A DNA stretch of 64,000 nt from Ulota crispa. Taxonomy: Eukaryota > Streptophyta > Bryopsida > Orthotrichales > Orthotrichaceae. The stretch lies in assembly GCA_963920765.1 (NCBI GenBank), contig OY987246.1:9054501-9118500 (forward strand), written 5' to 3'. Below, in pieces: positions 1 to 64,000 of the stretch; positions within the stretch are counted from its first letter, which is position 1; every line of letters starts with the position of its first letter. The notes beneath the pieces were generated by a model. That model was not told the origin of the DNA and searched no databases. It saw only the letters and a program-made list of their open reading frames with translations. The translations under genes and the position numbers were made by a program.

Positions 1-2
1 AG

Positions 3-2450
3 ATGTGCTCAGAATATGGCATTGGCTTACCAGGTTCAGAAGGAGGATATGTGCAAGCGGATGCCACCACACCGGTAGCAGGGCCGTCACCTTCTGGGAA
101 AGGAAAAGGGCCCGCTAAAGCAGCCGGTGGAGCTACCAAGGGTGCCAGGAAGGCTATACTGAAAGATACCAGCCCTGTCAACAGCGACGATGAAGGTGAC
201 ACCAAGACAAACGACGGACAGGGGCCTTCGAACAAGGGTGCCTCCAGAGTTGGCGGAGGAAAGGATGACGACGACGAGGAAGAGGAGAACATGGACCAGG
301 AAGAGCTCGGGAAGTACAACACTGTTGACCCTGACAAGATGCGGTGAGTGCAGTTTTCTCTACTACCGACCTCTCATTCCACGTGTACAATCTTCAATGT
401 TTCATCCATTGTGCTTTGAACATTGTAACTGAAGCTATAGGGGTTACTCTTTGATATTACTTGCTATGCAAAGTTTGTTGGATAAGAATTTAACTCTGTA
501 ACGGTTCATACGTGAAAATGAACTGTAGATCAGTCTCAGGATTTGATGCCCAAACATTCTCCATCCAACGCATCCATCAATATGGTTGGAACTGTAAACA
601 CTGTTCTAGAATTTGCTTTGCACTGCCTTGAAGCTGTCCACTCAGAAAAGCTAAGAATGCTGCTGTTTGTACAGAGTGGGGGGACAAAAAGATTGGGAAA
701 TCTTAGGCCACCATCCAACTCCAGTAATCCCGAATATGATTTTGACTCTTAGCTCAAGTGGGAGGAAACATTGCTAAGAAGCTAAAATCTTCAAATTTAA
801 CACTGCTAAAGTTCACAAATTTTCGAGTTGCAATTTGTTTTTGGTAGCAATCCTACAAAATTTAGGCAGTTTAAAGATGACTGCCAACTCCCCGTTTCCT
901 AGTCTTTTTGTCCCCCCACTGTACTGTACATTCAATCTGCTGTTTGTATATCCAAGAGTATGAATGTTAGACGGTTAATCTCAATGCACATTTTTCAAAG
1001 GTTGCACACTTTATTTGGCTGTGTCATATTATTTTTTCTATTGAAGCTTTGAATATATGTATCACTTTTCCACGTTTCACATGTTCAGGTCATTGTTTTC
1101 TTCTTGCTATCTGACGTCGCCAGTGTTTTGTCTCAAATGGTTTTTTGTGTGCAGAGCTGTGCTGGCAACCTTCACCCCTGAACAGATGAGTCGATATGAG
1201 TGCTATCGGCGTTCCGGGTTTCAACGTGCCAATATGCGACGTGTAAGTTTTTTTTGTCTTGTGCACTGAATGTTGGGTAGTGTGGACAGGAATAGGTGCA
1301 AATTTAATCAGAACAACTGTAGATTATCTTCTACTCAGTCTTTTCTTGAATTTTCCAAGGGGTTGCCATTTTCAGATGAACGTTTTGTTTAAAGTGTCTA
1401 TTTTAACGGTCTGCTTGTGCGTTGAGGGGGGTGCAGTTGCTTCAGAGTGTATCAGGTGCTCCAGTCTCGGTTCCCATGACTATCGTTATCTCTGGAATAG
1501 CCAAAATGTTCGTTGGGGAGCTCGTGGAGATAGGTATGCACGACTTTGAAATATGTTTTTTGCTCCCGCTCTTTCCGATTATTCATTTTTTTGAGTTCGT
1601 CTCATATCATGCTGGGTTCATTTATTCTCCCTCTATTCAGGTGTTCCATAACTTTAAGGAATAATTTCATGGATACCCCTGAAGTTTGCCATATTTTCAT
1701 AGATACCTCTGCTTTTTCAGAAATTTCACAAATACCTTTGCACCAAAATTTTCAGGCGTTTGTTTTGTTGTGCATGTCACTTCCTTCTCCCTTTGTGCGC
1801 ACACTACTTCTTTCTTGTTATGTGTGTGCACAAAGGAAGATGGGAAGTGGCATGCACAACAAAACGAACACCTGAAAATTTTGGTCCAGGGGTATTTGTG
1901 AAATTTCTGAAAAAGCAGGGGTATCTATGAAAATATAGCAAACTTCAGGGGTATCCATGAAATTTTCCCTAACTTCAATAGTATTGTTTGTGATTCACTT
2001 CCTTTAATTCCTTGGTGTTACGAAGTTAATGTGATTTTTTAGCTGCTTGTCATTTGTCTTTAACAAAGGTGATTGATTGGGAAAGTATCTTAACCCTTTG
2101 AGTGTCTAATTAAAGCCAGTTTTGGCCATGTAGGCACATATCAATTATCTGATGGCCATAACTGGAGGATATGATTATTTCTTGGTTTATAATGATACTT
2201 TTTGTGTTACCTCCTTCAAAGGTTCCTAAATGATTCATTTCAAAAACTTCTACAGGACCAGCCACGTTTGGTCACGGTGAAGTTGTTCAACACTGATCTG
2301 TGAACTACTTCTTTGGTTTCAGGACGGATAGTGATGACCGAGAGAAACGAGACTGGTCCAATTCGCCCTACGCACGTTCGTGAAGCCTATCGACGACTGA
2401 AGCTTGAGGGTAAAGTTCCTCTACGTAGCAGGCCTCGTCTCTTTCGGTAG
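3..2450 (+). CDS. TAF11: TFIID subunit TAF11, four exons
   Basis: TAF11 is a histone-fold subunit of the general transcription factor TFIID; it pairs with TAF13 and acts in the nucleus at RNA polymerase II promoters. Exons read as 3-343, 1155-1242, 1437-1533 and 2323-2450, with donors GTGAGT, GTAAGT and GTATGC and AG acceptors. The joined frame stays open for 217 residues, close to the usual plant length of about 210, so the ATG at 3 may be the true start, although the window edge leaves this open. The N-terminal third is low complexity (Gly/Lys/Ala, then an Asp/Glu run). The C-terminal two thirds carry the conserved fold: FTPEQMSRYE, RRSGFQR, the GIAKMFVGELVE helix and the closing REAYRRLKLEGKVP segment ending in RLFR. 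Intron 3 holds a foldback transposon (1658-1969). The family assignment is firm; the exact start is not. Confidence 0.92.
1658..1969. mobile_element. Foldback MITE, family A copy 1, Mutator-like
   Basis: A 312-bp near-perfect inverted repeat inside TAF11 intron 3. It starts GGAATAATTTCATGG and ends CCATGAAATTTTCCC. The flanking 9-mers are TAACTTTAA (1649-1657) and TAACTTCAA (1970-1978), a 9-bp duplication with one mismatch, as expected for Mutator-like elements. Each arm holds three boxes of the type ATACCCCT about 30 bp apart. The middle contains no real coding sequence. Confidence 0.85.
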
Positions 2451-3031
2451 TGAAAGTTGCCTGAAGCTCATTTTTTTTTTTTTCTGTCAATTTGAAGTAA
2501 TACCTCTACATCCAACAACCTGGACCAGATGTCAAAGACTATGAAGACGGTATTTTGCCATGGAGCATTTTTTGAACAAAAGCTAGACTCTTCAACTCAA
2601 GTTCTATCTGCTTGTCTAAGTGGAGCATACTTATTAGGAGAATATCTGTGCTAGTATCTTTGGCTTCGTTTAGCAAGATGTGGACTGTGTTGTCAGTGAA
2701 AGCGGTGGGTTTCAATTTAGCAGAACTTGGGACGTATCTCGGAATCGGTTTATTAGCGTGGTGAGCTTTATTGACTTCATTGCAGAATTTGAGGTTTATT
2801 AAATGTAAAAAGTTGGAGTGGAGAACTGAGGGATAAAACATTCAAGGAAATGGAAAATATACTCTTTCCCTTAGCTGCTCATAGTTTTATTTTTTGGTGG
2901 TGCTGAGAGACACATGGAGTGTGGATATATACTGATCACTGCAGTAAGGTCAAACTATCTATCTGGTACGGATGTATGCCTGCTTTGAATGGGTAGCATG
3001 GTTGGAGTGGTCTACATAGAACTACAGTAGA
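2451..3031. other. TAF11 3' flank
   Basis: Presumed 3' untranslated region and intergenic DNA after the TAF11 stop codon. No ORF with codon structure or homology was seen. Confidence 0.5.
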
Positions 3032-3262
3032 ACTCCTCTAAAATGATATGGTTGGGACCCCAAAAACTAGATTAGTTTAAGTAAGTTATTAGTTAATTAA
3101 TTACCTTGAGTTTAGTGCCGGGATACCACCAAAGAATATTACTACTATTGAATTAATTGCTTTGGTTTATGACTGACGTATGGTCTGACATTGAGATTTG
3201 TGTTATACATTAGTTTACAAAGCATATTAGCTTACAGGATATTAGCTTAGAGTTCTACTGTA
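3032..3262. repeat. Small MITE with TACAGTAGAACTC ends
   Basis: About 231 bp bounded by TACAGTAGAACTC on the left and its complement GAGTTCTACTGTA on the right. The interior is AT-rich and rich in TTAGTTTA/AATTAATT motifs. The end sequence resembles common plant hAT-type MITEs, but I could not define an 8-bp target duplication, so the superfamily is uncertain. Confidence 0.55.
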
Positions 3263-5727
3263 GTTTGGTATACTGCATGTATGTGTTTGTGATGCCAGGA
3301 TGGAAAAGCTTAGATTCTTTCACCTGGCAGAAAATGAACGAGTTTAGAAATTTGCCTCCAGAAGATTGAATTTGGGACTTTTGAATTCGTATTTGGATTC
3401 AAAGACGCTGGTTTAATTAAAAATTTGCCAAAGGAAATTAAATTGACCTACTACTAAAAAAACGTAGTTTCTTACTTTGCGTGAACTCTTCCACCGTGGC
3501 CTCACAAACCTGTATGTGCAGTATTAAGCCTATAAAACAATGACTGGCACCCTTCCTTTGGTGCATTAAGATATAATCGGTATTAATATGGGATCTTTAC
3601 ATACTTGTCCAAAGGTAAATATTTTGCCCTCGTAATGCTCTTAATGTTAAGAAACAAGGTAAAATTGAAAGCATGCAATGGACATTTGCAAGCCAAACAG
3701 AGTGCAAATAGTATTTTGAATTTGCTTGCAATTTTAATGGCAATATTGGTATCATGATATATGCAAAATATATTGGTTCCATGCATTAAACACCAAAGCC
3801 AACTTAGCCATGCTGCTTTTATACTATCATAATTATCTACTTCACGTGACAATTGAAATTATGTGTTTGTACAAGACTAATTTGTTTATGATGACATTTC
3901 AATTCATTGCAAGATTGGCTTAGAGAATATAGCTACATGATTATAACTTGTTAGTTTGCTAATCTTATTGTTGTTGTGGAAACTTTAGTACATGATTGGT
4001 GATTTGGTGTCACTAAAGTGACTTGGTGTGATCAAATTTCAAATGAACCAAAGTTGTAGTATTACATCAACCTCTTTGAAGCAAAATAATTAATATTATC
4101 CACCTATTTGCAAAGGGATCTTTCATATAATTAAGTCATTAATATGATTGTTCCTTTTGTCATTTTTTGCACATCACCCTTCTATGAATTCACTATAATT
4201 GCTCACCTAAAAGCATTAAAGAACTTTGAGTTGTTGAAATCTAGTTTTGATTACAACAATATCTAAATTTTTACAATTATAAATAGTAACATGCACAAAT
4301 GATGTCAAATGCATATCATTAAACTAGGCACTTTGAGTATTGTTTGGAAGCTTCTAAGACATAGCATTCATTGTATTGCGGTAGGAAGTTGCTAAAATTT
4401 GGAAGCTCAAGGATGAGCAATTCATATAAATTTGAAGTGGATTGCTAAGTACAAACCCTACTTACTTGTTCTACTATTACATCTACGCTTTCCACTCAAA
4501 CAATTTCAACCTCAAAATGTAATCCAAATTATGAATCTTCTCAAATTTCTTGCACTCCACAATCACTTGACTTTCTAATGAAATCAAGCAAATGAGAATT
4601 GACAAAAATTCCAAAAATTGCGTCTTTTGATCACACATGTTTACAAACTTGACAAACTTTCAAGATTCTCAAAACCTAATGTTGAGGATTGTTTAGTTCA
4701 AAATTAATACCTTAAAGTTTCTTTGTCTAATTGCAAGCATCCATGCTAGTGCTAGAATGAGAAAATGCATAAAGTACATACTCATTTGTTGTCTTTGCAT
4801 TTTACAATTTTGTGACCAACACGGAAGTTTGGCCTAATAATTTAGAGGCTTAAAGATTTTTTTCAATTACAATTAAATACATCTATCATTCTTTCATTAT
4901 TTCTATAATTTTATCTCAAAGTTTCAAGATGATCATGAATAAACCTACATAACTTTTAGATTCTGATAGAAATTAACCTTGAAATGAATTCTGAAATTTA
5001 TATCTCTTATTTCCTTCTAAAAATTTAGAATTTTTGTATATCATTTATATTTTGATATGTTTTATTGATTTTAATACAAAATACAACAACAGTGATGTAT
5101 CAACTAAATTCGATTTGAAATATGGGAATACAAACATTTTAAACGACGGTGCAAGCTAAATCTTACCTTTTATATTTGTGAATCTTTAAGTGGATTTGAA
5201 CATCTTTTTTTGCAAAAATCCAAGAGTGTCCAATTATTGTTTCGTTGAACAAAATAATAAACTAGACTTCGATACATTACATTTACGAGTGACAAGATGA
5301 ACATTCTGGTAAATGTGTCTATGAAAAAAAAATTGAAGAATTTTGTATTAGTTAGTGAGATGTAAGACCAAAGTTCAAATAAAATTATAGTTCTTGAAAA
5401 ATTTCACAGTTTTTGCATTAATGATATGAATTTTGTAATTAGGTTAACCATTAAAATATAAAAATGCCTAATTTATGTCATATATGCAAAAAAATAAAGA
5501 CGCTATTTAATGAATGAGATTTATCATTTGTTGGACCTTGTTAAAATTGATTTTAAAAAATGATTGGAAACAAAGTCAAACCTTTGAGTTTCATAAAGTC
5601 TTTGATTGTGGAGTACTAGTCGGAGATGTTCTTATAACTTTCATACAATAACCCTTAGAAAAAGAGATGTAAGTATTTGTAAAATATCACAAAATTAAAC
5701 CTAAGAAACAATAAATAATAGTGGATT
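3263..5727. other. AT-rich intergenic DNA, no gene seen
   Basis: About 2.5 kb of strongly AT-rich sequence with only short, low-complexity ORFs. I found no recognisable exon, RNA gene or clear inverted repeat. Confidence 0.5.
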
Positions 5728-5731
5728 TTAA

Positions 5732-6646
5732 TCCCTGAAGGACCAAACAAAGTTTTTACCAAAAACTCTTCAAAACTGCCTTTTTCAGAGCATCAACCAA
5801 ATTTGAAAATAAAAACATTTTTATGCATATGTAATCTTAGGATCTTGTAGAAGAATGATTTCAGAAGATGTGGAAAAAAATTCAAAGCTTTTCACCACGT
5901 GGATTGGAAGTTAGAATGGTTTGAATATTCAAAAATGTCTTGTGAAAAACCGGGTAGTTACTTTTCAAAAGGTGAAATTCCTAAGGAAAAAAAGACATGT
6001 GGGTGGTGCTTCTCCAAATTTTCTATCCCACCTTAGTAAAGTACATGTCAAAAATGTTTCAAATAATTTGGAGTTGTATAACATATGGAAAAAAATTAGT
6101 AAGTAAAAAGAAGTAAAGAATGATTCAAAACACTAAATTGTTAAGAATTTAATTATGGAAATGAAAAATGCCAGTCCCAATGGTCATAATGTTGTCATAA
6201 AAAATATTCATTCTTTGGTTTTATTTCTTTTTCCAAAATGTTGAAAATTGAGTAAAAATAAGGACTTCAAAGTTCATTTTGGAGTAGAGAATCCATAATT
6301 GCCTGCAAACAAAAAATCCTCATAACTTTCATCTTGTTGATCCAAATGGAATGATTTGAAGCTTCCTACATTCAAATAAATCTCCTAAACCAATTTAAAA
6401 ATTTTGTTTTTGAAAGAATTGATTTTTGAGAATTTGCCTAGGCTGCTTGATGAACGTAAAAAACAACATATTAGGCCATAACTTTTTACTCATAATTCCA
6501 AATGTCATGAAATTTAGTGCATATGAAAGATAAACCTTGTCCCCACATTTTTATTAAAATTTCAGCCTAAAATATAAAAAGCTCCAATCGCATGTACTTG
6601 CCCAAAATTACTATGTTTCTAAAAAAGGGGTCTAGTCCTTTGGGGG
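5732..6646 (+). mobile_element. TTAA-flanked piggyBac-like element, family PB1 copy 1
   Basis: A 915-bp non-coding element with TTAA on both sides (5728-5731 and 6647-6650). The left end TCCCTGAAGGACCAAAC matches the complement of the right end, CCCCCAAAGGACTAGAC, at most positions. The interior aligns over long stretches with the copies at 54808-55707 (same orientation) and 59031-59955 (opposite), for example the stretch around 6100-6330. It has no transposase and would be non-autonomous. The family call rests on the TTAA target and the CCC terminus. Confidence 0.75.
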
Positions 6647-6650
6647 TTAA

Positions 6651-7014
6651 TAAAACAATATCTATTTAAAAAAAATCTTAAATTTCTAAGAAATTGATTA
6701 AATGTTAAAAAGTAAATTATACTTGCCAATAACAATTGATATTCAACTAGTGCAACATCACCCGAAAACATCACACAAGGTTCCATCTACTTATGATAAA
6801 ATTCCCTAATTGCATTTGGTTAGTTAAACTTGGCGTTGAGATATTTTGTCCAAATACATATGAGTTGTAGAAAATATCTCTAAAAATTGAAGGTTTAGTT
6901 ATTCCAATACCAATACCCATTTTGCCCTTGTGGCCCACAATTCTTGTAGGGAAATCTTTGGCATTGTCAAGGGTCTAGTGCATGATTGTAAATGCAAGTC
7001 CAAAGATCCCTATT
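6651..7014. other. AT-rich spacer between two transposons
   Basis: AT-rich DNA between the PB1 element and the family A foldback. No gene seen. Confidence 0.45.
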
Positions 7015-7023
7015 TTAATTCTA

Positions 7024-7338
7024 GGGAAAATTTTATGGATATCCCTAAAGTTTGCAATATTTTCATAGATACCCCTGCTTTTTCACAAACATCACACATA
7101 TCCTTGGACCAAAAAATTTAGGCGTTTGTTTTGTTGTGCACGCCACTTTCCTTCCTTTGTGCATGCGCATGCATAACAAGAAAGAAGCAATGTGCACACA
7201 AAGAAAGAAGGGGAGTGGCATGCACAACCAAAAAAAAAACCTAAATCTTTTGGTCCAAGGGTATTTGTGATATTTCTGAAAAAGCAATGGTATCTATGAA
7301 AATATTACAAACTTCAAGTGTATCCATGAAATTTTCCC
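7024..7338. mobile_element. Foldback MITE, family A copy 2, Mutator-like
   Basis: A 315-bp inverted repeat starting GGGAAAATTTTATGGAT and ending CCATGAAATTTTCCC. It is flanked by a perfect 9-bp duplication, TTAATTCTA (7015-7023 and 7339-7347). The arms match those of the copy in TAF11 intron 3, including the three phased TACCCCT-like boxes. No coding sequence. Confidence 0.9.
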
Positions 7339-7357
7339 TTAATTCTATGTATTTTAA

Positions 7358-7583
7358 CCCTTAAATGTCCCAAGGGCATAGTAGATATGTTGCCGTGTAT
7401 TTGACATTTGCTACCAATAAGAAATTTTAACTTGGGATCTCAAATAGTTCACTTGAGCCGCGTTTATCTTTATTCCAACTCCTTTGTTGATCTCAGATGT
7501 AGTCAAGGTGTGGATCCATTCCAAATACAAGAAAAATACGCCATATTATATTGGTTGCAACGAGCCTTTCTAACATTTAAGGG
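7358..7583. mobile_element. TTAA-flanked short element with CCCTTAAATGT ends
   Basis: A 226-bp element bounded by a perfect 11-bp inverted terminal repeat (CCCTTAAATGT) and by TTAA on both sides (7354-7357, 7584-7587). It shares its right TTAA with the next candidate element. Non-coding. Confidence 0.65.
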
Positions 7584-7587
7584 TTAA

Positions 7588-7949
7588 CCCTTAAATGCTT
7601 GGGCCCATAGCTGTGCCCTGCCTTGCATTGTATAGTTACAGTGCTCAGGCTGTGCCCAGCCTGTAGTATTGCTGCAAAAAGTGGGAAAAGTCAATAGTGC
7701 ATGCTGCCCACATGAAATTTGTAAGAGGGCAAGAAAGGACTTATCAATCATGATTGTGAATGTTCTCACTAATTTCAATTTTGAAAAACATGAGAACTTT
7801 CAATCAATCCAATTTTGACATTCCGTGGTGAAGAACCTTGCAATGACCACTTTTTTAAAAAATTGAATACAAAAAGTTTTTTTTTCCAACCCCAAATTGT
7901 TTTTTTTTGCACCCCAAGGACGATAATCGTCTTCTTCGACCTGTAGGGG
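7588..7949. mobile_element. Possible second TTAA-flanked element
   Basis: Starts CCCTTAAATGCTTGGGCCC directly after the TTAA at 7584-7587 and ends CTGTAGGGG before the TTAA at 7950-7953. The inverted match is short (CCCYTA), so the right boundary is tentative. Part of the interior resembles the duplicated segment at 14421-14720 (shared AAAAGTCAATAGTGCATG). Confidence 0.4.
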
Positions 7950-8299
7950 TTAAAGGCGAGAATCACTTGTAAAATGTATATGTCAAACAAATGGGCGTGA
8001 CAAGTGTAAGTTTTCCATTTTATGCATACGATGCACCCATACGATGCACAGAGCTTCTCGATAGATGAACGGAAGATGAATGTCATCCAGAATTCTATCA
8101 TCTCTCTCACAAGCCAATGCATCGCCACTGCTCCCAGCGCTTCACCGCGCACTCAATCCTCTTCCGGAGCTTCACCTCCAAACACCAACCTGCGTGCAGA
8201 TTGCCAAACATTCTTCACAGACTTCTCAAATTGCTTCGAACTGTGAGCGTGCATCACCAGCTGTGGCAAGTTCGACGCTCTTGACGGAGCTGCAGAGCC
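7950..8299 (+). promoter_or_regulatory. SufC gene 5' region
   Basis: About 350 bp between the last TTAA-flanked element and the SufC start codon; it must hold the promoter and 5' untranslated leader. I see no strong TATA box. GC content rises toward the start codon from about 8100. Confidence 0.4.
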
Positions 8300-11234
8300 A
8301 TGGCGTCCTGCTCCTGGTGCTGCCACCATGTAGCAGCTAAGATTGGAGGAATCCAGAATGGGACGGCTCTTGGCAACACCACTGGACGAGGACTACAGCC
8401 CTTTCTGCTGCGGGAGAAGACGAAGACGAAGAAGAGCCAGGCGCTGGTGTGCGGAGAGGAGGTGGCGCGAGAGAGAACGCGCGGTGGCTTTGTGACAAAT
8501 GCTTTTGCAGCGCAGCATGTGGAGGAAGAGACGAAGAGCGAAGCCGTTGCAGCGGGGTCGGTGATTCTTGAGGTGCAGGGTTTGAGAGCGGTGGTGGCGG
8601 ATACACAACAGGAAATTCTGACGGGCGTGGATCTTGTTATTCGCGAAGGCGAGGTGAGTTTGAATTCCTCGCTATTCTCCTGCATTGGAAACAGCTTCGG
8701 AGAGGATCGTTTTTTTCTTGTGTCAGGTGGTGCTAGGGTTTAGACTGAGCATAGTTTCCATAGCTCCTGTTATTAGGAGATTAGTGAGATTTTTTATGTT
8801 TTCTTGTTTTAGTAAATGAAAGAATGAATGTAGCAAGTACTTGGAGTCACTTAGGTTAAGAAGGTGGTTTAAAATCCTTTTCATGTTTCTTCCATTTCTT
8901 ATATCTCATTTTTCTTTTGACATAATAGAGTGTGATAGTACAAAGTGAGGTTTGAATAATCTAGGGTTTGATGAGAGAAGAGAGGATGCATAAGTTAGAG
9001 AATTTAGAGAAAGTAATGTTGATGAGGTTTGGGGCTTCTTTCTGTAAACCCTAAGATCATCCAAAACAGGCATCATGTCTGATAATACTCTTGAGCGTCT
9101 CGGTTCGCAAGCATTTTCGTAATCCTGGCCAATTCTTGACTGTTTGTGGTTATGCAGGTTCATGCAATCATGGGAAAGAATGGCTCAGGGAAGAGCACAC
9201 TGTCCAAGGTAAATCATACAACTCTAAACCTGAATTTCCACTAGGTTGACATTCTCATTTTCTCCCACATTGGCTTGGTAATTTGTTGTCGGCTTTAATT
9301 TCCTAGCAAGCAAATTTCTCGAAACCTAATGTCTGGTTGATTGGTCAGCACATGGTGTGCCAAGTTTTCTTTATTTGAGAGAAATAGTTCATTCAGAATT
9401 TTGTGTTGAATGGGAGCTAAAAAGTGCAGTTTTAATGTTTAAGAGTATTACTTAGCGTTATGTCCTACAGCTTTGTTGAGCCTCCTCTTCTGCATTGTCA
9501 TGGTAATGTTCGTTTGCATCATTTTTTTTGATGGCCATGCTCACTTTACACAGAGGGAATTGCATGATGTTGGGGATGCAGGTGCTTGTCGGCCATCCAG
9601 ACTATGAGGTGACAGGGGGAACTGCCATGTTCAAGGGGGAGAATCTTTTTGACAAAGAGCCGGAGGAACGAAGTCATTGTGGGCTGTTTTTGAGTTTTCA
9701 GTCTCCAGTTGAGATTCCTGGTGTGAGCAACATGGACTTTCTTCGCATGGCTTGCAATGCTCGTAGAAAAGCACGAAAGCTCGAAGAGCTTGGCCCACTT
9801 GAGGTGAAGCAATTCTTCTTCCTCAAACTAAACCACCTGTGTTGCTTTCCCTTCCCATATGTACCTAAGATATGGAATTGTGTAGACCTTGTTCGCATGT
9901 TAATTTTTCTTCTAAGGAGCGTCTGAGCTTGCGATTTGTGCTCCGAGATTTCAATGTTTTCCTCTCAAATTTTTTGTCTCTCCATGCTGAGCCCAGAAAT
10001 TTGTCTCCAAAACACTTGCCTATGCATAGAGTGTCAAGTCTCAAATAGAATCTTCTCTAACTCTTACATCCCGTAGTGTCTCAAATTTCCGATCTATGTG
10101 GTGAACGTCTTTACCTGCAACTCGTTGGTTAAGAAAATGTATGCTCAATTCATGGAAACGTATGCTTAGCTCATTTCTATGCCATCCGTATGCTAATTCG
10201 ATAGCTGTATTTTGATGTTCTCTACAGTTTTATGGATTCGTTGCGGAGAAGCTTACAGCGCTCAATATGGACCCAAGATTTCTGGACCGTAATGTCAATG
10301 AGGGATTTAGTGGAGGAGAAAAGAAGCGGAATGAAATCTTGCAGTTATCGGTAAGCACTTCGTAAAGCGACTGAACAGTACAGCTTAGCCAAATTGATTA
10401 CTGGAATACACATAGTTGAGATGGTGCTACACGTAAATTTCTTCAATGTCACAACCTAAGCGCCCAAAATGCTCGAGTTTATAGATTTCTGTAACATTGT
10501 GATATTGTTGTGATAGTGTACTGTAGCATTGAATATATATCTCTGGTCAGGCTTTCTTAGTATTGTCTATCTTGTTGTGTTTGATTGTATTCATAAATTT
10601 TTCTCTATACTTGAGATTCACGATGTCTGCGTTGAATATATGCTGCTTAACCACTGATCAGGGATTTGGCTGAGCAGGTGTTAGAGGCGGACATGGCTAT
10701 CCTGGATGAGATTGACTCTGGCCTGGACATCGATGCTCTCCGAGATGTTGCAACTGCAGTCGTTGGCTTGAAGAAAGAGAACAATGCCGTTCTTATGATC
10801 ACTCATTACCAGCGGCTCTTGGACTACATTACACCCACTTTTGTGCATATCATGGTAAAACAGCATTCTCCGAGTGCTCTCACATCAGCAGTTTTTCCTC
10901 ACTCATGCTTTCGTACCTGGAAATCAATGTTCAGATATGTGGCTAAGTTTAGCTAAACGTCTGCCCAAATAAATTCAGATCTACATTAGTGTGAATATCA
11001 GTTTTAAATTTGAAATTTTAACACATTTAGTAGTGTTTTTGGCCACTAAAGCTACTTATAACGACCTTATTTGGGATCACAGCTGGAGATAAAAAACCTG
11101 ATGTCACTTGATAGCGTTTCTTATAATGGAGTTTTATGTGGTTGCAGGAAGCTGGACGGATCGTGAAGACTGGTGATTTGTCTTTGGCAGCCGAACTTGA
11201 AGCAGGTGGCTACAACGCTGTTAAGAATCTGTAG
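8300..11234 (+). CDS. SUFC: Chloroplast SufC-type ABC ATPase, six exons
   Basis: This is the ATPase of the SufBCD scaffold that assembles iron-sulfur clusters, encoded in the nucleus and acting in the plastid (ABCI6/NAP7 in plants). Exons are 8300-8653, 9158-9208, 9582-9803, 10228-10350, 10678-10854 and 11148-11234. All lengths are multiples of three, so every intron is in phase 0, and the product is 337 residues (Arabidopsis NAP7 is about 338). Residues 1 to about 85 look like a transit peptide rich in Arg/Lys/Ser/Ala. Walker A GKNGSGKST is in exon 2, the Q-loop FLSFQSP in exon 3, the signature FSGGEKKR in exon 4, and Walker B AILDEIDSGLD with the H-loop ITHYQRLLDY in exon 5. All key residues are present, so the gene looks functional. 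Confidence 0.95.
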
Positions 11235-11891
11235 GAAAGGATTAGGGATAGGATGTGCACAGTCCAATTTGGGTGGTTACAAGTATTTTGTTAAAACATT
11301 GTAGGATAGTGAGCCAATTTTGGTTTGTAATGAAAAATCACGGCTTTACTGAAAATAATTAGCGCCTGCAAGTGTCTCTACCCAAATAAAAAGTGTAGAA
11401 TTTTTATGTGCCTAATCCTCATCGCCATCTGTCATGTAGTTTTCTATCTTATTCCACAATCTTAAAATTCCTCTATTCCCAACACCACTTGTTCACAATT
11501 CTACTGAACATCAATTATGTGCAGAACCTGGATAATAGTATATAATGAACAATTATTGGCCAAATTATGTTCAGGCTTGCTATATCTCTTTACACTCCCA
11601 TGACGTTGAAAAACCCCATGGAAATCCAGTGACTGACTACTGAAGATAAGGCCCACGTAGTTGGAATGAACATTTCTGGATTATGGGCATAAAAAATGGA
11701 TAAGGAGCTCCACCACTATGAGGGCAAACTTCCATGCTGCACTCAGTAAGGTAGGAGAACTTAAAACCGACACTTACCTCAGATGTGGCGATCTTGAGGG
11801 TCTTTTCTAAATATAATTACATGTGCTCGTTAGGAAATGGTCACAGATGCAACGAAAATTGTTTTTGGAATTTTCTGAGATTGTATGAAGA
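11235..11891. other. SufC 3' flank and a dispersed repeat
   Basis: Presumed SufC 3' end (AATAAAA near 11390), then from about 11720 a dispersed repeat whose diverged second copy lies at about 48050-48205. No gene seen. Confidence 0.5.
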
Positions 11892-11900
11892 AACTATGAA

Positions 11901-12312
11901 GGGAATTGATATGTGTACCACACCCTTTCAATTACTGTACCACACCATCACAGAAAATTTTAGATTTCTACCATCAAAAAGCTGAATTTGAGAATTTGGA
12001 ATTCAGATTTGGACTCAAAGACCATGATTTAGTCTAGAACTATAAAAAAAGTTGCAATTCAACAACACCCAATGAAAATGTTTATCTTTTTTTACAAACA
12101 AAAGTAAAAGTAACACTTTTTTCCCTAGCTAAACTGTTTCATTGGGTGTTGTTGAATTGCAACTTTTTTTATGATTCTATACAAAATCATGGTCTCAAAG
12201 TCCAAATTTGAATTCAAATTTCTCAAATTCATCTTTTTGATGGTAGAAATCTAAAATTTTCCTTGGGGTGTGGTACAGTAATTGAAAGGGTGTGGTACAC
12301 ATATCAATTCCC
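11901..12312. mobile_element. Foldback MITE, family B copy 1, Mutator-like
   Basis: A 412-bp inverted repeat with GGGAATTGATATGTG at one end and the near-exact complement at the other. The flanking 9-mers AACTATGAA (11892-11900) and AATTATGAA (12313-12321) differ at one base. Each arm carries two TGTACCACACC-type boxes near the tip and an inner stretch GTTGCAATTCAACAACACC. A related locus at about 48.05-48.27 kb has the same flanks without the insertion. Confidence 0.9.
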
Positions 12313-12321
12313 AATTATGAA

Positions 12322-12986
12322 TTGTTAAAGATAACTCCCTAGATTGTCCTATTGTTGACACTAGACCCCTTTTGAAATGCTCATATTGAAAGCAAAAAAA
12401 AAGATAGTAGAAAGATAGTATCACATGCGTGTGGTGACGGATATAAATGCTTATAGTTCAAAAAAGTTGACAACCTTAAATGAAAATGTGACCAGTGTGC
12501 AGTAATCTTGTGGCCAAGTACTTATGTCAAAAAGATGACAACTTGTCAACAAAGACTCATAACATTTAGTAGCCTAAAGAGAGACTACCTTTCCCTCTCT
12601 TCAAGTATCATTCATGAACTTCATCCTAACACCAAAAAAATAAAAATAAAATTTAATTAATTTTTTTCTTTTTAATTTTTTTTACATGGCTAGCCCCACA
12701 TCAATGTATGTGCACTAAACTGAGCCTCTCTTTCATAAACTCTCTGAAAAATTCAGCCAAGTGTCCCCATAGCTAAAGATGGGTTCTTCATTTGGACAAA
12801 AAGCAATTAATTCTCCCTCAAATGCTGCCATGTGTTTTCTTGCATTGGTTGAAATCCATTGGAATCCCACTTGAAAATTGTAAGCCAGCACTTGAAATTC
12901 AGTTGAAAAGTGAAATAGAGAGCTCTATGTGTTACATATACAGCAACAGCAGGGAAGTATGGCTAAGATTGTGCTGCTGTGAACAG
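12322..12986. other. Repeat flank and AT-rich DNA before allantoinase exons
   Basis: The first about 130 bp continue the dispersed repeat shared with 48.2 kb. The rest is AT-rich. I looked for earlier allantoinase exons here and found none. Confidence 0.45.
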
Positions 12987-13765
12987 GGATCACTTGAACC
13001 CGGAAAGGATGCAGACATTGTCGTCTGGGATCCAGAGGTGTTGTTCGTGATTGACAGCAAGTACCCCATTTACTTCAAAAACCGGGTATTCTAAACCTCT
13101 CGTTCCTCAACAAACCAATCCTTGTCTCATACTTGCATCTCATAATCTGAAAACACTGCATCCTCGCATACAAACTAAATTAAAATCTTGCCTTGAATGT
13201 GACAAAACCTCTCCTTTTCAGCACAGCAAGTCTCTTCTCATACTGCATATCTCAGGAGTTACTAGCGTAAAATGTAGAAACTACGAGAGAGACATTATAT
13301 AGGATGAGTTCTATTTTTCAAATTTACAAATTAGAAATTGCTTAGATATACCGTAGGGTAGTTAAAATGTTTTTTGAGTTAATATAAGTATTACAAGGTG
13401 TCTTTTATTTGGAAAGTAGATAGTTTAAGGTGGATTTGAATGCTGAAAAAAAAACATAGAGTCCAATAAATTACTTTACTCTTACGGGCCACCTTACCTT
13501 AAAATTTTAAAGAGTGACCCCGTGACGCGTCAAATTTGATATCCTCTGTGAATGTGATTTGAAAATCGTTCTGGCTAAGTATTATCATCATCTTCATGGC
13601 TATGTACAGGTGTCACCATACCTGGGTCACAAGTACCATGGCAAAGTGATCACTACAATTGCTCAAGGCCGGCACGTGTTCAAAGGTCGCCATGTCGAGA
13701 AAGCTTGTGGGGCGACTATTTTGCACACAAGTAATTTGCGTAGTCCTTCAGGAAAGGCTTATTGA
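12987..13765 (+). pseudogene. Allantoinase 3' fragment, last two exons
   Basis: Allantoinase opens the ring of allantoin in purine breakdown (usually about 500 residues, endoplasmic reticulum in plants). Exon A (12987-13085, 33 codons) has GKDADIVVWDPE, the typical near-C-terminal motif of this amidohydrolase family. Exon B (13610-13765) has YLGHKYHGKV, the glycine-rich VFKGRHVEKACG segment and a stop. The joint keeps the frame (AG acceptors, GT donor). The preceding roughly 400 residues, including the metal-binding His and Lys, are absent between here and the SufC gene. It is therefore a duplicated or truncated 3' piece, although the exons themselves are intact. An upstream exon too diverged to see cannot be excluded. 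Confidence 0.75.
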
Positions 13766-14420
13766 GATGGTATTTCTGCAGGTTTAGAGGGTTTTGATTG
13801 TACGAATGGAGTGGGAATTCTACTGCACAGTGGAGGGTGTTGTACCGCTGGTTTTGGAAGAATCGATTTGAGAAGAATGTGAGATAGCTGCAATGGAGGT
13901 AAGTGTCAGATTACCATGTTGCTAGCGACATAAATATACGTGTGTGCTTGACAAGCTCTAAGGTTTATTGTCTCGTCTACTTATGGAAGTTGTCCAGCTA
14001 TGTGGCTTTACTATCGGAGTTTATGTGAGTAGCCTTTAATATACTGAAGTGTGAGGGTAAAAGAGAATGATCCTGGCATTATGGCTCGGAACGAAAAGTT
14101 ACAGATTGGATGCAATTGAGACTTGGAGGTTATGTTTACGGGGGCAGCTCGAAACCATGCTCAACGACTCTGAGCATGGTACTTATTATTGGTTTGTCTT
14201 AGCGTTTTGTTGGATTGTTTTGGTTGGATTTTTTTTGGCACTAATAAGAGAATTTTAGATTCTCTTTTTATGTATTTTTTAATACCATATAAATAAATTG
14301 TGAATTTTTAAAGTACTTTTATGTATACCCAAGTTTTACGGTACGATCATATTAATCCTTGAACGTCGGCTGGGTGGTCGTGCTTGCCCTCTATAGTGGC
14401 ATCTACAGTGTTGTGGCAAG
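13766..14420. other. Intergenic DNA after allantoinase fragment
   Basis: No gene seen. A TTAA followed by TCCTTGAACG near 14355 resembles a transposon start, but no matching end was found. Confidence 0.4.
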
Positions 14421-14720
14421 TGCTCACTACTAAAATACTGTTTCTAAAGGTTGCAAAAGTCAATAGTGCATGGTGTGATTGGTGCCCTTATGAAAATTGT
14501 GAAAAGGGCAGTATGAGACCTAATACCATGGCTTTGAATTTGAAATTATTTTTTGCTTCCCATGGTGCACTGCTCACTACTAAAATACTGTTTCTAAAGG
14601 TTGCAAAAGTCAATAGTGCATGGTGTGATTGGTGCCCTTATGAAAATTGTGAAAAGGGCAGTATGAGACCTAATACCATGGCTTTGAATTTGAAATTATT
14701 TTTTGCTTCCCATGGTGCAC
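14421..14720. repeat. Exact tandem duplication, 2 x 150 bp
   Basis: The segment 14421-14570 is repeated directly at 14571-14720 with no difference that I can see. The 150-bp length is a multiple of three, so an ORF runs through both copies and shows the same 50 residues twice. There is no other sign that it is coding. Part of the unit resembles 7670-7750. Confidence 0.85.
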
Positions 14721-15452
14721 CATGTATCTATGGTCACTTCTACAAAAAAATCAGGTGCGAGTACTTTTCTTTGCAGTACATAGTGTTTTTTAGTGGCCGG
14801 AGGACAATTTTTATCCTTGCCGGCATATTACTTTGTGTAACAGGAAGATCAATTTGGGACGGAGGGAGTATTATTTTATTATTTAATACATAGAGAAATT
14901 GTTAATATTTTAGAACGTCGTGATTTTTTTAGGTCATACATTGCGATTTTTGACAGACATGCAATCTCAATCATTGAGAACAATCACCTAATATTGAAAG
15001 AGCAATTGAGAAACTCAAAATTTGAAATAATCAAGGTATGACTGCAAACTAAGCAATTATGAACCAAACCAAAATTCTTGGAAACATGACATATTTGTAG
15101 ATTTCTATAAATTTATCTTCATAAATTTGAACTGATATAAATACAAGATCCCCAATATTTTAGAGTTTCAAGTACATTATTTTGTGTTATACATCATGCA
15201 AAGTTGTATGTATTATATTGTATTTGTGAAAACACCACATTCAAATATCACTATTACTAAGTCAAATTTGATTAGTCATGGAAGTTTGCATGAAAAGATC
15301 TTACCACTATTTGTGTTTGTGTTAGTTCAATGTGATTACGTTTGTTCACAAACCATAAAGTTCTTTACATTTGTTCTAATTTATGGCTTCTTTTTACTGA
15401 AGTTGCAGAAAACATCACAAGTGACGTTTTTGAGCATAATACATAAAACAAA
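14721..15452. other. AT-rich DNA with one Stowaway-like end
   Basis: Contains GGGACGGAGGGAGTA at 14856-14870, the typical outer end of a Stowaway/mariner element. I found no matching left end, so it appears solitary. No gene seen. Confidence 0.45.
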
Positions 15453-15738
15453 GGGAAAATTTGAAAAATACCCCTGTAACTTTTTGTATTTTGAAAAGTA
15501 CCCCTATGAATTTCAAAATTGCAAAAATACCCCAATAGAATTGCAACAATATTATTGTCTTTTCTTAGTTCCATTGTATTCTAGAGTATTGTTGTGTAAA
15601 ACAATATTGTTGTTCAATGGAACTATGGAAAGACAATGATATTGTTGCAGTTCCACAAGGGTATTTTTGCAATTTCAAAGTTTATAGGGGTACTTTTCAA
15701 AATATAAAAAAGTACAAGGGTATTTTTCAAATTTTCCT
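15453..15738. mobile_element. Foldback MITE, family C
   Basis: A 286-bp inverted repeat beginning GGGAAAATTTGAAAAAT and ending with its complement (last base changed). Each arm has three TACCCC boxes spaced 29-30 bp, the same layout as family A although the intervening sequence differs. I could not find a convincing 9-bp target duplication. Confidence 0.7.
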
Positions 15739-16800
15739 AGATTTTAAGAAGCCCCAAGTGGATCACTTAGTGCATTTTAGAATTGACGTGCACCATAATG
15801 TAACAAGAATTTTATTCATTTGAGATAAAAATTATAACAAATTTACAAATAAAGAAGAGAACATTCAAAGTACAAAATTCAATATAAATAACATAGTTAA
15901 ATTGTAAATCTAAGGGATTAGTCTTATTTACAACCAATATAAGAGCACAAGATTTGGACTTATCCTATGCCCAAGATTGTATTTAGTATGTTTTTGTATA
16001 GGTAGTTGGGTATTTGAGGGGCTAGGCAATATTTTATAAAAAGTTAAAACAAAGGCAGCTTAACAAAAATTATAGGAAGTGAAAAAAACTCAAAATTTAA
16101 AACCAACCAAAGTGTCATAGCTTACATCATAGCAAAAAATAAATGTCAAAATTATATATAAATTTAAGTAAAAAAAAGTGCCTAACCAAAAAAAATAGAG
16201 AGTGATATAAATATCAAAATTTTGTGTAAACAAAGTTGCCCTAATTTGGGTCCAAACTAAAATAATAAAATGTGAAAAAAATGCAAAATATACTACCAAC
16301 CAAAATGTCTTAAAAATATAGGATGTAAAAAAGAAAACTAATTTTCCTACAATATTAAAATCCAGCCATCAAATACTCACATGTCTTTTTTGTACCTTTT
16401 ATCCAAATTAAACCTTCTTCTATAACTTTGTTTAGCAATTTTTTTTTTCTTATAAATAAAATAGCTTGAGGAAAAAAAATATCTTCTATGCTGTATAAGT
16501 AATTATAAAGTGCCCTAAAATATGTCATTTTGTCAAATTATATAGTTATAGGGGCCCTTTTATTTATGTTTGGAAAGTAAATAGCCCCCTAAAAAATAAC
16601 CTATTGCCGCACGAGGGGGGGGGTACTCAACATATAATGAGTGATCTATCCAAATAAGAAGCCATAAAGTAGTCCAGCCTCTAGAATCATGGAATTAAGC
16701 AAAATAGATAAAGTCAACTCATCTTACAAAATAAGATGTTCAAAATAGTTCCTTAGAATCAAGCTCAAATTTCAAATGGAATTAGCAAACTAGGTAAAGT
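15739..16800. other. AT-rich intergenic DNA
   Basis: About 1 kb of AT-rich DNA with a short G-run at about 16614-16622. No gene or clear repeat seen. Confidence 0.5.
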
Positions 16801-16809
16801 TAGTTGCCT

Positions 16810-17800
16810 AAGCCGTCACACTTCCTGGATGTTCACGTCATAAACCAGCTTTCCAAACCCCCTACGGATGATCACCTCCCATCCCTTGCACGATGGCCCC
16901 GACAAGTGGCCAGGATGCCATCAACAACATCCTCTTCTACCATCAAGTGAACCATGTCATTCAAATCATAAGCCCCTCTGCAAGGAGGAACTGAGCATGG
17001 GGGTCTAAAACGTCACTACGTGCCCAATTATTATCAGTAAAGCTGCTGAAGTATGTCCTCTAGGTCATTGCCCTCTTGGGCCTACCCACTGCAATCTCTA
17101 GTGCTTCACGGGCATGCATTAAGGCGTATCAACATTTGACCTTGTGAGACAAAATTGCATGTTTCTCCAACCAAGCCACGGTCTTTCAAAACTCACCAAT
17201 CTCCTTAGTAACCTTCAACGCCTGTGCCTTGGAGTCCTTTAACATCTCAATTTCTTCATCGACTTGCAAGTGTCAAAGCTTGTGAATTGCAGCCTCCTCG
17301 GTAATTCAACAATGCCTTGATGCAATCTCCTCCTGCAAATGTATGCTCCAACCTCTACAAGTAGCTCTTTGAGCTTCAAAGTCGCCTCCAACATAATGAT
17401 CTTTGAACATGCTTCAATCAAGTTTCTCACGAGTCTAATGTTCACGCCACCTTTTACCAATTCCACAAGAACCACACCTTGGCCACCTAAAAGCTCTCCA
17501 ATATATGACGCATGTTGAGGGGGAATTGCAAGTCTTGTCAAATCTTCAATCCAAACCCCTAAAGGAAGAAAATAGCCTTATTATGCAAAAGAGTTTTTCA
17601 CGCACTAAGAAATCCAATCCAGGTTGATAGGATGTGTAAGATCACTAGAAAGGATACCAAGGAGGAACTTCAAGGGGAGCTCCACATAAACAATTTCCAT
17701 AGTTGCTTTTGTATAATTAGGAGCACATTCCAAAGATGACAATGTCAAAGCTTGAGAACTCTTCTTCTCCCTTGAAGATGACGATGTCAAAGTAGAACAC
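16810..17800 (-). pseudogene. Decayed coding-like region, unidentified
   Basis: This stretch is clearly richer in GC than its surroundings. On the - strand it has blocks of plausible protein broken by stops and frame changes, the longest at 17239-17541 and 17605-17790. The readable parts are helical and rich in Leu/Glu/Lys. I do not recognise the family. A degraded plant mobile-element ORF is my best guess. Confidence 0.35.
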
Positions 17801-17949
17801 TTTTTATTTTATTTTTTTATGAAAGCCAAGGTGATCCCTTGCCCCTATTGGCCAAACACAGCAATGCTCAATTGGTTAACTGCCTTCCACGACTTCATAT
17901 AAAATCAAGAATCAGCACGGCAGTAGACCTCTAATTTAGACAACTCCAT

Positions 17950-18175
17950 TAAGCAATTTCTTCAGTACATTGTCCTACTTACGATAACATGAATTTCAAA
18001 TGCCTGAATCACTCAACAATCCAATTCTAACCACATCGCACTAAGTTAAGCAAATTTGAACACTAACTTACAAAAAACTGGCAAAAGCTAGAGGTGATCA
18101 AATGCGAGTAAGGATACAACTTGCTTAACACACGCTTTTGCATACACCAACTCAACGAGGATTAAAGCTAATGCG
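17950..18175. repeat. Dispersed direct repeat, copy 1 of 3
   Basis: About 200 bp matching 20935-21150 and 21265-21425 in the same orientation. Shared landmarks include ATAACATGAATT..AAATGCC and GAGGTGATCAAATGCGAGTA. It may be a remnant of a long terminal repeat or an untranslated end of a larger element. Confidence 0.55.
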
Positions 18176-18351
18176 TGCGGGTTCAAAAACTTGGTCCATT
18201 CTAAGGTTCATAGTCAAAATTCAAAGGCATGCAATTACTTCAAGAGCTAGTCCATCATGCTTATAAAGCTGTGTGGATGCGTATTTTGATAGATCATACT
18301 CTTAAGATGAGTTTTGGCAAAAATGCTTGTGTAGAAAATCTACTGTATTTA

Positions 18352-18682
18352 TAAGGAAAAATTTCATGACTACCTTTGAAGTTTGTAATATTAGCATAGA
18401 TATCCATGCATTTTCAGAAATTACACAAATAATACTCTTGGGACCAAAATTTTCAGGTTTTGTTTTGCTGTGCATGTCATTTTTTTTTTTTTTTTGTATA
18501 TATGCTGTTTCTTTTTTGTTTTATTACATTTTTTTCTTCAACATTGATCATGAAGGAAGTACAAATACAACAAATAAATGCTTAAAAATTATGGTCCAAG
18601 TGTATATGTGTAATTTTTGAAATAGTAGCAGGAATATCTATGTAAGTATTGCAAACTTCAGGGATATCCATGAATAAATTCT
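18352..18682. mobile_element. Degenerate family A foldback, copy 3
   Basis: About 330 bp matching family A in both arms (GGAAAAATTTCATGAC at the left, ATATCCATGAAT at the right) but with many substitutions and a long T-run in the centre. No target duplication can be recognised. An older insertion than copies 1 and 2. Confidence 0.65.
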
Positions 18683-18699
18683 ACTTTCAATTGTACATT

Positions 18700-20934
18700 C
18701 AATATCAAACACCTCTAAACTCTAATCTTAAATAATCAACAACAATCAAGAATCTGCATGGTGTTAGATTGAGAGGAGCGCGCCTTGGAAACACAAAGGG
18801 TGTTTTGCTGCAATTATGCGTCGCTGCCTAAAATTGTCGTTGGTCTTGATCTTCACTCTTTAAATTTTCAATCTTTAGTCTACCGTTGATTTATCCATTG
18901 GCTGACTCTAGGGATCAAAGGTCAAGGTAGAGATAAAAGCCCACTGAATGCGGGACGGGTAGATCGAGACAACAGACCCAAGCTACCGTCTGTATGACGG
19001 GATCCTAAAATCAAATTCACGATCTGCTGGCCAAAACTCTAGATCGTGAAAATAGAGCAAGTCTTGACAATGTAGGTGATCAATTCCACTTCGTCACCAT
19101 AACAATAAATGAGGTTAATTTTGGTTTAATCCAAACTGCCCGCAACAAGGTATACAAAACAAAATGAAAATGAATTGACAAAGAGCCTCCAAAACCGACT
19201 AGGAAAAACAAAACCACATCCTACACATACATAAAAAATAAACCCAAAATATTCCTCTTGAAGTCTTCATATCTTCAGATCTTCAAGTCTTCATGTCTTC
19301 AAGTCTTTATGTTTTAATAAAACCAATGGAGAAAATAATAAATAACAATTCCTAGAAAAGCTGCAACTTTCTATCTAGTGATACAGATGGCTCAAAAATC
19401 CAAATGTTAAATGCAATAGCAATTTGAAAAGCTCTTTTAATTTTCTAATATTTCACTAAATTTCAACTCAATCTAAGATATTGTCTAAAAGTTATGCGAG
19501 TTCAAAATAGATGCTCTTTTTCCTCTTTGCAAATTAAACATGGTCTCTACAAATTTCTATATTTTGTGTTTTACACATCATCTATAGAAACATAATATTA
19601 ATTTGAAAAGATGATATCACTGGCTATAATTTTTAAAATTTTCATTTTAAAATAAAACTTTGTCTGAAAGTTCTAGTCAATTAAAATGTGGGTTTCAATT
19701 TTTTAGAGAGCACCCAAACCCCCAATTTTTACCTACTATAACTTCTTCAATAAGACTTCAAATGGAATGATTGAAGACAATTCAAATATTTTTGACAACA
19801 AAATATTATTTCTAAAAATTTGAAAAAAAAACTTCATACAATCCAAAAGTTATAGCTCTTCAAAATTTTGGCCTTCTCCTAACAAAACGGCAGCCACTTC
19901 TAATCCTTCACACCTCCATAATTTTTTCTTCTAAACTTCAAATCTTGAGTTTAAGGACTTTCTAAAAAGCCAAGACTAAAATAAATACTCTCTTCATATC
20001 TTATTGCAAAATGATATACAGATTATAAACTATGGTTTGTCAAAGTCTCAGCCTTTTTTCATAGTTTGGTTTTTTGACTCCAAAATTCAAACACTCATAA
20101 TTTTTGCATCACAACTCCAAATCAAATTTGCAAATTCATTTTGATAAAATAATCACACAAGGAATAACTTTTCAAAATTTCAATTCAAAGTCATGTATAC
20201 ACAAAAAAATCTCTTACATCAAAGTTTTAAAATTTCTTCCTTCTTACCATCAACACTTATACATTAACTTCCAACAACTAAGGAATTTCCTCTTTTTAAT
20301 TTTGATCTTATCTAAGGTAGGGAAGTGGGACACATCAGCCTATGTCCCTCTTTATTGTAGCCTCACTATAGATGCCAAACCTCTTTTTTTTTCATACTTT
20401 TCCTATTTACTTTTAAATCCTTAGTATTTTTTATTCAAACAAAGACAAAATATATGAGCCTTCCAAAATTTCTAGATAAACATATAAAAATAATTAAATT
20501 ACAAAATAAACACTACCGTAAAGTAGACACGTGCCTTTGCGGTTATATAATAGAGTCAAACGCTTGTCTTCAGTCGCCAAATCAAAAACTTGATTAACTG
20601 GAAAAGCAATTGTCTCTGGCCGCCCGTTGGTCCGGGTTTGAATCCCATTGAACTCGCCGAATGGTGATGGTGGCCCACAACTTGGCAGTTAGTGAGGCAG
20701 GAAATTGGCCTAGCCAACTCGCTACCTATCCATTTGAGCTGTGCATATGATAAGACGGCGCAGCACACTAAAATCTATGGCCACTGCGCTGTCACCAAAC
20801 TGTGGTCCTTAACACGACCACCCCTTTTGCCACAATTATTGATTTATTGAAATCAATACAAACATAAATAAATAACGAGTATTTACATGATGGAAAGATT
20901 TCCATAAGGATAACGGTTATACACTTCTAGTTCA
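18700..20934. other. Repeat-derived intergenic DNA
   Basis: Mixed AT-rich DNA with a GC-richer island at 18760-19060 and another at 20560-20830. The second contains a tRNA B-box-like GGGTTTGAATCCC. No complete gene is supported. Confidence 0.4.
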
Positions 20935-21150
20935 TACAATTCCGTTATGCAATCAATACTGTATATCGTCATATTTACAATAACATGAATTCTAAATGCC
21001 TGAATGACTAAATAATTCAATTCTGACCACATCACATGATGTTAAGCAAAATTGAAAACTTATGGAAATTAGCAAAGGGTGGAAGTGATCAAAATTTCAT
21101 TGGCAACGACTTGTTTAACACACGCTGCTACTTTCACCAACTCAACGTAT
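20935..21150. repeat. Dispersed direct repeat, copy 2 of 3
   Basis: Diverged copy of the repeat at 17950-18175, same orientation. The similarity includes the tail running to CACCAACTCAACG. Confidence 0.5.
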
Positions 21151-21264
21151 TAATCTCTGCTTCCACTTGCACATCTAGTAATAAACACTTCTAAATTCTA
21201 ACTCTGAACAATCCAAGGCAATTAAAAATTTGCACGGCTATACACCTCTAGTTCATGCTCCATT

Positions 21265-21425
21265 AAACAATCTCTTCAGCAAATTGTTGTACTTGCAATA
21301 ACATGGATTACAAATGCCAAAATCACTAAACAATCCAATTCTGACCACAAAACACAGAGTTGAGCAAATTTGTAAATTTATGGGAATTGGCAAAGCCTAG
21401 AGGTGATCAAATGCGAGTAAGGATA
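21265..21425. repeat. Dispersed direct repeat, copy 3 of 3
   Basis: Third copy. It is closest to copy 1 at its right end (GAGGTGATCAAATGCGAGTA, 20 of 20 bases). Together with copy 2 it forms a local tandem. Confidence 0.5.
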
Positions 21426-22030
21426 TGATAACAAGCATAAGAAAATTGTGGAAACAAAGAAGAGCGTTCTAATGAACCACAAAGATTGATTAATCAAAGT
21501 CCTCAAGGAGCTTGGCATTTGGTAGTGCCCATGGAAACGCGGTGGATGTAAGTTTTGTGGTCGTTCAAGCTTTGCTTTGATCAAAGCCTTGACTCTTGGA
21601 GGGGACGTTGGTTTCCATTGTCCTTGTCATCACAGGATGTGCCAACGCAGCATCTACATGGGTTGTGGATTTACAAGAGTCTTCTGTACGTGACGTTCAA
21701 GAAACGCACGCTAAAATCTATCGGAATGTAGAGTCTTTGAAATTCACTAATTATTATAAATAATAGAATACAATCTTTTTTATGTATAGGAGAACACAAC
21801 CAAAAATAGAATACAACCTTTTTCTACGTCTTATCATCTATATTTATAAAAGAAGTCAGTAATCATGATTTGGATGAAAAGTAAAAGAAAGTAGAGTAAC
21901 AATAAAGTATGACAAATCACTACAAATTAAACCAATCACTAAAAGTTACACTACAACATTATTTTTTATTTGCTTCATTAGACGTTAACAACAGGTTGGT
22001 GGCAATTGCACCACAACTTTTTCTCCACAG
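21426..22030. other. Intergenic DNA
   Basis: No gene supported. The sequence between 21430 and 21720 is GC-richer but broken in all frames. Confidence 0.4.
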
Positions 22031-22205
22031 AAGGGGGGCATGGGGATAAGGGGGCACGAGGATAGGGGCATGGGGATTGGGGCACGGGAATAAGGGGCAT
22101 GGAAATGGAGGCACAAGATAGGAGGCAAATGATAGGGGCATGGGGATAGGGGGCATGGAGATAGGGGGCTCGGGGATAGGAGCATGGGATAGGGGGCATG
22201 AGGAT
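22031..22205 (+). repeat. G-rich minisatellite
   Basis: About 175 bp of degenerate roughly 16-bp units of the type GGGGCATGGGGATA on the + strand, with many runs of four to six G. ORFs seen on the other strand are simply translations of the repeat (Pro/His/Cys-rich). G-runs at this spacing could form G-quadruplexes. Confidence 0.8.
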
Positions 22206-25200
22206 AAGATTGCTATTGCAACAATTTTTTTATTGCAAAGATACTTTTGTTGCCTCCATTGGCACAACTGGTGCGTAAACTTGTATGACAAGAAAAGAAG
22301 CTGTCTAAGTGCTTGTATTTGTTCCTTTAAAATTTGACTCCATACTTTGTTGGATAGCTTTCTACCTTAGAGATGGAGAGATTTAGATGTTGTTTTGGTC
22401 GGAATTTTTAGTGAGTTGTAAATTTGAGTAATTGATAAAGATTAGTGTTGTTGATAATATATATGCCGATAATGTCATAGCTGAGCTCTTGGACTAAGTT
22501 TTTAAGTGTGATGTACATTAAATAATATCAAACTAAAAATGCATGTTGTTTAATTCTACAAGGATGGAGTTTAGCACCAAATGGTTAATACCTTAATATC
22601 ATATAATTATTCTTTTTACTTTCTTAAATATGAATATGTGTACATGTATGTATGTGTATACATGAATTGTCTGCATGTCTTCTTATGAATTGTAAAAAAC
22701 TCAGGTTCAAAAAAATTTGGAAATGAAATTATTATGAGTTACAGAAGGAAAATTGAGGGAAATTTAAGTTAAATGCAAAAGTTGCTCCTAAACCTTTAAT
22801 TTTAAACTTTGTTTTCCAACCAATAAACTTGAAACATAATCTAGTTTTTTTATTTTATTAAATCTATATTCTGAAACATGGTTGCGAGATCTCAATGTCA
22901 AACTTCAAAAAAATACATGTTTTTCTATAACATTTATAGAGTATAAGTGGCAGACAAACTATTTAGGATGCTTCCTCTTCTTGATTTTGCTCAGCATAGT
23001 TGTTTTGAATGTTGATATCAAGTTTTGAAAACAAAAACTTAAATTTGGTAAGTTACAATACCACAAATGTTATTTTCTCAATCAAGTTTTTGTTTGAAAT
23101 TTAAAATCTAAGTTGACTTGAATTCAATTCAAAATACCACAAACACAAACAATAAATGATTTTTTTTATATGAACAAGAATTGCTTGACCATTCATGAGC
23201 CACTTTTTGCCCTAAATGACGTTAGAACACTAAAAATTAATACTTCTACATTAAGAATTAATAAATCTACAATTATTCCTTTATACTAAGATGGATTTGG
23301 TCCAAAAAGCATCCTTCCAAACATTGCTATTCCCACTCATATTGAATTAGTTAAAATGAATTTTTGAAGTTGAAATGAGAAGGCATTTTGGAAACATCCA
23401 TGTCTTGAGATGCTCACCATTGGCACGTTGAAAACAAACAAATGGGCCTCAAACATTATTTAGTAATGCAAGGCATGGTTTTTTTTGGTCACCTACCTTA
23501 CTTTGTCATTTACATCTAATGCATTGTCATTATTGGTAAATATTCAAAACTTGTTTGAAATTTCATTTTTTCAAGTCACTTACACATATATGTTCTTTTG
23601 ATGAGACATTAAGATTGTCCTTTCAATTGTAATTAATTTGTAAACATCCTTCTATGAAGTGTCATGTGAATTGATTTAGAGATGCCCAACCTTATTCTCT
23701 ACTTTTTGATTGATTTGTGGACACTAGTTTTACATTTGTTGAGAACAATTAAACCTCTTGGATTTAGAACATTTTAGATTGAAGAATACAATAAATCCTC
23801 CAATAGCATGTGTGTGTCCCTCATTTTATTTTAGACACTTGTGCTTATAAATCAAGTGAAGGGACAATACTTGTACACCAATGTTGTATTTAGTAGTTGT
23901 GCTTGTACAATCATATTGTAGGTACTTGTATACAAACCCTCATCTATTGAGTGCAAATGGTTGTATAGAAACATCCACAACAAAATTTGAGAAATAAAAT
24001 CATTGCCTATAAGCATTGAGTCAAAATGAGCCTTTTGCACAATCAATTTCAACAAACAAAGTTAAAAAATCTAAATAATTTGGATTGGGTTTTCCTCATT
24101 GTGTAAACTATAAATTTCTCAAGAAGGTTATCAAGAATGCAGTTGACTTTTTTTAATAATCACACCTAAGGAATTTGTTGCTTTTAGAGTAAAAAAAACG
24201 TGCTCTCAATGCTTAAGTTTAAACTTATGATTTATAGATTTTATACCACCTAGAATATTTGTAATTACATATCCCACAAAATCTAGTACCTATACATTCA
24301 ATAAAGTTCCTTGCACTCACATCCACAATGTAGAATGTTCTACTTTTGTTAGGAACTCACAATTCAATCAACAAGTTTGAAATGAAAAAGAAACAAGCAC
24401 TCTCAAGTAACTATAGCCAAAAGTAACTATAGAGATGACCAACAAGTTGAAGAGAGACTTTTTGGACTATACAACCATTAAAACCAAGGACAAAATATGA
24501 CCCAAAATTGAAACCATCTTTTCTTTAGAAGCACTCACTAATATCGTAGTTCCACTATTGAATGATAAATCTTTGTAATATCTTTGTTCCATTATTGAAT
24601 AAACTTTGGAGTTGGCAATGAGTTACTTTTCATGTTTTTTGGACAATGTTAAAAACAATGTTTGCTAGAGCGACAAAACTATTTATATCCACAAACATGG
24701 ATGCAAAAATAGTCCAAATTCATCCAACTAGAGCAATATCATCTCAAGAATGTGGAGCATTTTAACAATATCACCCACTCAATGAGGAAGAAACATAGCC
24801 AAGTATTCTCTCAAAAAAATCATATCACTTATGAGCAAAATACTATCCCCGCAAAAGTACGGAGTGTGGGGTCTTCAACAAACACACTCATCTTTCTAAT
24901 ATTGGTGCATTACTTGATTTGTTCTTCAGGACTTTCTAGTAGATTCTAGAAGATTCTAGTAGCTTGGAATGTTCTACACCTAACCCTCTAGCACACTCAA
25001 AGCTCCTTCCCCAAATTAGGATTGCACTATTGGTCGGCTTGCGCTTTTTAGGCTTTTGAACCCATGGCATGGCCTTGATTTTCAATATACTACAAAATTA
25101 GCAAAGTAGATAGTCTCTAGCTTCTAGGAACCATTTGTGAGAGTGTATCATAAATCCTTTGATAAATCTCTAGCAACCACCTCTTCACATATTATTTTGA

Positions 25201-26645
25201 CTTCATTTGACATATTTTCAATAGCAAAAAGGGTAGTTGTTCCCTATAGCTCTTTCAATATATTCAATTAAGAATATACCTTCTAATCATTTGGGTAAGT
25301 TAATCCAAAGAAACGAGATCCAAAGAAATGAGAATTGCTTATGGCTAGATTCTTAAGGGATTGTTGCACGTAGAAATTCCACTTGGTTTGCCGGGTATGG
25401 AGATTAACTAGGAATCTGTTAGTAGTACACAATTGGTTAGAGAAGAGCGGTTAGAACAGGAAGTTAGCAAACAGTTGAACCATCTTCCATACTATAAAGG
25501 AGAGAATGTGAGAAGCACAGGGGGTGAGATACAAGAAATCCAAGTGATGTGAAGAGGAAATGATAATATTTATAAGATCAACCCAATATTTATGGAATTT
25601 GAGGATTGACTTCACAAGTACATGGAATTGTCTCATTCAAAGAGCATCTATGAGTTCACGGAAATATTATAGTCACAGTACTATGCCCTTTGAGGTTGTG
25701 TTATTCCTCTTTGGTCATATAAGGCCAGCATAAGAGAGTTGTGAAGGTTTTGGACAGTGTTCATACATTGCAAATGAGTTTGAAAGGTGGATTGGTATGT
25801 GGATATTTGTGGGCATGGTTTGGAAAATGCATTGTTGATAGTATTTCTATTAAGACTTATTATTTTAGTCAACTACAAAAAGAGCGATTCATTCTTAGAG
25901 TATCAATAATGCGCCCAAAAATCCAATTCCATCCCATCCATCCCATGATTTTCTCAAATTTGTACATGATGGTCGTATGAGGTTTATTGAATAATTGTGT
26001 GATATTTGTATGTTTTGACAGTAGCAATGAGCTTGTAAGAGTTGTGCGGGAACAGAAGATTTCATAATAATTTTTGAGCTGAGAAAGCCAACCAATCTAA
26101 TCTACGGCAAATACGAAGACTGTCCTGATTCTCAAACGTAAAAGAAGCAGGCCTACTAGAGCTGAAGAATATGATGGCCATTCACTGAGAGAATCCCCTG
26201 TTTTCTGCAGCTACAAAAGTACAAAGTTCAAGTGGAAAATATCGTGGCAAAACTTGGCAATTGGGACAAATGAACCTTCGAATGAGCAAAGTATAGTTCA
26301 TTCAATTTCTTTCTATTAATTCAACTTTTTACACTGCCAAAAAGCATAGTCCCGCAGGCCCAAAAATGTCATTGTATAAGTGATTCTTTGATCTAAAAAA
26401 AGCTATGTTACCCGAATTACCCCTGGAAGTTTGTACTACGGGAACCACTTCACTGTGTTTAATCTACTGTACAGTTCGGTTTGAGAGGACGTGATAGAAG
26501 TGTTTCTAATCTCGATAGAAACACATACTTCAGTTTTCAAAAAGGTCGTGCGCTTAAAACTCCCCGAGCTCATTCTGCAAATTGGAGCTTCCTGTAATTT
26601 ACAATCTCACTGATAGTACTCAATCTTTACAGATGCCTGCGTCGT
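22206..26645. other. Long AT-rich intergenic region
   Basis: About 4.4 kb with no supported gene. All ORFs are short, AT-biased and without recognisable motifs. The last about 400 bp should include the 3' untranslated region of the GARP gene on the - strand. Confidence 0.5.
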
Positions 26646-27944
26646 TCAAGACAATCCAAGACTCAATGTGGCTTCCTCTGGCGTGGATGGGCACGGAAAG
26701 TGGAATTTCGGACTCTTCGACCGGGTGGCCATGGTGAGGTCCAGCTCGATGGCCTCCTCGGCTTCTCTTCTTCTTGCGCTCAAAGAATCTGTTACGTCCA
26801 CGGCTTCCTCTGCGGCGGTTTCGTCGAGGAACGGTTCCAAGCAGGGAAGGGCCGTAAACTCATCATTCAGCTCCACTACAGGGACAAAGGCGCGGATCTT
26901 AGAATCTTCTGGCAATTCCACGTTTTCATACTCGGATGTCTTCGGCCGCTTGTGAGCTTGAAAATCCAGGAAGCCCTGCTGCACCGTCTCTGTTCCGGCA
27001 GCTCCGGAAATCCGTCCTTCCTTAAGCAGTTCTAGCGCCATATGAACTTCGTGTGCTTCCTTCATCAGATCTTCCAATTGCTCACCAGAAAGCCCCTTGA
27101 ACTTTGACATGGACTTAGATGGAGAATCCACTGAAAGTATCATTGTCTGTGGCAATGAGTCGGCGTCAATCTTTCCCGTTCGGTACATCTGTAAAAAGAC
27201 GGTCAGAAGATTAATAGCATGTAGTTGTGGTTACGAGTAGTTTGAAAATCGTGGCTATCATGCATATGAATACTTGAACAATGAAGCATAAAATACATCT
27301 GATAAGAATAACTGTTCATCAACTCCAAAAGGAATCCTAACGAAATAGCGCGCATGAAACATTCAGTTCCGGTTCTCACCTGAAGATGACTCTTGATATG
27401 TGCGATGGTGATTCCATCTCTTTTCATGAGCTGCAATATTCTCGTAGGTGTCGCCTCTGCAGGAAAACAGCAAGTTTTTGTTAGTGAATGTTGCATTAGA
27501 TAATCATCGTAAATACAATTGCTTCGTGCCAAGAATTCATCACTAAAACGTAGTAGTAGACACAAACTGACCATTAGGTTGAGCAATGTCCTATAATTCC
27601 TTTACCTACCGCAAACACCTGCCGGCTTACAAGTGACAATTCAAAACAAAAGGAAAGATGAGAACTGCGTCAGTTCGGCGGAACTTACTATCTTTGCCGC
27701 CCAGCTTCTTGACCGCGCGCATGAAACATTGATGTAGCTCCACTGTCCATTTCAACTTCTCTGCGCTTGAGCGCACGTAAGGCCGCACGTTGCTCCTGTC
27801 TCGCTTGAACTCGACCAAGGAATCCTCTGAGTTCAGAGGAATCGTGCGTCTCCTCTTTGAAGGATGTCCCGGCGCTAGATCACTGCCCAACCAACTAGGA
27901 CCGGCATCATTTCTAACAGGAGTCGACAAAGCCATTATTCGCAT
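26646..27944 (-). CDS. MYB-like GARP (G2-like) factor with EAR motif, three exons
   Basis: A plant-specific nuclear DNA-binding protein of the GARP class. Exons on the - strand are 27944-27689, 27456-27380 and 27188-26646, with GT-AG borders and a continuous frame, giving about 291 residues (an alternative start is three codons in). The single MYB-like domain spans exons 1-3: LKWTVELHQCFMRAV and KLGGKDK, then ATPTRILQLMK, then ITIAHIKSHLQMYRTGK. The segment VRPYVRS just before the domain matches the subgroup of At1g14600-like and KANADI-related proteins. The C-terminal half is acidic and helical. The protein ends with LSLGL followed by Ser, an LxLxL EAR motif that normally recruits TOPLESS co-repressors. 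A further LDLTM may be a second weak EAR. A repressor role is inferred. It stands alone, with AT-rich DNA downstream. Confidence 0.88.
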
Positions 27945-28140
27945 TCGACTTGTAATAATAACCTTATGACCTAAAGTCGTAGAATGTCACAGCGCCAAGT
28001 TCAAATCCTTCTGTAGTGAAAGTGATGTCGCCGCTAACAGCTATATCCTGGTCCGTCTTCGCACGCAAGCGTTCCTGGAGCTCTCCGCCAACAAGCTTCG
28101 AAAACCTGAAATGAATCCGGATCATCCACGTTAAAGAGCC

Positions 28141-28147
28141 TTATATA
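28141..28147 (-). promoter_or_regulatory. Probable TATA box of the GARP gene
   Basis: TATATAA on the - strand, about 200 bp upstream of the GARP start codon. It would place the transcript start near 28115 and leave a leader of roughly 170 nt. Confidence 0.5.
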
Positions 28148-28159
28148 GCTTCAACATGC

Positions 28160-28923
28160 CACCGCGAATCAGACAATGCAGGACACCACCGCACATTCTC
28201 GATGCATCCACTCAGCGTGCCACGCAAGCCACAGTTAATTCTCGGACTCGGTTGCTTGACAATCACGCAACCAAATCCGTCCGAACCAAAACCTTTGAAA
28301 CTGCTACCGGAGCTCACCGATGGTATCTGACGCAGGAATCGGACTACACACACGCACTTATTGGAGGCGACGATCACAATTTTCAGAATGGAGAGCAAGT
28401 GTCGATAGTATTTTCCATGAGTCAAATACAGTCAAATCAGATGTCTACGTTGCTAAACCACCGCCGATCTCAACAAGACTGGATGTTACAAGAGTGCATT
28501 CTTAATCCGTTAACTCTAGTACGTGATCTCCAAGACTAAGGAAGCCAAAGGAACAATCGAGATCAGGAATAGCGGAAATCCGCAAGTCATCAATTATTTA
28601 GGACTCAGGGCTACAATCAGAGAGTGCGATTCCAGACTTGAAAAGCGCGCAAACAGACTAAAGAGCATGTAACAGATTACATCCGCCGAAAGGAAGGAAA
28701 ATTCTCTTACCTCATACAATCTGAAACCTCTAATTGCTGATTCGTCGAAGAACTTCTTTCCGCAGTCGTTTTGGTCTGGCTCAGCAATGGTCCTCAACGT
28801 CCTCTTCGCTGAAGAGATATGGATGATTCTAAGGTTATCATCACTGTGTACACTGCGAATGGGACTCATAGCCGGTCCTGCATAGCTCCCGGCCCTTAAG
28901 TATGCATATGCAGTTTCTTTCAC
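28160..28923 (-). CDS. Hypothetical two-exon ORF, unidentified
   Basis: A weak candidate. An ORF starts at 28923 (MKETAYAYLRAG) and runs to a good donor, GAG/GTAAGA, near 28708. A second open stretch follows an AG acceptor (CGTCAG) near 28332 and stops at the TATA box of the GARP gene. Composition is more gene-like than the surroundings, but no family is recognised and the stop overlaps the presumed GARP promoter. It may be promoter or leader sequence that happens to be open. Confidence 0.25.
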
Positions 28924-29563
28924 TGGTCGGATCTAACCAATGTTGATGCAGCTCTTGGCACAGATCCAAGCACAGTAATAGAAGAATGTAGGTACTTGCA
29001 AGTTGTTGCTAGAAAATCACAAACTATGGCAATCTATTGTAAGTTATCATAAGTAATGTGTCATTCAATCAATGAGCATGGGCACGGAAAAACAGGACAA
29101 TATGCCGCTCAAGGAGGTCATTTTAATGGGGTCAGATCTGGCATTTCCCATTCAACTAGTGACATTGGAGCTTAGAAATCCCTAAACCTCTAAGTGGCTC
29201 CCACCAGGCCCGTCTCTTTCCGAGTGTACACATTGATGATTGATGATGCTTTTTGGTCTGCAAAGTACGTAGCAACTGTGCAGACAGTTTCGGGTATGAC
29301 GGAAGAAAACTCGGTCAGTTGTTAATCTGTACTGTGTGACGACAAACGGCTAATTGAGAACTCGAAGTGACCTTCCTACTCTTGACAAGAATTTTTTAAT
29401 AATAGAAAAATATTAGGAAACGCGCATTCGCCGACACTACTGCACGCGCTTATTGGTTGTCCACTTTAGCAGACGACGAAGCTACTTTGCTGGTGTGCTG
29501 TAGTCGGAGATTGCGCTTACAGAGTACTCAGACTACAGACATTTGATCCAGACTTTAATTGTA
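28924..29563. other. Intergenic DNA upstream of GARP gene
   Basis: No gene seen. Moderate GC content, broken in all frames. Confidence 0.4.
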
Positions 29564-30547
29564 CTCCCTCTGCCCCATTATAAAGCTCCAAAAAGCTTCT
29601 TTGCAAATGATAAACTCTGTTTTTAGTCTTTGCCCAAGTGACAGATGTATTTTAGATTCAATATACCATCTAATATCAAATGTATGCAAAACCTCCACTT
29701 TTCAGGATGTCGCCGTTGAGGCACCCAAATTTCATGCAAAAGTACTATATTTGTGTACATTTTGTGAATGTTGCTAGCTCCTTGTTATTTTTTAATCTTT
29801 GTGCTAGTGACACATGCATTCAAGAATCATTATACCATCTATTAAATGTATGCAAAATCTTTGGCTTTGATGTTGCCATTTGGACATCCAAATTCCATGC
29901 AAAAAATTCCATATATTTGTGCACGTTGCTAGCTCCTCATTATTGATGGTTTAAAAATTAGTAGCAACAATGGTACCTCATATGGGCAAGGCTAAACTTG
30001 TTAGGAGATGAATGCTCCCTAATCTAACTTGCCCCCATGAGATCATTGAACATGGCAAATGTGGCAAATGTTCTCTAAAGGGCCGTTCTCACCAGACTGT
30101 TGAACCCATTTCGATGAGGGGAGTTTTGTCTTTTTCTTAGACATGGGTCCACAAACATGGCATTCAGGTGCGTCCCCTAAACGTGTGACAAAATGCATCT
30201 ATAAAAGACATTTGATGAAATGATGCATTTCCTAATTTTCAGCCACCAATAAGATGAAGCCATATGACCTCAAAAGAAGGGAATCACCAAGTGGGACCTC
30301 TGAAGTGGTGAGACTCTAGAATTTTTTTGAGCTTTTAGTTTTATTTATGATTTTTTATTCATGTTTGTTCCTTTGATGTTCACTACCAGTGAGATTTCAA
30401 GATAACGCATCTGAAATAGTATTCACCGTATCAGTCAGTGACGTGCCAATGAGAATAGGGCATGGGCGTTTGAAAATACCAAAACAGAGCTTTTTATTGG
30501 GACAAGAACTATCCCTCATTTGGAGCTTTATAATGAGACAGAGGGAG
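29564..30547. mobile_element. Stowaway/mariner-type non-autonomous element
   Basis: A 984-bp element with inverted ends CTCCCTCTGCCCCATTATAA and TTATAATGAGACAGAGGGAG, flanked by TA on both sides (29562-29563, 30548-30549). This is the classic Stowaway terminus and target. The left interior has two diverged roughly 150-bp direct repeats (about 29620-29790 and 29795-29940). No transposase. Confidence 0.85.
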
Positions 30548-30764
30548 TATCTTGGAAAGACGAGAACATTCCAAGCTCGCGGGCATGGAATTTGGGCCTT
30601 CAATTTAAACTTAGCTCCTGTTCTACATGCGACCAAACGTGATGAAGCTCGTCTGTGAGTAAGACAAATGCAAAAGACCTTCCCGACTGAATGCAATTCG
30701 CTCTTCCAACTCCTGACTGAGGCCAAAGTCGGAAATCGGTCACGCTGTTGTATGATTCCTCCGC

Positions 30765-30935
30765 CGTATAAGGGCTTCCTTCCATGCTCACCCGGTGGCC
30801 GGTCAAATTAAAAATGCTCCACCAATAATCAATTGGATGGGATTCCCGTTTTTTTGGAGCCCTATTCAACCGACTATTAGTGGAGTATTTTTAATTTGAC
30901 CGGCCACAGGGTGAGCATGGAAGGAGACCATAAGT
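30765..30935. repeat. Hairpin MITE of about 160 bp
   Basis: Inverted repeat with roughly 50-bp arms: CCTTCCATGCTCACCC.. at the left and ..GGGTGAGCATGGAAGG at the right, including TGGCCGGTCAAATTAAAAAT and its complement. The centre is a short unpaired loop. Target duplication not resolved. Confidence 0.75.
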
Positions 30936-31597
30936 TACATTTCTGAATGACAATCCTCTCTATATATATGGTAGATGCACCCATAAGCGTGGAAATTAGG
31001 GTTTTGGAGTAGGTAAAACAATTGCCTAACTTTGAAAAAAATATTGTATGTTAGGAAATGTAAACAAGAAATATTGGCATCAATTTCAAGGTTCCAACTA
31101 CAAGCATTTGTTCACAAAGATTTTTCAAAGTCCAAAATCATTGATATTGTAGGAACCATGTGTAAAAGACGCTAATCACAAGGCTTGTTGGTTCTTAAAT
31201 AGTGAGATGGGTACTCAAAACCTCATGCTAGTCACACACAACCATCACTTCATCACCCATAACCATCACTGAGCCACCCACAACCATTTTTTTTTTAATC
31301 GATTAACCATGTCACTGTCATGTGACAGACATGGGGACGCAACGCTTATGGATGCGGCTACCTTAGATCTGCCCGAGCATCTCTGAACAAATGATCAAGA
31401 ATTTTCATCTTCTCGGAGAAATTACTCCGGCACTTTGGCCTGCTTAGTTTACACTTCCGGCATGCACAGCAAGTTTCAGCCAACGAGTGCTTTGGAAACC
31501 GAGAAAGTTCAGTTTAGAGCATTCAAAGTAGTGCAAAGAGATTACAGGGCCCCCTCAATGATAACGCTAACTTGCACTTCTACATTGATTATTGCAT
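30936..31597. other. Intergenic DNA
   Basis: No gene seen. Includes short CACCCACAACCAT-type direct repeats at about 31235-31290. Confidence 0.4.
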
Positions 31598-31601
31598 TTA
31601 A

Positions 31602-32247
31602 CCCCTCACCACCCAAGGGGCCCAAATTGGGCTTCTTTGAATTTTATTTAGGGATGCTCAACTTTTCTACAAGATTTTTTTAGTGATTATTACTATTTTA
31701 AAATTCTTATTGAAGTTTAGTTACAGCATCAGGAATTGGATTTTGAAAATGAATTAAAGTGATTTGTCTATCCAAGATTTTGTGCAAGGGTGTCCATTGC
31801 AAATCTTCACTTTCTAGTCTTGAAGGCTCTTGGAAATAAGCTTCAAGTACACTAGAACTTGGAGAAAAAATCACATTAAAAATTCAATGTAAAAAATTGT
31901 AGAATAGATTTTGAGAAGCCGTAAATTGATTGGGGTTAAACATGTTATACTTTGCATACTCATATTTTTTTGGTACCCTCAATCATAGGTTTGAGATGCA
32001 AAATGAGGATTGAAAGGCTTCAAATCATTTCTGCAGTTTTAACACCCTCATGATCAAACACTATAATCTTTTCAACCCATAAATGATATTGTTGTGATTT
32101 CTTTTCTTGGGTGATCTATAGCATGTCTACTTTGAATTTTTATGGTTGCGCTTTAGAGAAATTTGATAAGATTGATCAAAATGCCGGCATTTTGTTCACT
32201 TTCAAGCAAATTCTAAGATACTCCAAACTACCATGGGCGGTGAGGGG
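31602..32247 (+). mobile_element. TTAA-flanked piggyBac-like element, family PB2 copy 1
   Basis: A 646-bp non-coding element with TTAA on both sides (31598-31601, 32248-32251). Ends are CCCCTCACCACCCAAGG and the complement of CCCCTCACCGCCCATGG. Just inside the left end is a perfect small palindrome, GCCCAAATTGGGC. The interior aligns in inverted orientation with the element at 41001-41637, for example ACACTAGARCTTGGAGAAAA. Confidence 0.8.
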
Positions 32248-32251
32248 TTAA

Positions 32252-32855
32252 GTTAGGTTGCCTAACCTTGGAAACCTCAGGACTCAATGTTTGGACACTT
32301 GGAGGCACATGCAACTCTCTAGATTTTAGAATTTTTCATGATTCACAAAATGGATGCTGCTAGTTTGGTTTTTTGCAGCATGATGTTGCCATGACCTTTA
32401 AGTTTTGATTTTTGCTGTAATTATTGGTGAGAATTATTAATTATAGCAATAGTAAATATTTATATAATGTAAATTGTTGAGAAATTAGTGTGAGCAACCT
32501 AAACACAACATTCAATGTAAGGTAGGTAGCTCAAAAAGCAACACTTTAAGGGCCAATTTGCCTTTTCATGGGCGTTTTAAGACAAGAAGATTCTTTGTCT
32601 AATGTACAATTACATTTGTACATTTGATCACAATGATACATTTACTTTTTTCCTTTTGTGATGACATGGCATTTTTTTTTCACAATGAATATATGACAAT
32701 TGGTGACATAATTACATGACTACAAATTTGAAACCATCTTAAATTCATATGAATGTAAACAAATCACTATGGGTGGTTATATTTTTGTTTATCATTACAA
32801 AGACAAAGGCTAGGTCACAATCTGGTATCAAGGCACTTGGTCAAGAAGCCAATTA
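32252..32855. other. AT-rich DNA with a dispersed repeat piece
   Basis: A segment at about 32520-32620 resembles 51390-51490. No gene seen. Confidence 0.4.
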
Positions 32856-33133
32856 AACCTCATATTCAGTAAAATGGGAGATTGGGCACCTCCCAAAATA
32901 ACCAAAGGAGATATAAAACTTTTTAATTTTAGGATAGTTTTGAAAGGTTTTATTGCAATTTAGGTCAAGTTGACCTAAATTGCATTAAAACCTTCTAATT
33001 TTAAGTAAAATCTGAAAGGTTTTATGTCAATTTAGCTCAAATTGAGTGGAATTGACATAAAACCTTTTGTTGACTTTCCTTTACACTACCTCTCATTTCC
33101 ATGAAAAACTCCCATTTTATTGAATATGAGGTT
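32856..33133. mobile_element. MITE containing two perfect internal hairpins
   Basis: A 278-bp element with 25-bp inverted ends starting AACCTCATATTCA, flanked by ATTA on both sides. Inside lie two consecutive stem-loops, 32943-32994 and 33015-33067, both with arms starting AAGGTTTTAT. The first stem pairs about 24 bp almost without mismatch. Non-coding. Superfamily not assigned. Confidence 0.75.
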
Positions 33134-34448
33134 ATTACATCTATGTAATTTTTCATTTTTCTCACCAACAAAAAAAACAATAGAAATTAGTCAAAATTTG
33201 AATCTATCAAATATAAGTATATAACATGGCCGGATTTTCAAAAAGAGATTAATTATAGATTAAATACAAAGCTAATATCTTGTGCATGCTATGAGCCCAT
33301 GGACTAGCGTCTTAGACTCAAAGTTTATTTTTTTAAGTTTTTAATTTTTTTAATGAGGTACATTACACCAAAAAAAACCCTAATAAGAGAGTTGGACTAA
33401 CATTTGTAAATATGGCTAGCGGTACACAACTTACCTTGGTCTTTTTCACATTTAACTTTTTCAGCTTTAGACAAAATAGAGGCTCTTAGCCATTAAAAAA
33501 AAAACCCCATATTAGAACCCTAGGCCTCTATTTACAATATAGGTAGTTGAAAGTGGCCACTCTCGCTCCTAAAAGCAAGTCATCATGAATCTATAATAAA
33601 ATTAGACCTTATATTCTAATCTACTAGGTAGAAAATAGAGCAATCAAAGGAGAACACAAATCCAGAGGTAAGGGAATGCAATCTTAGTGTAGAATTACTC
33701 CAGGAATTCTACGGCAGACTTGGATTTTCAAGATTTCGTTTCATGGAGAAGATTCTCCAACAAATGGTAATTTTTTAATCAGAGGGAATTCTAATTCTTC
33801 AATTCAACCATGCGAAACAAAAACAGGATCTTGCACAAGCCTTTTGAGACTCTATATGAGGTTTCACATAAATTTCTAGAATTTTTTGACAGGCAAAAGA
33901 TTTTATTCCGGGCGGTCAATCGTCCAAATCAATGATAAAAATTTCTTAGGAATTCAATCAATGGCATTGAAATCCCACAAAAAATCAGATTAGAGTTTTT
34001 TGTACTCATGAAGATCCTCAGCAAGTTTCCATTGCAACAAATTTTCAAAAAGTCCATAACTCCATACTATTCATTTCAACAAATTTTTAAGTGTTGGCCG
34101 CAATTTTGAAAGCATGCAATATCCAAATCAAGCAGAAGTGGAGTCTTTTCTTTCTTTAACAACCCTTTTGGACAAGTCAACAAAGTTTTGCTTTCCAAAA
34201 AAGGTAAATTCCTTCATTTGGAATTTTACTTTTTTTCTAATTTGGGCTAACTATGATGAGCTTTCAAAATTTTAATGATGGAAAAAAATTGAGAAGAATG
34301 CCTGTTTTAACTAATTTGGGCCTTTTAAAGCCACTGGCACTCTTTTTTTGCAATTTGGAGTTTTTTTATAAAAGTGAGCTTTCCTACATCTTAAATTGAC
34401 TATTATTAGATTTTTCCTACCTTTTATATAAAGATAGATAATTTTTTC
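33134..34448. other. AT-rich intergenic DNA
   Basis: About 1.3 kb with no supported gene or clear repeat. Confidence 0.5.
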
Positions 34449-34859
34449 AGGAATTCATATGTGTATCACACCTTTTCAATTACTATACCACACCTTAGAG
34501 TACATTTTAGATTTCTACCATCAAAAAGCTGAATTTGAGAATTTGGAATTTAGATTTGGACTTAGAGACCATGATTTAGTCTAGAACTATAAAAAAAAGT
34601 TGCAATTCAACAACACCCAATGAAAAAGTTTAGCTAGGGAGGAAAGTGTTACTTTTACTTTTGTTTGTAAAAAAGATAAGCTTTTTCATTGGGTGTTGTT
34701 GAATTGCAACTTTTTTTGTGGCTTTAGACAAAATCACGGTCTCTAAGTCCAAATCTGAATTCCAAATTCTCAAATTCAGTTTTTTGATGGTAGAAATCTA
34801 AAATTTATTCTGGGGTGTGGTATAGTAATTGAAAGGGTGTGGTACACATATCGATTCCC
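34449..34859. mobile_element. Foldback MITE, family B copy 2
   Basis: A 411-bp inverted repeat matching the copy at 11901-12312 throughout. The flanks TAATTTTTTCA (left) and TAATTTTCA (right) look like a 9-bp duplication with a change in T-run length. Confidence 0.85.
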
Positions 34860-35169
34860 TAATTTTCAAAATGTTAGGAGTAATTCAAGGGAGGAGGCCT
34901 TAGGAAGAATGAAAAAGGTACCCCTCCTCTCTTCATAACACCCCTTCTTTGTTTGAATCCTTTGATCTTTGTTTGACTATTTTCAATTCTTGATTTTAAA
35001 GTTAGACTTTGTTGTCCAACCTTTGTCCATTTTGTGTTTCAATACCACTTGAGTTCCTGTTGTTGTTGTTTTTAGAGTTGCTTTAAAGGATGTTGAAATT
35101 CTTGCAAAGCTTGTTTCTTGTTTAAATCATCTTTGATTGCAATATTGTTGGTTCTAACCTTATAGATTG
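34860..35169. other. AT-rich intergenic DNA
   Basis: About 310 bp between the foldback and the CACTA MITE. No gene seen. Confidence 0.45.
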
Positions 35170-35172
35170 ATT

Positions 35173-35366
35173 CACTACTAGAAAAGGGCCCTTTTATGAC
35201 TCAGTGCATATAACTCTTGATTGTCATTCATAATTAGTCATATTTTGAAAAGTCGTATAATAAAGTCATATATAGTGTAAATGTATGCTTTCCAAAATAT
35301 GACTAATTTTAAATGACAATCAAGAGTTATATGCACCGAGTCATAAAAGGGCCCTTTTCTAGTAGT
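35173..35366. mobile_element. Short CACTA-type MITE
   Basis: About 194 bp starting CACTACTAGAAAAGGGCCC and ending with the complement ..CTAGTAGT (final G lost), flanked by ATT on both sides. The arms pair over about 80 bp. Both ends include AAAAGGGCCCTTTT. Non-autonomous. Confidence 0.75.
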
Positions 35367-35369
35367 ATT

Positions 35370-36950
35370 AGTCAAATTCTGACAATGCCGTTAGTTGAAA
35401 CCTTCTAGTTTGTTTTCCTTTTTGTATAAAATAATCTTAACTACGATAGTATTAGTGTTAACCCTAGATTGTTCCAAACTTCCAACTAAATTTTGGCAAT
35501 GCCGTTAGTTGGAACTCTCTAGCTTGATTAGATTTTGTTTTAAATTAATCACCTAATTTTTGTGAAAATTACATCAGTCAGAAATCCCTAAGCAAGAATG
35601 AGAGTATGAATTGTTGTTGATTTGGTGAATTAGTGACTAAAAATGTAAGACTTGATTGACTTTGTGGCTAACTAACCTTTCTTTGCTCCCTTGTCATTTT
35701 GACCTTTGACCTTCTCCCACGCGGCTTAGCTTTGATCTTCATACAAATTTCTATATTTAGAGGCTTTGCTAAACTAAACTAAGTTTATTTGAGAGAACCT
35801 AGTTTTTGAAACTTAATTTAGAATATAAAAAAATACAAATGAGAAATTTTAACCTAAAAATATAAACCTTGGCATTTTCTTTTAGACCGTGGATTCCTTA
35901 AGTTAGCAAAAACATTTAAGAAGAGAAATTACATAGATATATATTAAGAATTAATTAATTAATTTTAAAACTAAAACTAAAAGAAAATAGATCCTTCTTA
36001 ACGTTAAAAGCGGATATTAAATATAATCTAAACATTGGTTACATCCCCACTCCGACAGCGTACAAATTTTTATTTTTTCCTTCATGTTTTATCTTCTAAA
36101 AATTTAGCTATATTATGTGAAGTTGAATTTTAAGTATTTCAAAAAGGCTTTTTTTTACTTTTTAATTTAGACAAGTATAAGAAGTTAAATAAAAAGAGAT
36201 CCATTGCTTGGAAGATGGCATTAATATTGGAACTTACAAACTCTCACCTTACTTTTTTACCGTTTTATTTTAGTAAGAATTTAGAACTAGGTTGTGTCTT
36301 GCATTTATCCCTAAGATGAGGGTATTTGCACTCACACATGCACTCAAAATTTTGGTTGAAAATGAGATTGCTAGATTTTGTTGGTGATGCTCAAAATTTG
36401 TTTGTCAATGATTCCCATTTATGCAGCTAGTAGCAAAACCTTCAGCCAACAAGAAAGTTCTCTAATGTGCAAAAGAAAAAAATAATAATAATTGTGCACC
36501 TTTCTAGTTGTAAAGATAAAGTAGTATATGCTGAAGTTGTCAACTCCACCAAAAAAAATTCTTAAGTTGAGCTAGTATTGGATGCAAAATTTCTCATCAA
36601 AATTTTTGAAACTGTTAAGATTTTTTTGTGCTCTCTTCCACAATATCATGCTTGCATGTCAAGATAGTTCCAAGTGCCGAAGTTCAAAACAGAATTGTAA
36701 GAAGACAAAAATCTAGTCTAAAGTTGATGTTAATTGATCTCAATCAATAGTACGTATGAAACCAATACAAGATGATACTTTTATTATCTCCTTTACACTT
36801 AATGTGAAAGTGTTGGTTTAGTGAACTTGAATATATTTACAATGAATGTCTTACATGATTAAAAGCGTGTTCTCATACCACTTGTTAGTGGTATTTTAAT
36901 GTTTGTAGCATAACACATAATTCCTGGTTTTAACACTTGGCCCAAGTAAA
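35370..36950. other. AT-rich intergenic DNA
   Basis: About 1.6 kb. Contains a diverged direct repeat with shared ACAATGCCGTTAGTTG (near 35385 and 35500). No gene supported. Confidence 0.45.
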
Positions 36951-37619
36951 ATTATGAACCCCCAACAAGGCCCTTGGGCCCTTGAGAAGTCTCAAATAGA
37001 TAAAAAATGACCCAAGACATGTACTTATTGCAACAAATAAATCATTAATCCCTTATTTTTGTCCATCCTTACTATCCTATTTAAAGGATACCACCAAGGA
37101 GGGCACTCCCCTTTGGCCTCCCCATTGACCAACTGCTTGTAAACATGATGGATTATTAACCCAAAATGCCGCATTGGCCTACCGCATGTATTTCTTTAAG
37201 AGAGTTAGATATACATGTAGGAATATGGATATTAGTCCTCACTGAAAACAAGCCTCGCACAGTGCACTAGTAATAAAATTGATAGAACCTAAAATAGAGG
37301 AAACACCCAATAAATGAAGACTGAAAATGGCTAAATCCACAGATCCTCCATTTTGAGTTCAATGATTGAAGTACTTGGATAGTGACTAGTGAGTGCATCT
37401 ACATATTTTATCAATGCAATGATTTTTTGTATTATTTTAGACTGTGCATGCACTAGTAGAAAACTCCTTCCAAAACAACAGAAAACCAACAGTTTCTTGT
37501 TGATTTGAGCACTTGCCCACGTTAATTGACTAATTTAACAGAATTCTGTAAAAAACTAAATACGTTCTGTTGATTTGGATACCATTATCTAAATCAACAG
37601 AAATTTTGGAATCTTTTGA

Positions 37620-38130
37620 AGATCTTTTGGGAATATTTTGTGAATCTTTAAGAATCTTCAAGAATCTTTTGGGAATCATTGAGAATCTTTTCATGATTTT
37701 TAAGAATATTTAAGAATCTTTTTGAGATTTTAGAATCTTTGAGAATCTTTTAGGAATCTTCATGAATCTTTGGAAATCTTTTGGAATCTTTTCAAGTTTT
37801 TTTGGAATCTTAGAAAATCTTTGAGAATCTTTGAGAATCTTTTTGGAATCTTTGAGAATCTTTTGGAATCTTTTCAAGTTTTTTTGGAATCTTTGAGAAT
37901 GTTTGAGAACAATTGAGAATCTTTGAGAATCTTTGGGAATCTTTTGAGAATCTTTGGGAATCTTTTGAGAATCTTTGAGAATCTTTTGAGAATCTTTTTT
38001 GAAATTCAAAAAATCTTTGAAAATCTCTAAGAATTTTCAAGAACCTTTTTGGAATCTTTGAAAATCTTTTTAAAATCTTTATGAAATTTGTTAAAGTACT
38101 TCAAAATACTTATAGAAATAGAATCTCTTA
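37620..38130. repeat. GAATCTTT minisatellite inside CACTA element
   Basis: About 500 bp of irregular repeats built on GAATCTTTGAGAATCTTTT, with unit lengths around 13-22 bp. ORFs on the - strand here (Lys/Asp/Ser/Gln repeats) are translations of the repeat. Confidence 0.85.
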
Positions 38131-38934
38131 GACTGAATTAGAGTCCTTTAGGAATCTTTTTGTAAGTCATCAAAATACTTTCAAAAAAACTATCACAATA
38201 GTTTAGGTTTGTTTTTGAAATCTTTCTAAAATCTTTTTGAACCTCATTAAATTTTTTTGAAGTTTTAAAAAAAAAAAGAAGTTTTAAAAAAAAAAAAGAA
38301 TCTTTTAGAAGTTTGAGTGTACATTGACTGGTTTTATTTTCTTTACTTTTCACAATTTGGTAAGATTTAAACTTAGCAGCCTTCAAAGTCAAGTAAAAAC
38401 ATGACCGTAATAACAAAAAACTCAACAATTTTTTGTTGATCTACATACTTTTGGACACAACTTCACTAATTCAACAAAATTTTATACAAAAATTACAACA
38501 TTTTGTTGTTTTAAATATCAAAATTTCTTTACAAACAAATGTAAATGATGCTCCTCAATTCTTTGAAGAAATCATAAATGTCCCTTAAGGATTAAAAGTA
38601 CCAAAAATATCTTTGTGTTACATGATAACCAAGTGTATAGTTTAATGCAAATTCTTACAAGAAACCAAAGGTGATTTTTACATTTCAAATAACACAAGGA
38701 TATATTTAACATTTCAAAATAGAAGAGTTATTTTATTAATTTTCCAAAATAATAGGAGTATAATTGATATTCCTACAAAAAATAAGGACTACTTTTTATG
38801 TTTCACATATTTTTGGCGTAAACTTGATATTTTGAAAGACTTAAAGGGTATTTTTAGTAATTTTCCTACTATTACTAACCAAATGAATTAAAAAAAAACA
38901 ATCTTATAAAATATTTTTATAAGCTTTAAAAGAT

Positions 38935-39346
38935 GGGAATTGATATGTGTACCACACCCTTCTAATTACTATACCACACCATGAGATAAACTTTAGATTT
39001 CTACCATCAAAAAGCTGAATTTGAAAATTTTGAATTTAGATTTGGACTTAGAGACCATGGTATTGTTTAGAACCATAAAAAAAGTTGCAATTCAACAACC
39101 CCCAATGAAAAAGTTTAGTTAGGGAGAAAATTGTTAATTTTACTTTTGTTTGTAAAAAAAGATAAGCTTTTTCATTGGGTGTTGTTGAATTGCAACTTTT
39201 TTTATGGTCCTAGACAATACCATGGTCTCTAAGTCCAAATTTGAATTCAAAATTCTCAAACTCAAATTTTTGATGGTAGAAATCTAAAATTTACCCCAAG
39301 GATGTGGTACAGTAGTTCAAAGGGTGTGGTTCACATATTAATGCCC
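38935..39346. mobile_element. Foldback MITE, family B copy 3, nested in CACTA
   Basis: A 412-bp inverted repeat matching copies 1 and 2. The flanking 9-mers TTAAAAGAT and TTACAAAAT agree at 7 of 9 bases. It lies within the CACTA element, so it inserted later or was carried along. Confidence 0.85.
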
Positions 39347-39849
39347 TTACAAAATATCCAAAACTATTCAAAAGTCAATAGAATTTTGATTTTATAATTG
39401 CAAGGATTTAATTTTGTAACTTTTCACGACTTCATGTTATTTGAAGCTATCAAACTATGGAGGTTATTTTAACAAAATAAGGTTCTTTTTACAAAAAAAC
39501 TAACACTAAGTAATATTTATTAATGAATCCAACCTTTGCCTGCAACAATCCTTATGAGATTTGTGAATTCCAAAAAAAAATTAAAAACAAAATCAAAAGG
39601 ATGGAAATAAACAATTTATTTAAAATTTCTAAACACCTTCTTTGATTTTAGCTCATAACTTTTGATAAAAAGATGGAAATCCAAAAAAAATTGTTGGAGG
39701 TGAAAGAAAAACACATTTGCCAACTTTTCTTAGTTCTAAGTTTTTTGAAAAAAAGTCATTTAATGGGCGGAAATAGCCTCCAAAGTCTACTGGATTACTA
39801 AAGACATGAACATTTAATGTACAAATAGAATTAAGATACTTATATATGC

Positions 39850-40050
39850 ATGTGCATTTGCACATTCTCTAGTGGTTTTGAGAATGTGCTAAGGTTGTGG
39901 AGTGTGAGAGGAGAGGTGGAGGGTTCAAACCTCGCTATCGGCAGCTGCCCGGGAGTTCGGGCAGCTGCCCAAAAAGTTCGGGCAGCTGCCCATCCCCCTA
40001 AAAAGTTCACATTTTTGTAAAATAAAAATAAATTCTATGAAAAAAAAAAA
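39850..40050 (+). mobile_element. SINE-like unit with tRNA-type promoter boxes
   Basis: TCTAGTGGTTTTGAGAATG (about 39868) resembles a pol III A box, and GGGTTCAAACCTC (39921-39933) a B box, about 50 bp apart as in tRNA-derived SINEs. Then come three GGCAGCTGCC palindromes spaced about 20 bp and an A-rich tail near 40040-40050. Flanking duplication not found. Confidence 0.5.
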
Positions 40051-40289
40051 TTAAAAATGAAAAGAAATAGAATTGAACAACATAAAATACGTAGTAGAAA
40101 TCAACAACAAATTTACAGAGAACTATAAGTAATCAACAGAAAATCAACAGAAAAGTACCCAAATCAACTTGACCAAATTCACAGAAAAAATCAACAGTTT
40201 TTGGTTGAAATTCTGTTGATTTTGTGCTGAATTTTCTACTAGTGATGTGGATAAGGTCCCTCATACAAGGACTAGATTACCATTTTCTA

Positions 40290-40445
40290 TTCATGGTTTT
40301 TGTGATGTATTGTACAATAGGAAAGTCATATGAGGTAGAGCCACTTCACACAATTTCTAATGTACCTGGCCTAAACTCAATAAATGTTAAGAGTGTCAAA
40401 TCTTGAGGGCCTTGTTGGGGGTTCATACTTTTGCTAATGGCCATG
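40290..40445. repeat. Terminal repeat shared with 47.83-47.96 kb
   Basis: This segment matches 47830-47960 in the same orientation and ends GGGCCTTGTTGGGGGTTCA. The complement of that end occurs at about 36957-36975. It may be the right end of an older element into which the CACTA element inserted. Confidence 0.5.
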
Positions 40446-40581
40446 TTCATTATTTTGGAACTCAATTGCACAGTTTGCACCAAACTAAAAACTAAAATCT
40501 AAGAGTTTAAATAAACTTGGAACAATCCTTATACATACCCTTTGAACTCCTACTTCTTTATGTTAGAAATTCAAGGACAAC

Positions 40582-40972
40582 TAACACAATATTCATTGAA
40601 TTGGGAAAAATTGGACATTTTGGGAATTTTGGCCTTTTTTTGTCAAGTGTGCACTTGACTATTTTCCAATAAAATGAGATGTATATCTTCCAAAAATACG
40701 CTCTTTGTTACCCAAGAAGCTAAGAATCTTCCAGAAATACACTCTTTATGAACCAAGAAGCTAAAAATCTTCCAAAAATGCGCTCTTTATTACCAAAAAG
40801 TCAAGAACAAGACCTATTTGTTCCACAAAATAACAATATTTCTGAAATTTTGGAAACAAAGTTCATTAACTACGTGTAAGTTGACCTCCTTAAACATTTC
40901 AGTTGACTTGAGAGATTTTAGGTGAAATACAATTTGGGAATTTTTTTTCCCAATTTAATGAATATTGTGTTA
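40582..40972. mobile_element. Inverted-repeat element of about 390 bp
   Basis: Ends pair over about 29 bp, starting TAACACAATATTCATT and ending AATGAATATTGTGTTA. The interior has tandem copies of a segment around TCTTCCARAAATRCRCTCTT (about 40690-40790). No coding sequence. Superfamily unclear. Confidence 0.65.
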
Positions 40973-41000
40973 ACTACTACAATTCTCTTCTATTTCTTAA

Positions 41001-41637
41001 CCCCTAAATGCCCAAGCCCTATTTGAGTTTCTTGGACTTTCCATGAAACTAAACAATCAATCAACCTTTTCATGAATTCCATCAATTTTTTTCAATTGTA
41101 ACCGTACAAATTTAAGCTAAACATGTTAGAGATTACATGGGAAAAGAAAAGAAAACAATATCACTTATAGTTTGAAAGATTATAATGTTTGAAGGGTGTT
41201 AAAATTGCAAAAGTGACTGAAAGTCTTCCAATCCTCATTTCACATGTCAAATCCAAAAAGTTGGTCACCATAAAAATATGAGGTTTAAGGTCATTACATG
41301 TTTAACTTGAATCAATTTACGGTTTTGAAAATCTGCTCTTACATTGTTTTTAAATGGATTTCTAATGTGAATTTTTCTCCAAGCTCTAGTGTATTTGAGG
41401 CTCATTTTCAAGATCTTCCCAAACTAGAAAACTTAAGATTGCAGTGGATACCCTTGTACAAAATCTCAAGTAGAAAAATCATCAACTTTTATTTTCAAAA
41501 TCAGATTTTTGACATTGAAAGTAAACTTCAAAACAAACTTATATTGAAAAAAATTCTGAAAATAATGATTTGATAAGATTTTATTCATCTTCAAAATTTC
41601 CTTGCAACCCAAATCTGGTCGCTTGGGCATTTAGGGG
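41001..41637 (-). mobile_element. TTAA-flanked piggyBac-like element, family PB2 copy 2
   Basis: A 637-bp element with perfect inverted ends CCCCTAAATGCCCAAGC and its complement, flanked by TTAA on both sides (40997-41000, 41638-41641). The interior aligns with 31602-32247 in inverted orientation over most of its length. No coding sequence. Confidence 0.85.
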
Positions 41638-41641
41638 TTAA

Positions 41642-42695
41642 GGTTGTGGCCTTGTGGGGGTTGTGGAGAGTGGACTGAATTGGCCAGTATAGCAGAAAGG
41701 AGAAAGAGTAGGGATAGTTCAGGTTGGTTTACTTTTGATTTATTGTATAATTTCTAATGTAAAAGTTAGTATTTTGAACGCTTACTATTTTGATATTTTC
41801 AATGCTTTTGGACTATTTTTGTTGCCACTTCCTATGGTTTTTTCATTGTAATTTGAATAGTTTATACCATTCAAATATTTTTTGAAGGATTTTAGTTATA
41901 TATCAACATTGTGGTTCCTCACTTCCTTGTAGTGCTTTGATCCTTGTTTCTTGTGCACTTTGGAGGCATTTGTTTAGGCTTGAATGAATTAATTTTTTTG
42001 GGTTTAAAAATAATAATAAAATGTATGAATTCAAAGGGATTGTGTACTAGTTCTGAAATGATAGAAACTGAGCTTTGGTTGGGAAGATTGAAATAATGCG
42101 ATAACATGCATTGTGAACATTGCGAACAATTAATGATTTTGAGATTTTCTTTTTGTTTTGCATAGTACAAAGAAAGATGGATCCTTGTATTTTCAAAATC
42201 CCTCTTGTGCTTTTCAAGGACGATACAAAAGTAAGATCTTCAATACAAAATATTGGATTTTTAAGAAAATAAAACAAGAACCTACACAAATGTAGAAATT
42301 GTTCTCCTAACAATTACAATTGCATAAAAAAAATTGACCAAAATATTGTGCAAGTTCAAAGAGTGTACACAGGTACACACAAATGCAAAAAATAATGTTT
42401 TTCTTAGTATGATGTATTGATATGGAATCAATGAAAACATCCTACCAATCTACAATGGACATATAAGTCACATCTTACAAAACTACAAAGAACATAAACC
42501 ACACCCTATTAATCTACATTAGTAATAGGTCATATCCTATCAATCTACAAGGGGTATAGGTCATACCCCCATTAATCAAAAATAGGAACTGGTCAAATTG
42601 TACTAACTCACAATAGGTTTAGGCCCAACATTTTGTTTTTAATAATTTTTTTTCCTGTCCATGTTTTTGTGATATGAATACCAAGGAACCTCTTA
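41642..42695. other. AT-rich intergenic or intronic DNA
   Basis: About 1 kb without a supported gene. Contains related short segments around 42420-42560 (CATATCCTATCAATCTACAA type). Confidence 0.4.
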
Positions 42696-42697
42696 AT

Positions 42698-43165
42698 GGA
42701 TGATCTTCATCCAAATGAGCAGATGATCTTCATCCAAATGAGCAGATGATCTTCATCCAAATGAGCATATGATCTTCATCCAAATGAGCATATGATCTTC
42801 ATCCAACTGAGCATATGATCTTCATCCAACTGAGCAGATGATCTTCATCCAAATGAGCAGATGATCTTCATCCAAATGAGCAGATGATCTTCATCCAAAT
42901 GAGCATATGATCTTCATCCAAATGAGCAGATGATCTTCATCCAAATGAGCAGATGATCTTCATCCAAATGAGCAGATGATCTTCATCCAAATGAGCAGAT
43001 GATCTTCATACAACTGAGCAGATGATCTTCATCCAACTGAGCAGATGATCTTCATCCAACTGAGCAGATGATCTTCATCCAACTGAGCAGATGATCTTCA
43101 TCCAACTGAGCAGATGATCTTCATCCAAATGAGCAGATGCTCTTCATCCAAATGAGCCGATGCTA
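42698..43165. repeat. 23-bp minisatellite, about 20 copies
   Basis: Head-to-tail units of AGATGATCTTCATCCAAATGAGC with small variants (AAAT/AACT, GCAG/GCAT). The 23-bp period is not a multiple of three, so it does not encode a repeat protein. There are no spacers, so it is not a CRISPR-like array. It directly follows the HMA-like exon on the - strand. Confidence 0.95.
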
Positions 43166-43185
43166 TTCATCCATGTGGGTTACAT

Positions 43186-43339
43186 CACCTTGGTCGCTCT
43201 GCCCAGGGTGTAGGTTTTCTTTTATCTTTCAATTGGGCATTCTCAATCAATGCCTTTGTAAGCTTACTAATATTGCTCCCTTCACGTAATAGTACTGACA
43301 CCTTCTGACTTGGTTGATCAATATGTACCTCCTTCACAC
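43186..43339 (-). CDS. Candidate exon, second half of a heavy-metal (HMA) domain
   Basis: On the - strand an AG acceptor (ATTGCAG) opens at 43339. It is followed by GVKEVHIDQPSQKVSVLL and SNISKLTKAL, with the spacing of the second half of an HMA metal-binding fold (V-x-V-D then K-V-x-V). Plant HIPP-type genes often have an intron at exactly this Gly-Val junction. The exon begins with two bases of a split codon. It either ends at a stop just after WAERPR or is spliced at AAG/GTGATG. The first half with the CxxC metal site was not found. Function is inferred and the call is tentative. Confidence 0.35.
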
Positions 43340-43469
43340 CTGCAATCCCATAGTTGCAACCACCACACGACAAAATTAAATAACAATGATACAAAGCAAG
43401 CAGTAACTTTTCAAAACATCTTGAATTTGAAAGACTGAGAGAAAAAGGTCATGGGAATTAGAAATTCTC

Positions 43470-43582
43470 TAGAAGAAAAACTATGTCCACAATGACTAAA
43501 AAAGAGTTCATAATGACTCATTTTACTATTTTAGTCACAATTTGGTCAATGTTCAGTCATTGTGGACAAGGTTTTTCTTTTA
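43470..43582. repeat. Short hairpin repeat
   Basis: About 113 bp pairing GAAAAACTATGTCCACAATG with its near complement at the right end, and an internal CATAATGACTCATTTTA region. A small MITE-like hairpin. Confidence 0.6.
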
Positions 43583-44500
43583 ATTGTTGTTCTCAACAAA
43601 TTTTGCATGAATATGTAATTTGGTGTTGTTTTTCAACATGAACTATGTATTGGAATGGTGTAAAGTGCACATGTCACATAATACAAGTAGCAAAAACTCA
43701 AGTGTTTATTTAGCTTCCAAATTCTAATAGAAGTGAACCTTTTGAGAATATAGTCAAATTTGAACACAAATTCATTTTTGGTTGTACTTTGAAAAAGCTC
43801 ACTTCAATTTGGTTTTAGAAAGACAATACAAACCCTTTGGTTGTGACCATGTGTTATGTATCCATTCTACACCAATTTGACTCCATTTTCATGAAAAAAC
43901 AATATAAAATTTTTCATCCATGTAAAAACATATCAAACACAAGCACTTACCTTGATTCCAATGGACCCTCAATAGTTTTTACAAACAATTCTTGGACCAA
44001 GAAAAGCATGACGGTTATCTTATGGTTTATATGGTTAACGTTTGACAAAGATGGTGAACCGTCCTTTTAAAGCCCTGATTTAGCATAATTAAATAAGTTT
44101 CAACCATTACAATTACATGAAAGTACAACCTTGTTATGGAAGTAACATCCCTAGTTGCAACTCAACACGTTATTTCTCATAACAAGATTCTACTTTCACA
44201 TCACTTAATTCATTATCTTCCAAGTTTTTCAAGATGAAGCATTTGCATACTCAAATGTTTGTAGCAAAGAATAAGAATAGGGTTTCAGATTTGATTATAT
44301 TTGCACCTTCAAGGCCACGCAATCTCTCCTTTATATCATTTGCTTGTTTCTCACTATCAATTGACACCCACAATTCTTGCCATAAATCCACTCTCCGTTT
44401 CTGCTTGAACATACAAAAACAAAATTAGGCCCCATGGATTGTGCACTTTTGAAATATTATAGTCAAAACAAAGCAAACCTTAGTAAAGAAATTTGTAAAC
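43583..44500. other. AT-rich DNA, likely intronic
   Basis: No exon or repeat could be supported. Confidence 0.4.
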
Positions 44501-44673
44501 TTAGGGAGTGGTTTACATTGTCACATGTCCCATCTCAACCCAAAATCTAAGTCACCTTGGAACTTAGGCTCAAAAGTTGGGGTTTCTATTTTTGTTGAAC
44601 CTAATTGTTGAGCAAAGTTCCACCTTCTTGGCACCAAAACTCTCACAAAGTGCTACCATGTAAGCATTTTTAA

Positions 44674-45729
44674 GGGGTAGTTCATACTATGTCCCATGTC
44701 TTGTTTGTGCAAGTCTCACCTCAATTGTAAGATCCCAACTTTGTTGGGTTATGAAAGGCTAAATGAACACTAAACAAAATTTCAAATGTATTTTTTGTGT
44801 AAAATATGTTGGTGGAACTTGAGCCCAAAGTTGGGTCAAGTAAAAATGTTCCACACAACTTTTGAGCAAAGTCCCACTTGTTTGGTGCTAAAACTTCCAA
44901 ATAGTGTGGCCATGTAGGCGATTTTGAGTGCATGGATATACGGGACTTGGAACATAATATGAATTACCAAATTCCCATATTCAACTCTCCACTAATCAAT
45001 CACATCTTGAGATAGTAGTGGGACTTGGGACATAGTGTGAATTACCAAATCTCAATTTCTATTTCTAGAACAATTAGTCACACTTTGAGGTTTCAATGAA
45101 ACTTGGGACATTATGTGTATTATCAAACCCCAAGTTTTTAGTTCTTGACCACTGGCTATTCACACTTTGAGATTTCAAGAAGACTTGGGATTTAGTGTGA
45201 ATGACCAAATCTCAATTTTAAGCTCTTGACTAGTCTATAACAATTTGAGATTTGGCTTTTAGATTTCACTTTGAGAATTTAGTGAGATTTGAGACATAGT
45301 GTAAATTACCAAATCCAAATATCTAGTTCTTGAACAATCATTCACATTTTGAGATTTCAATGGACCATTTCAAATTCTTGGATTCCATAGTTGATTTACA
45401 GTTTAAGTGATACAATAAACACTTTCTTTCATTCTTCTATCAATAAATTTATGTACTTGGATTTGGTTCACCTCATGGTTGTGGAATCATTTTTGAAATT
45501 TTGGATTATCCCATAATAAGCATATGATGTCTTGTTTTGTTCCAACTTTTCTACTCATTTTAGATACTATTTTTAAAGTTTGGATTTTTTTGACATTCAA
45601 ATCATATACCTCATTCTATCACATGACTTGGGACATAGTGTGAATTACCAAATCTCAATTTTCAACTCTCTACCAATTAGTCACACTTTGAAATTTTAGT
45701 GGGACTTGGAACATAGTGTGAACCGCCCC
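44674..45729. mobile_element. Harbinger-like element with internal 80-bp repeats
   Basis: Left end GGGGTAGTTCATACTATGTC pairs with the right end complement GGGGCGGTTCACACTATGTT. The flanks are TAA and TAG, consistent with a worn TWA-type target. Inside lie about five tandem units of roughly 80 bp (44940-45370) plus two more near 45630-45729, each with ACTTGGGACATAGTGTGAAT. A second, similar left end after TTA at 44501 suggests nesting or an earlier border. Confidence 0.6.
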
Positions 45730-46014
45730 TAGTAAAATGTTAAAACCAAAAGGGGCTAACACTATAGTATTTTTGTGTTGTTTTTTTAAATTGCAAAATT
45801 TGCAACATTAACCAATTTTTTGTAAATAAGGACCAACACTACAAACAAGGACCAAATATTGTGTGGCAAAATAAGCCCCTTTCACTTTTAATACTTTAGG
45901 GCAAGCATAGAGTCACTTGTTTTGCCTTGCATGCAATTTCAAGTGTTGCCTTGTTGAGCTCAACAAAACACGCAACTCTTTGCAAAGTTTATAAAAAATA
46001 CATGTGAGATGAGG

Positions 46015-46240
46015 TAAGGTAGGTATACCCATTCCCAACCATTGAACCTAATGTTGTCACTATGTGCGCAAGATATTCATTTTGGATCTAAAATCTAAGT
46101 GCGCCATAGACAGCTTATCTTATGTGGCAGAGAAGAAAAGCTATCTATGACACATCTACATTTGAGATCCAAAATGAACATTCATGCATGCATAGTGATG
46201 ACATTAGGTTCAATGGTCGGGAATGGGTATACCTACGTTA
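46015..46240. mobile_element. MITE of about 220 bp beside a candidate exon
   Basis: Inverted repeat with arms starting GTAGGTATACCCATTCCC and ending with the complement. Both arms continue through CCATTGAACCTAATG and the pair ATTTTGGATC/GATCCAAAAT. Its right end is only about 20 bp from the donor of the candidate exon at 46262-46447. Confidence 0.75.
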
Positions 46241-46261
46241 GAACTTTGTTTGCTCTTGTAC

Positions 46262-46447
46262 CTTGCTGTCGGAGTTTGTGAGCTTGCGAGTTCTCAAAGC
46301 GCTCCCACCAGTGGCTCCAGATTTTGGAGGCTTAGTACTACTAGGAGCTTCTAAGCTTAACTCCTCAATGGATTTTGAGATTCCTTGGGCCGGTTGAGGG
46401 GATAAGGCAGGTCTTTTACGACCACCATGGGCTGGTGTGGATGGTTG
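46262..46447 (-). CDS. Candidate internal exon, Ser/Pro/Lys-rich
   Basis: 186 bp (62 codons) on the - strand bounded by an AG acceptor (GACTTGCAG) and the donor AAG/GTACAA, in phase 0 at both ends. It encodes a disordered segment rich in Pro, Ser, Lys and Thr (for example STPAHGGRKRPALSPQ). Composition is far more gene-like than the AT-rich DNA around it. It is compatible in strand and phase with the exon at 48839-49651, which also ends in phase 0. I do not recognise a family. Confidence 0.4.
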
Positions 46448-47500
46448 CTGCAAGTCACCAAAATCAAAAAAAACTTCAGTAATCAGCAATGCTTTACCCC
46501 AAAACCAAAGATGTATATACCACAAACTCATACAATATTATCCCATCTTGCCAAACACCAAAAAAGCGGTTTCAAAGTTTGACACTTAACAGCTTGCTCT
46601 AATTCAAAATGTTGCTTATGCAAGATCCAAAACATTGTTCCTCAAAACAAACGTAGCAAAACCATCAAAATCTAATACTGACATGAGTCTAAAGTGCAAC
46701 TTATAAAACTAAAAAGTGTAAGGTCTGTAAACCATTGCAAGAACTTTTCTCATTTGTTTATTTGTAGGGTGGATTATTCTATGGAAATTTAGGATTTCAA
46801 GAAGCATTCCACAAACTTCCTTGCATTATCACACATTACCTATCATTCATTCAGTTTTTACACACTTTGTTTATCCATTTATGTGCGGTGGTTTCAATTA
46901 GGTAATGCTCGACTCATTAGACATTCTTAAAAAAAACAAAAAAAAAAAACAAAAAATGGCGTGGAGGGCAAAGTTGATCGAGGATAGTTTTATTTTTTAT
47001 TTTTTATTTTTATTTTCCATATAATGCCCAATGAGTTGAGCATTTACCCTATGTTTTAACATTCAATCCCTAAGGTAGGTAGCTTGAATTGCGTCCCCTC
47101 TCATGAAAAGGATCCCATACAGTGTTTGGGGAGAAATTTTGTCTCACCGGCTAAAATCCGGCATTTCCCAATTTCAAATAGATTTTGACTAACATGCATC
47201 AGTTATTTTCTAAAAAGCTTCTGAATTTCTACTATAATCACTATATTTAGATTTTTTGGAGAAAAGGATTGGTTTTTTATCCAATAGTTTTAGGTTTCAA
47301 CCGGATTTTTTGCAATTTTAACAAGCTGACAATGCACCAACCGCCACACTTGTTGGCCATGTATGGAAGCGTGCTAGAAAACAACAAAATCAAATATTGA
47401 AAAACAATGATTTGGCAAGTGTCTTGCATGAAGCACAAGAATTTTGAGGATCTAGGTTTTCCAAAGTGAAAAAAAAAATGGTGATCATTGTGGCCAAGTC
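46448..47500. other. Probable intron with one small MITE
   Basis: AT-rich. At about 46898-47053 lies a roughly 155-bp hairpin whose ends are GGTAATGCTCGACTCATT and the near complement AATGAGTTGAGCATTTACC. No exon seen. Confidence 0.45.
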
Positions 47501-47960
47501 CCATGCATTAGAGAAAATATGAGCCCTCTACAAGGCCCCTAAGATCCCCTTTCAAAGGGTCTCCTTAATTGTTTTAATTTGTACTTTGGGACAAAATAAA
47601 TTCCTTACACCCTACTATGCCTTTGAGTACAATCATGGCTCACTTTAGCATGTCCAATTTTCATTGGGCGTCATAATTACATGTACATATTACCATGGTC
47701 CTTTTTCTCTAAATTAAAACCTTTAACCTAGTACTTGTGAGCATAACATTAGTTATGATTGTGTACAATAGTAGGAGAATAATTAAGAAATTGTGAAATG
47801 GTACTAGATTGCCATTTTCTATTCATAGTTCTAGTGATGTAGGTCATACAAGGTAGAGACACTTCACACACGCTTTTAATGTACCCACTCTAGGCCCAAT
47901 ACATGTTAGAGAGACCATTCTTAAGGGCCTTGTGGAGGGTTCATACTTTTTCTAATGGTA
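47501..47960. repeat. Inverted-end element of about 460 bp
   Basis: Left end CATTAGAGAAAATATGAG.. and the right-end complement CATTAGAAAAAGTATGAA.. pair over about 38 bp, running through ACAAGGCCC. The right part matches 40290-40445. Target duplication unclear. Confidence 0.55.
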
Positions 47961-48009
47961 ACTTAGCATGGAAGTGGAAGCTTGCCCTAAGATTGGAAAG
48001 ATAGGAGGC

Positions 48010-48290
48010 TTAGCAACATGGATAACTGTATTGAAATTTCCAAGTACAGACCATTAAGGTAGAAGCATCCAAATGCAACACTTACCTTAGATCTGGTAAT
48101 TGGGAGGGTCTTCTAAGAATCTAATAGCATGAGCTTATTAGGAAATGGGTTTAGATGCAAGAAAAAAAAAATTTGGAATTTTCTGAGATCATATGAATAA
48201 ATTATGATTTGTTGAAGTCAACTCCCTAGAATTACATATTGTAGACACTAGTCCTCCAAAAAAGAAATAGCAAAAAGATCATGTCATGAC
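48010..48290. repeat. Dispersed repeat, empty counterpart of 11.7-12.4 kb
   Basis: Aligns with 11720-11900 and then directly with 12322-12450, lacking the 412-bp family B foldback. The site here reads AATTATGAT where the other copy has the foldback between AACTATGAA and AATTATGAA. Confidence 0.8.
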
Positions 48291-48838
48291 AATAAAAAGA
48301 CCATGTCTTACCCAATCACAAATCGCCACCTACACAATTTTTGTTCTCATATATTAACTTATGTGTCTAATTTGGGTGCAATTATATCTTGTTTGGGTGC
48401 AAGAGTGTCTACTTTAAGTTTAATTTTAGGTGTCGCTAAACGGCTAAGGTAGGAGGATCATGAAGGGACCATCTAAAGGCTAAAACTAAATTTTGGGGAG
48501 TTGAAACTTCTTGAACTATTTTTCCGTAATTTTTCCTTAAAAGACAAGAAGAATTGACATCTGACCCAAGTTGTTTCATTTTTTTGGAGCTTTGTGGAAT
48601 TAGTTATAAAATTTTGAAGTGAAAAGGCCATAGGGCTCTATAACGGTTCACCTTCTCAAATGTACATTGCTTGTACATTTTTGAAACCTATGAAAATTAG
48701 CATGTACACATGAAATACATCTGAGAAGGTGGACCATTTTTGAGCTTGAGCAAAATATGAGCCTCCTACCTTAGTGTTGCATTTGGGTGCTCCTAACTTA
48801 TAGACATGAAAGTGCATAGAGCTGAGCTTGTGACGTAC

Positions 48839-49653
48839 CTTAAGAGGCAAGTCGTGAGCGCGCTTCCCATCCTTGGGCAAGTCGTGAGTGCGGTTTCCAT
48901 CCTTAGGCAAGTCGTGAGTGCGCTTCCCATCCTTGGGCAAGTCGTGAGCGCGCTTCCCATCCTTGGGCAAATCATGAGCGCGCTTCCCATCCTTGGGCAA
49001 GTCGTGAGCGCGATTCCTATCCTTGGGCAAGTCTTGAGAGCGCTTCCCATCCTTGGGCAAGTCGTGAGCGCGGTTTCCATCCTTGGGCAAGTCGTGAGTG
49101 CGCTTCCTATCCTTGGGCAAATCGTGAGCGCGGTTCCCATCCTTGGGCAAGTCGTGAGCGCGCTTCCCATCCTTGGGCAAGTCGTGAGCGCGGTTCCCAT
49201 CATTGGGCAAGTCGTGAGCGCGCTTCTCATCCTTGGGAAAGTTCTGAGCGCGCTTCCATTCCTCGAGAAGCTCAAATACTTGCTGGAGCGTAAGGTTCAT
49301 GTCGTCCGCTATTCTGAGATTCGCGATGGAGATAGTGTCCGCCACGAACTGACGTTGCGCTTTCAATTCTAGCACTCTCTCCGCCGAGCTGCGTGCAAGG
49401 AATCCCGAGTTCTTGCTAGACCACTCCTTCAGCTTCGTTTTGGCTTCGTCCAGTCTTTGTCGTACCATTGTCCTCACTTCCTTTGACGACGAGATGCGCA
49501 ACGACCTGTTTTCTTCTAAATAGGTCATAAATTCTTGCAACTCCCTCGATTCTGCATCAGTTCCTTTCACTTGCTGAAACCTCGTCCACAGATTCGTCGC
49601 CGCCTGTTGCAGTCCGCTTGCCAACATTCCAAGTAGCAGTCCGCTTGCCATCC
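48839..49653 (-). CDS. First coding exon of unrecognised protein with 14 decapeptide repeats
   Basis: On the - strand an AG acceptor (TTTGCAG) precedes the ATG at 49651 by one base. The reading frame runs 271 codons to a strong donor, AAG/GTACGT, at 48839. Residues 1 to about 130 are helical and charged with heptad-like leucines (starts MASGLLLGMLASGLQQAATN), possibly a four-helix bundle or coiled coil. This is followed by fourteen 10-residue units of the type KRAHDLPKDG, alternating K/N at position 1. The 30-bp unit is highly conserved at the DNA level. The protein should continue into further exons (candidate 46262-46447). I do not recognise the family. An RPW8/HeLo-like helical bundle is a guess from helix pattern only. 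Confidence 0.6.
48840..49260 (-). repeat. 30-bp coding minisatellite, 14 units
   Basis: Head-to-tail 30-bp units (+ strand AAGTCGTGAGCGCGCTTCCC then ATCCTTGGGC) within the exon above. The two main variants are CGCTTCCC and CGGTTTCC/CGGTTCCC, giving Lys or Asn at the first position. Units toward the 5' end of the gene (49200-49260) are the most diverged. Because the unit is a multiple of three, several other frames are also open. Confidence 0.95.
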
Positions 49654-50165
49654 TGCAAATGACAAGGTCCGTGTATACCCCTAGAAATCCATCAGTTCCA
49701 GCTTCGTTTCCCTATTTAAACAGCCTTCATGTCGGAATTACATATTCAAGCAGAGTACATGATTCTGCTACCGTAGTTATGTGTGAAACTGCTAAAATTT
49801 GAGAAAATTAGGATACCTGAGGGTAAAGAAACAGACCTCGCCGAGTCAAGTAATCGTCACAGTTTCGATCGAGTTCAAGCGATCTTCAGTTGGCTGCACG
49901 AGAACGCCGGCCTCTGCGTCCACGCTTGACCAGTCCGGAGGTTGTTCTAGAGAGAACAAGAGCTGAAACAGATGTTAGTGTCCGATCGCACACAGATAAA
50001 ATAAGGAGTGAGTGAGCCAGGGGAATTCAAGTTTGTTGGGGTCTTTCTCTCTCTCTCACTGAGAGTGAAGTTATTGTTGAGAGAGATGTGGTGGTAAGCT
50101 TATTAGTTATTACACATGATTATTAAACTCGTTGCGCGTCGGGGTGCGACGATATTTAAAAGGGC
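49654..50165 (-). promoter_or_regulatory. Leader intron, leader exon and promoter of repeat-protein gene
   Basis: A leader intron runs from the donor GCGAG/GTCTGT near 49853 to the acceptor at 49654. TTTAAATAT on the - strand at about 50150-50158 is a likely TATA box. A CT/GA microsatellite at about 50044-50060 lies in the leader. Inferred from motif order only. Confidence 0.45.
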
Positions 50166-50718
50166 GAGGCGCGTCATTGCAATAGAATTTTATACATACG
50201 TTGCCTTGGGAGACTTGCCCATTTGTAAGGACAAATAACGCTTACAGTACAAATTATCTGTAAACGTACAATTGTCTGCACTTGCTGATTTTTGTTTCTA
50301 TAGGAGGAGCGAGCTGATAGTGTCGTGACAAGTGGCCTTGGGGATGCGCGTGGTCCGCGAAAGGCGAACTTGGATGCTGAGTGCTGACCATGGAATCGGG
50401 AAAAGCAGAAACAACAAACAATTCTACAGTGCAAACTTTGTTTGTTTACTATTTCTGCATTTTCTCCAGACCAGTATGGAAGTTCAAAGTCTTCAAAGTC
50501 AGGTAACACGCGTGGTGGCAAAAGAAGAAATCAACGAGCTGGGAAAGTCGGTATGATGGGAAGGGTGTCCGATGATCCGATGCGGCAGCTGTGGCATACA
50601 GTCTGGAAAGTTCTATGGGAAAATCGGTGCATTTCTTGGTTTTGTTGACGAAGGTAATCAATGCTTTTTTTTCACTTGGCAGTTGCCTAATGCTCGTTTT
50701 TTTCCTTGGTATAACTTA
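50166..50718. other. GC-richer DNA upstream of repeat-protein gene, no clear gene
   Basis: Open stretches occur on both strands (for example 50332-50648 on + and 50174-50521 on -) with composition close to coding DNA. No domain or splice structure convinces me. It could be the first exon of a divergent gene sharing the promoter. Confidence 0.3.
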
Positions 50719-51096
50719 GGGCGGCTTCACACTATGACTGGCCAAGTCAAGAGGCTGTCAAATTGAGTGACCAAATTTTGCTAAGAGCTTGAGAGGCCTA
50801 GAAAATTTGCTGAAAATAGACATTTAATGTTGAAATTGACAGCATTTATTGCTGAAATTGATGGCCTCTTGTGCATAGTTTGGGTCTCCATTTTTGTTGA
50901 ACCCAAACTTCCCTTTGAGAGGCTGCCTTGGATGATAAAGTGCTATTATGTAGGCAAATGGGGGATGACGGCCTTTGGAGTTTGGCCTTTAGTGTGAAGG
51001 GTTGAGTGGCCGGACTCTCATTTTCGTGCAATGACTGCAATCTAATTGGTGCAAACTGACGGCCTCTCGACCTTTAGCCATAGTGTGAAGCCGCCC
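50719..51096. mobile_element. Harbinger/Tourist-like MITE
   Basis: A 378-bp element starting GGGCGGCTTCACACTATG and ending with its complement CATAGTGTGAAGCCGCCC, flanked by TTA on both sides (50716-50718, 51097-51099). The end sequence is related to that of the 44674-45729 element. Non-coding. Confidence 0.85.
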
Positions 51097-51099
51097 TTA

Positions 51100-54803
<3,704 letters not shown>

Positions 54804-54807
54804 TTAA

Positions 54808-55707
54808 CCCATGAAGGACCAGGCCCTTTTCTCTATGAAAAACACTGAAAACTACCACTTTTGGGGATGAAAGGAATGGTAATTTGTTTTTATTTTTTTT
54901 GAACTCTAACCATAAGATCTTGCTCTAAACAATATGAGGTGCTTGGGAAAAAAATGAGCTTATTCCAAATAAAAAGGAGTGAGATATTTACATGTGAAGT
55001 GAAGGGGAAAAAAAAAATTGTACAACCCAAAAATTTCATAAGCCGTTGACCACTCCTATATCAAAAATTTGCTCTACGCAAAAATGAGGTTTTTCTTCCC
55101 ATGAAGAAGACCAAGTTTGGTATGTGTGAGAGAATTTTCAAGTCAATACATGCAAAAAAATAGTAAGTAAAAGAAGTAGAGAATGAGTCAAAACACTAAA
55201 TTATTAAGAATTTAATTATTAAAATGAAAAATGCAAATCTCAACAATTATAATATTGTGATAAACAATCTACATCCTTTGGTTTTGTTTTTTTTTCCAAA
55301 ATAATGGAAATTGAGTAAAATAAAAGACTTCAAAGTTTATTTTAGAGTAGAGAATCTAGAACTACCCGCAAACAAAAACTACTCATAACTTTCATCTCAT
55401 CTATCAAAAGTGAATGATTCAAAGCTCCCCACTTCTATATAAGTCCAAAGAACCTATTTCAGACTTTTATTTGAAAAAAATGAAATTTTTAAAGAAGATT
55501 TTGGCTGCTCGGGGAGCAGCGTTTTTTAGATTTTCATGCATAACTTCTTTAATAAATGTCGGAATGAAGAAAAAATTACATTCCCATGTAGGTCTTTGAA
55601 TTCCTCACCTTCAATAAAAGTTTTGGAAAATCACACAAAGTAGTTTAGCCATAGGTACATGCCTGAAATCCCATTTGTCCCCTAAAGGGACATTAGTCCT
55701 TTAGGGG
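54808..55707 (+). mobile_element. TTAA-flanked piggyBac-like element, family PB1 copy 2
   Basis: A 900-bp element with TTAA on both sides (54804-54807, 55708-55711). Ends are CCCATGAAGGACCA and the complement of CCCCTAAAGGACTA. Inside the right end lies the hairpin TGTCCCCTAAAGGGACA. The interior aligns collinearly with 5732-6646. No transposase. Confidence 0.85.
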
Positions 55708-56145
55708 TTAAATTAGGCAAGATTGCTAAAGTTTGAGCAGGGAGCAATGAGTGTTGAGCATTGAGCGGTGGGCAGACTTTCATGAAAATTTGAAAATTGG
55801 AAATCAAATTTTAGGGAGTTTCATATGATTGTAAGTAGACAAAAGTGATCACTATATGAATAAAAATTTGGATGATGTTTGAAATTCATCCATTGAAACA
55901 AACAAATGAAAAATCAGATTGGATGAATGAAAACTAAAATGGATGAATGTAAATGAAAAGAGGATAACATATATGATACAAACTTGTTTAGAAATTACAA
56001 AAATATATCAATGTAGCATATTTAAAAATAGAGAATATAAAATTTCATAGATACTCATTTTTTTTCAATAAAAAAAGATTAAGTAAAAGATTTCTTGCAT
56101 TAGCAACAACTTCAAAAAAAAAGGATCAAATACAAATTTACATTA

Positions 56146-56848
56146 ACCCCTAAAGGACCAAGCCCCCTTTTGGGGGACAAATGGGATTTTGGGCATGTAC
56201 CTACGGCTAAACTACTTTGCGTGATTTTTTGAAAATTTTATGGATGATGGGGAATTCAAAGATTTACGTGAGCATCTAAATTTTTCTTCATTCTGATGTT
56301 TATTGAAGACATTAAAAATGAATTTATGCACAACGGGCAAGATCGGGCAGCCCAAAAACATATTTAAAAATTGCATCTATATATATATGAAATAGGTTCT
56401 TTAGACTTATATATACATAGGGAGCTTTAAATCATTCAATTTTGATTATGAGATGAAAGTTATGAAAAGTATTTGTTTGTAGGTAGGTTTGGTTACTCTC
56501 AAAATCACACCTACCCGCAAACAAAAACTTCTCATAACTTTCATCTCATCAATCAAAATTGAATGATTCAAAGTTCCCTATGTATACATGTCTAAAGAAT
56601 GTATTTCATATTTTTATTTTTTTTAAAGCAATTTTTAAATAAGTTTTTGAGCTGCCCAATCTTGCCTGTTTTTGGAAATTTATATTTAACTTCTTCAATA
56701 AATGTCAAAATGAAGAAAAATTTAGATGCCCACATAGATATTTGAATTCCACACCTTCAATAAATGTTTCAAAAAATCACAAAACGTATATTAGTTGTAG
56801 GTACCAAAATCCATTTGTCCCCCAAGGGGACAGTTGGACCTTTAGGGG
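56146..56848. mobile_element. TTAA-flanked foldback derivative, family PB1 copy 3
   Basis: A 703-bp element with TTAA on both sides (56142-56145, 56849-56852). Ends are CCCCTAAAGGACCAA and its near complement. Unlike the other PB1 copies the whole element is a palindrome. Both about 350-bp arms correspond to the right half of copy 2 (markers GGCATGTACCTA and ACCCGCAAACAAAAACTTCT), as if one half had been copied in inverted orientation. Confidence 0.88.
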
Positions 56849-56852
56849 TTAA

Positions 56853-57856
56853 ACCTTTCATGTATCATTGCTATAATTTTGTTATACTCTCAATTTGAAT
56901 GAACTCAAAGTCCTTAATGTTTAATTTGCAATTTCGAGCACATTCAAATTTTAAAGATACAAGTCTACAATGTCAACAATGAAATAATATTATAAGCCCT
57001 ATAAAAAGAGACTTAAGTTTATATCTCAAATTCTAAAATTAAAGTTCACTTTGAATTGCTGCTTTAACACTTTTGAGTGTTAATATAATGTTTCTTTTAA
57101 CAAATTGAATACATTTTCAAATAATTTTTGAACAAATATTTTATCAAAAAACTAATTGAGGTGAAAGCTTCAAATCCTAATAACCTTGTAGAATTATTAA
57201 AAACATAAGATTGACTATGATTTTATTCATTTGGAAATTTATCACATTAAAAGTACTAGAGCATCTTCTCACTCTTTACTAAATAAGAAAAATGCAAAGA
57301 AATTTAAATTGAATTTTCATTGTGAATGATTATAGAAATTCAAACATATCAATAATAGCAAAAATAAATAAAAGTTTACAAAAACTTTGCAAGCACTTCA
57401 AGGCATTTTTGAAACCTAAGGGGGCGTTTGGCATGGCCACAGTATGATTCCATGAAAAGTGGGCTAAAGTTGTGAATTAAATACCTTAAAGAAGGAGTTT
57501 ATGCCCTTTAATTCATATTTGTTGAAAGTGACCCTATATTAATCAAAATTGTTGAAACCACAATATTTGGCCAATTTTCCCCTTTTTATCCCGTCCTCTA
57601 AAGCTAGCTAAAATCTAAAACTTCACTATTCACATTTTGAAAATGTTCTCTATGTGAAAGCTAAAAATTAATGAAATAACAACTTTATATGAGAACTTTC
57701 TTGAAGCTAGCTATTCATTCTAAGTTTTTAGTATGTGTTTCTCAAATCAAAATGTTAAGACTTTTTTAGAAATGAGACCAAGTTTTATTCAAAGACAATT
57801 TAAAAATTAAGAATAAAAAAAGCAAAAACAAATGGTACCAAAGCCTCTCCAAATTA
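56853..57856. other. AT-rich intergenic DNA
   Basis: About 1 kb. No gene or clear repeat supported. Confidence 0.45.
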
Positions 57857-60610
57857 TATCATTGACTTTTATAGTAATTATTTCAAGAGGATTTTATTTT
57901 GACAACTATGATTTTGACAACTGTGTGTTAAGATGGTGTGCATAGAATCTTAAATATTGTTGGTTTCCTGTGCTTTTACAACACAAATCTTTTTTACATT
58001 GGGCACGTTAAGAGCAACATTTTTTGTTGTGCAAAATAGAGTAGTGGCCTTTTGGGACGTACTTGGAACCTAGATGGGATATATGAGGGTTCAACTAATT
58101 TGTGTTTTGAATAGAGTTTCATTTTCATTGGCTGCAGAAGAAAATTTATTTCTTGTTTTTTGTTTTCTTTGTATCCAAATTATTATTTTTTTGCTTTTTA
58201 CACATTTGGTTTAGTGTCATAGGTCCCCTCTCAAAATCCAAGAGGTCTACTTTTGCTCGTTACAAGTTTTGTAAAGAGCCCTCTTGGAATCTGAGAGGGC
58301 TTCTTAAATTAATATTATTATTACTATTATTTAGTTATTTTTCATTTTTTCTCCCCTTTTTGATTTTGTTTTTTTATTATGGATTTTGTTTTTGTGTTTT
58401 AGGACCCTTTTCGGAGCCCAAGAGGCCTATTTGTGGTGGTTTTGGATTCCGTAAAGGGCTCCTTGGATTCCAAGGAGCATTTTGTTTTTGTGTTCTAGGA
58501 CCCTTTTTGGAAATTGAGAGGCCTACTTGAGGTGGTTATGGATTCCGTAAAGGCCTCCTCGGATTCCGCGTAGCACCTCTAAAAATAGATTCTTATCTTT
58601 TCTTTTCCAATTTTCTTGCTTAAGAACAAGATTTTTTTTTTTTTCATGGATTTTGTTTTTATGTGTGAGGACCCTTTCTGGAACCCAAGAGGCCTAGTTG
58701 TGCACGTTATGGATTTTGTAAAGAAGTCGTAAAATTTGTTAATTGTACAATTCATGAAAGCTCAACAAAATTTTGGATATTGAATAAGTAATTTTGTTGT
58801 TGTTGCTAGAAAATAGCTATAATGACCTTTTTAGAGTAAAAATTGTCAAATTTGTCTATTTTTTGCCTAGTAAATGCAATCATTACAATAAATTGTGCAG
58901 TCCACAAATTTTATGACTTCTTTACAAAATCCATAATGTGCACAAGTAGGCCTCCTAGGATCCAAAAAGGGTCTTCAAATAGAAAAACAAAATCCAAAAA
59001 AAAAAAAAAAAAAAAAAAACTTGTTTTTAACCCCTAAAGGACCAATGTCCCTTTGGGGGACAAGTTGGACTTTGGGCATGTATCTATGGCTAAACTACTT
59101 TGTGTGATTTTTTGAAACTTTTATTGAAGGTGGGCAATTCAAAGATCTATGTGGGCATCTAATTTTTTCTTCATTTTGACATTTGATGAAGAAGTTATGC
59201 ACAAATTTATGAAAAATTGGGGAGGATTGCTTGCCTGGGCAGCCCAAAAACTTCTTTAAAATTTGTCTTTTTTTAAAATTGAAAACTGAAATTGGCTCTT
59301 CAGATTTATCTTATAGGTGAGAAGCTTTGAATCATTCAATTTCAATCAATGAGATAAAAATTATGATTTTTTGTTTGCGGGTAGTTATGGATTCTCTACT
59401 CTACAATAAACTTTGAAATCCTTTATTTTACTCAATTTCCAATACTTTGGAAAAAAATTAAACCAAAGAAAGTAGAGTTTTTATCACAATATTATAACCG
59501 TTGGGATTTGTATTTTTCATTTCAATAATTAAATTGTTAACAATTTAGTGTTTTGACTCATTCTCTACTTCTTTTTACTTACCATTTTTTCCCATGTGTT
59601 GTATAGTTACAATTGATTTGAAAATTCTTCCACACATACTTAACTTGATCTCCTACATGGAAAAAAAAGCGCAACTTTGGGTAGAGCAATTTTTTTGTTA
59701 TAAGAGTGGTCAAAGGCTTTTGAAATTTTTGGGCAGCATGGAAAAAATCTCTTTTTTTCACCTTAGATGTAAATATTTTACTCCTTTCCATCTAGACTCA
59801 ATTGATTTTTTTCCCATAAATACCTCTTCTAGTCTGGGGCAAGATCCAACGGTTGGATTTCCTAAAACAAAACATAAAATCCTTCTTTACTAAACCTCCT
59901 AGAAGTGGCAATTTTTGGTGATTTTCACAATAAAAAGGACTTGGTCCTTTAGGAGTTAAGTAATAAAATTGGAAAAAAAAAAAAAAAAAACGCAATTTTT
60001 AGAAGTGTTCCTTGGAATATGAGGAGGCCTTTACATAATCCACAACCACCACAAGTAGGCCTCTTGGGTTCCGAAAAGGGTCTTAAAACACAAAAACAAA
60101 ATCCATAATAAAAAAACAAAATCAAAAAGAGGAGAAAAAATGAAAAATAACTAAATAATAGTAATAATAATATTAATTTAAGAAGCCCTCTCAGATTCCA
60201 AGAGGGCTCTTTACAAAATCTGTAACGAGCAAAAGTAGACCTCTTGGATTTTGAGAGGGGACCTATGACACTAAACCAAATGTGTAAAAAGCAAAAAAAT
60301 AATAATTTGGATACAAAGAAAACAAAAAACAAGAAATCCAATGAAAATGAAACTCTGTTCAAAACACAAATTAGTTGAACCCTCATATATCCCACCCAGG
60401 TTCCAAGTACGTCCCAAAAGGCCACTACTCTATTTTGCACAACAAAAAATATTGCTCTTAACGTGCCCAATGTAAAAAAGATTTGTGTTGTAAAAGCATA
60501 TGAAACCAACAATGTTTAAGATTCTATGCACACCACCTTAACACATAGTTGTCAAAATCATAGTTGTCAAAATAAAATCCTCTTGAAATAATTACTATAA
60601 AAGTAAATGA
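57857..60610. mobile_element. Giant foldback element, nested and cut by other transposons
   Basis: A palindrome with arms 57857 to about 58770 and about 58885-60610 around a loop of about 110 bp. Each arm carries repeats of a roughly 100-bp module with landmarks GGACCC..CCAAGAGGCCTA and TGGATT..GTAAAG, two of them duplicated only in the left arm. The right arm is interrupted by a TTAA-flanked element (59031-59955). The right arm ends exactly where a long terminal repeat begins. Long ORFs in both arms are Phe/Leu-rich readings of T-rich DNA and not genes. Confidence 0.85.
59031..59955 (-). mobile_element. TTAA-flanked piggyBac-like element, family PB1 copy 4
   Basis: A 925-bp element with TTAA on both sides (59027-59030, 59956-59959). 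Ends are CCCCTAAAGGACCAA and the complement of CTCCTAAAGGACCAA. The subterminal hairpin TGTCCCTTTGGGGGACA is at the left. The interior aligns in inverted orientation with copies 1 and 2. It sits in the right arm of the giant foldback. The left arm preserves the uninterrupted site, with one TTAA, at 58620-58623. Confidence 0.92.
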
Positions 60611-60930
60611 TGTCTTTTCTGGCATTTACTGAATTTGGAGAAATTTAGATGGACATTGTTAACTTAGAGTTTTGTAGAAAGTAACATCATAAGCAAACAA
60701 TAGTTATGTTACGATACAAGATTAAGAGTCGACATTCCTTTCCTATTTTGAGATCATAACCTAATATAGAAACAAATACTAAAAGACGCAAACGTGACAT
60801 TGAAAGTATTCCATTGTATTAAGCAAAATGTCAAGTGAGGAACAAATCTCTTCACTTGGTTTAAGAAGGAAAAAGGAAGGATAACCAACCTCTAACCAAC
60901 GTAACCGTCATTACAAACTAGTTTGTAACA
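60611..60930 (-). repeat. 3' long terminal repeat of chromovirus
   Basis: On the - strand it begins TGTTACAAACTAG directly after the purine tract and ends ..AAAAGACA where the giant foldback arm resumes. TG...CA borders, about 320 bp. The adjacent 5-mer AATGA (60606-60610) would be one half of the target duplication; the other end lies beyond the window. Confidence 0.75.
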
Positions 60931-60945
60931 TTATCCCCCTTCTTA
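60931..60945 (-). other. Polypurine tract
   Basis: AAGAAGGGGGATAA on the - strand, immediately before the TGTTAC start of the long terminal repeat. It primes plus-strand synthesis in retroelements. Confidence 0.75.
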
Positions 60946-60949
60946 AGTA

Positions 60950-61415
60950 GAGTTTTCTTACGGTTCGATGCCGGCGCTCCAGGGTGCTTCTTATGAAACT
61001 TTGCCACCACTAGTGGTGCATTCTCTAAATTTGCCGCCGGCTCCCAAGAATTCTCTTCTGGTCCGTAGCCCTCCCAAGAGACTAAATATTGCAATCTTCT
61101 TCCTCGACCAAAAATCCATGAATTAAGAACTTTGTGGACTTCTCATTCAACATCTCTATCAGGAGTAGTAATCGGTGGAGGTAGAAATTGGCGTCGTTCC
61201 GGAATGGAATCATGACAATATCTTTCAAGCAAGGAGACATGGAACACATCATGAATCTGCAATGTTTTTGGTAATTGTAAGCAATAAACAACATTGAAGA
61301 ATTTAGCAATTATTGTAAATGGTTCCAAAAACTTGGGGGTCAGTTTTCGAGACGGCTCCGTTGTTGTTATATTATCGTGCCAAAGAAGCACCTTATCGCC
61401 TATTTGAAATGTTGG
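60950..61415 (-). pseudogene. Integrase GPY/F region and chromodomain, broken
   Basis: After the integrase core the frame crosses a stop at about 61416 and continues through a GPY/F-like module (LTPKFLEPFTI, HDVFHVSLLE). A TGA at about 61143-61145 is followed in the same frame by a chromodomain ([16 protein letters not shown]). Chromodomains of this group steer insertion toward marked chromatin. Two in-frame stops make this non-functional. Confidence 0.85.
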
Positions 61416-62526
61416 TTATAATTGTACTCTGCGATCATAGTTGCGTTTAGCGTCCTCTTCTGCAATTTTTATCATGACCTTAAGTTCTTTGTAGACTTGT
61501 TGTAAGTGTTGCATTTGGTCTTCCGCCGCAGGCACTGTAGATGTGGTTGGTGTAGAAACTGAAAATGCCGGATGATAACCATAAGTGGCATAGAAAAGAG
61601 AGAACCCTGTTGCAGAATGACTTGTGTTGTTATACGCAAATTCTGCTATTGAGAGGAAATTGGCCCAATCATCTTGCCGGGTTGTAGTGAAAGTTTGAAG
61701 AAATTGCTCAAGCACTTGATTTACCTTTTCGGTTTGCCCGTCCAAATGAAGATGAAAAGCCGTGGTTGGAGATGGCCAAATCCTAAAGAGTTCGCAAAGT
61801 CTTCTCATGAATTTGAAGACAAAAATGGCCCATGATTCAAAATTACCTCCTCTTGTATGCCATGAAGCTTCCAAATATTATGTAGATATAATGAAACGGT
61901 CTCGTTGGAGGTAACCGTTTCCTTTATAGAAATAAAGTGGCATAGTTTTGTGTTTTTATCGACCACCACCATGATAAAGTCATGTCCACTGCTATTTGGT
62001 AATTTTACTATGAAATCGGTAGAAATTCTTTTCCACGGTGCATGATCAGCCGGAATAGATTGCATTAGTCCATATCTAGGATGGTGAGTTGATTTTGACC
62101 GTTGACACAAGTCACATTCCTCAACGTACCGATAAACATAGCGGCGTAATGTGGGCCAATAAAAAATTTGGCTAACCAAATCCAAAGTTTTAGCTCTCCC
62201 TTGGTGTCCCGCGGCTGGTGCATCATCCCGAAATTGCAAAATTTGCCGCTTGAATTCCTCATCGCCTGGTACATATATCAAATTCTTAAAGCAAAGGATT
62301 CCATCATCCAACGTATATCCTTGAAGTCGTCGGCGTATATTTCGGAAAAGTTGCTTGGAATTGTCTTTGAAAAATGACAATAGTGGTTGTAGTGTGGCAT
62401 CCTCTTGCAACACTGTCTTAAGTTGTTCTATAATCTGTACATCCATCCATACTGGTTTATGAGACTCAAACGCAGCTAATTGTAGTAAGGGTCGATTCTC
62501 TTTATTTTGTCTCTTAGTGACATCCA
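61416..62526 (-). pseudogene. Integrase core, frameshifted
   Basis: The zinc-finger half has its His and Cys ligands in place (HQGRAKTLDLV, CDLCQRS). The first catalytic Asp is present in STDFIVKLP. The second conserved Asp, normally in a SDRG context, is replaced (VILNHGP). A frameshift lies at about 61805-61874. The region of the catalytic Glu (DGQTEKVNQVLE) follows in the other frame. Both changes would abolish integration. Confidence 0.88.
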
Positions 62527-63660
62527 CTCATCTAGAAAGAGTATCTGTCCTTCCATTTAGCGATCCCGCCCGGTGGTGAATTTCAAAATTAAAAGCAGAT
62601 AGGAATTCAAATCATTGAGTTTGACGTCAGTTTAACTGTTTTGTAGTAAAAAAATATTCCAAATTTTTGTGGTCCAAGAATATCCAGGTTTGATGCGGTG
62701 ATCCTTCCAAATATACCCGCCAGTCTTGAAACGCCAAAATTATACTTAAGAGCTCCTTATCATAAATATCATAGTTTTGTTCTGCTAGAGACATCTTTGA
62801 ACTACAGAACGCACAAGGGTGGAGATGCCCATCATCCCCGTGCTGCGAAAGAATAGCTCATGTTGCCACATCGAATGCGTCCGCCTCTACAATGAAGGGT
62901 CGTTCAAAATTAGGGTGGAGTAATACCGATGCTTGGAGAAATCTTGATCGAAGTTCTATGAAAGCCCGGTCTACTTCTATGGTCCATTCAAATTTTTTAT
63001 CATTTTTTGTCAGCATGATAAGGGGAACGGCAATTCTAAAATAATCACATATAAAATGTTGATAAAAATTGGTAAAGCCAAAGAATAATTGCACTTCCTT
63101 CACGGTTTTTGGTGTGGGCCAATCCTTAATGGTTTGAACTTTATTCTGGCACATTTCCAATCCTTTAGCAGACATCACCATTCCTAAAAACTCAACGGAT
63201 TGACAATGAAACTGATACTTTGATTCCTTAGCATAAAATCCATGTTTCTCTAATTGTTAAAGAACTTCCCGCACGATTCATACATGTTCTTCCAGATCTT
63301 TTGAAAAAATGAGGATGTCGTCCAAATATATTACTACGGAAATGTCCAATAGATCTCCAAAAATCTCTTGCATGTTAGATTGAAATTGGGTAGGCGCATT
63401 GGTTAATCAAAAAAGCATCACTAAATACTTGAACAACCCATACCGTGTTTTGAATGTCGTTTTGAACTCATGTCCCAATGCCATTTGTACTCGGTGGTAC
63501 ACCTGTCTTATATCCAGCTTAGTGAAAATCTTTGCTCCCACCAACCGATCTGTGAGCTCCGGAATAAAGGGTAATGCGTAGCGATTTCGGATTGTAACTT
63601 TATTCAAATTTTGATAATCTACGCAAACTCTGATGGAACCATCTTTCTACTTGGCAAATA
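62527..63660 (-). pseudogene. Reverse transcriptase and RNase H, broken
   Basis: Reverse transcriptase motifs are visible: [23 protein letters not shown], and the catalytic YLDD near 63313-63345. The connection region FFGFTNFYQHFI and RNase H landmarks (YDKELLSI, then a diverged HKNL) follow. Several in-frame stops occur, for example at about 63404 and 62856. The active-site Asp pair is kept, but the ORF is not. Confidence 0.88.
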
Positions 63661-63718
63661 CAATTGGTGCTGATACCGAGGATTTGGACTGTCAAATCCA
63701 TTTGGATTGTCAAATCCA

Positions 63719-63985
63719 TCATTTTCCCAAATTTTCCTCTAAATACTTGCAAAGCTCTTCTAATTCCGCCGGTGACATAGGTCGAAGACCAGTATTTTGT
63801 GGCTCCTGGCCCTGCTTGAATTCAATCCTCATGTCCGTCACGCCGTGTTTTGGCAACTCATTTGATGCCTGCTCACTAAAAGCTCCACTCAAGTTGCAAT
63901 ATTCTTTTGGAATTGAAGAATTCTTTATACTAGAAAAACTCACCTCGGGAATATCGAGTGCATAAATCTTCGCATCCTTCGTCAA
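63719..63985 (-). pseudogene. Protease-to-reverse transcriptase linker
   Basis: The segment has the typical linker landmarks of Ty3/gypsy polyproteins: a five-residue run ending PEVSF, then SNELPKHG, and the MSPAELEELCKYLEENL helix that precedes the reverse transcriptase. It is open to the window edge region, where the protease should follow. Confidence 0.8.
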
Positions 63986-64000
63986 AAAACAAAAAGCGGC

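Follow-up and report, generated by a model that had tools for sequence, protein, structure and literature searches.

A TTAA-flanked MITE of probable piggyBac type faces its own empty site in a foldback of Ulota crispa and belongs to a family with thousands of ends

Main finding

A non-coding element of 925 bp, found in a window of 64,000 nucleotides from Ulota crispa contig OY987246.1, is very probably a non-autonomous transposon (MITE) of the piggyBac superfamily that entered the right arm of a foldback at a TTAA. The assignment was made because the TTAA is duplicated, an empty site is present, and a PF13843 transposase is encoded in TTAA-bounded copies with related termini. TTAA stands on both sides of the element and once in the partner arm, the family as a whole shows a 4-bp duplication and has thousands of ends, and piggyBac transposase genes lie in elements with related termini. 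These results support the original prediction of a piggyBac-type TTAA insertion, and the predicted 925 bp between two TTAA tetramers were exact to the base.

The empty site in the foldback

The features of the foldback and of the element are as follows, in window coordinates.

57846-58720, plus strand: left foldback arm; without the element, 721 of the 765 columns aligned with the right arm are identical
58620-58623, no strand: single TTAA of the left arm, the unoccupied target site, from alignment to the right-arm flanks and direct reading
58904-59026, minus strand: inner right arm, including an A-run ahead of the element; 88% pairing with the left arm over 58904-59011
59027-59030, plus strand: left TTAA, target site duplication, read directly
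59031-59955, plus strand: non-coding element (MITE), very probably piggyBac-type, 925 bp, TTAA either side
59031-59045, plus strand: left terminal inverted repeat CCCCTAAAGGACCAA, 14 of 15 bases matching the other end
59941-59955, minus strand: right terminal inverted repeat, complement CTCCTAAAGGACCAA, from comparison of the ends
59956-59959, plus strand: right TTAA, target site duplication, read directly
59960-60611, minus strand: outer part of the right arm, pairing with the left arm in two segments

The arm alignment confirmed the foldback, which had been called giant, a word too strong for a span of only about 2.8 kb with the element included. The outer right arm paired with the left arm at 93% (60003-60611 with 57858-58482) and at 81% (59956-60102 with 58479-58623). 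When the right-arm flanks were joined with both TTAAs and aligned to the complement of the left arm, a 4-base gap opened at the junction; joined with one TTAA they matched without a gap at the junction, at 81% over 286 columns, and gaps fell only in the A-run and further out. The empty site claimed for the opposite arm was thereby recovered as a single TTAA through which the alignment is continuous. The arms between 57846 and 60611 contain tandem units of about 97 bp, and relatives of the arm sequence occur genome-wide, several of them head-to-head (for example C5:24942855 on the plus and 24943284 on the minus strand); the arm sequence is a separate repeat family. No stop-to-stop frame of 150 amino acids was present within the 925-bp element.

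In the proposed history the inverted repeat came first. A transposase of the piggyBac type, encoded at another place in the genome, would then have put the element into a TTAA of the right arm, duplicating the TTAA in this step, and the left arm would have kept its unoccupied site. The reverse history, in which both arms were once filled and the left arm lost its element, would make the empty site an excision site. PiggyBac excises precisely, and in a single pair of arms gain and loss look alike. A comparison of 58500-58720 with the genome gave 133 matches, dozens of which, many in tandem, crossed the TTAA position uninterrupted. Since any interrupted copy would show up as separate fragments, the result establishes no more than that the empty state is widespread. 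The uninterrupted relatives nonetheless seem to favour, if weakly, a gain in the right arm, and we consider loss from the left arm unlikely. The right arm thus probably gained the element.

Family size and related elements

The 14-mer end TTAACCCCTAAAGG occurred exactly 15,411 times in the 275-Mb genome (7,719 forward and 7,692 reverse), and its reversed control once. With one left and one right end per element, this would correspond to at least about 7,700 elements, more if mutated ends are counted. In the window, a 16-base end pattern with up to 3 mismatches gave 15 matches compared to 0.65 expected from shuffles, and six full elements could be paired, the 59031-59955 element and the following five.

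5728-6650, plus strand: related TTAA-flanked element, 915 bp between TTAAs, from end-pattern matches and pairing
7354-7953, plus strand: TTAA-flanked element, 600 bp with TTAAs, with similar ends and an interior without a match to the others
40997-41641, plus strand: element of 645 bp including the TTAA on either side, ends CCCCTAAATGCCC, interior unmatched to others in the window
54804-55711, minus strand: element of the same family as 59031-59955, 77% identical over the whole length, inverted
56143-56852, no strand: TTAA-flanked element, an imperfect palindrome (80%) over its whole length, with an empty site in L010:1-365

The 925-bp element had 9,181 first-look candidates in the genome, of which 40 were scored, namely the element itself and 39 others at 85-89%. 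Nearly all of the latter were full-length relatives, 38 of the 39 reaching from query position 11 or less to 932 or more and one covering 65-933. With the closest relative at 89% among the 40 scored of 9,181, the 59031-59955 copy appears not to be a fresh one, unless a closer relative sits among the unscored candidates.

Ends and lengths were surveyed in a 264-kb sample comprising the window and 20 stretches of 10 kb on C1 (L001-L008 left out), from which no density was taken since the C1 stretches were chosen for holding the end motif. In this motif-selected sample, TTAA preceded 104 of 127 ends that had been found without requiring it, and common element lengths were about 920, 640 and 240 bp. 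Elements were mostly about 0.6-0.95 kb long, with some of 0.22-0.24 kb. The consensus end over 146 TTAA-CCCYT sites was CCCYTAAAGG(A/C)CCA, in which CCCYT was imposed by the search pattern.

In L014:1487-3059 two elements (1487-2414 and 2419-3059) lie back to back with one TTAA between them that is common to both, as expected if one element entered the TTAA border of the other. The base just outside the TTAA, read towards the element, was C in 37 of 90 cases, T in 24, G in 17 and A in 12; the excess of C may not be a target preference, because overlapping pairs and back-to-back elements were included. Runs of N were present in L020 near 7600-8060 and in L021 near 5875-6207. Within the window, a frame with an Integrase_H2C2 domain (E 3.7e-16) on the minus strand at 61808-62527 is a retrotransposon remnant, and the frame at 48659-49711 had no match in the protein database.

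Length of the target site duplication

Twelve elements were picked by eye from 93 candidate end pairs for comparison with empty sites. For nine of the twelve, a relative outside the element's own flanks continued across the junction and carried a single 4-mer there, in place of the two that frame the element. This 4-mer was TTAA in four cases (window 56147-56848, window 59031-59955, L018 4243-5194 and L027 3581-4513), with AAAA at the junction in two weaker matches of the L018 element, and a 4-mer other than TTAA for five (L013, L021, L019, L024 and L010). The site entered by L019 4183-4764 has an uninterrupted relative within the window at 5728-6131. The remaining three (L028 7738-8267, L025 3905-5584 and L021 1214-2177) had no usable row, as their matches overlapped their own flanks or ran fewer than 40 bases past the junction. 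These relatives are paralogues and not alleles, and the five without TTAA may differ as diverged paralogues, which weakens the test and does not break it. The comparison bears out the predicted duplication of TTAA on insertion, and the single 4-mer at the junction of the relatives speaks against TTAA belonging to the element ends.

At one empty site, TTAA targets alone cannot separate duplications of 2, 3 and 4 bp, and an element of the Tc1/mariner or PIF/Harbinger type that duplicates TA or TTA/TAA with a strong preference for TTAA would acquire a 4-bp look from target and end together. Ends with altered flanks bear on this reading. Flanks altered at positions 1 through 4 gave exact counts of 654, 679, 449 and 595 compared to 15,411 for TTAA, so that the four positions vary about equally (2.8-4.2% each) and the outer bases about as much as the inner ones. 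In the part of C1 covered by all four lists (322 listed ends), convergent pairs 150-1200 bp apart were collected. Thirteen of them were altered on both sides, and eight of these shared the same altered 4-mer where about one was expected (chance 0.091 per pair, binomial P 4e-6). The matching 4-mers were TTAG and CTAA (three pairs each) and TTAT and GTAA (one each), all changed at position 1 or 4. TTAG, CTAA and GTAA are among the variant piggyBac duplications in animals named in a passage of PMC10813416. Divergent pairs, taken as a control, numbered zero, from which it follows only that such neighbours seldom arise by chance.

The other five of the 13 pairs were mismatched, two of them as mirror images. 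These mirror-image flanks, TTAG/CTAA and TTAT/ATAA at C1:16651906-16652824 and C1:36270978-36271888, may reflect chance or be the trace of a joining step.

The duplicated unit is four bases, and a duplication of another length is not what the eight matching pairs record. With the 4-mer duplicated as a unit in these eight of 13 pairs, PIF/Harbinger (Tourist) with its 3-bp TTA/TAA duplication and Tc1/mariner (Stowaway) with its 2-bp TA duplication were set aside on duplication length, and a TA- or TTA/TAA-duplicating element in disguise is regarded as very improbable.

A piggyBac transposase in the genome

The original prediction had proposed a search of the genome for a piggyBac transposase. 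Of 528 candidates for the piggyBac transposase domain PF13843 (DDE_Tnp_1_7), 116 were scored and yielded 120 matches, with a best E of 1.3e-73; 14 control genomes yielded none. Stops were contained in 110 of the 120 matches and absent from 10. Nine frames from L029, L031, L032, L034, L039, L041 and L042 all matched PF13843 and no other Pfam domain. The L042 frame matched piggyBac (6x67, E 4e-20) and piggyBat (9c0f, E 6e-17) in the PDB and had 16 homologues. The aspartates of VDE/CDE, DNFF/DNYF and GVDxxDQ, among which we take the catalytic ones to be, were aligned in L034, L039 and the homologues, while L042 has GVN at the place of the third and its first two align to 6x67.

Two transposase-bearing copies, A (L043+L029) and B (L044+L038), are about 5.0 kb long and 90.5% identical over 5,029 columns. 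Their match starts with TTAA in A and with TTCA in B, and in both copies it stops a single base past a TTAA. The ends of copy A are CCCCTCATCGCC and CCCTTCATTGCC, with CCCCT on the left and CCCTT on the right. A pattern for its right end, allowing up to 1 mismatch, was found at 10 places (2 forward and 8 reverse); the left end was not among them and was found by reading 3 kb further. Upstream of its transposase frame, copy A has about 2.4 kb (about 1976-4400) in which all frames are short. At other loci the nearest downstream end was TTAA with CCCTTTAGCGACCA (L042), CCCTTGCATGACCA (L041) or CCCTTCACCGCC (L034), assigned to the transposase by nearness. For L042, a candidate left end next to a nearby MITE was dropped, since chance could account for its agreement in 9 of 14 bases.

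The MITE end consensus resembles the ends at the transposase loci in having G at position 10 and C at position 12. No transposase copy with CCCCTAAAGG ends was seen in the 14 loci read of 116 scored, for 10 of which the flanks covered were limited to 1.5 kb either way. The predicted transposase is present in TTAA-bounded elements with related termini; the specific ends predicted for it were not encountered in these loci. Around the 12 best transposase loci, TTAACCCCTAAA was matched three times when at most 2 mismatches were allowed, each time with 2 mismatches and in two of the loci altogether. The further end sequence of the MITE family was absent from all three matches, and the elements extend past the 1.5 kb read. 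Among the 30 rows shown there was no clear interior common to the MITEs and the 5-kb copies, the best being 23 bases (E 6e-4).

PiggyBac inverted repeats are described as starting with CC[C/T]T in the part of PMC2872659 consulted. In the family studied here the fourth base departed from this motif in 112 of 146 sites, which have C (CCCC), and was T in 34; CCCCT is also what the transposase-bearing copy A has at its left end. Kolobok transposons likewise have a TTAA-specific 4-bp duplication, and their termini are given as 5'-RR ... YY-3' (both from a passage of PMC9587614). The ends of the element begin CC and CT in place of these termini, and elements with similar ends contain a piggyBac transposase; Kolobok was set aside on the absent termini and is considered very improbable. 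The piggyBac transposases of this genome, or recent relatives of them, probably moved the MITE family, presumably by cut and paste.

Comparison with known systems

The element shares with the piggyBac superfamily the 4-bp TTAA duplication, inverted repeats starting with CCC and, in larger elements of the genome, a transposase with aligned aspartates. It differs in that it lacks coding capacity and in that most ends of its family are CCCCT, and the two fully delimited transposase copies here are about 5 kb long and contain stops. A close parallel is the coral CMITE, which according to the passages of PMC2872659 is also non-coding, with TTAA duplication, repeats starting with CC and piggyBac in the same genomes, and for which an allele without the element is shown. 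The coral elements are about 100 bp long with 8 plus 129 full copies, whereas those described here are longer, have thousands of ends and occur in a plant.

The original prediction held piggyBac elements to be hardly documented in land plants, which is roughly fair and does not hold as an absolute. The C-fern repeat table has a PiggyBac row (1,230 and 122,417, 0.00%; PMC6890710), and a plant MITE review counts PiggyBac among the angiosperm MITE superfamilies (PMC10004981). In both the name is applied to plant repeats as it is here, in passages that do not include an analysis of duplication, ends or transposase. In PMC10619864 both occurrences of the word were "piggybacking". Among the open-licence papers listed we found no piggyBac account for mosses, liverworts or hornworts, a weak absence, and no description of a comparable piggyBac MITE amplification in any plant. 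A MITE study of 207 plant genomes including four bryophytes reports the usual plant superfamilies, and its text, as far as retrieved, is without TTAA or piggyBac (PMC12550479).

The mechanism and the family are already known, and what is new is the copy number in a plant. The genome contains a LEAFY domain (E 1.2e-27), which assigns it to the streptophytes. There is about an even chance that piggyBac is a leading DNA transposon in this plant lineage, perhaps a bryophyte one, in which many transposase copies would have raised a number of MITE families to close to ten thousand copies. If piggyBac MITEs number thousands in a plant, classifications such as that of the 207 genomes may misfile or miss them. 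With its built-in empty sites, altered targets and transposase copies, this genome offers material for the study of target choice by piggyBac in plants and of its history there.
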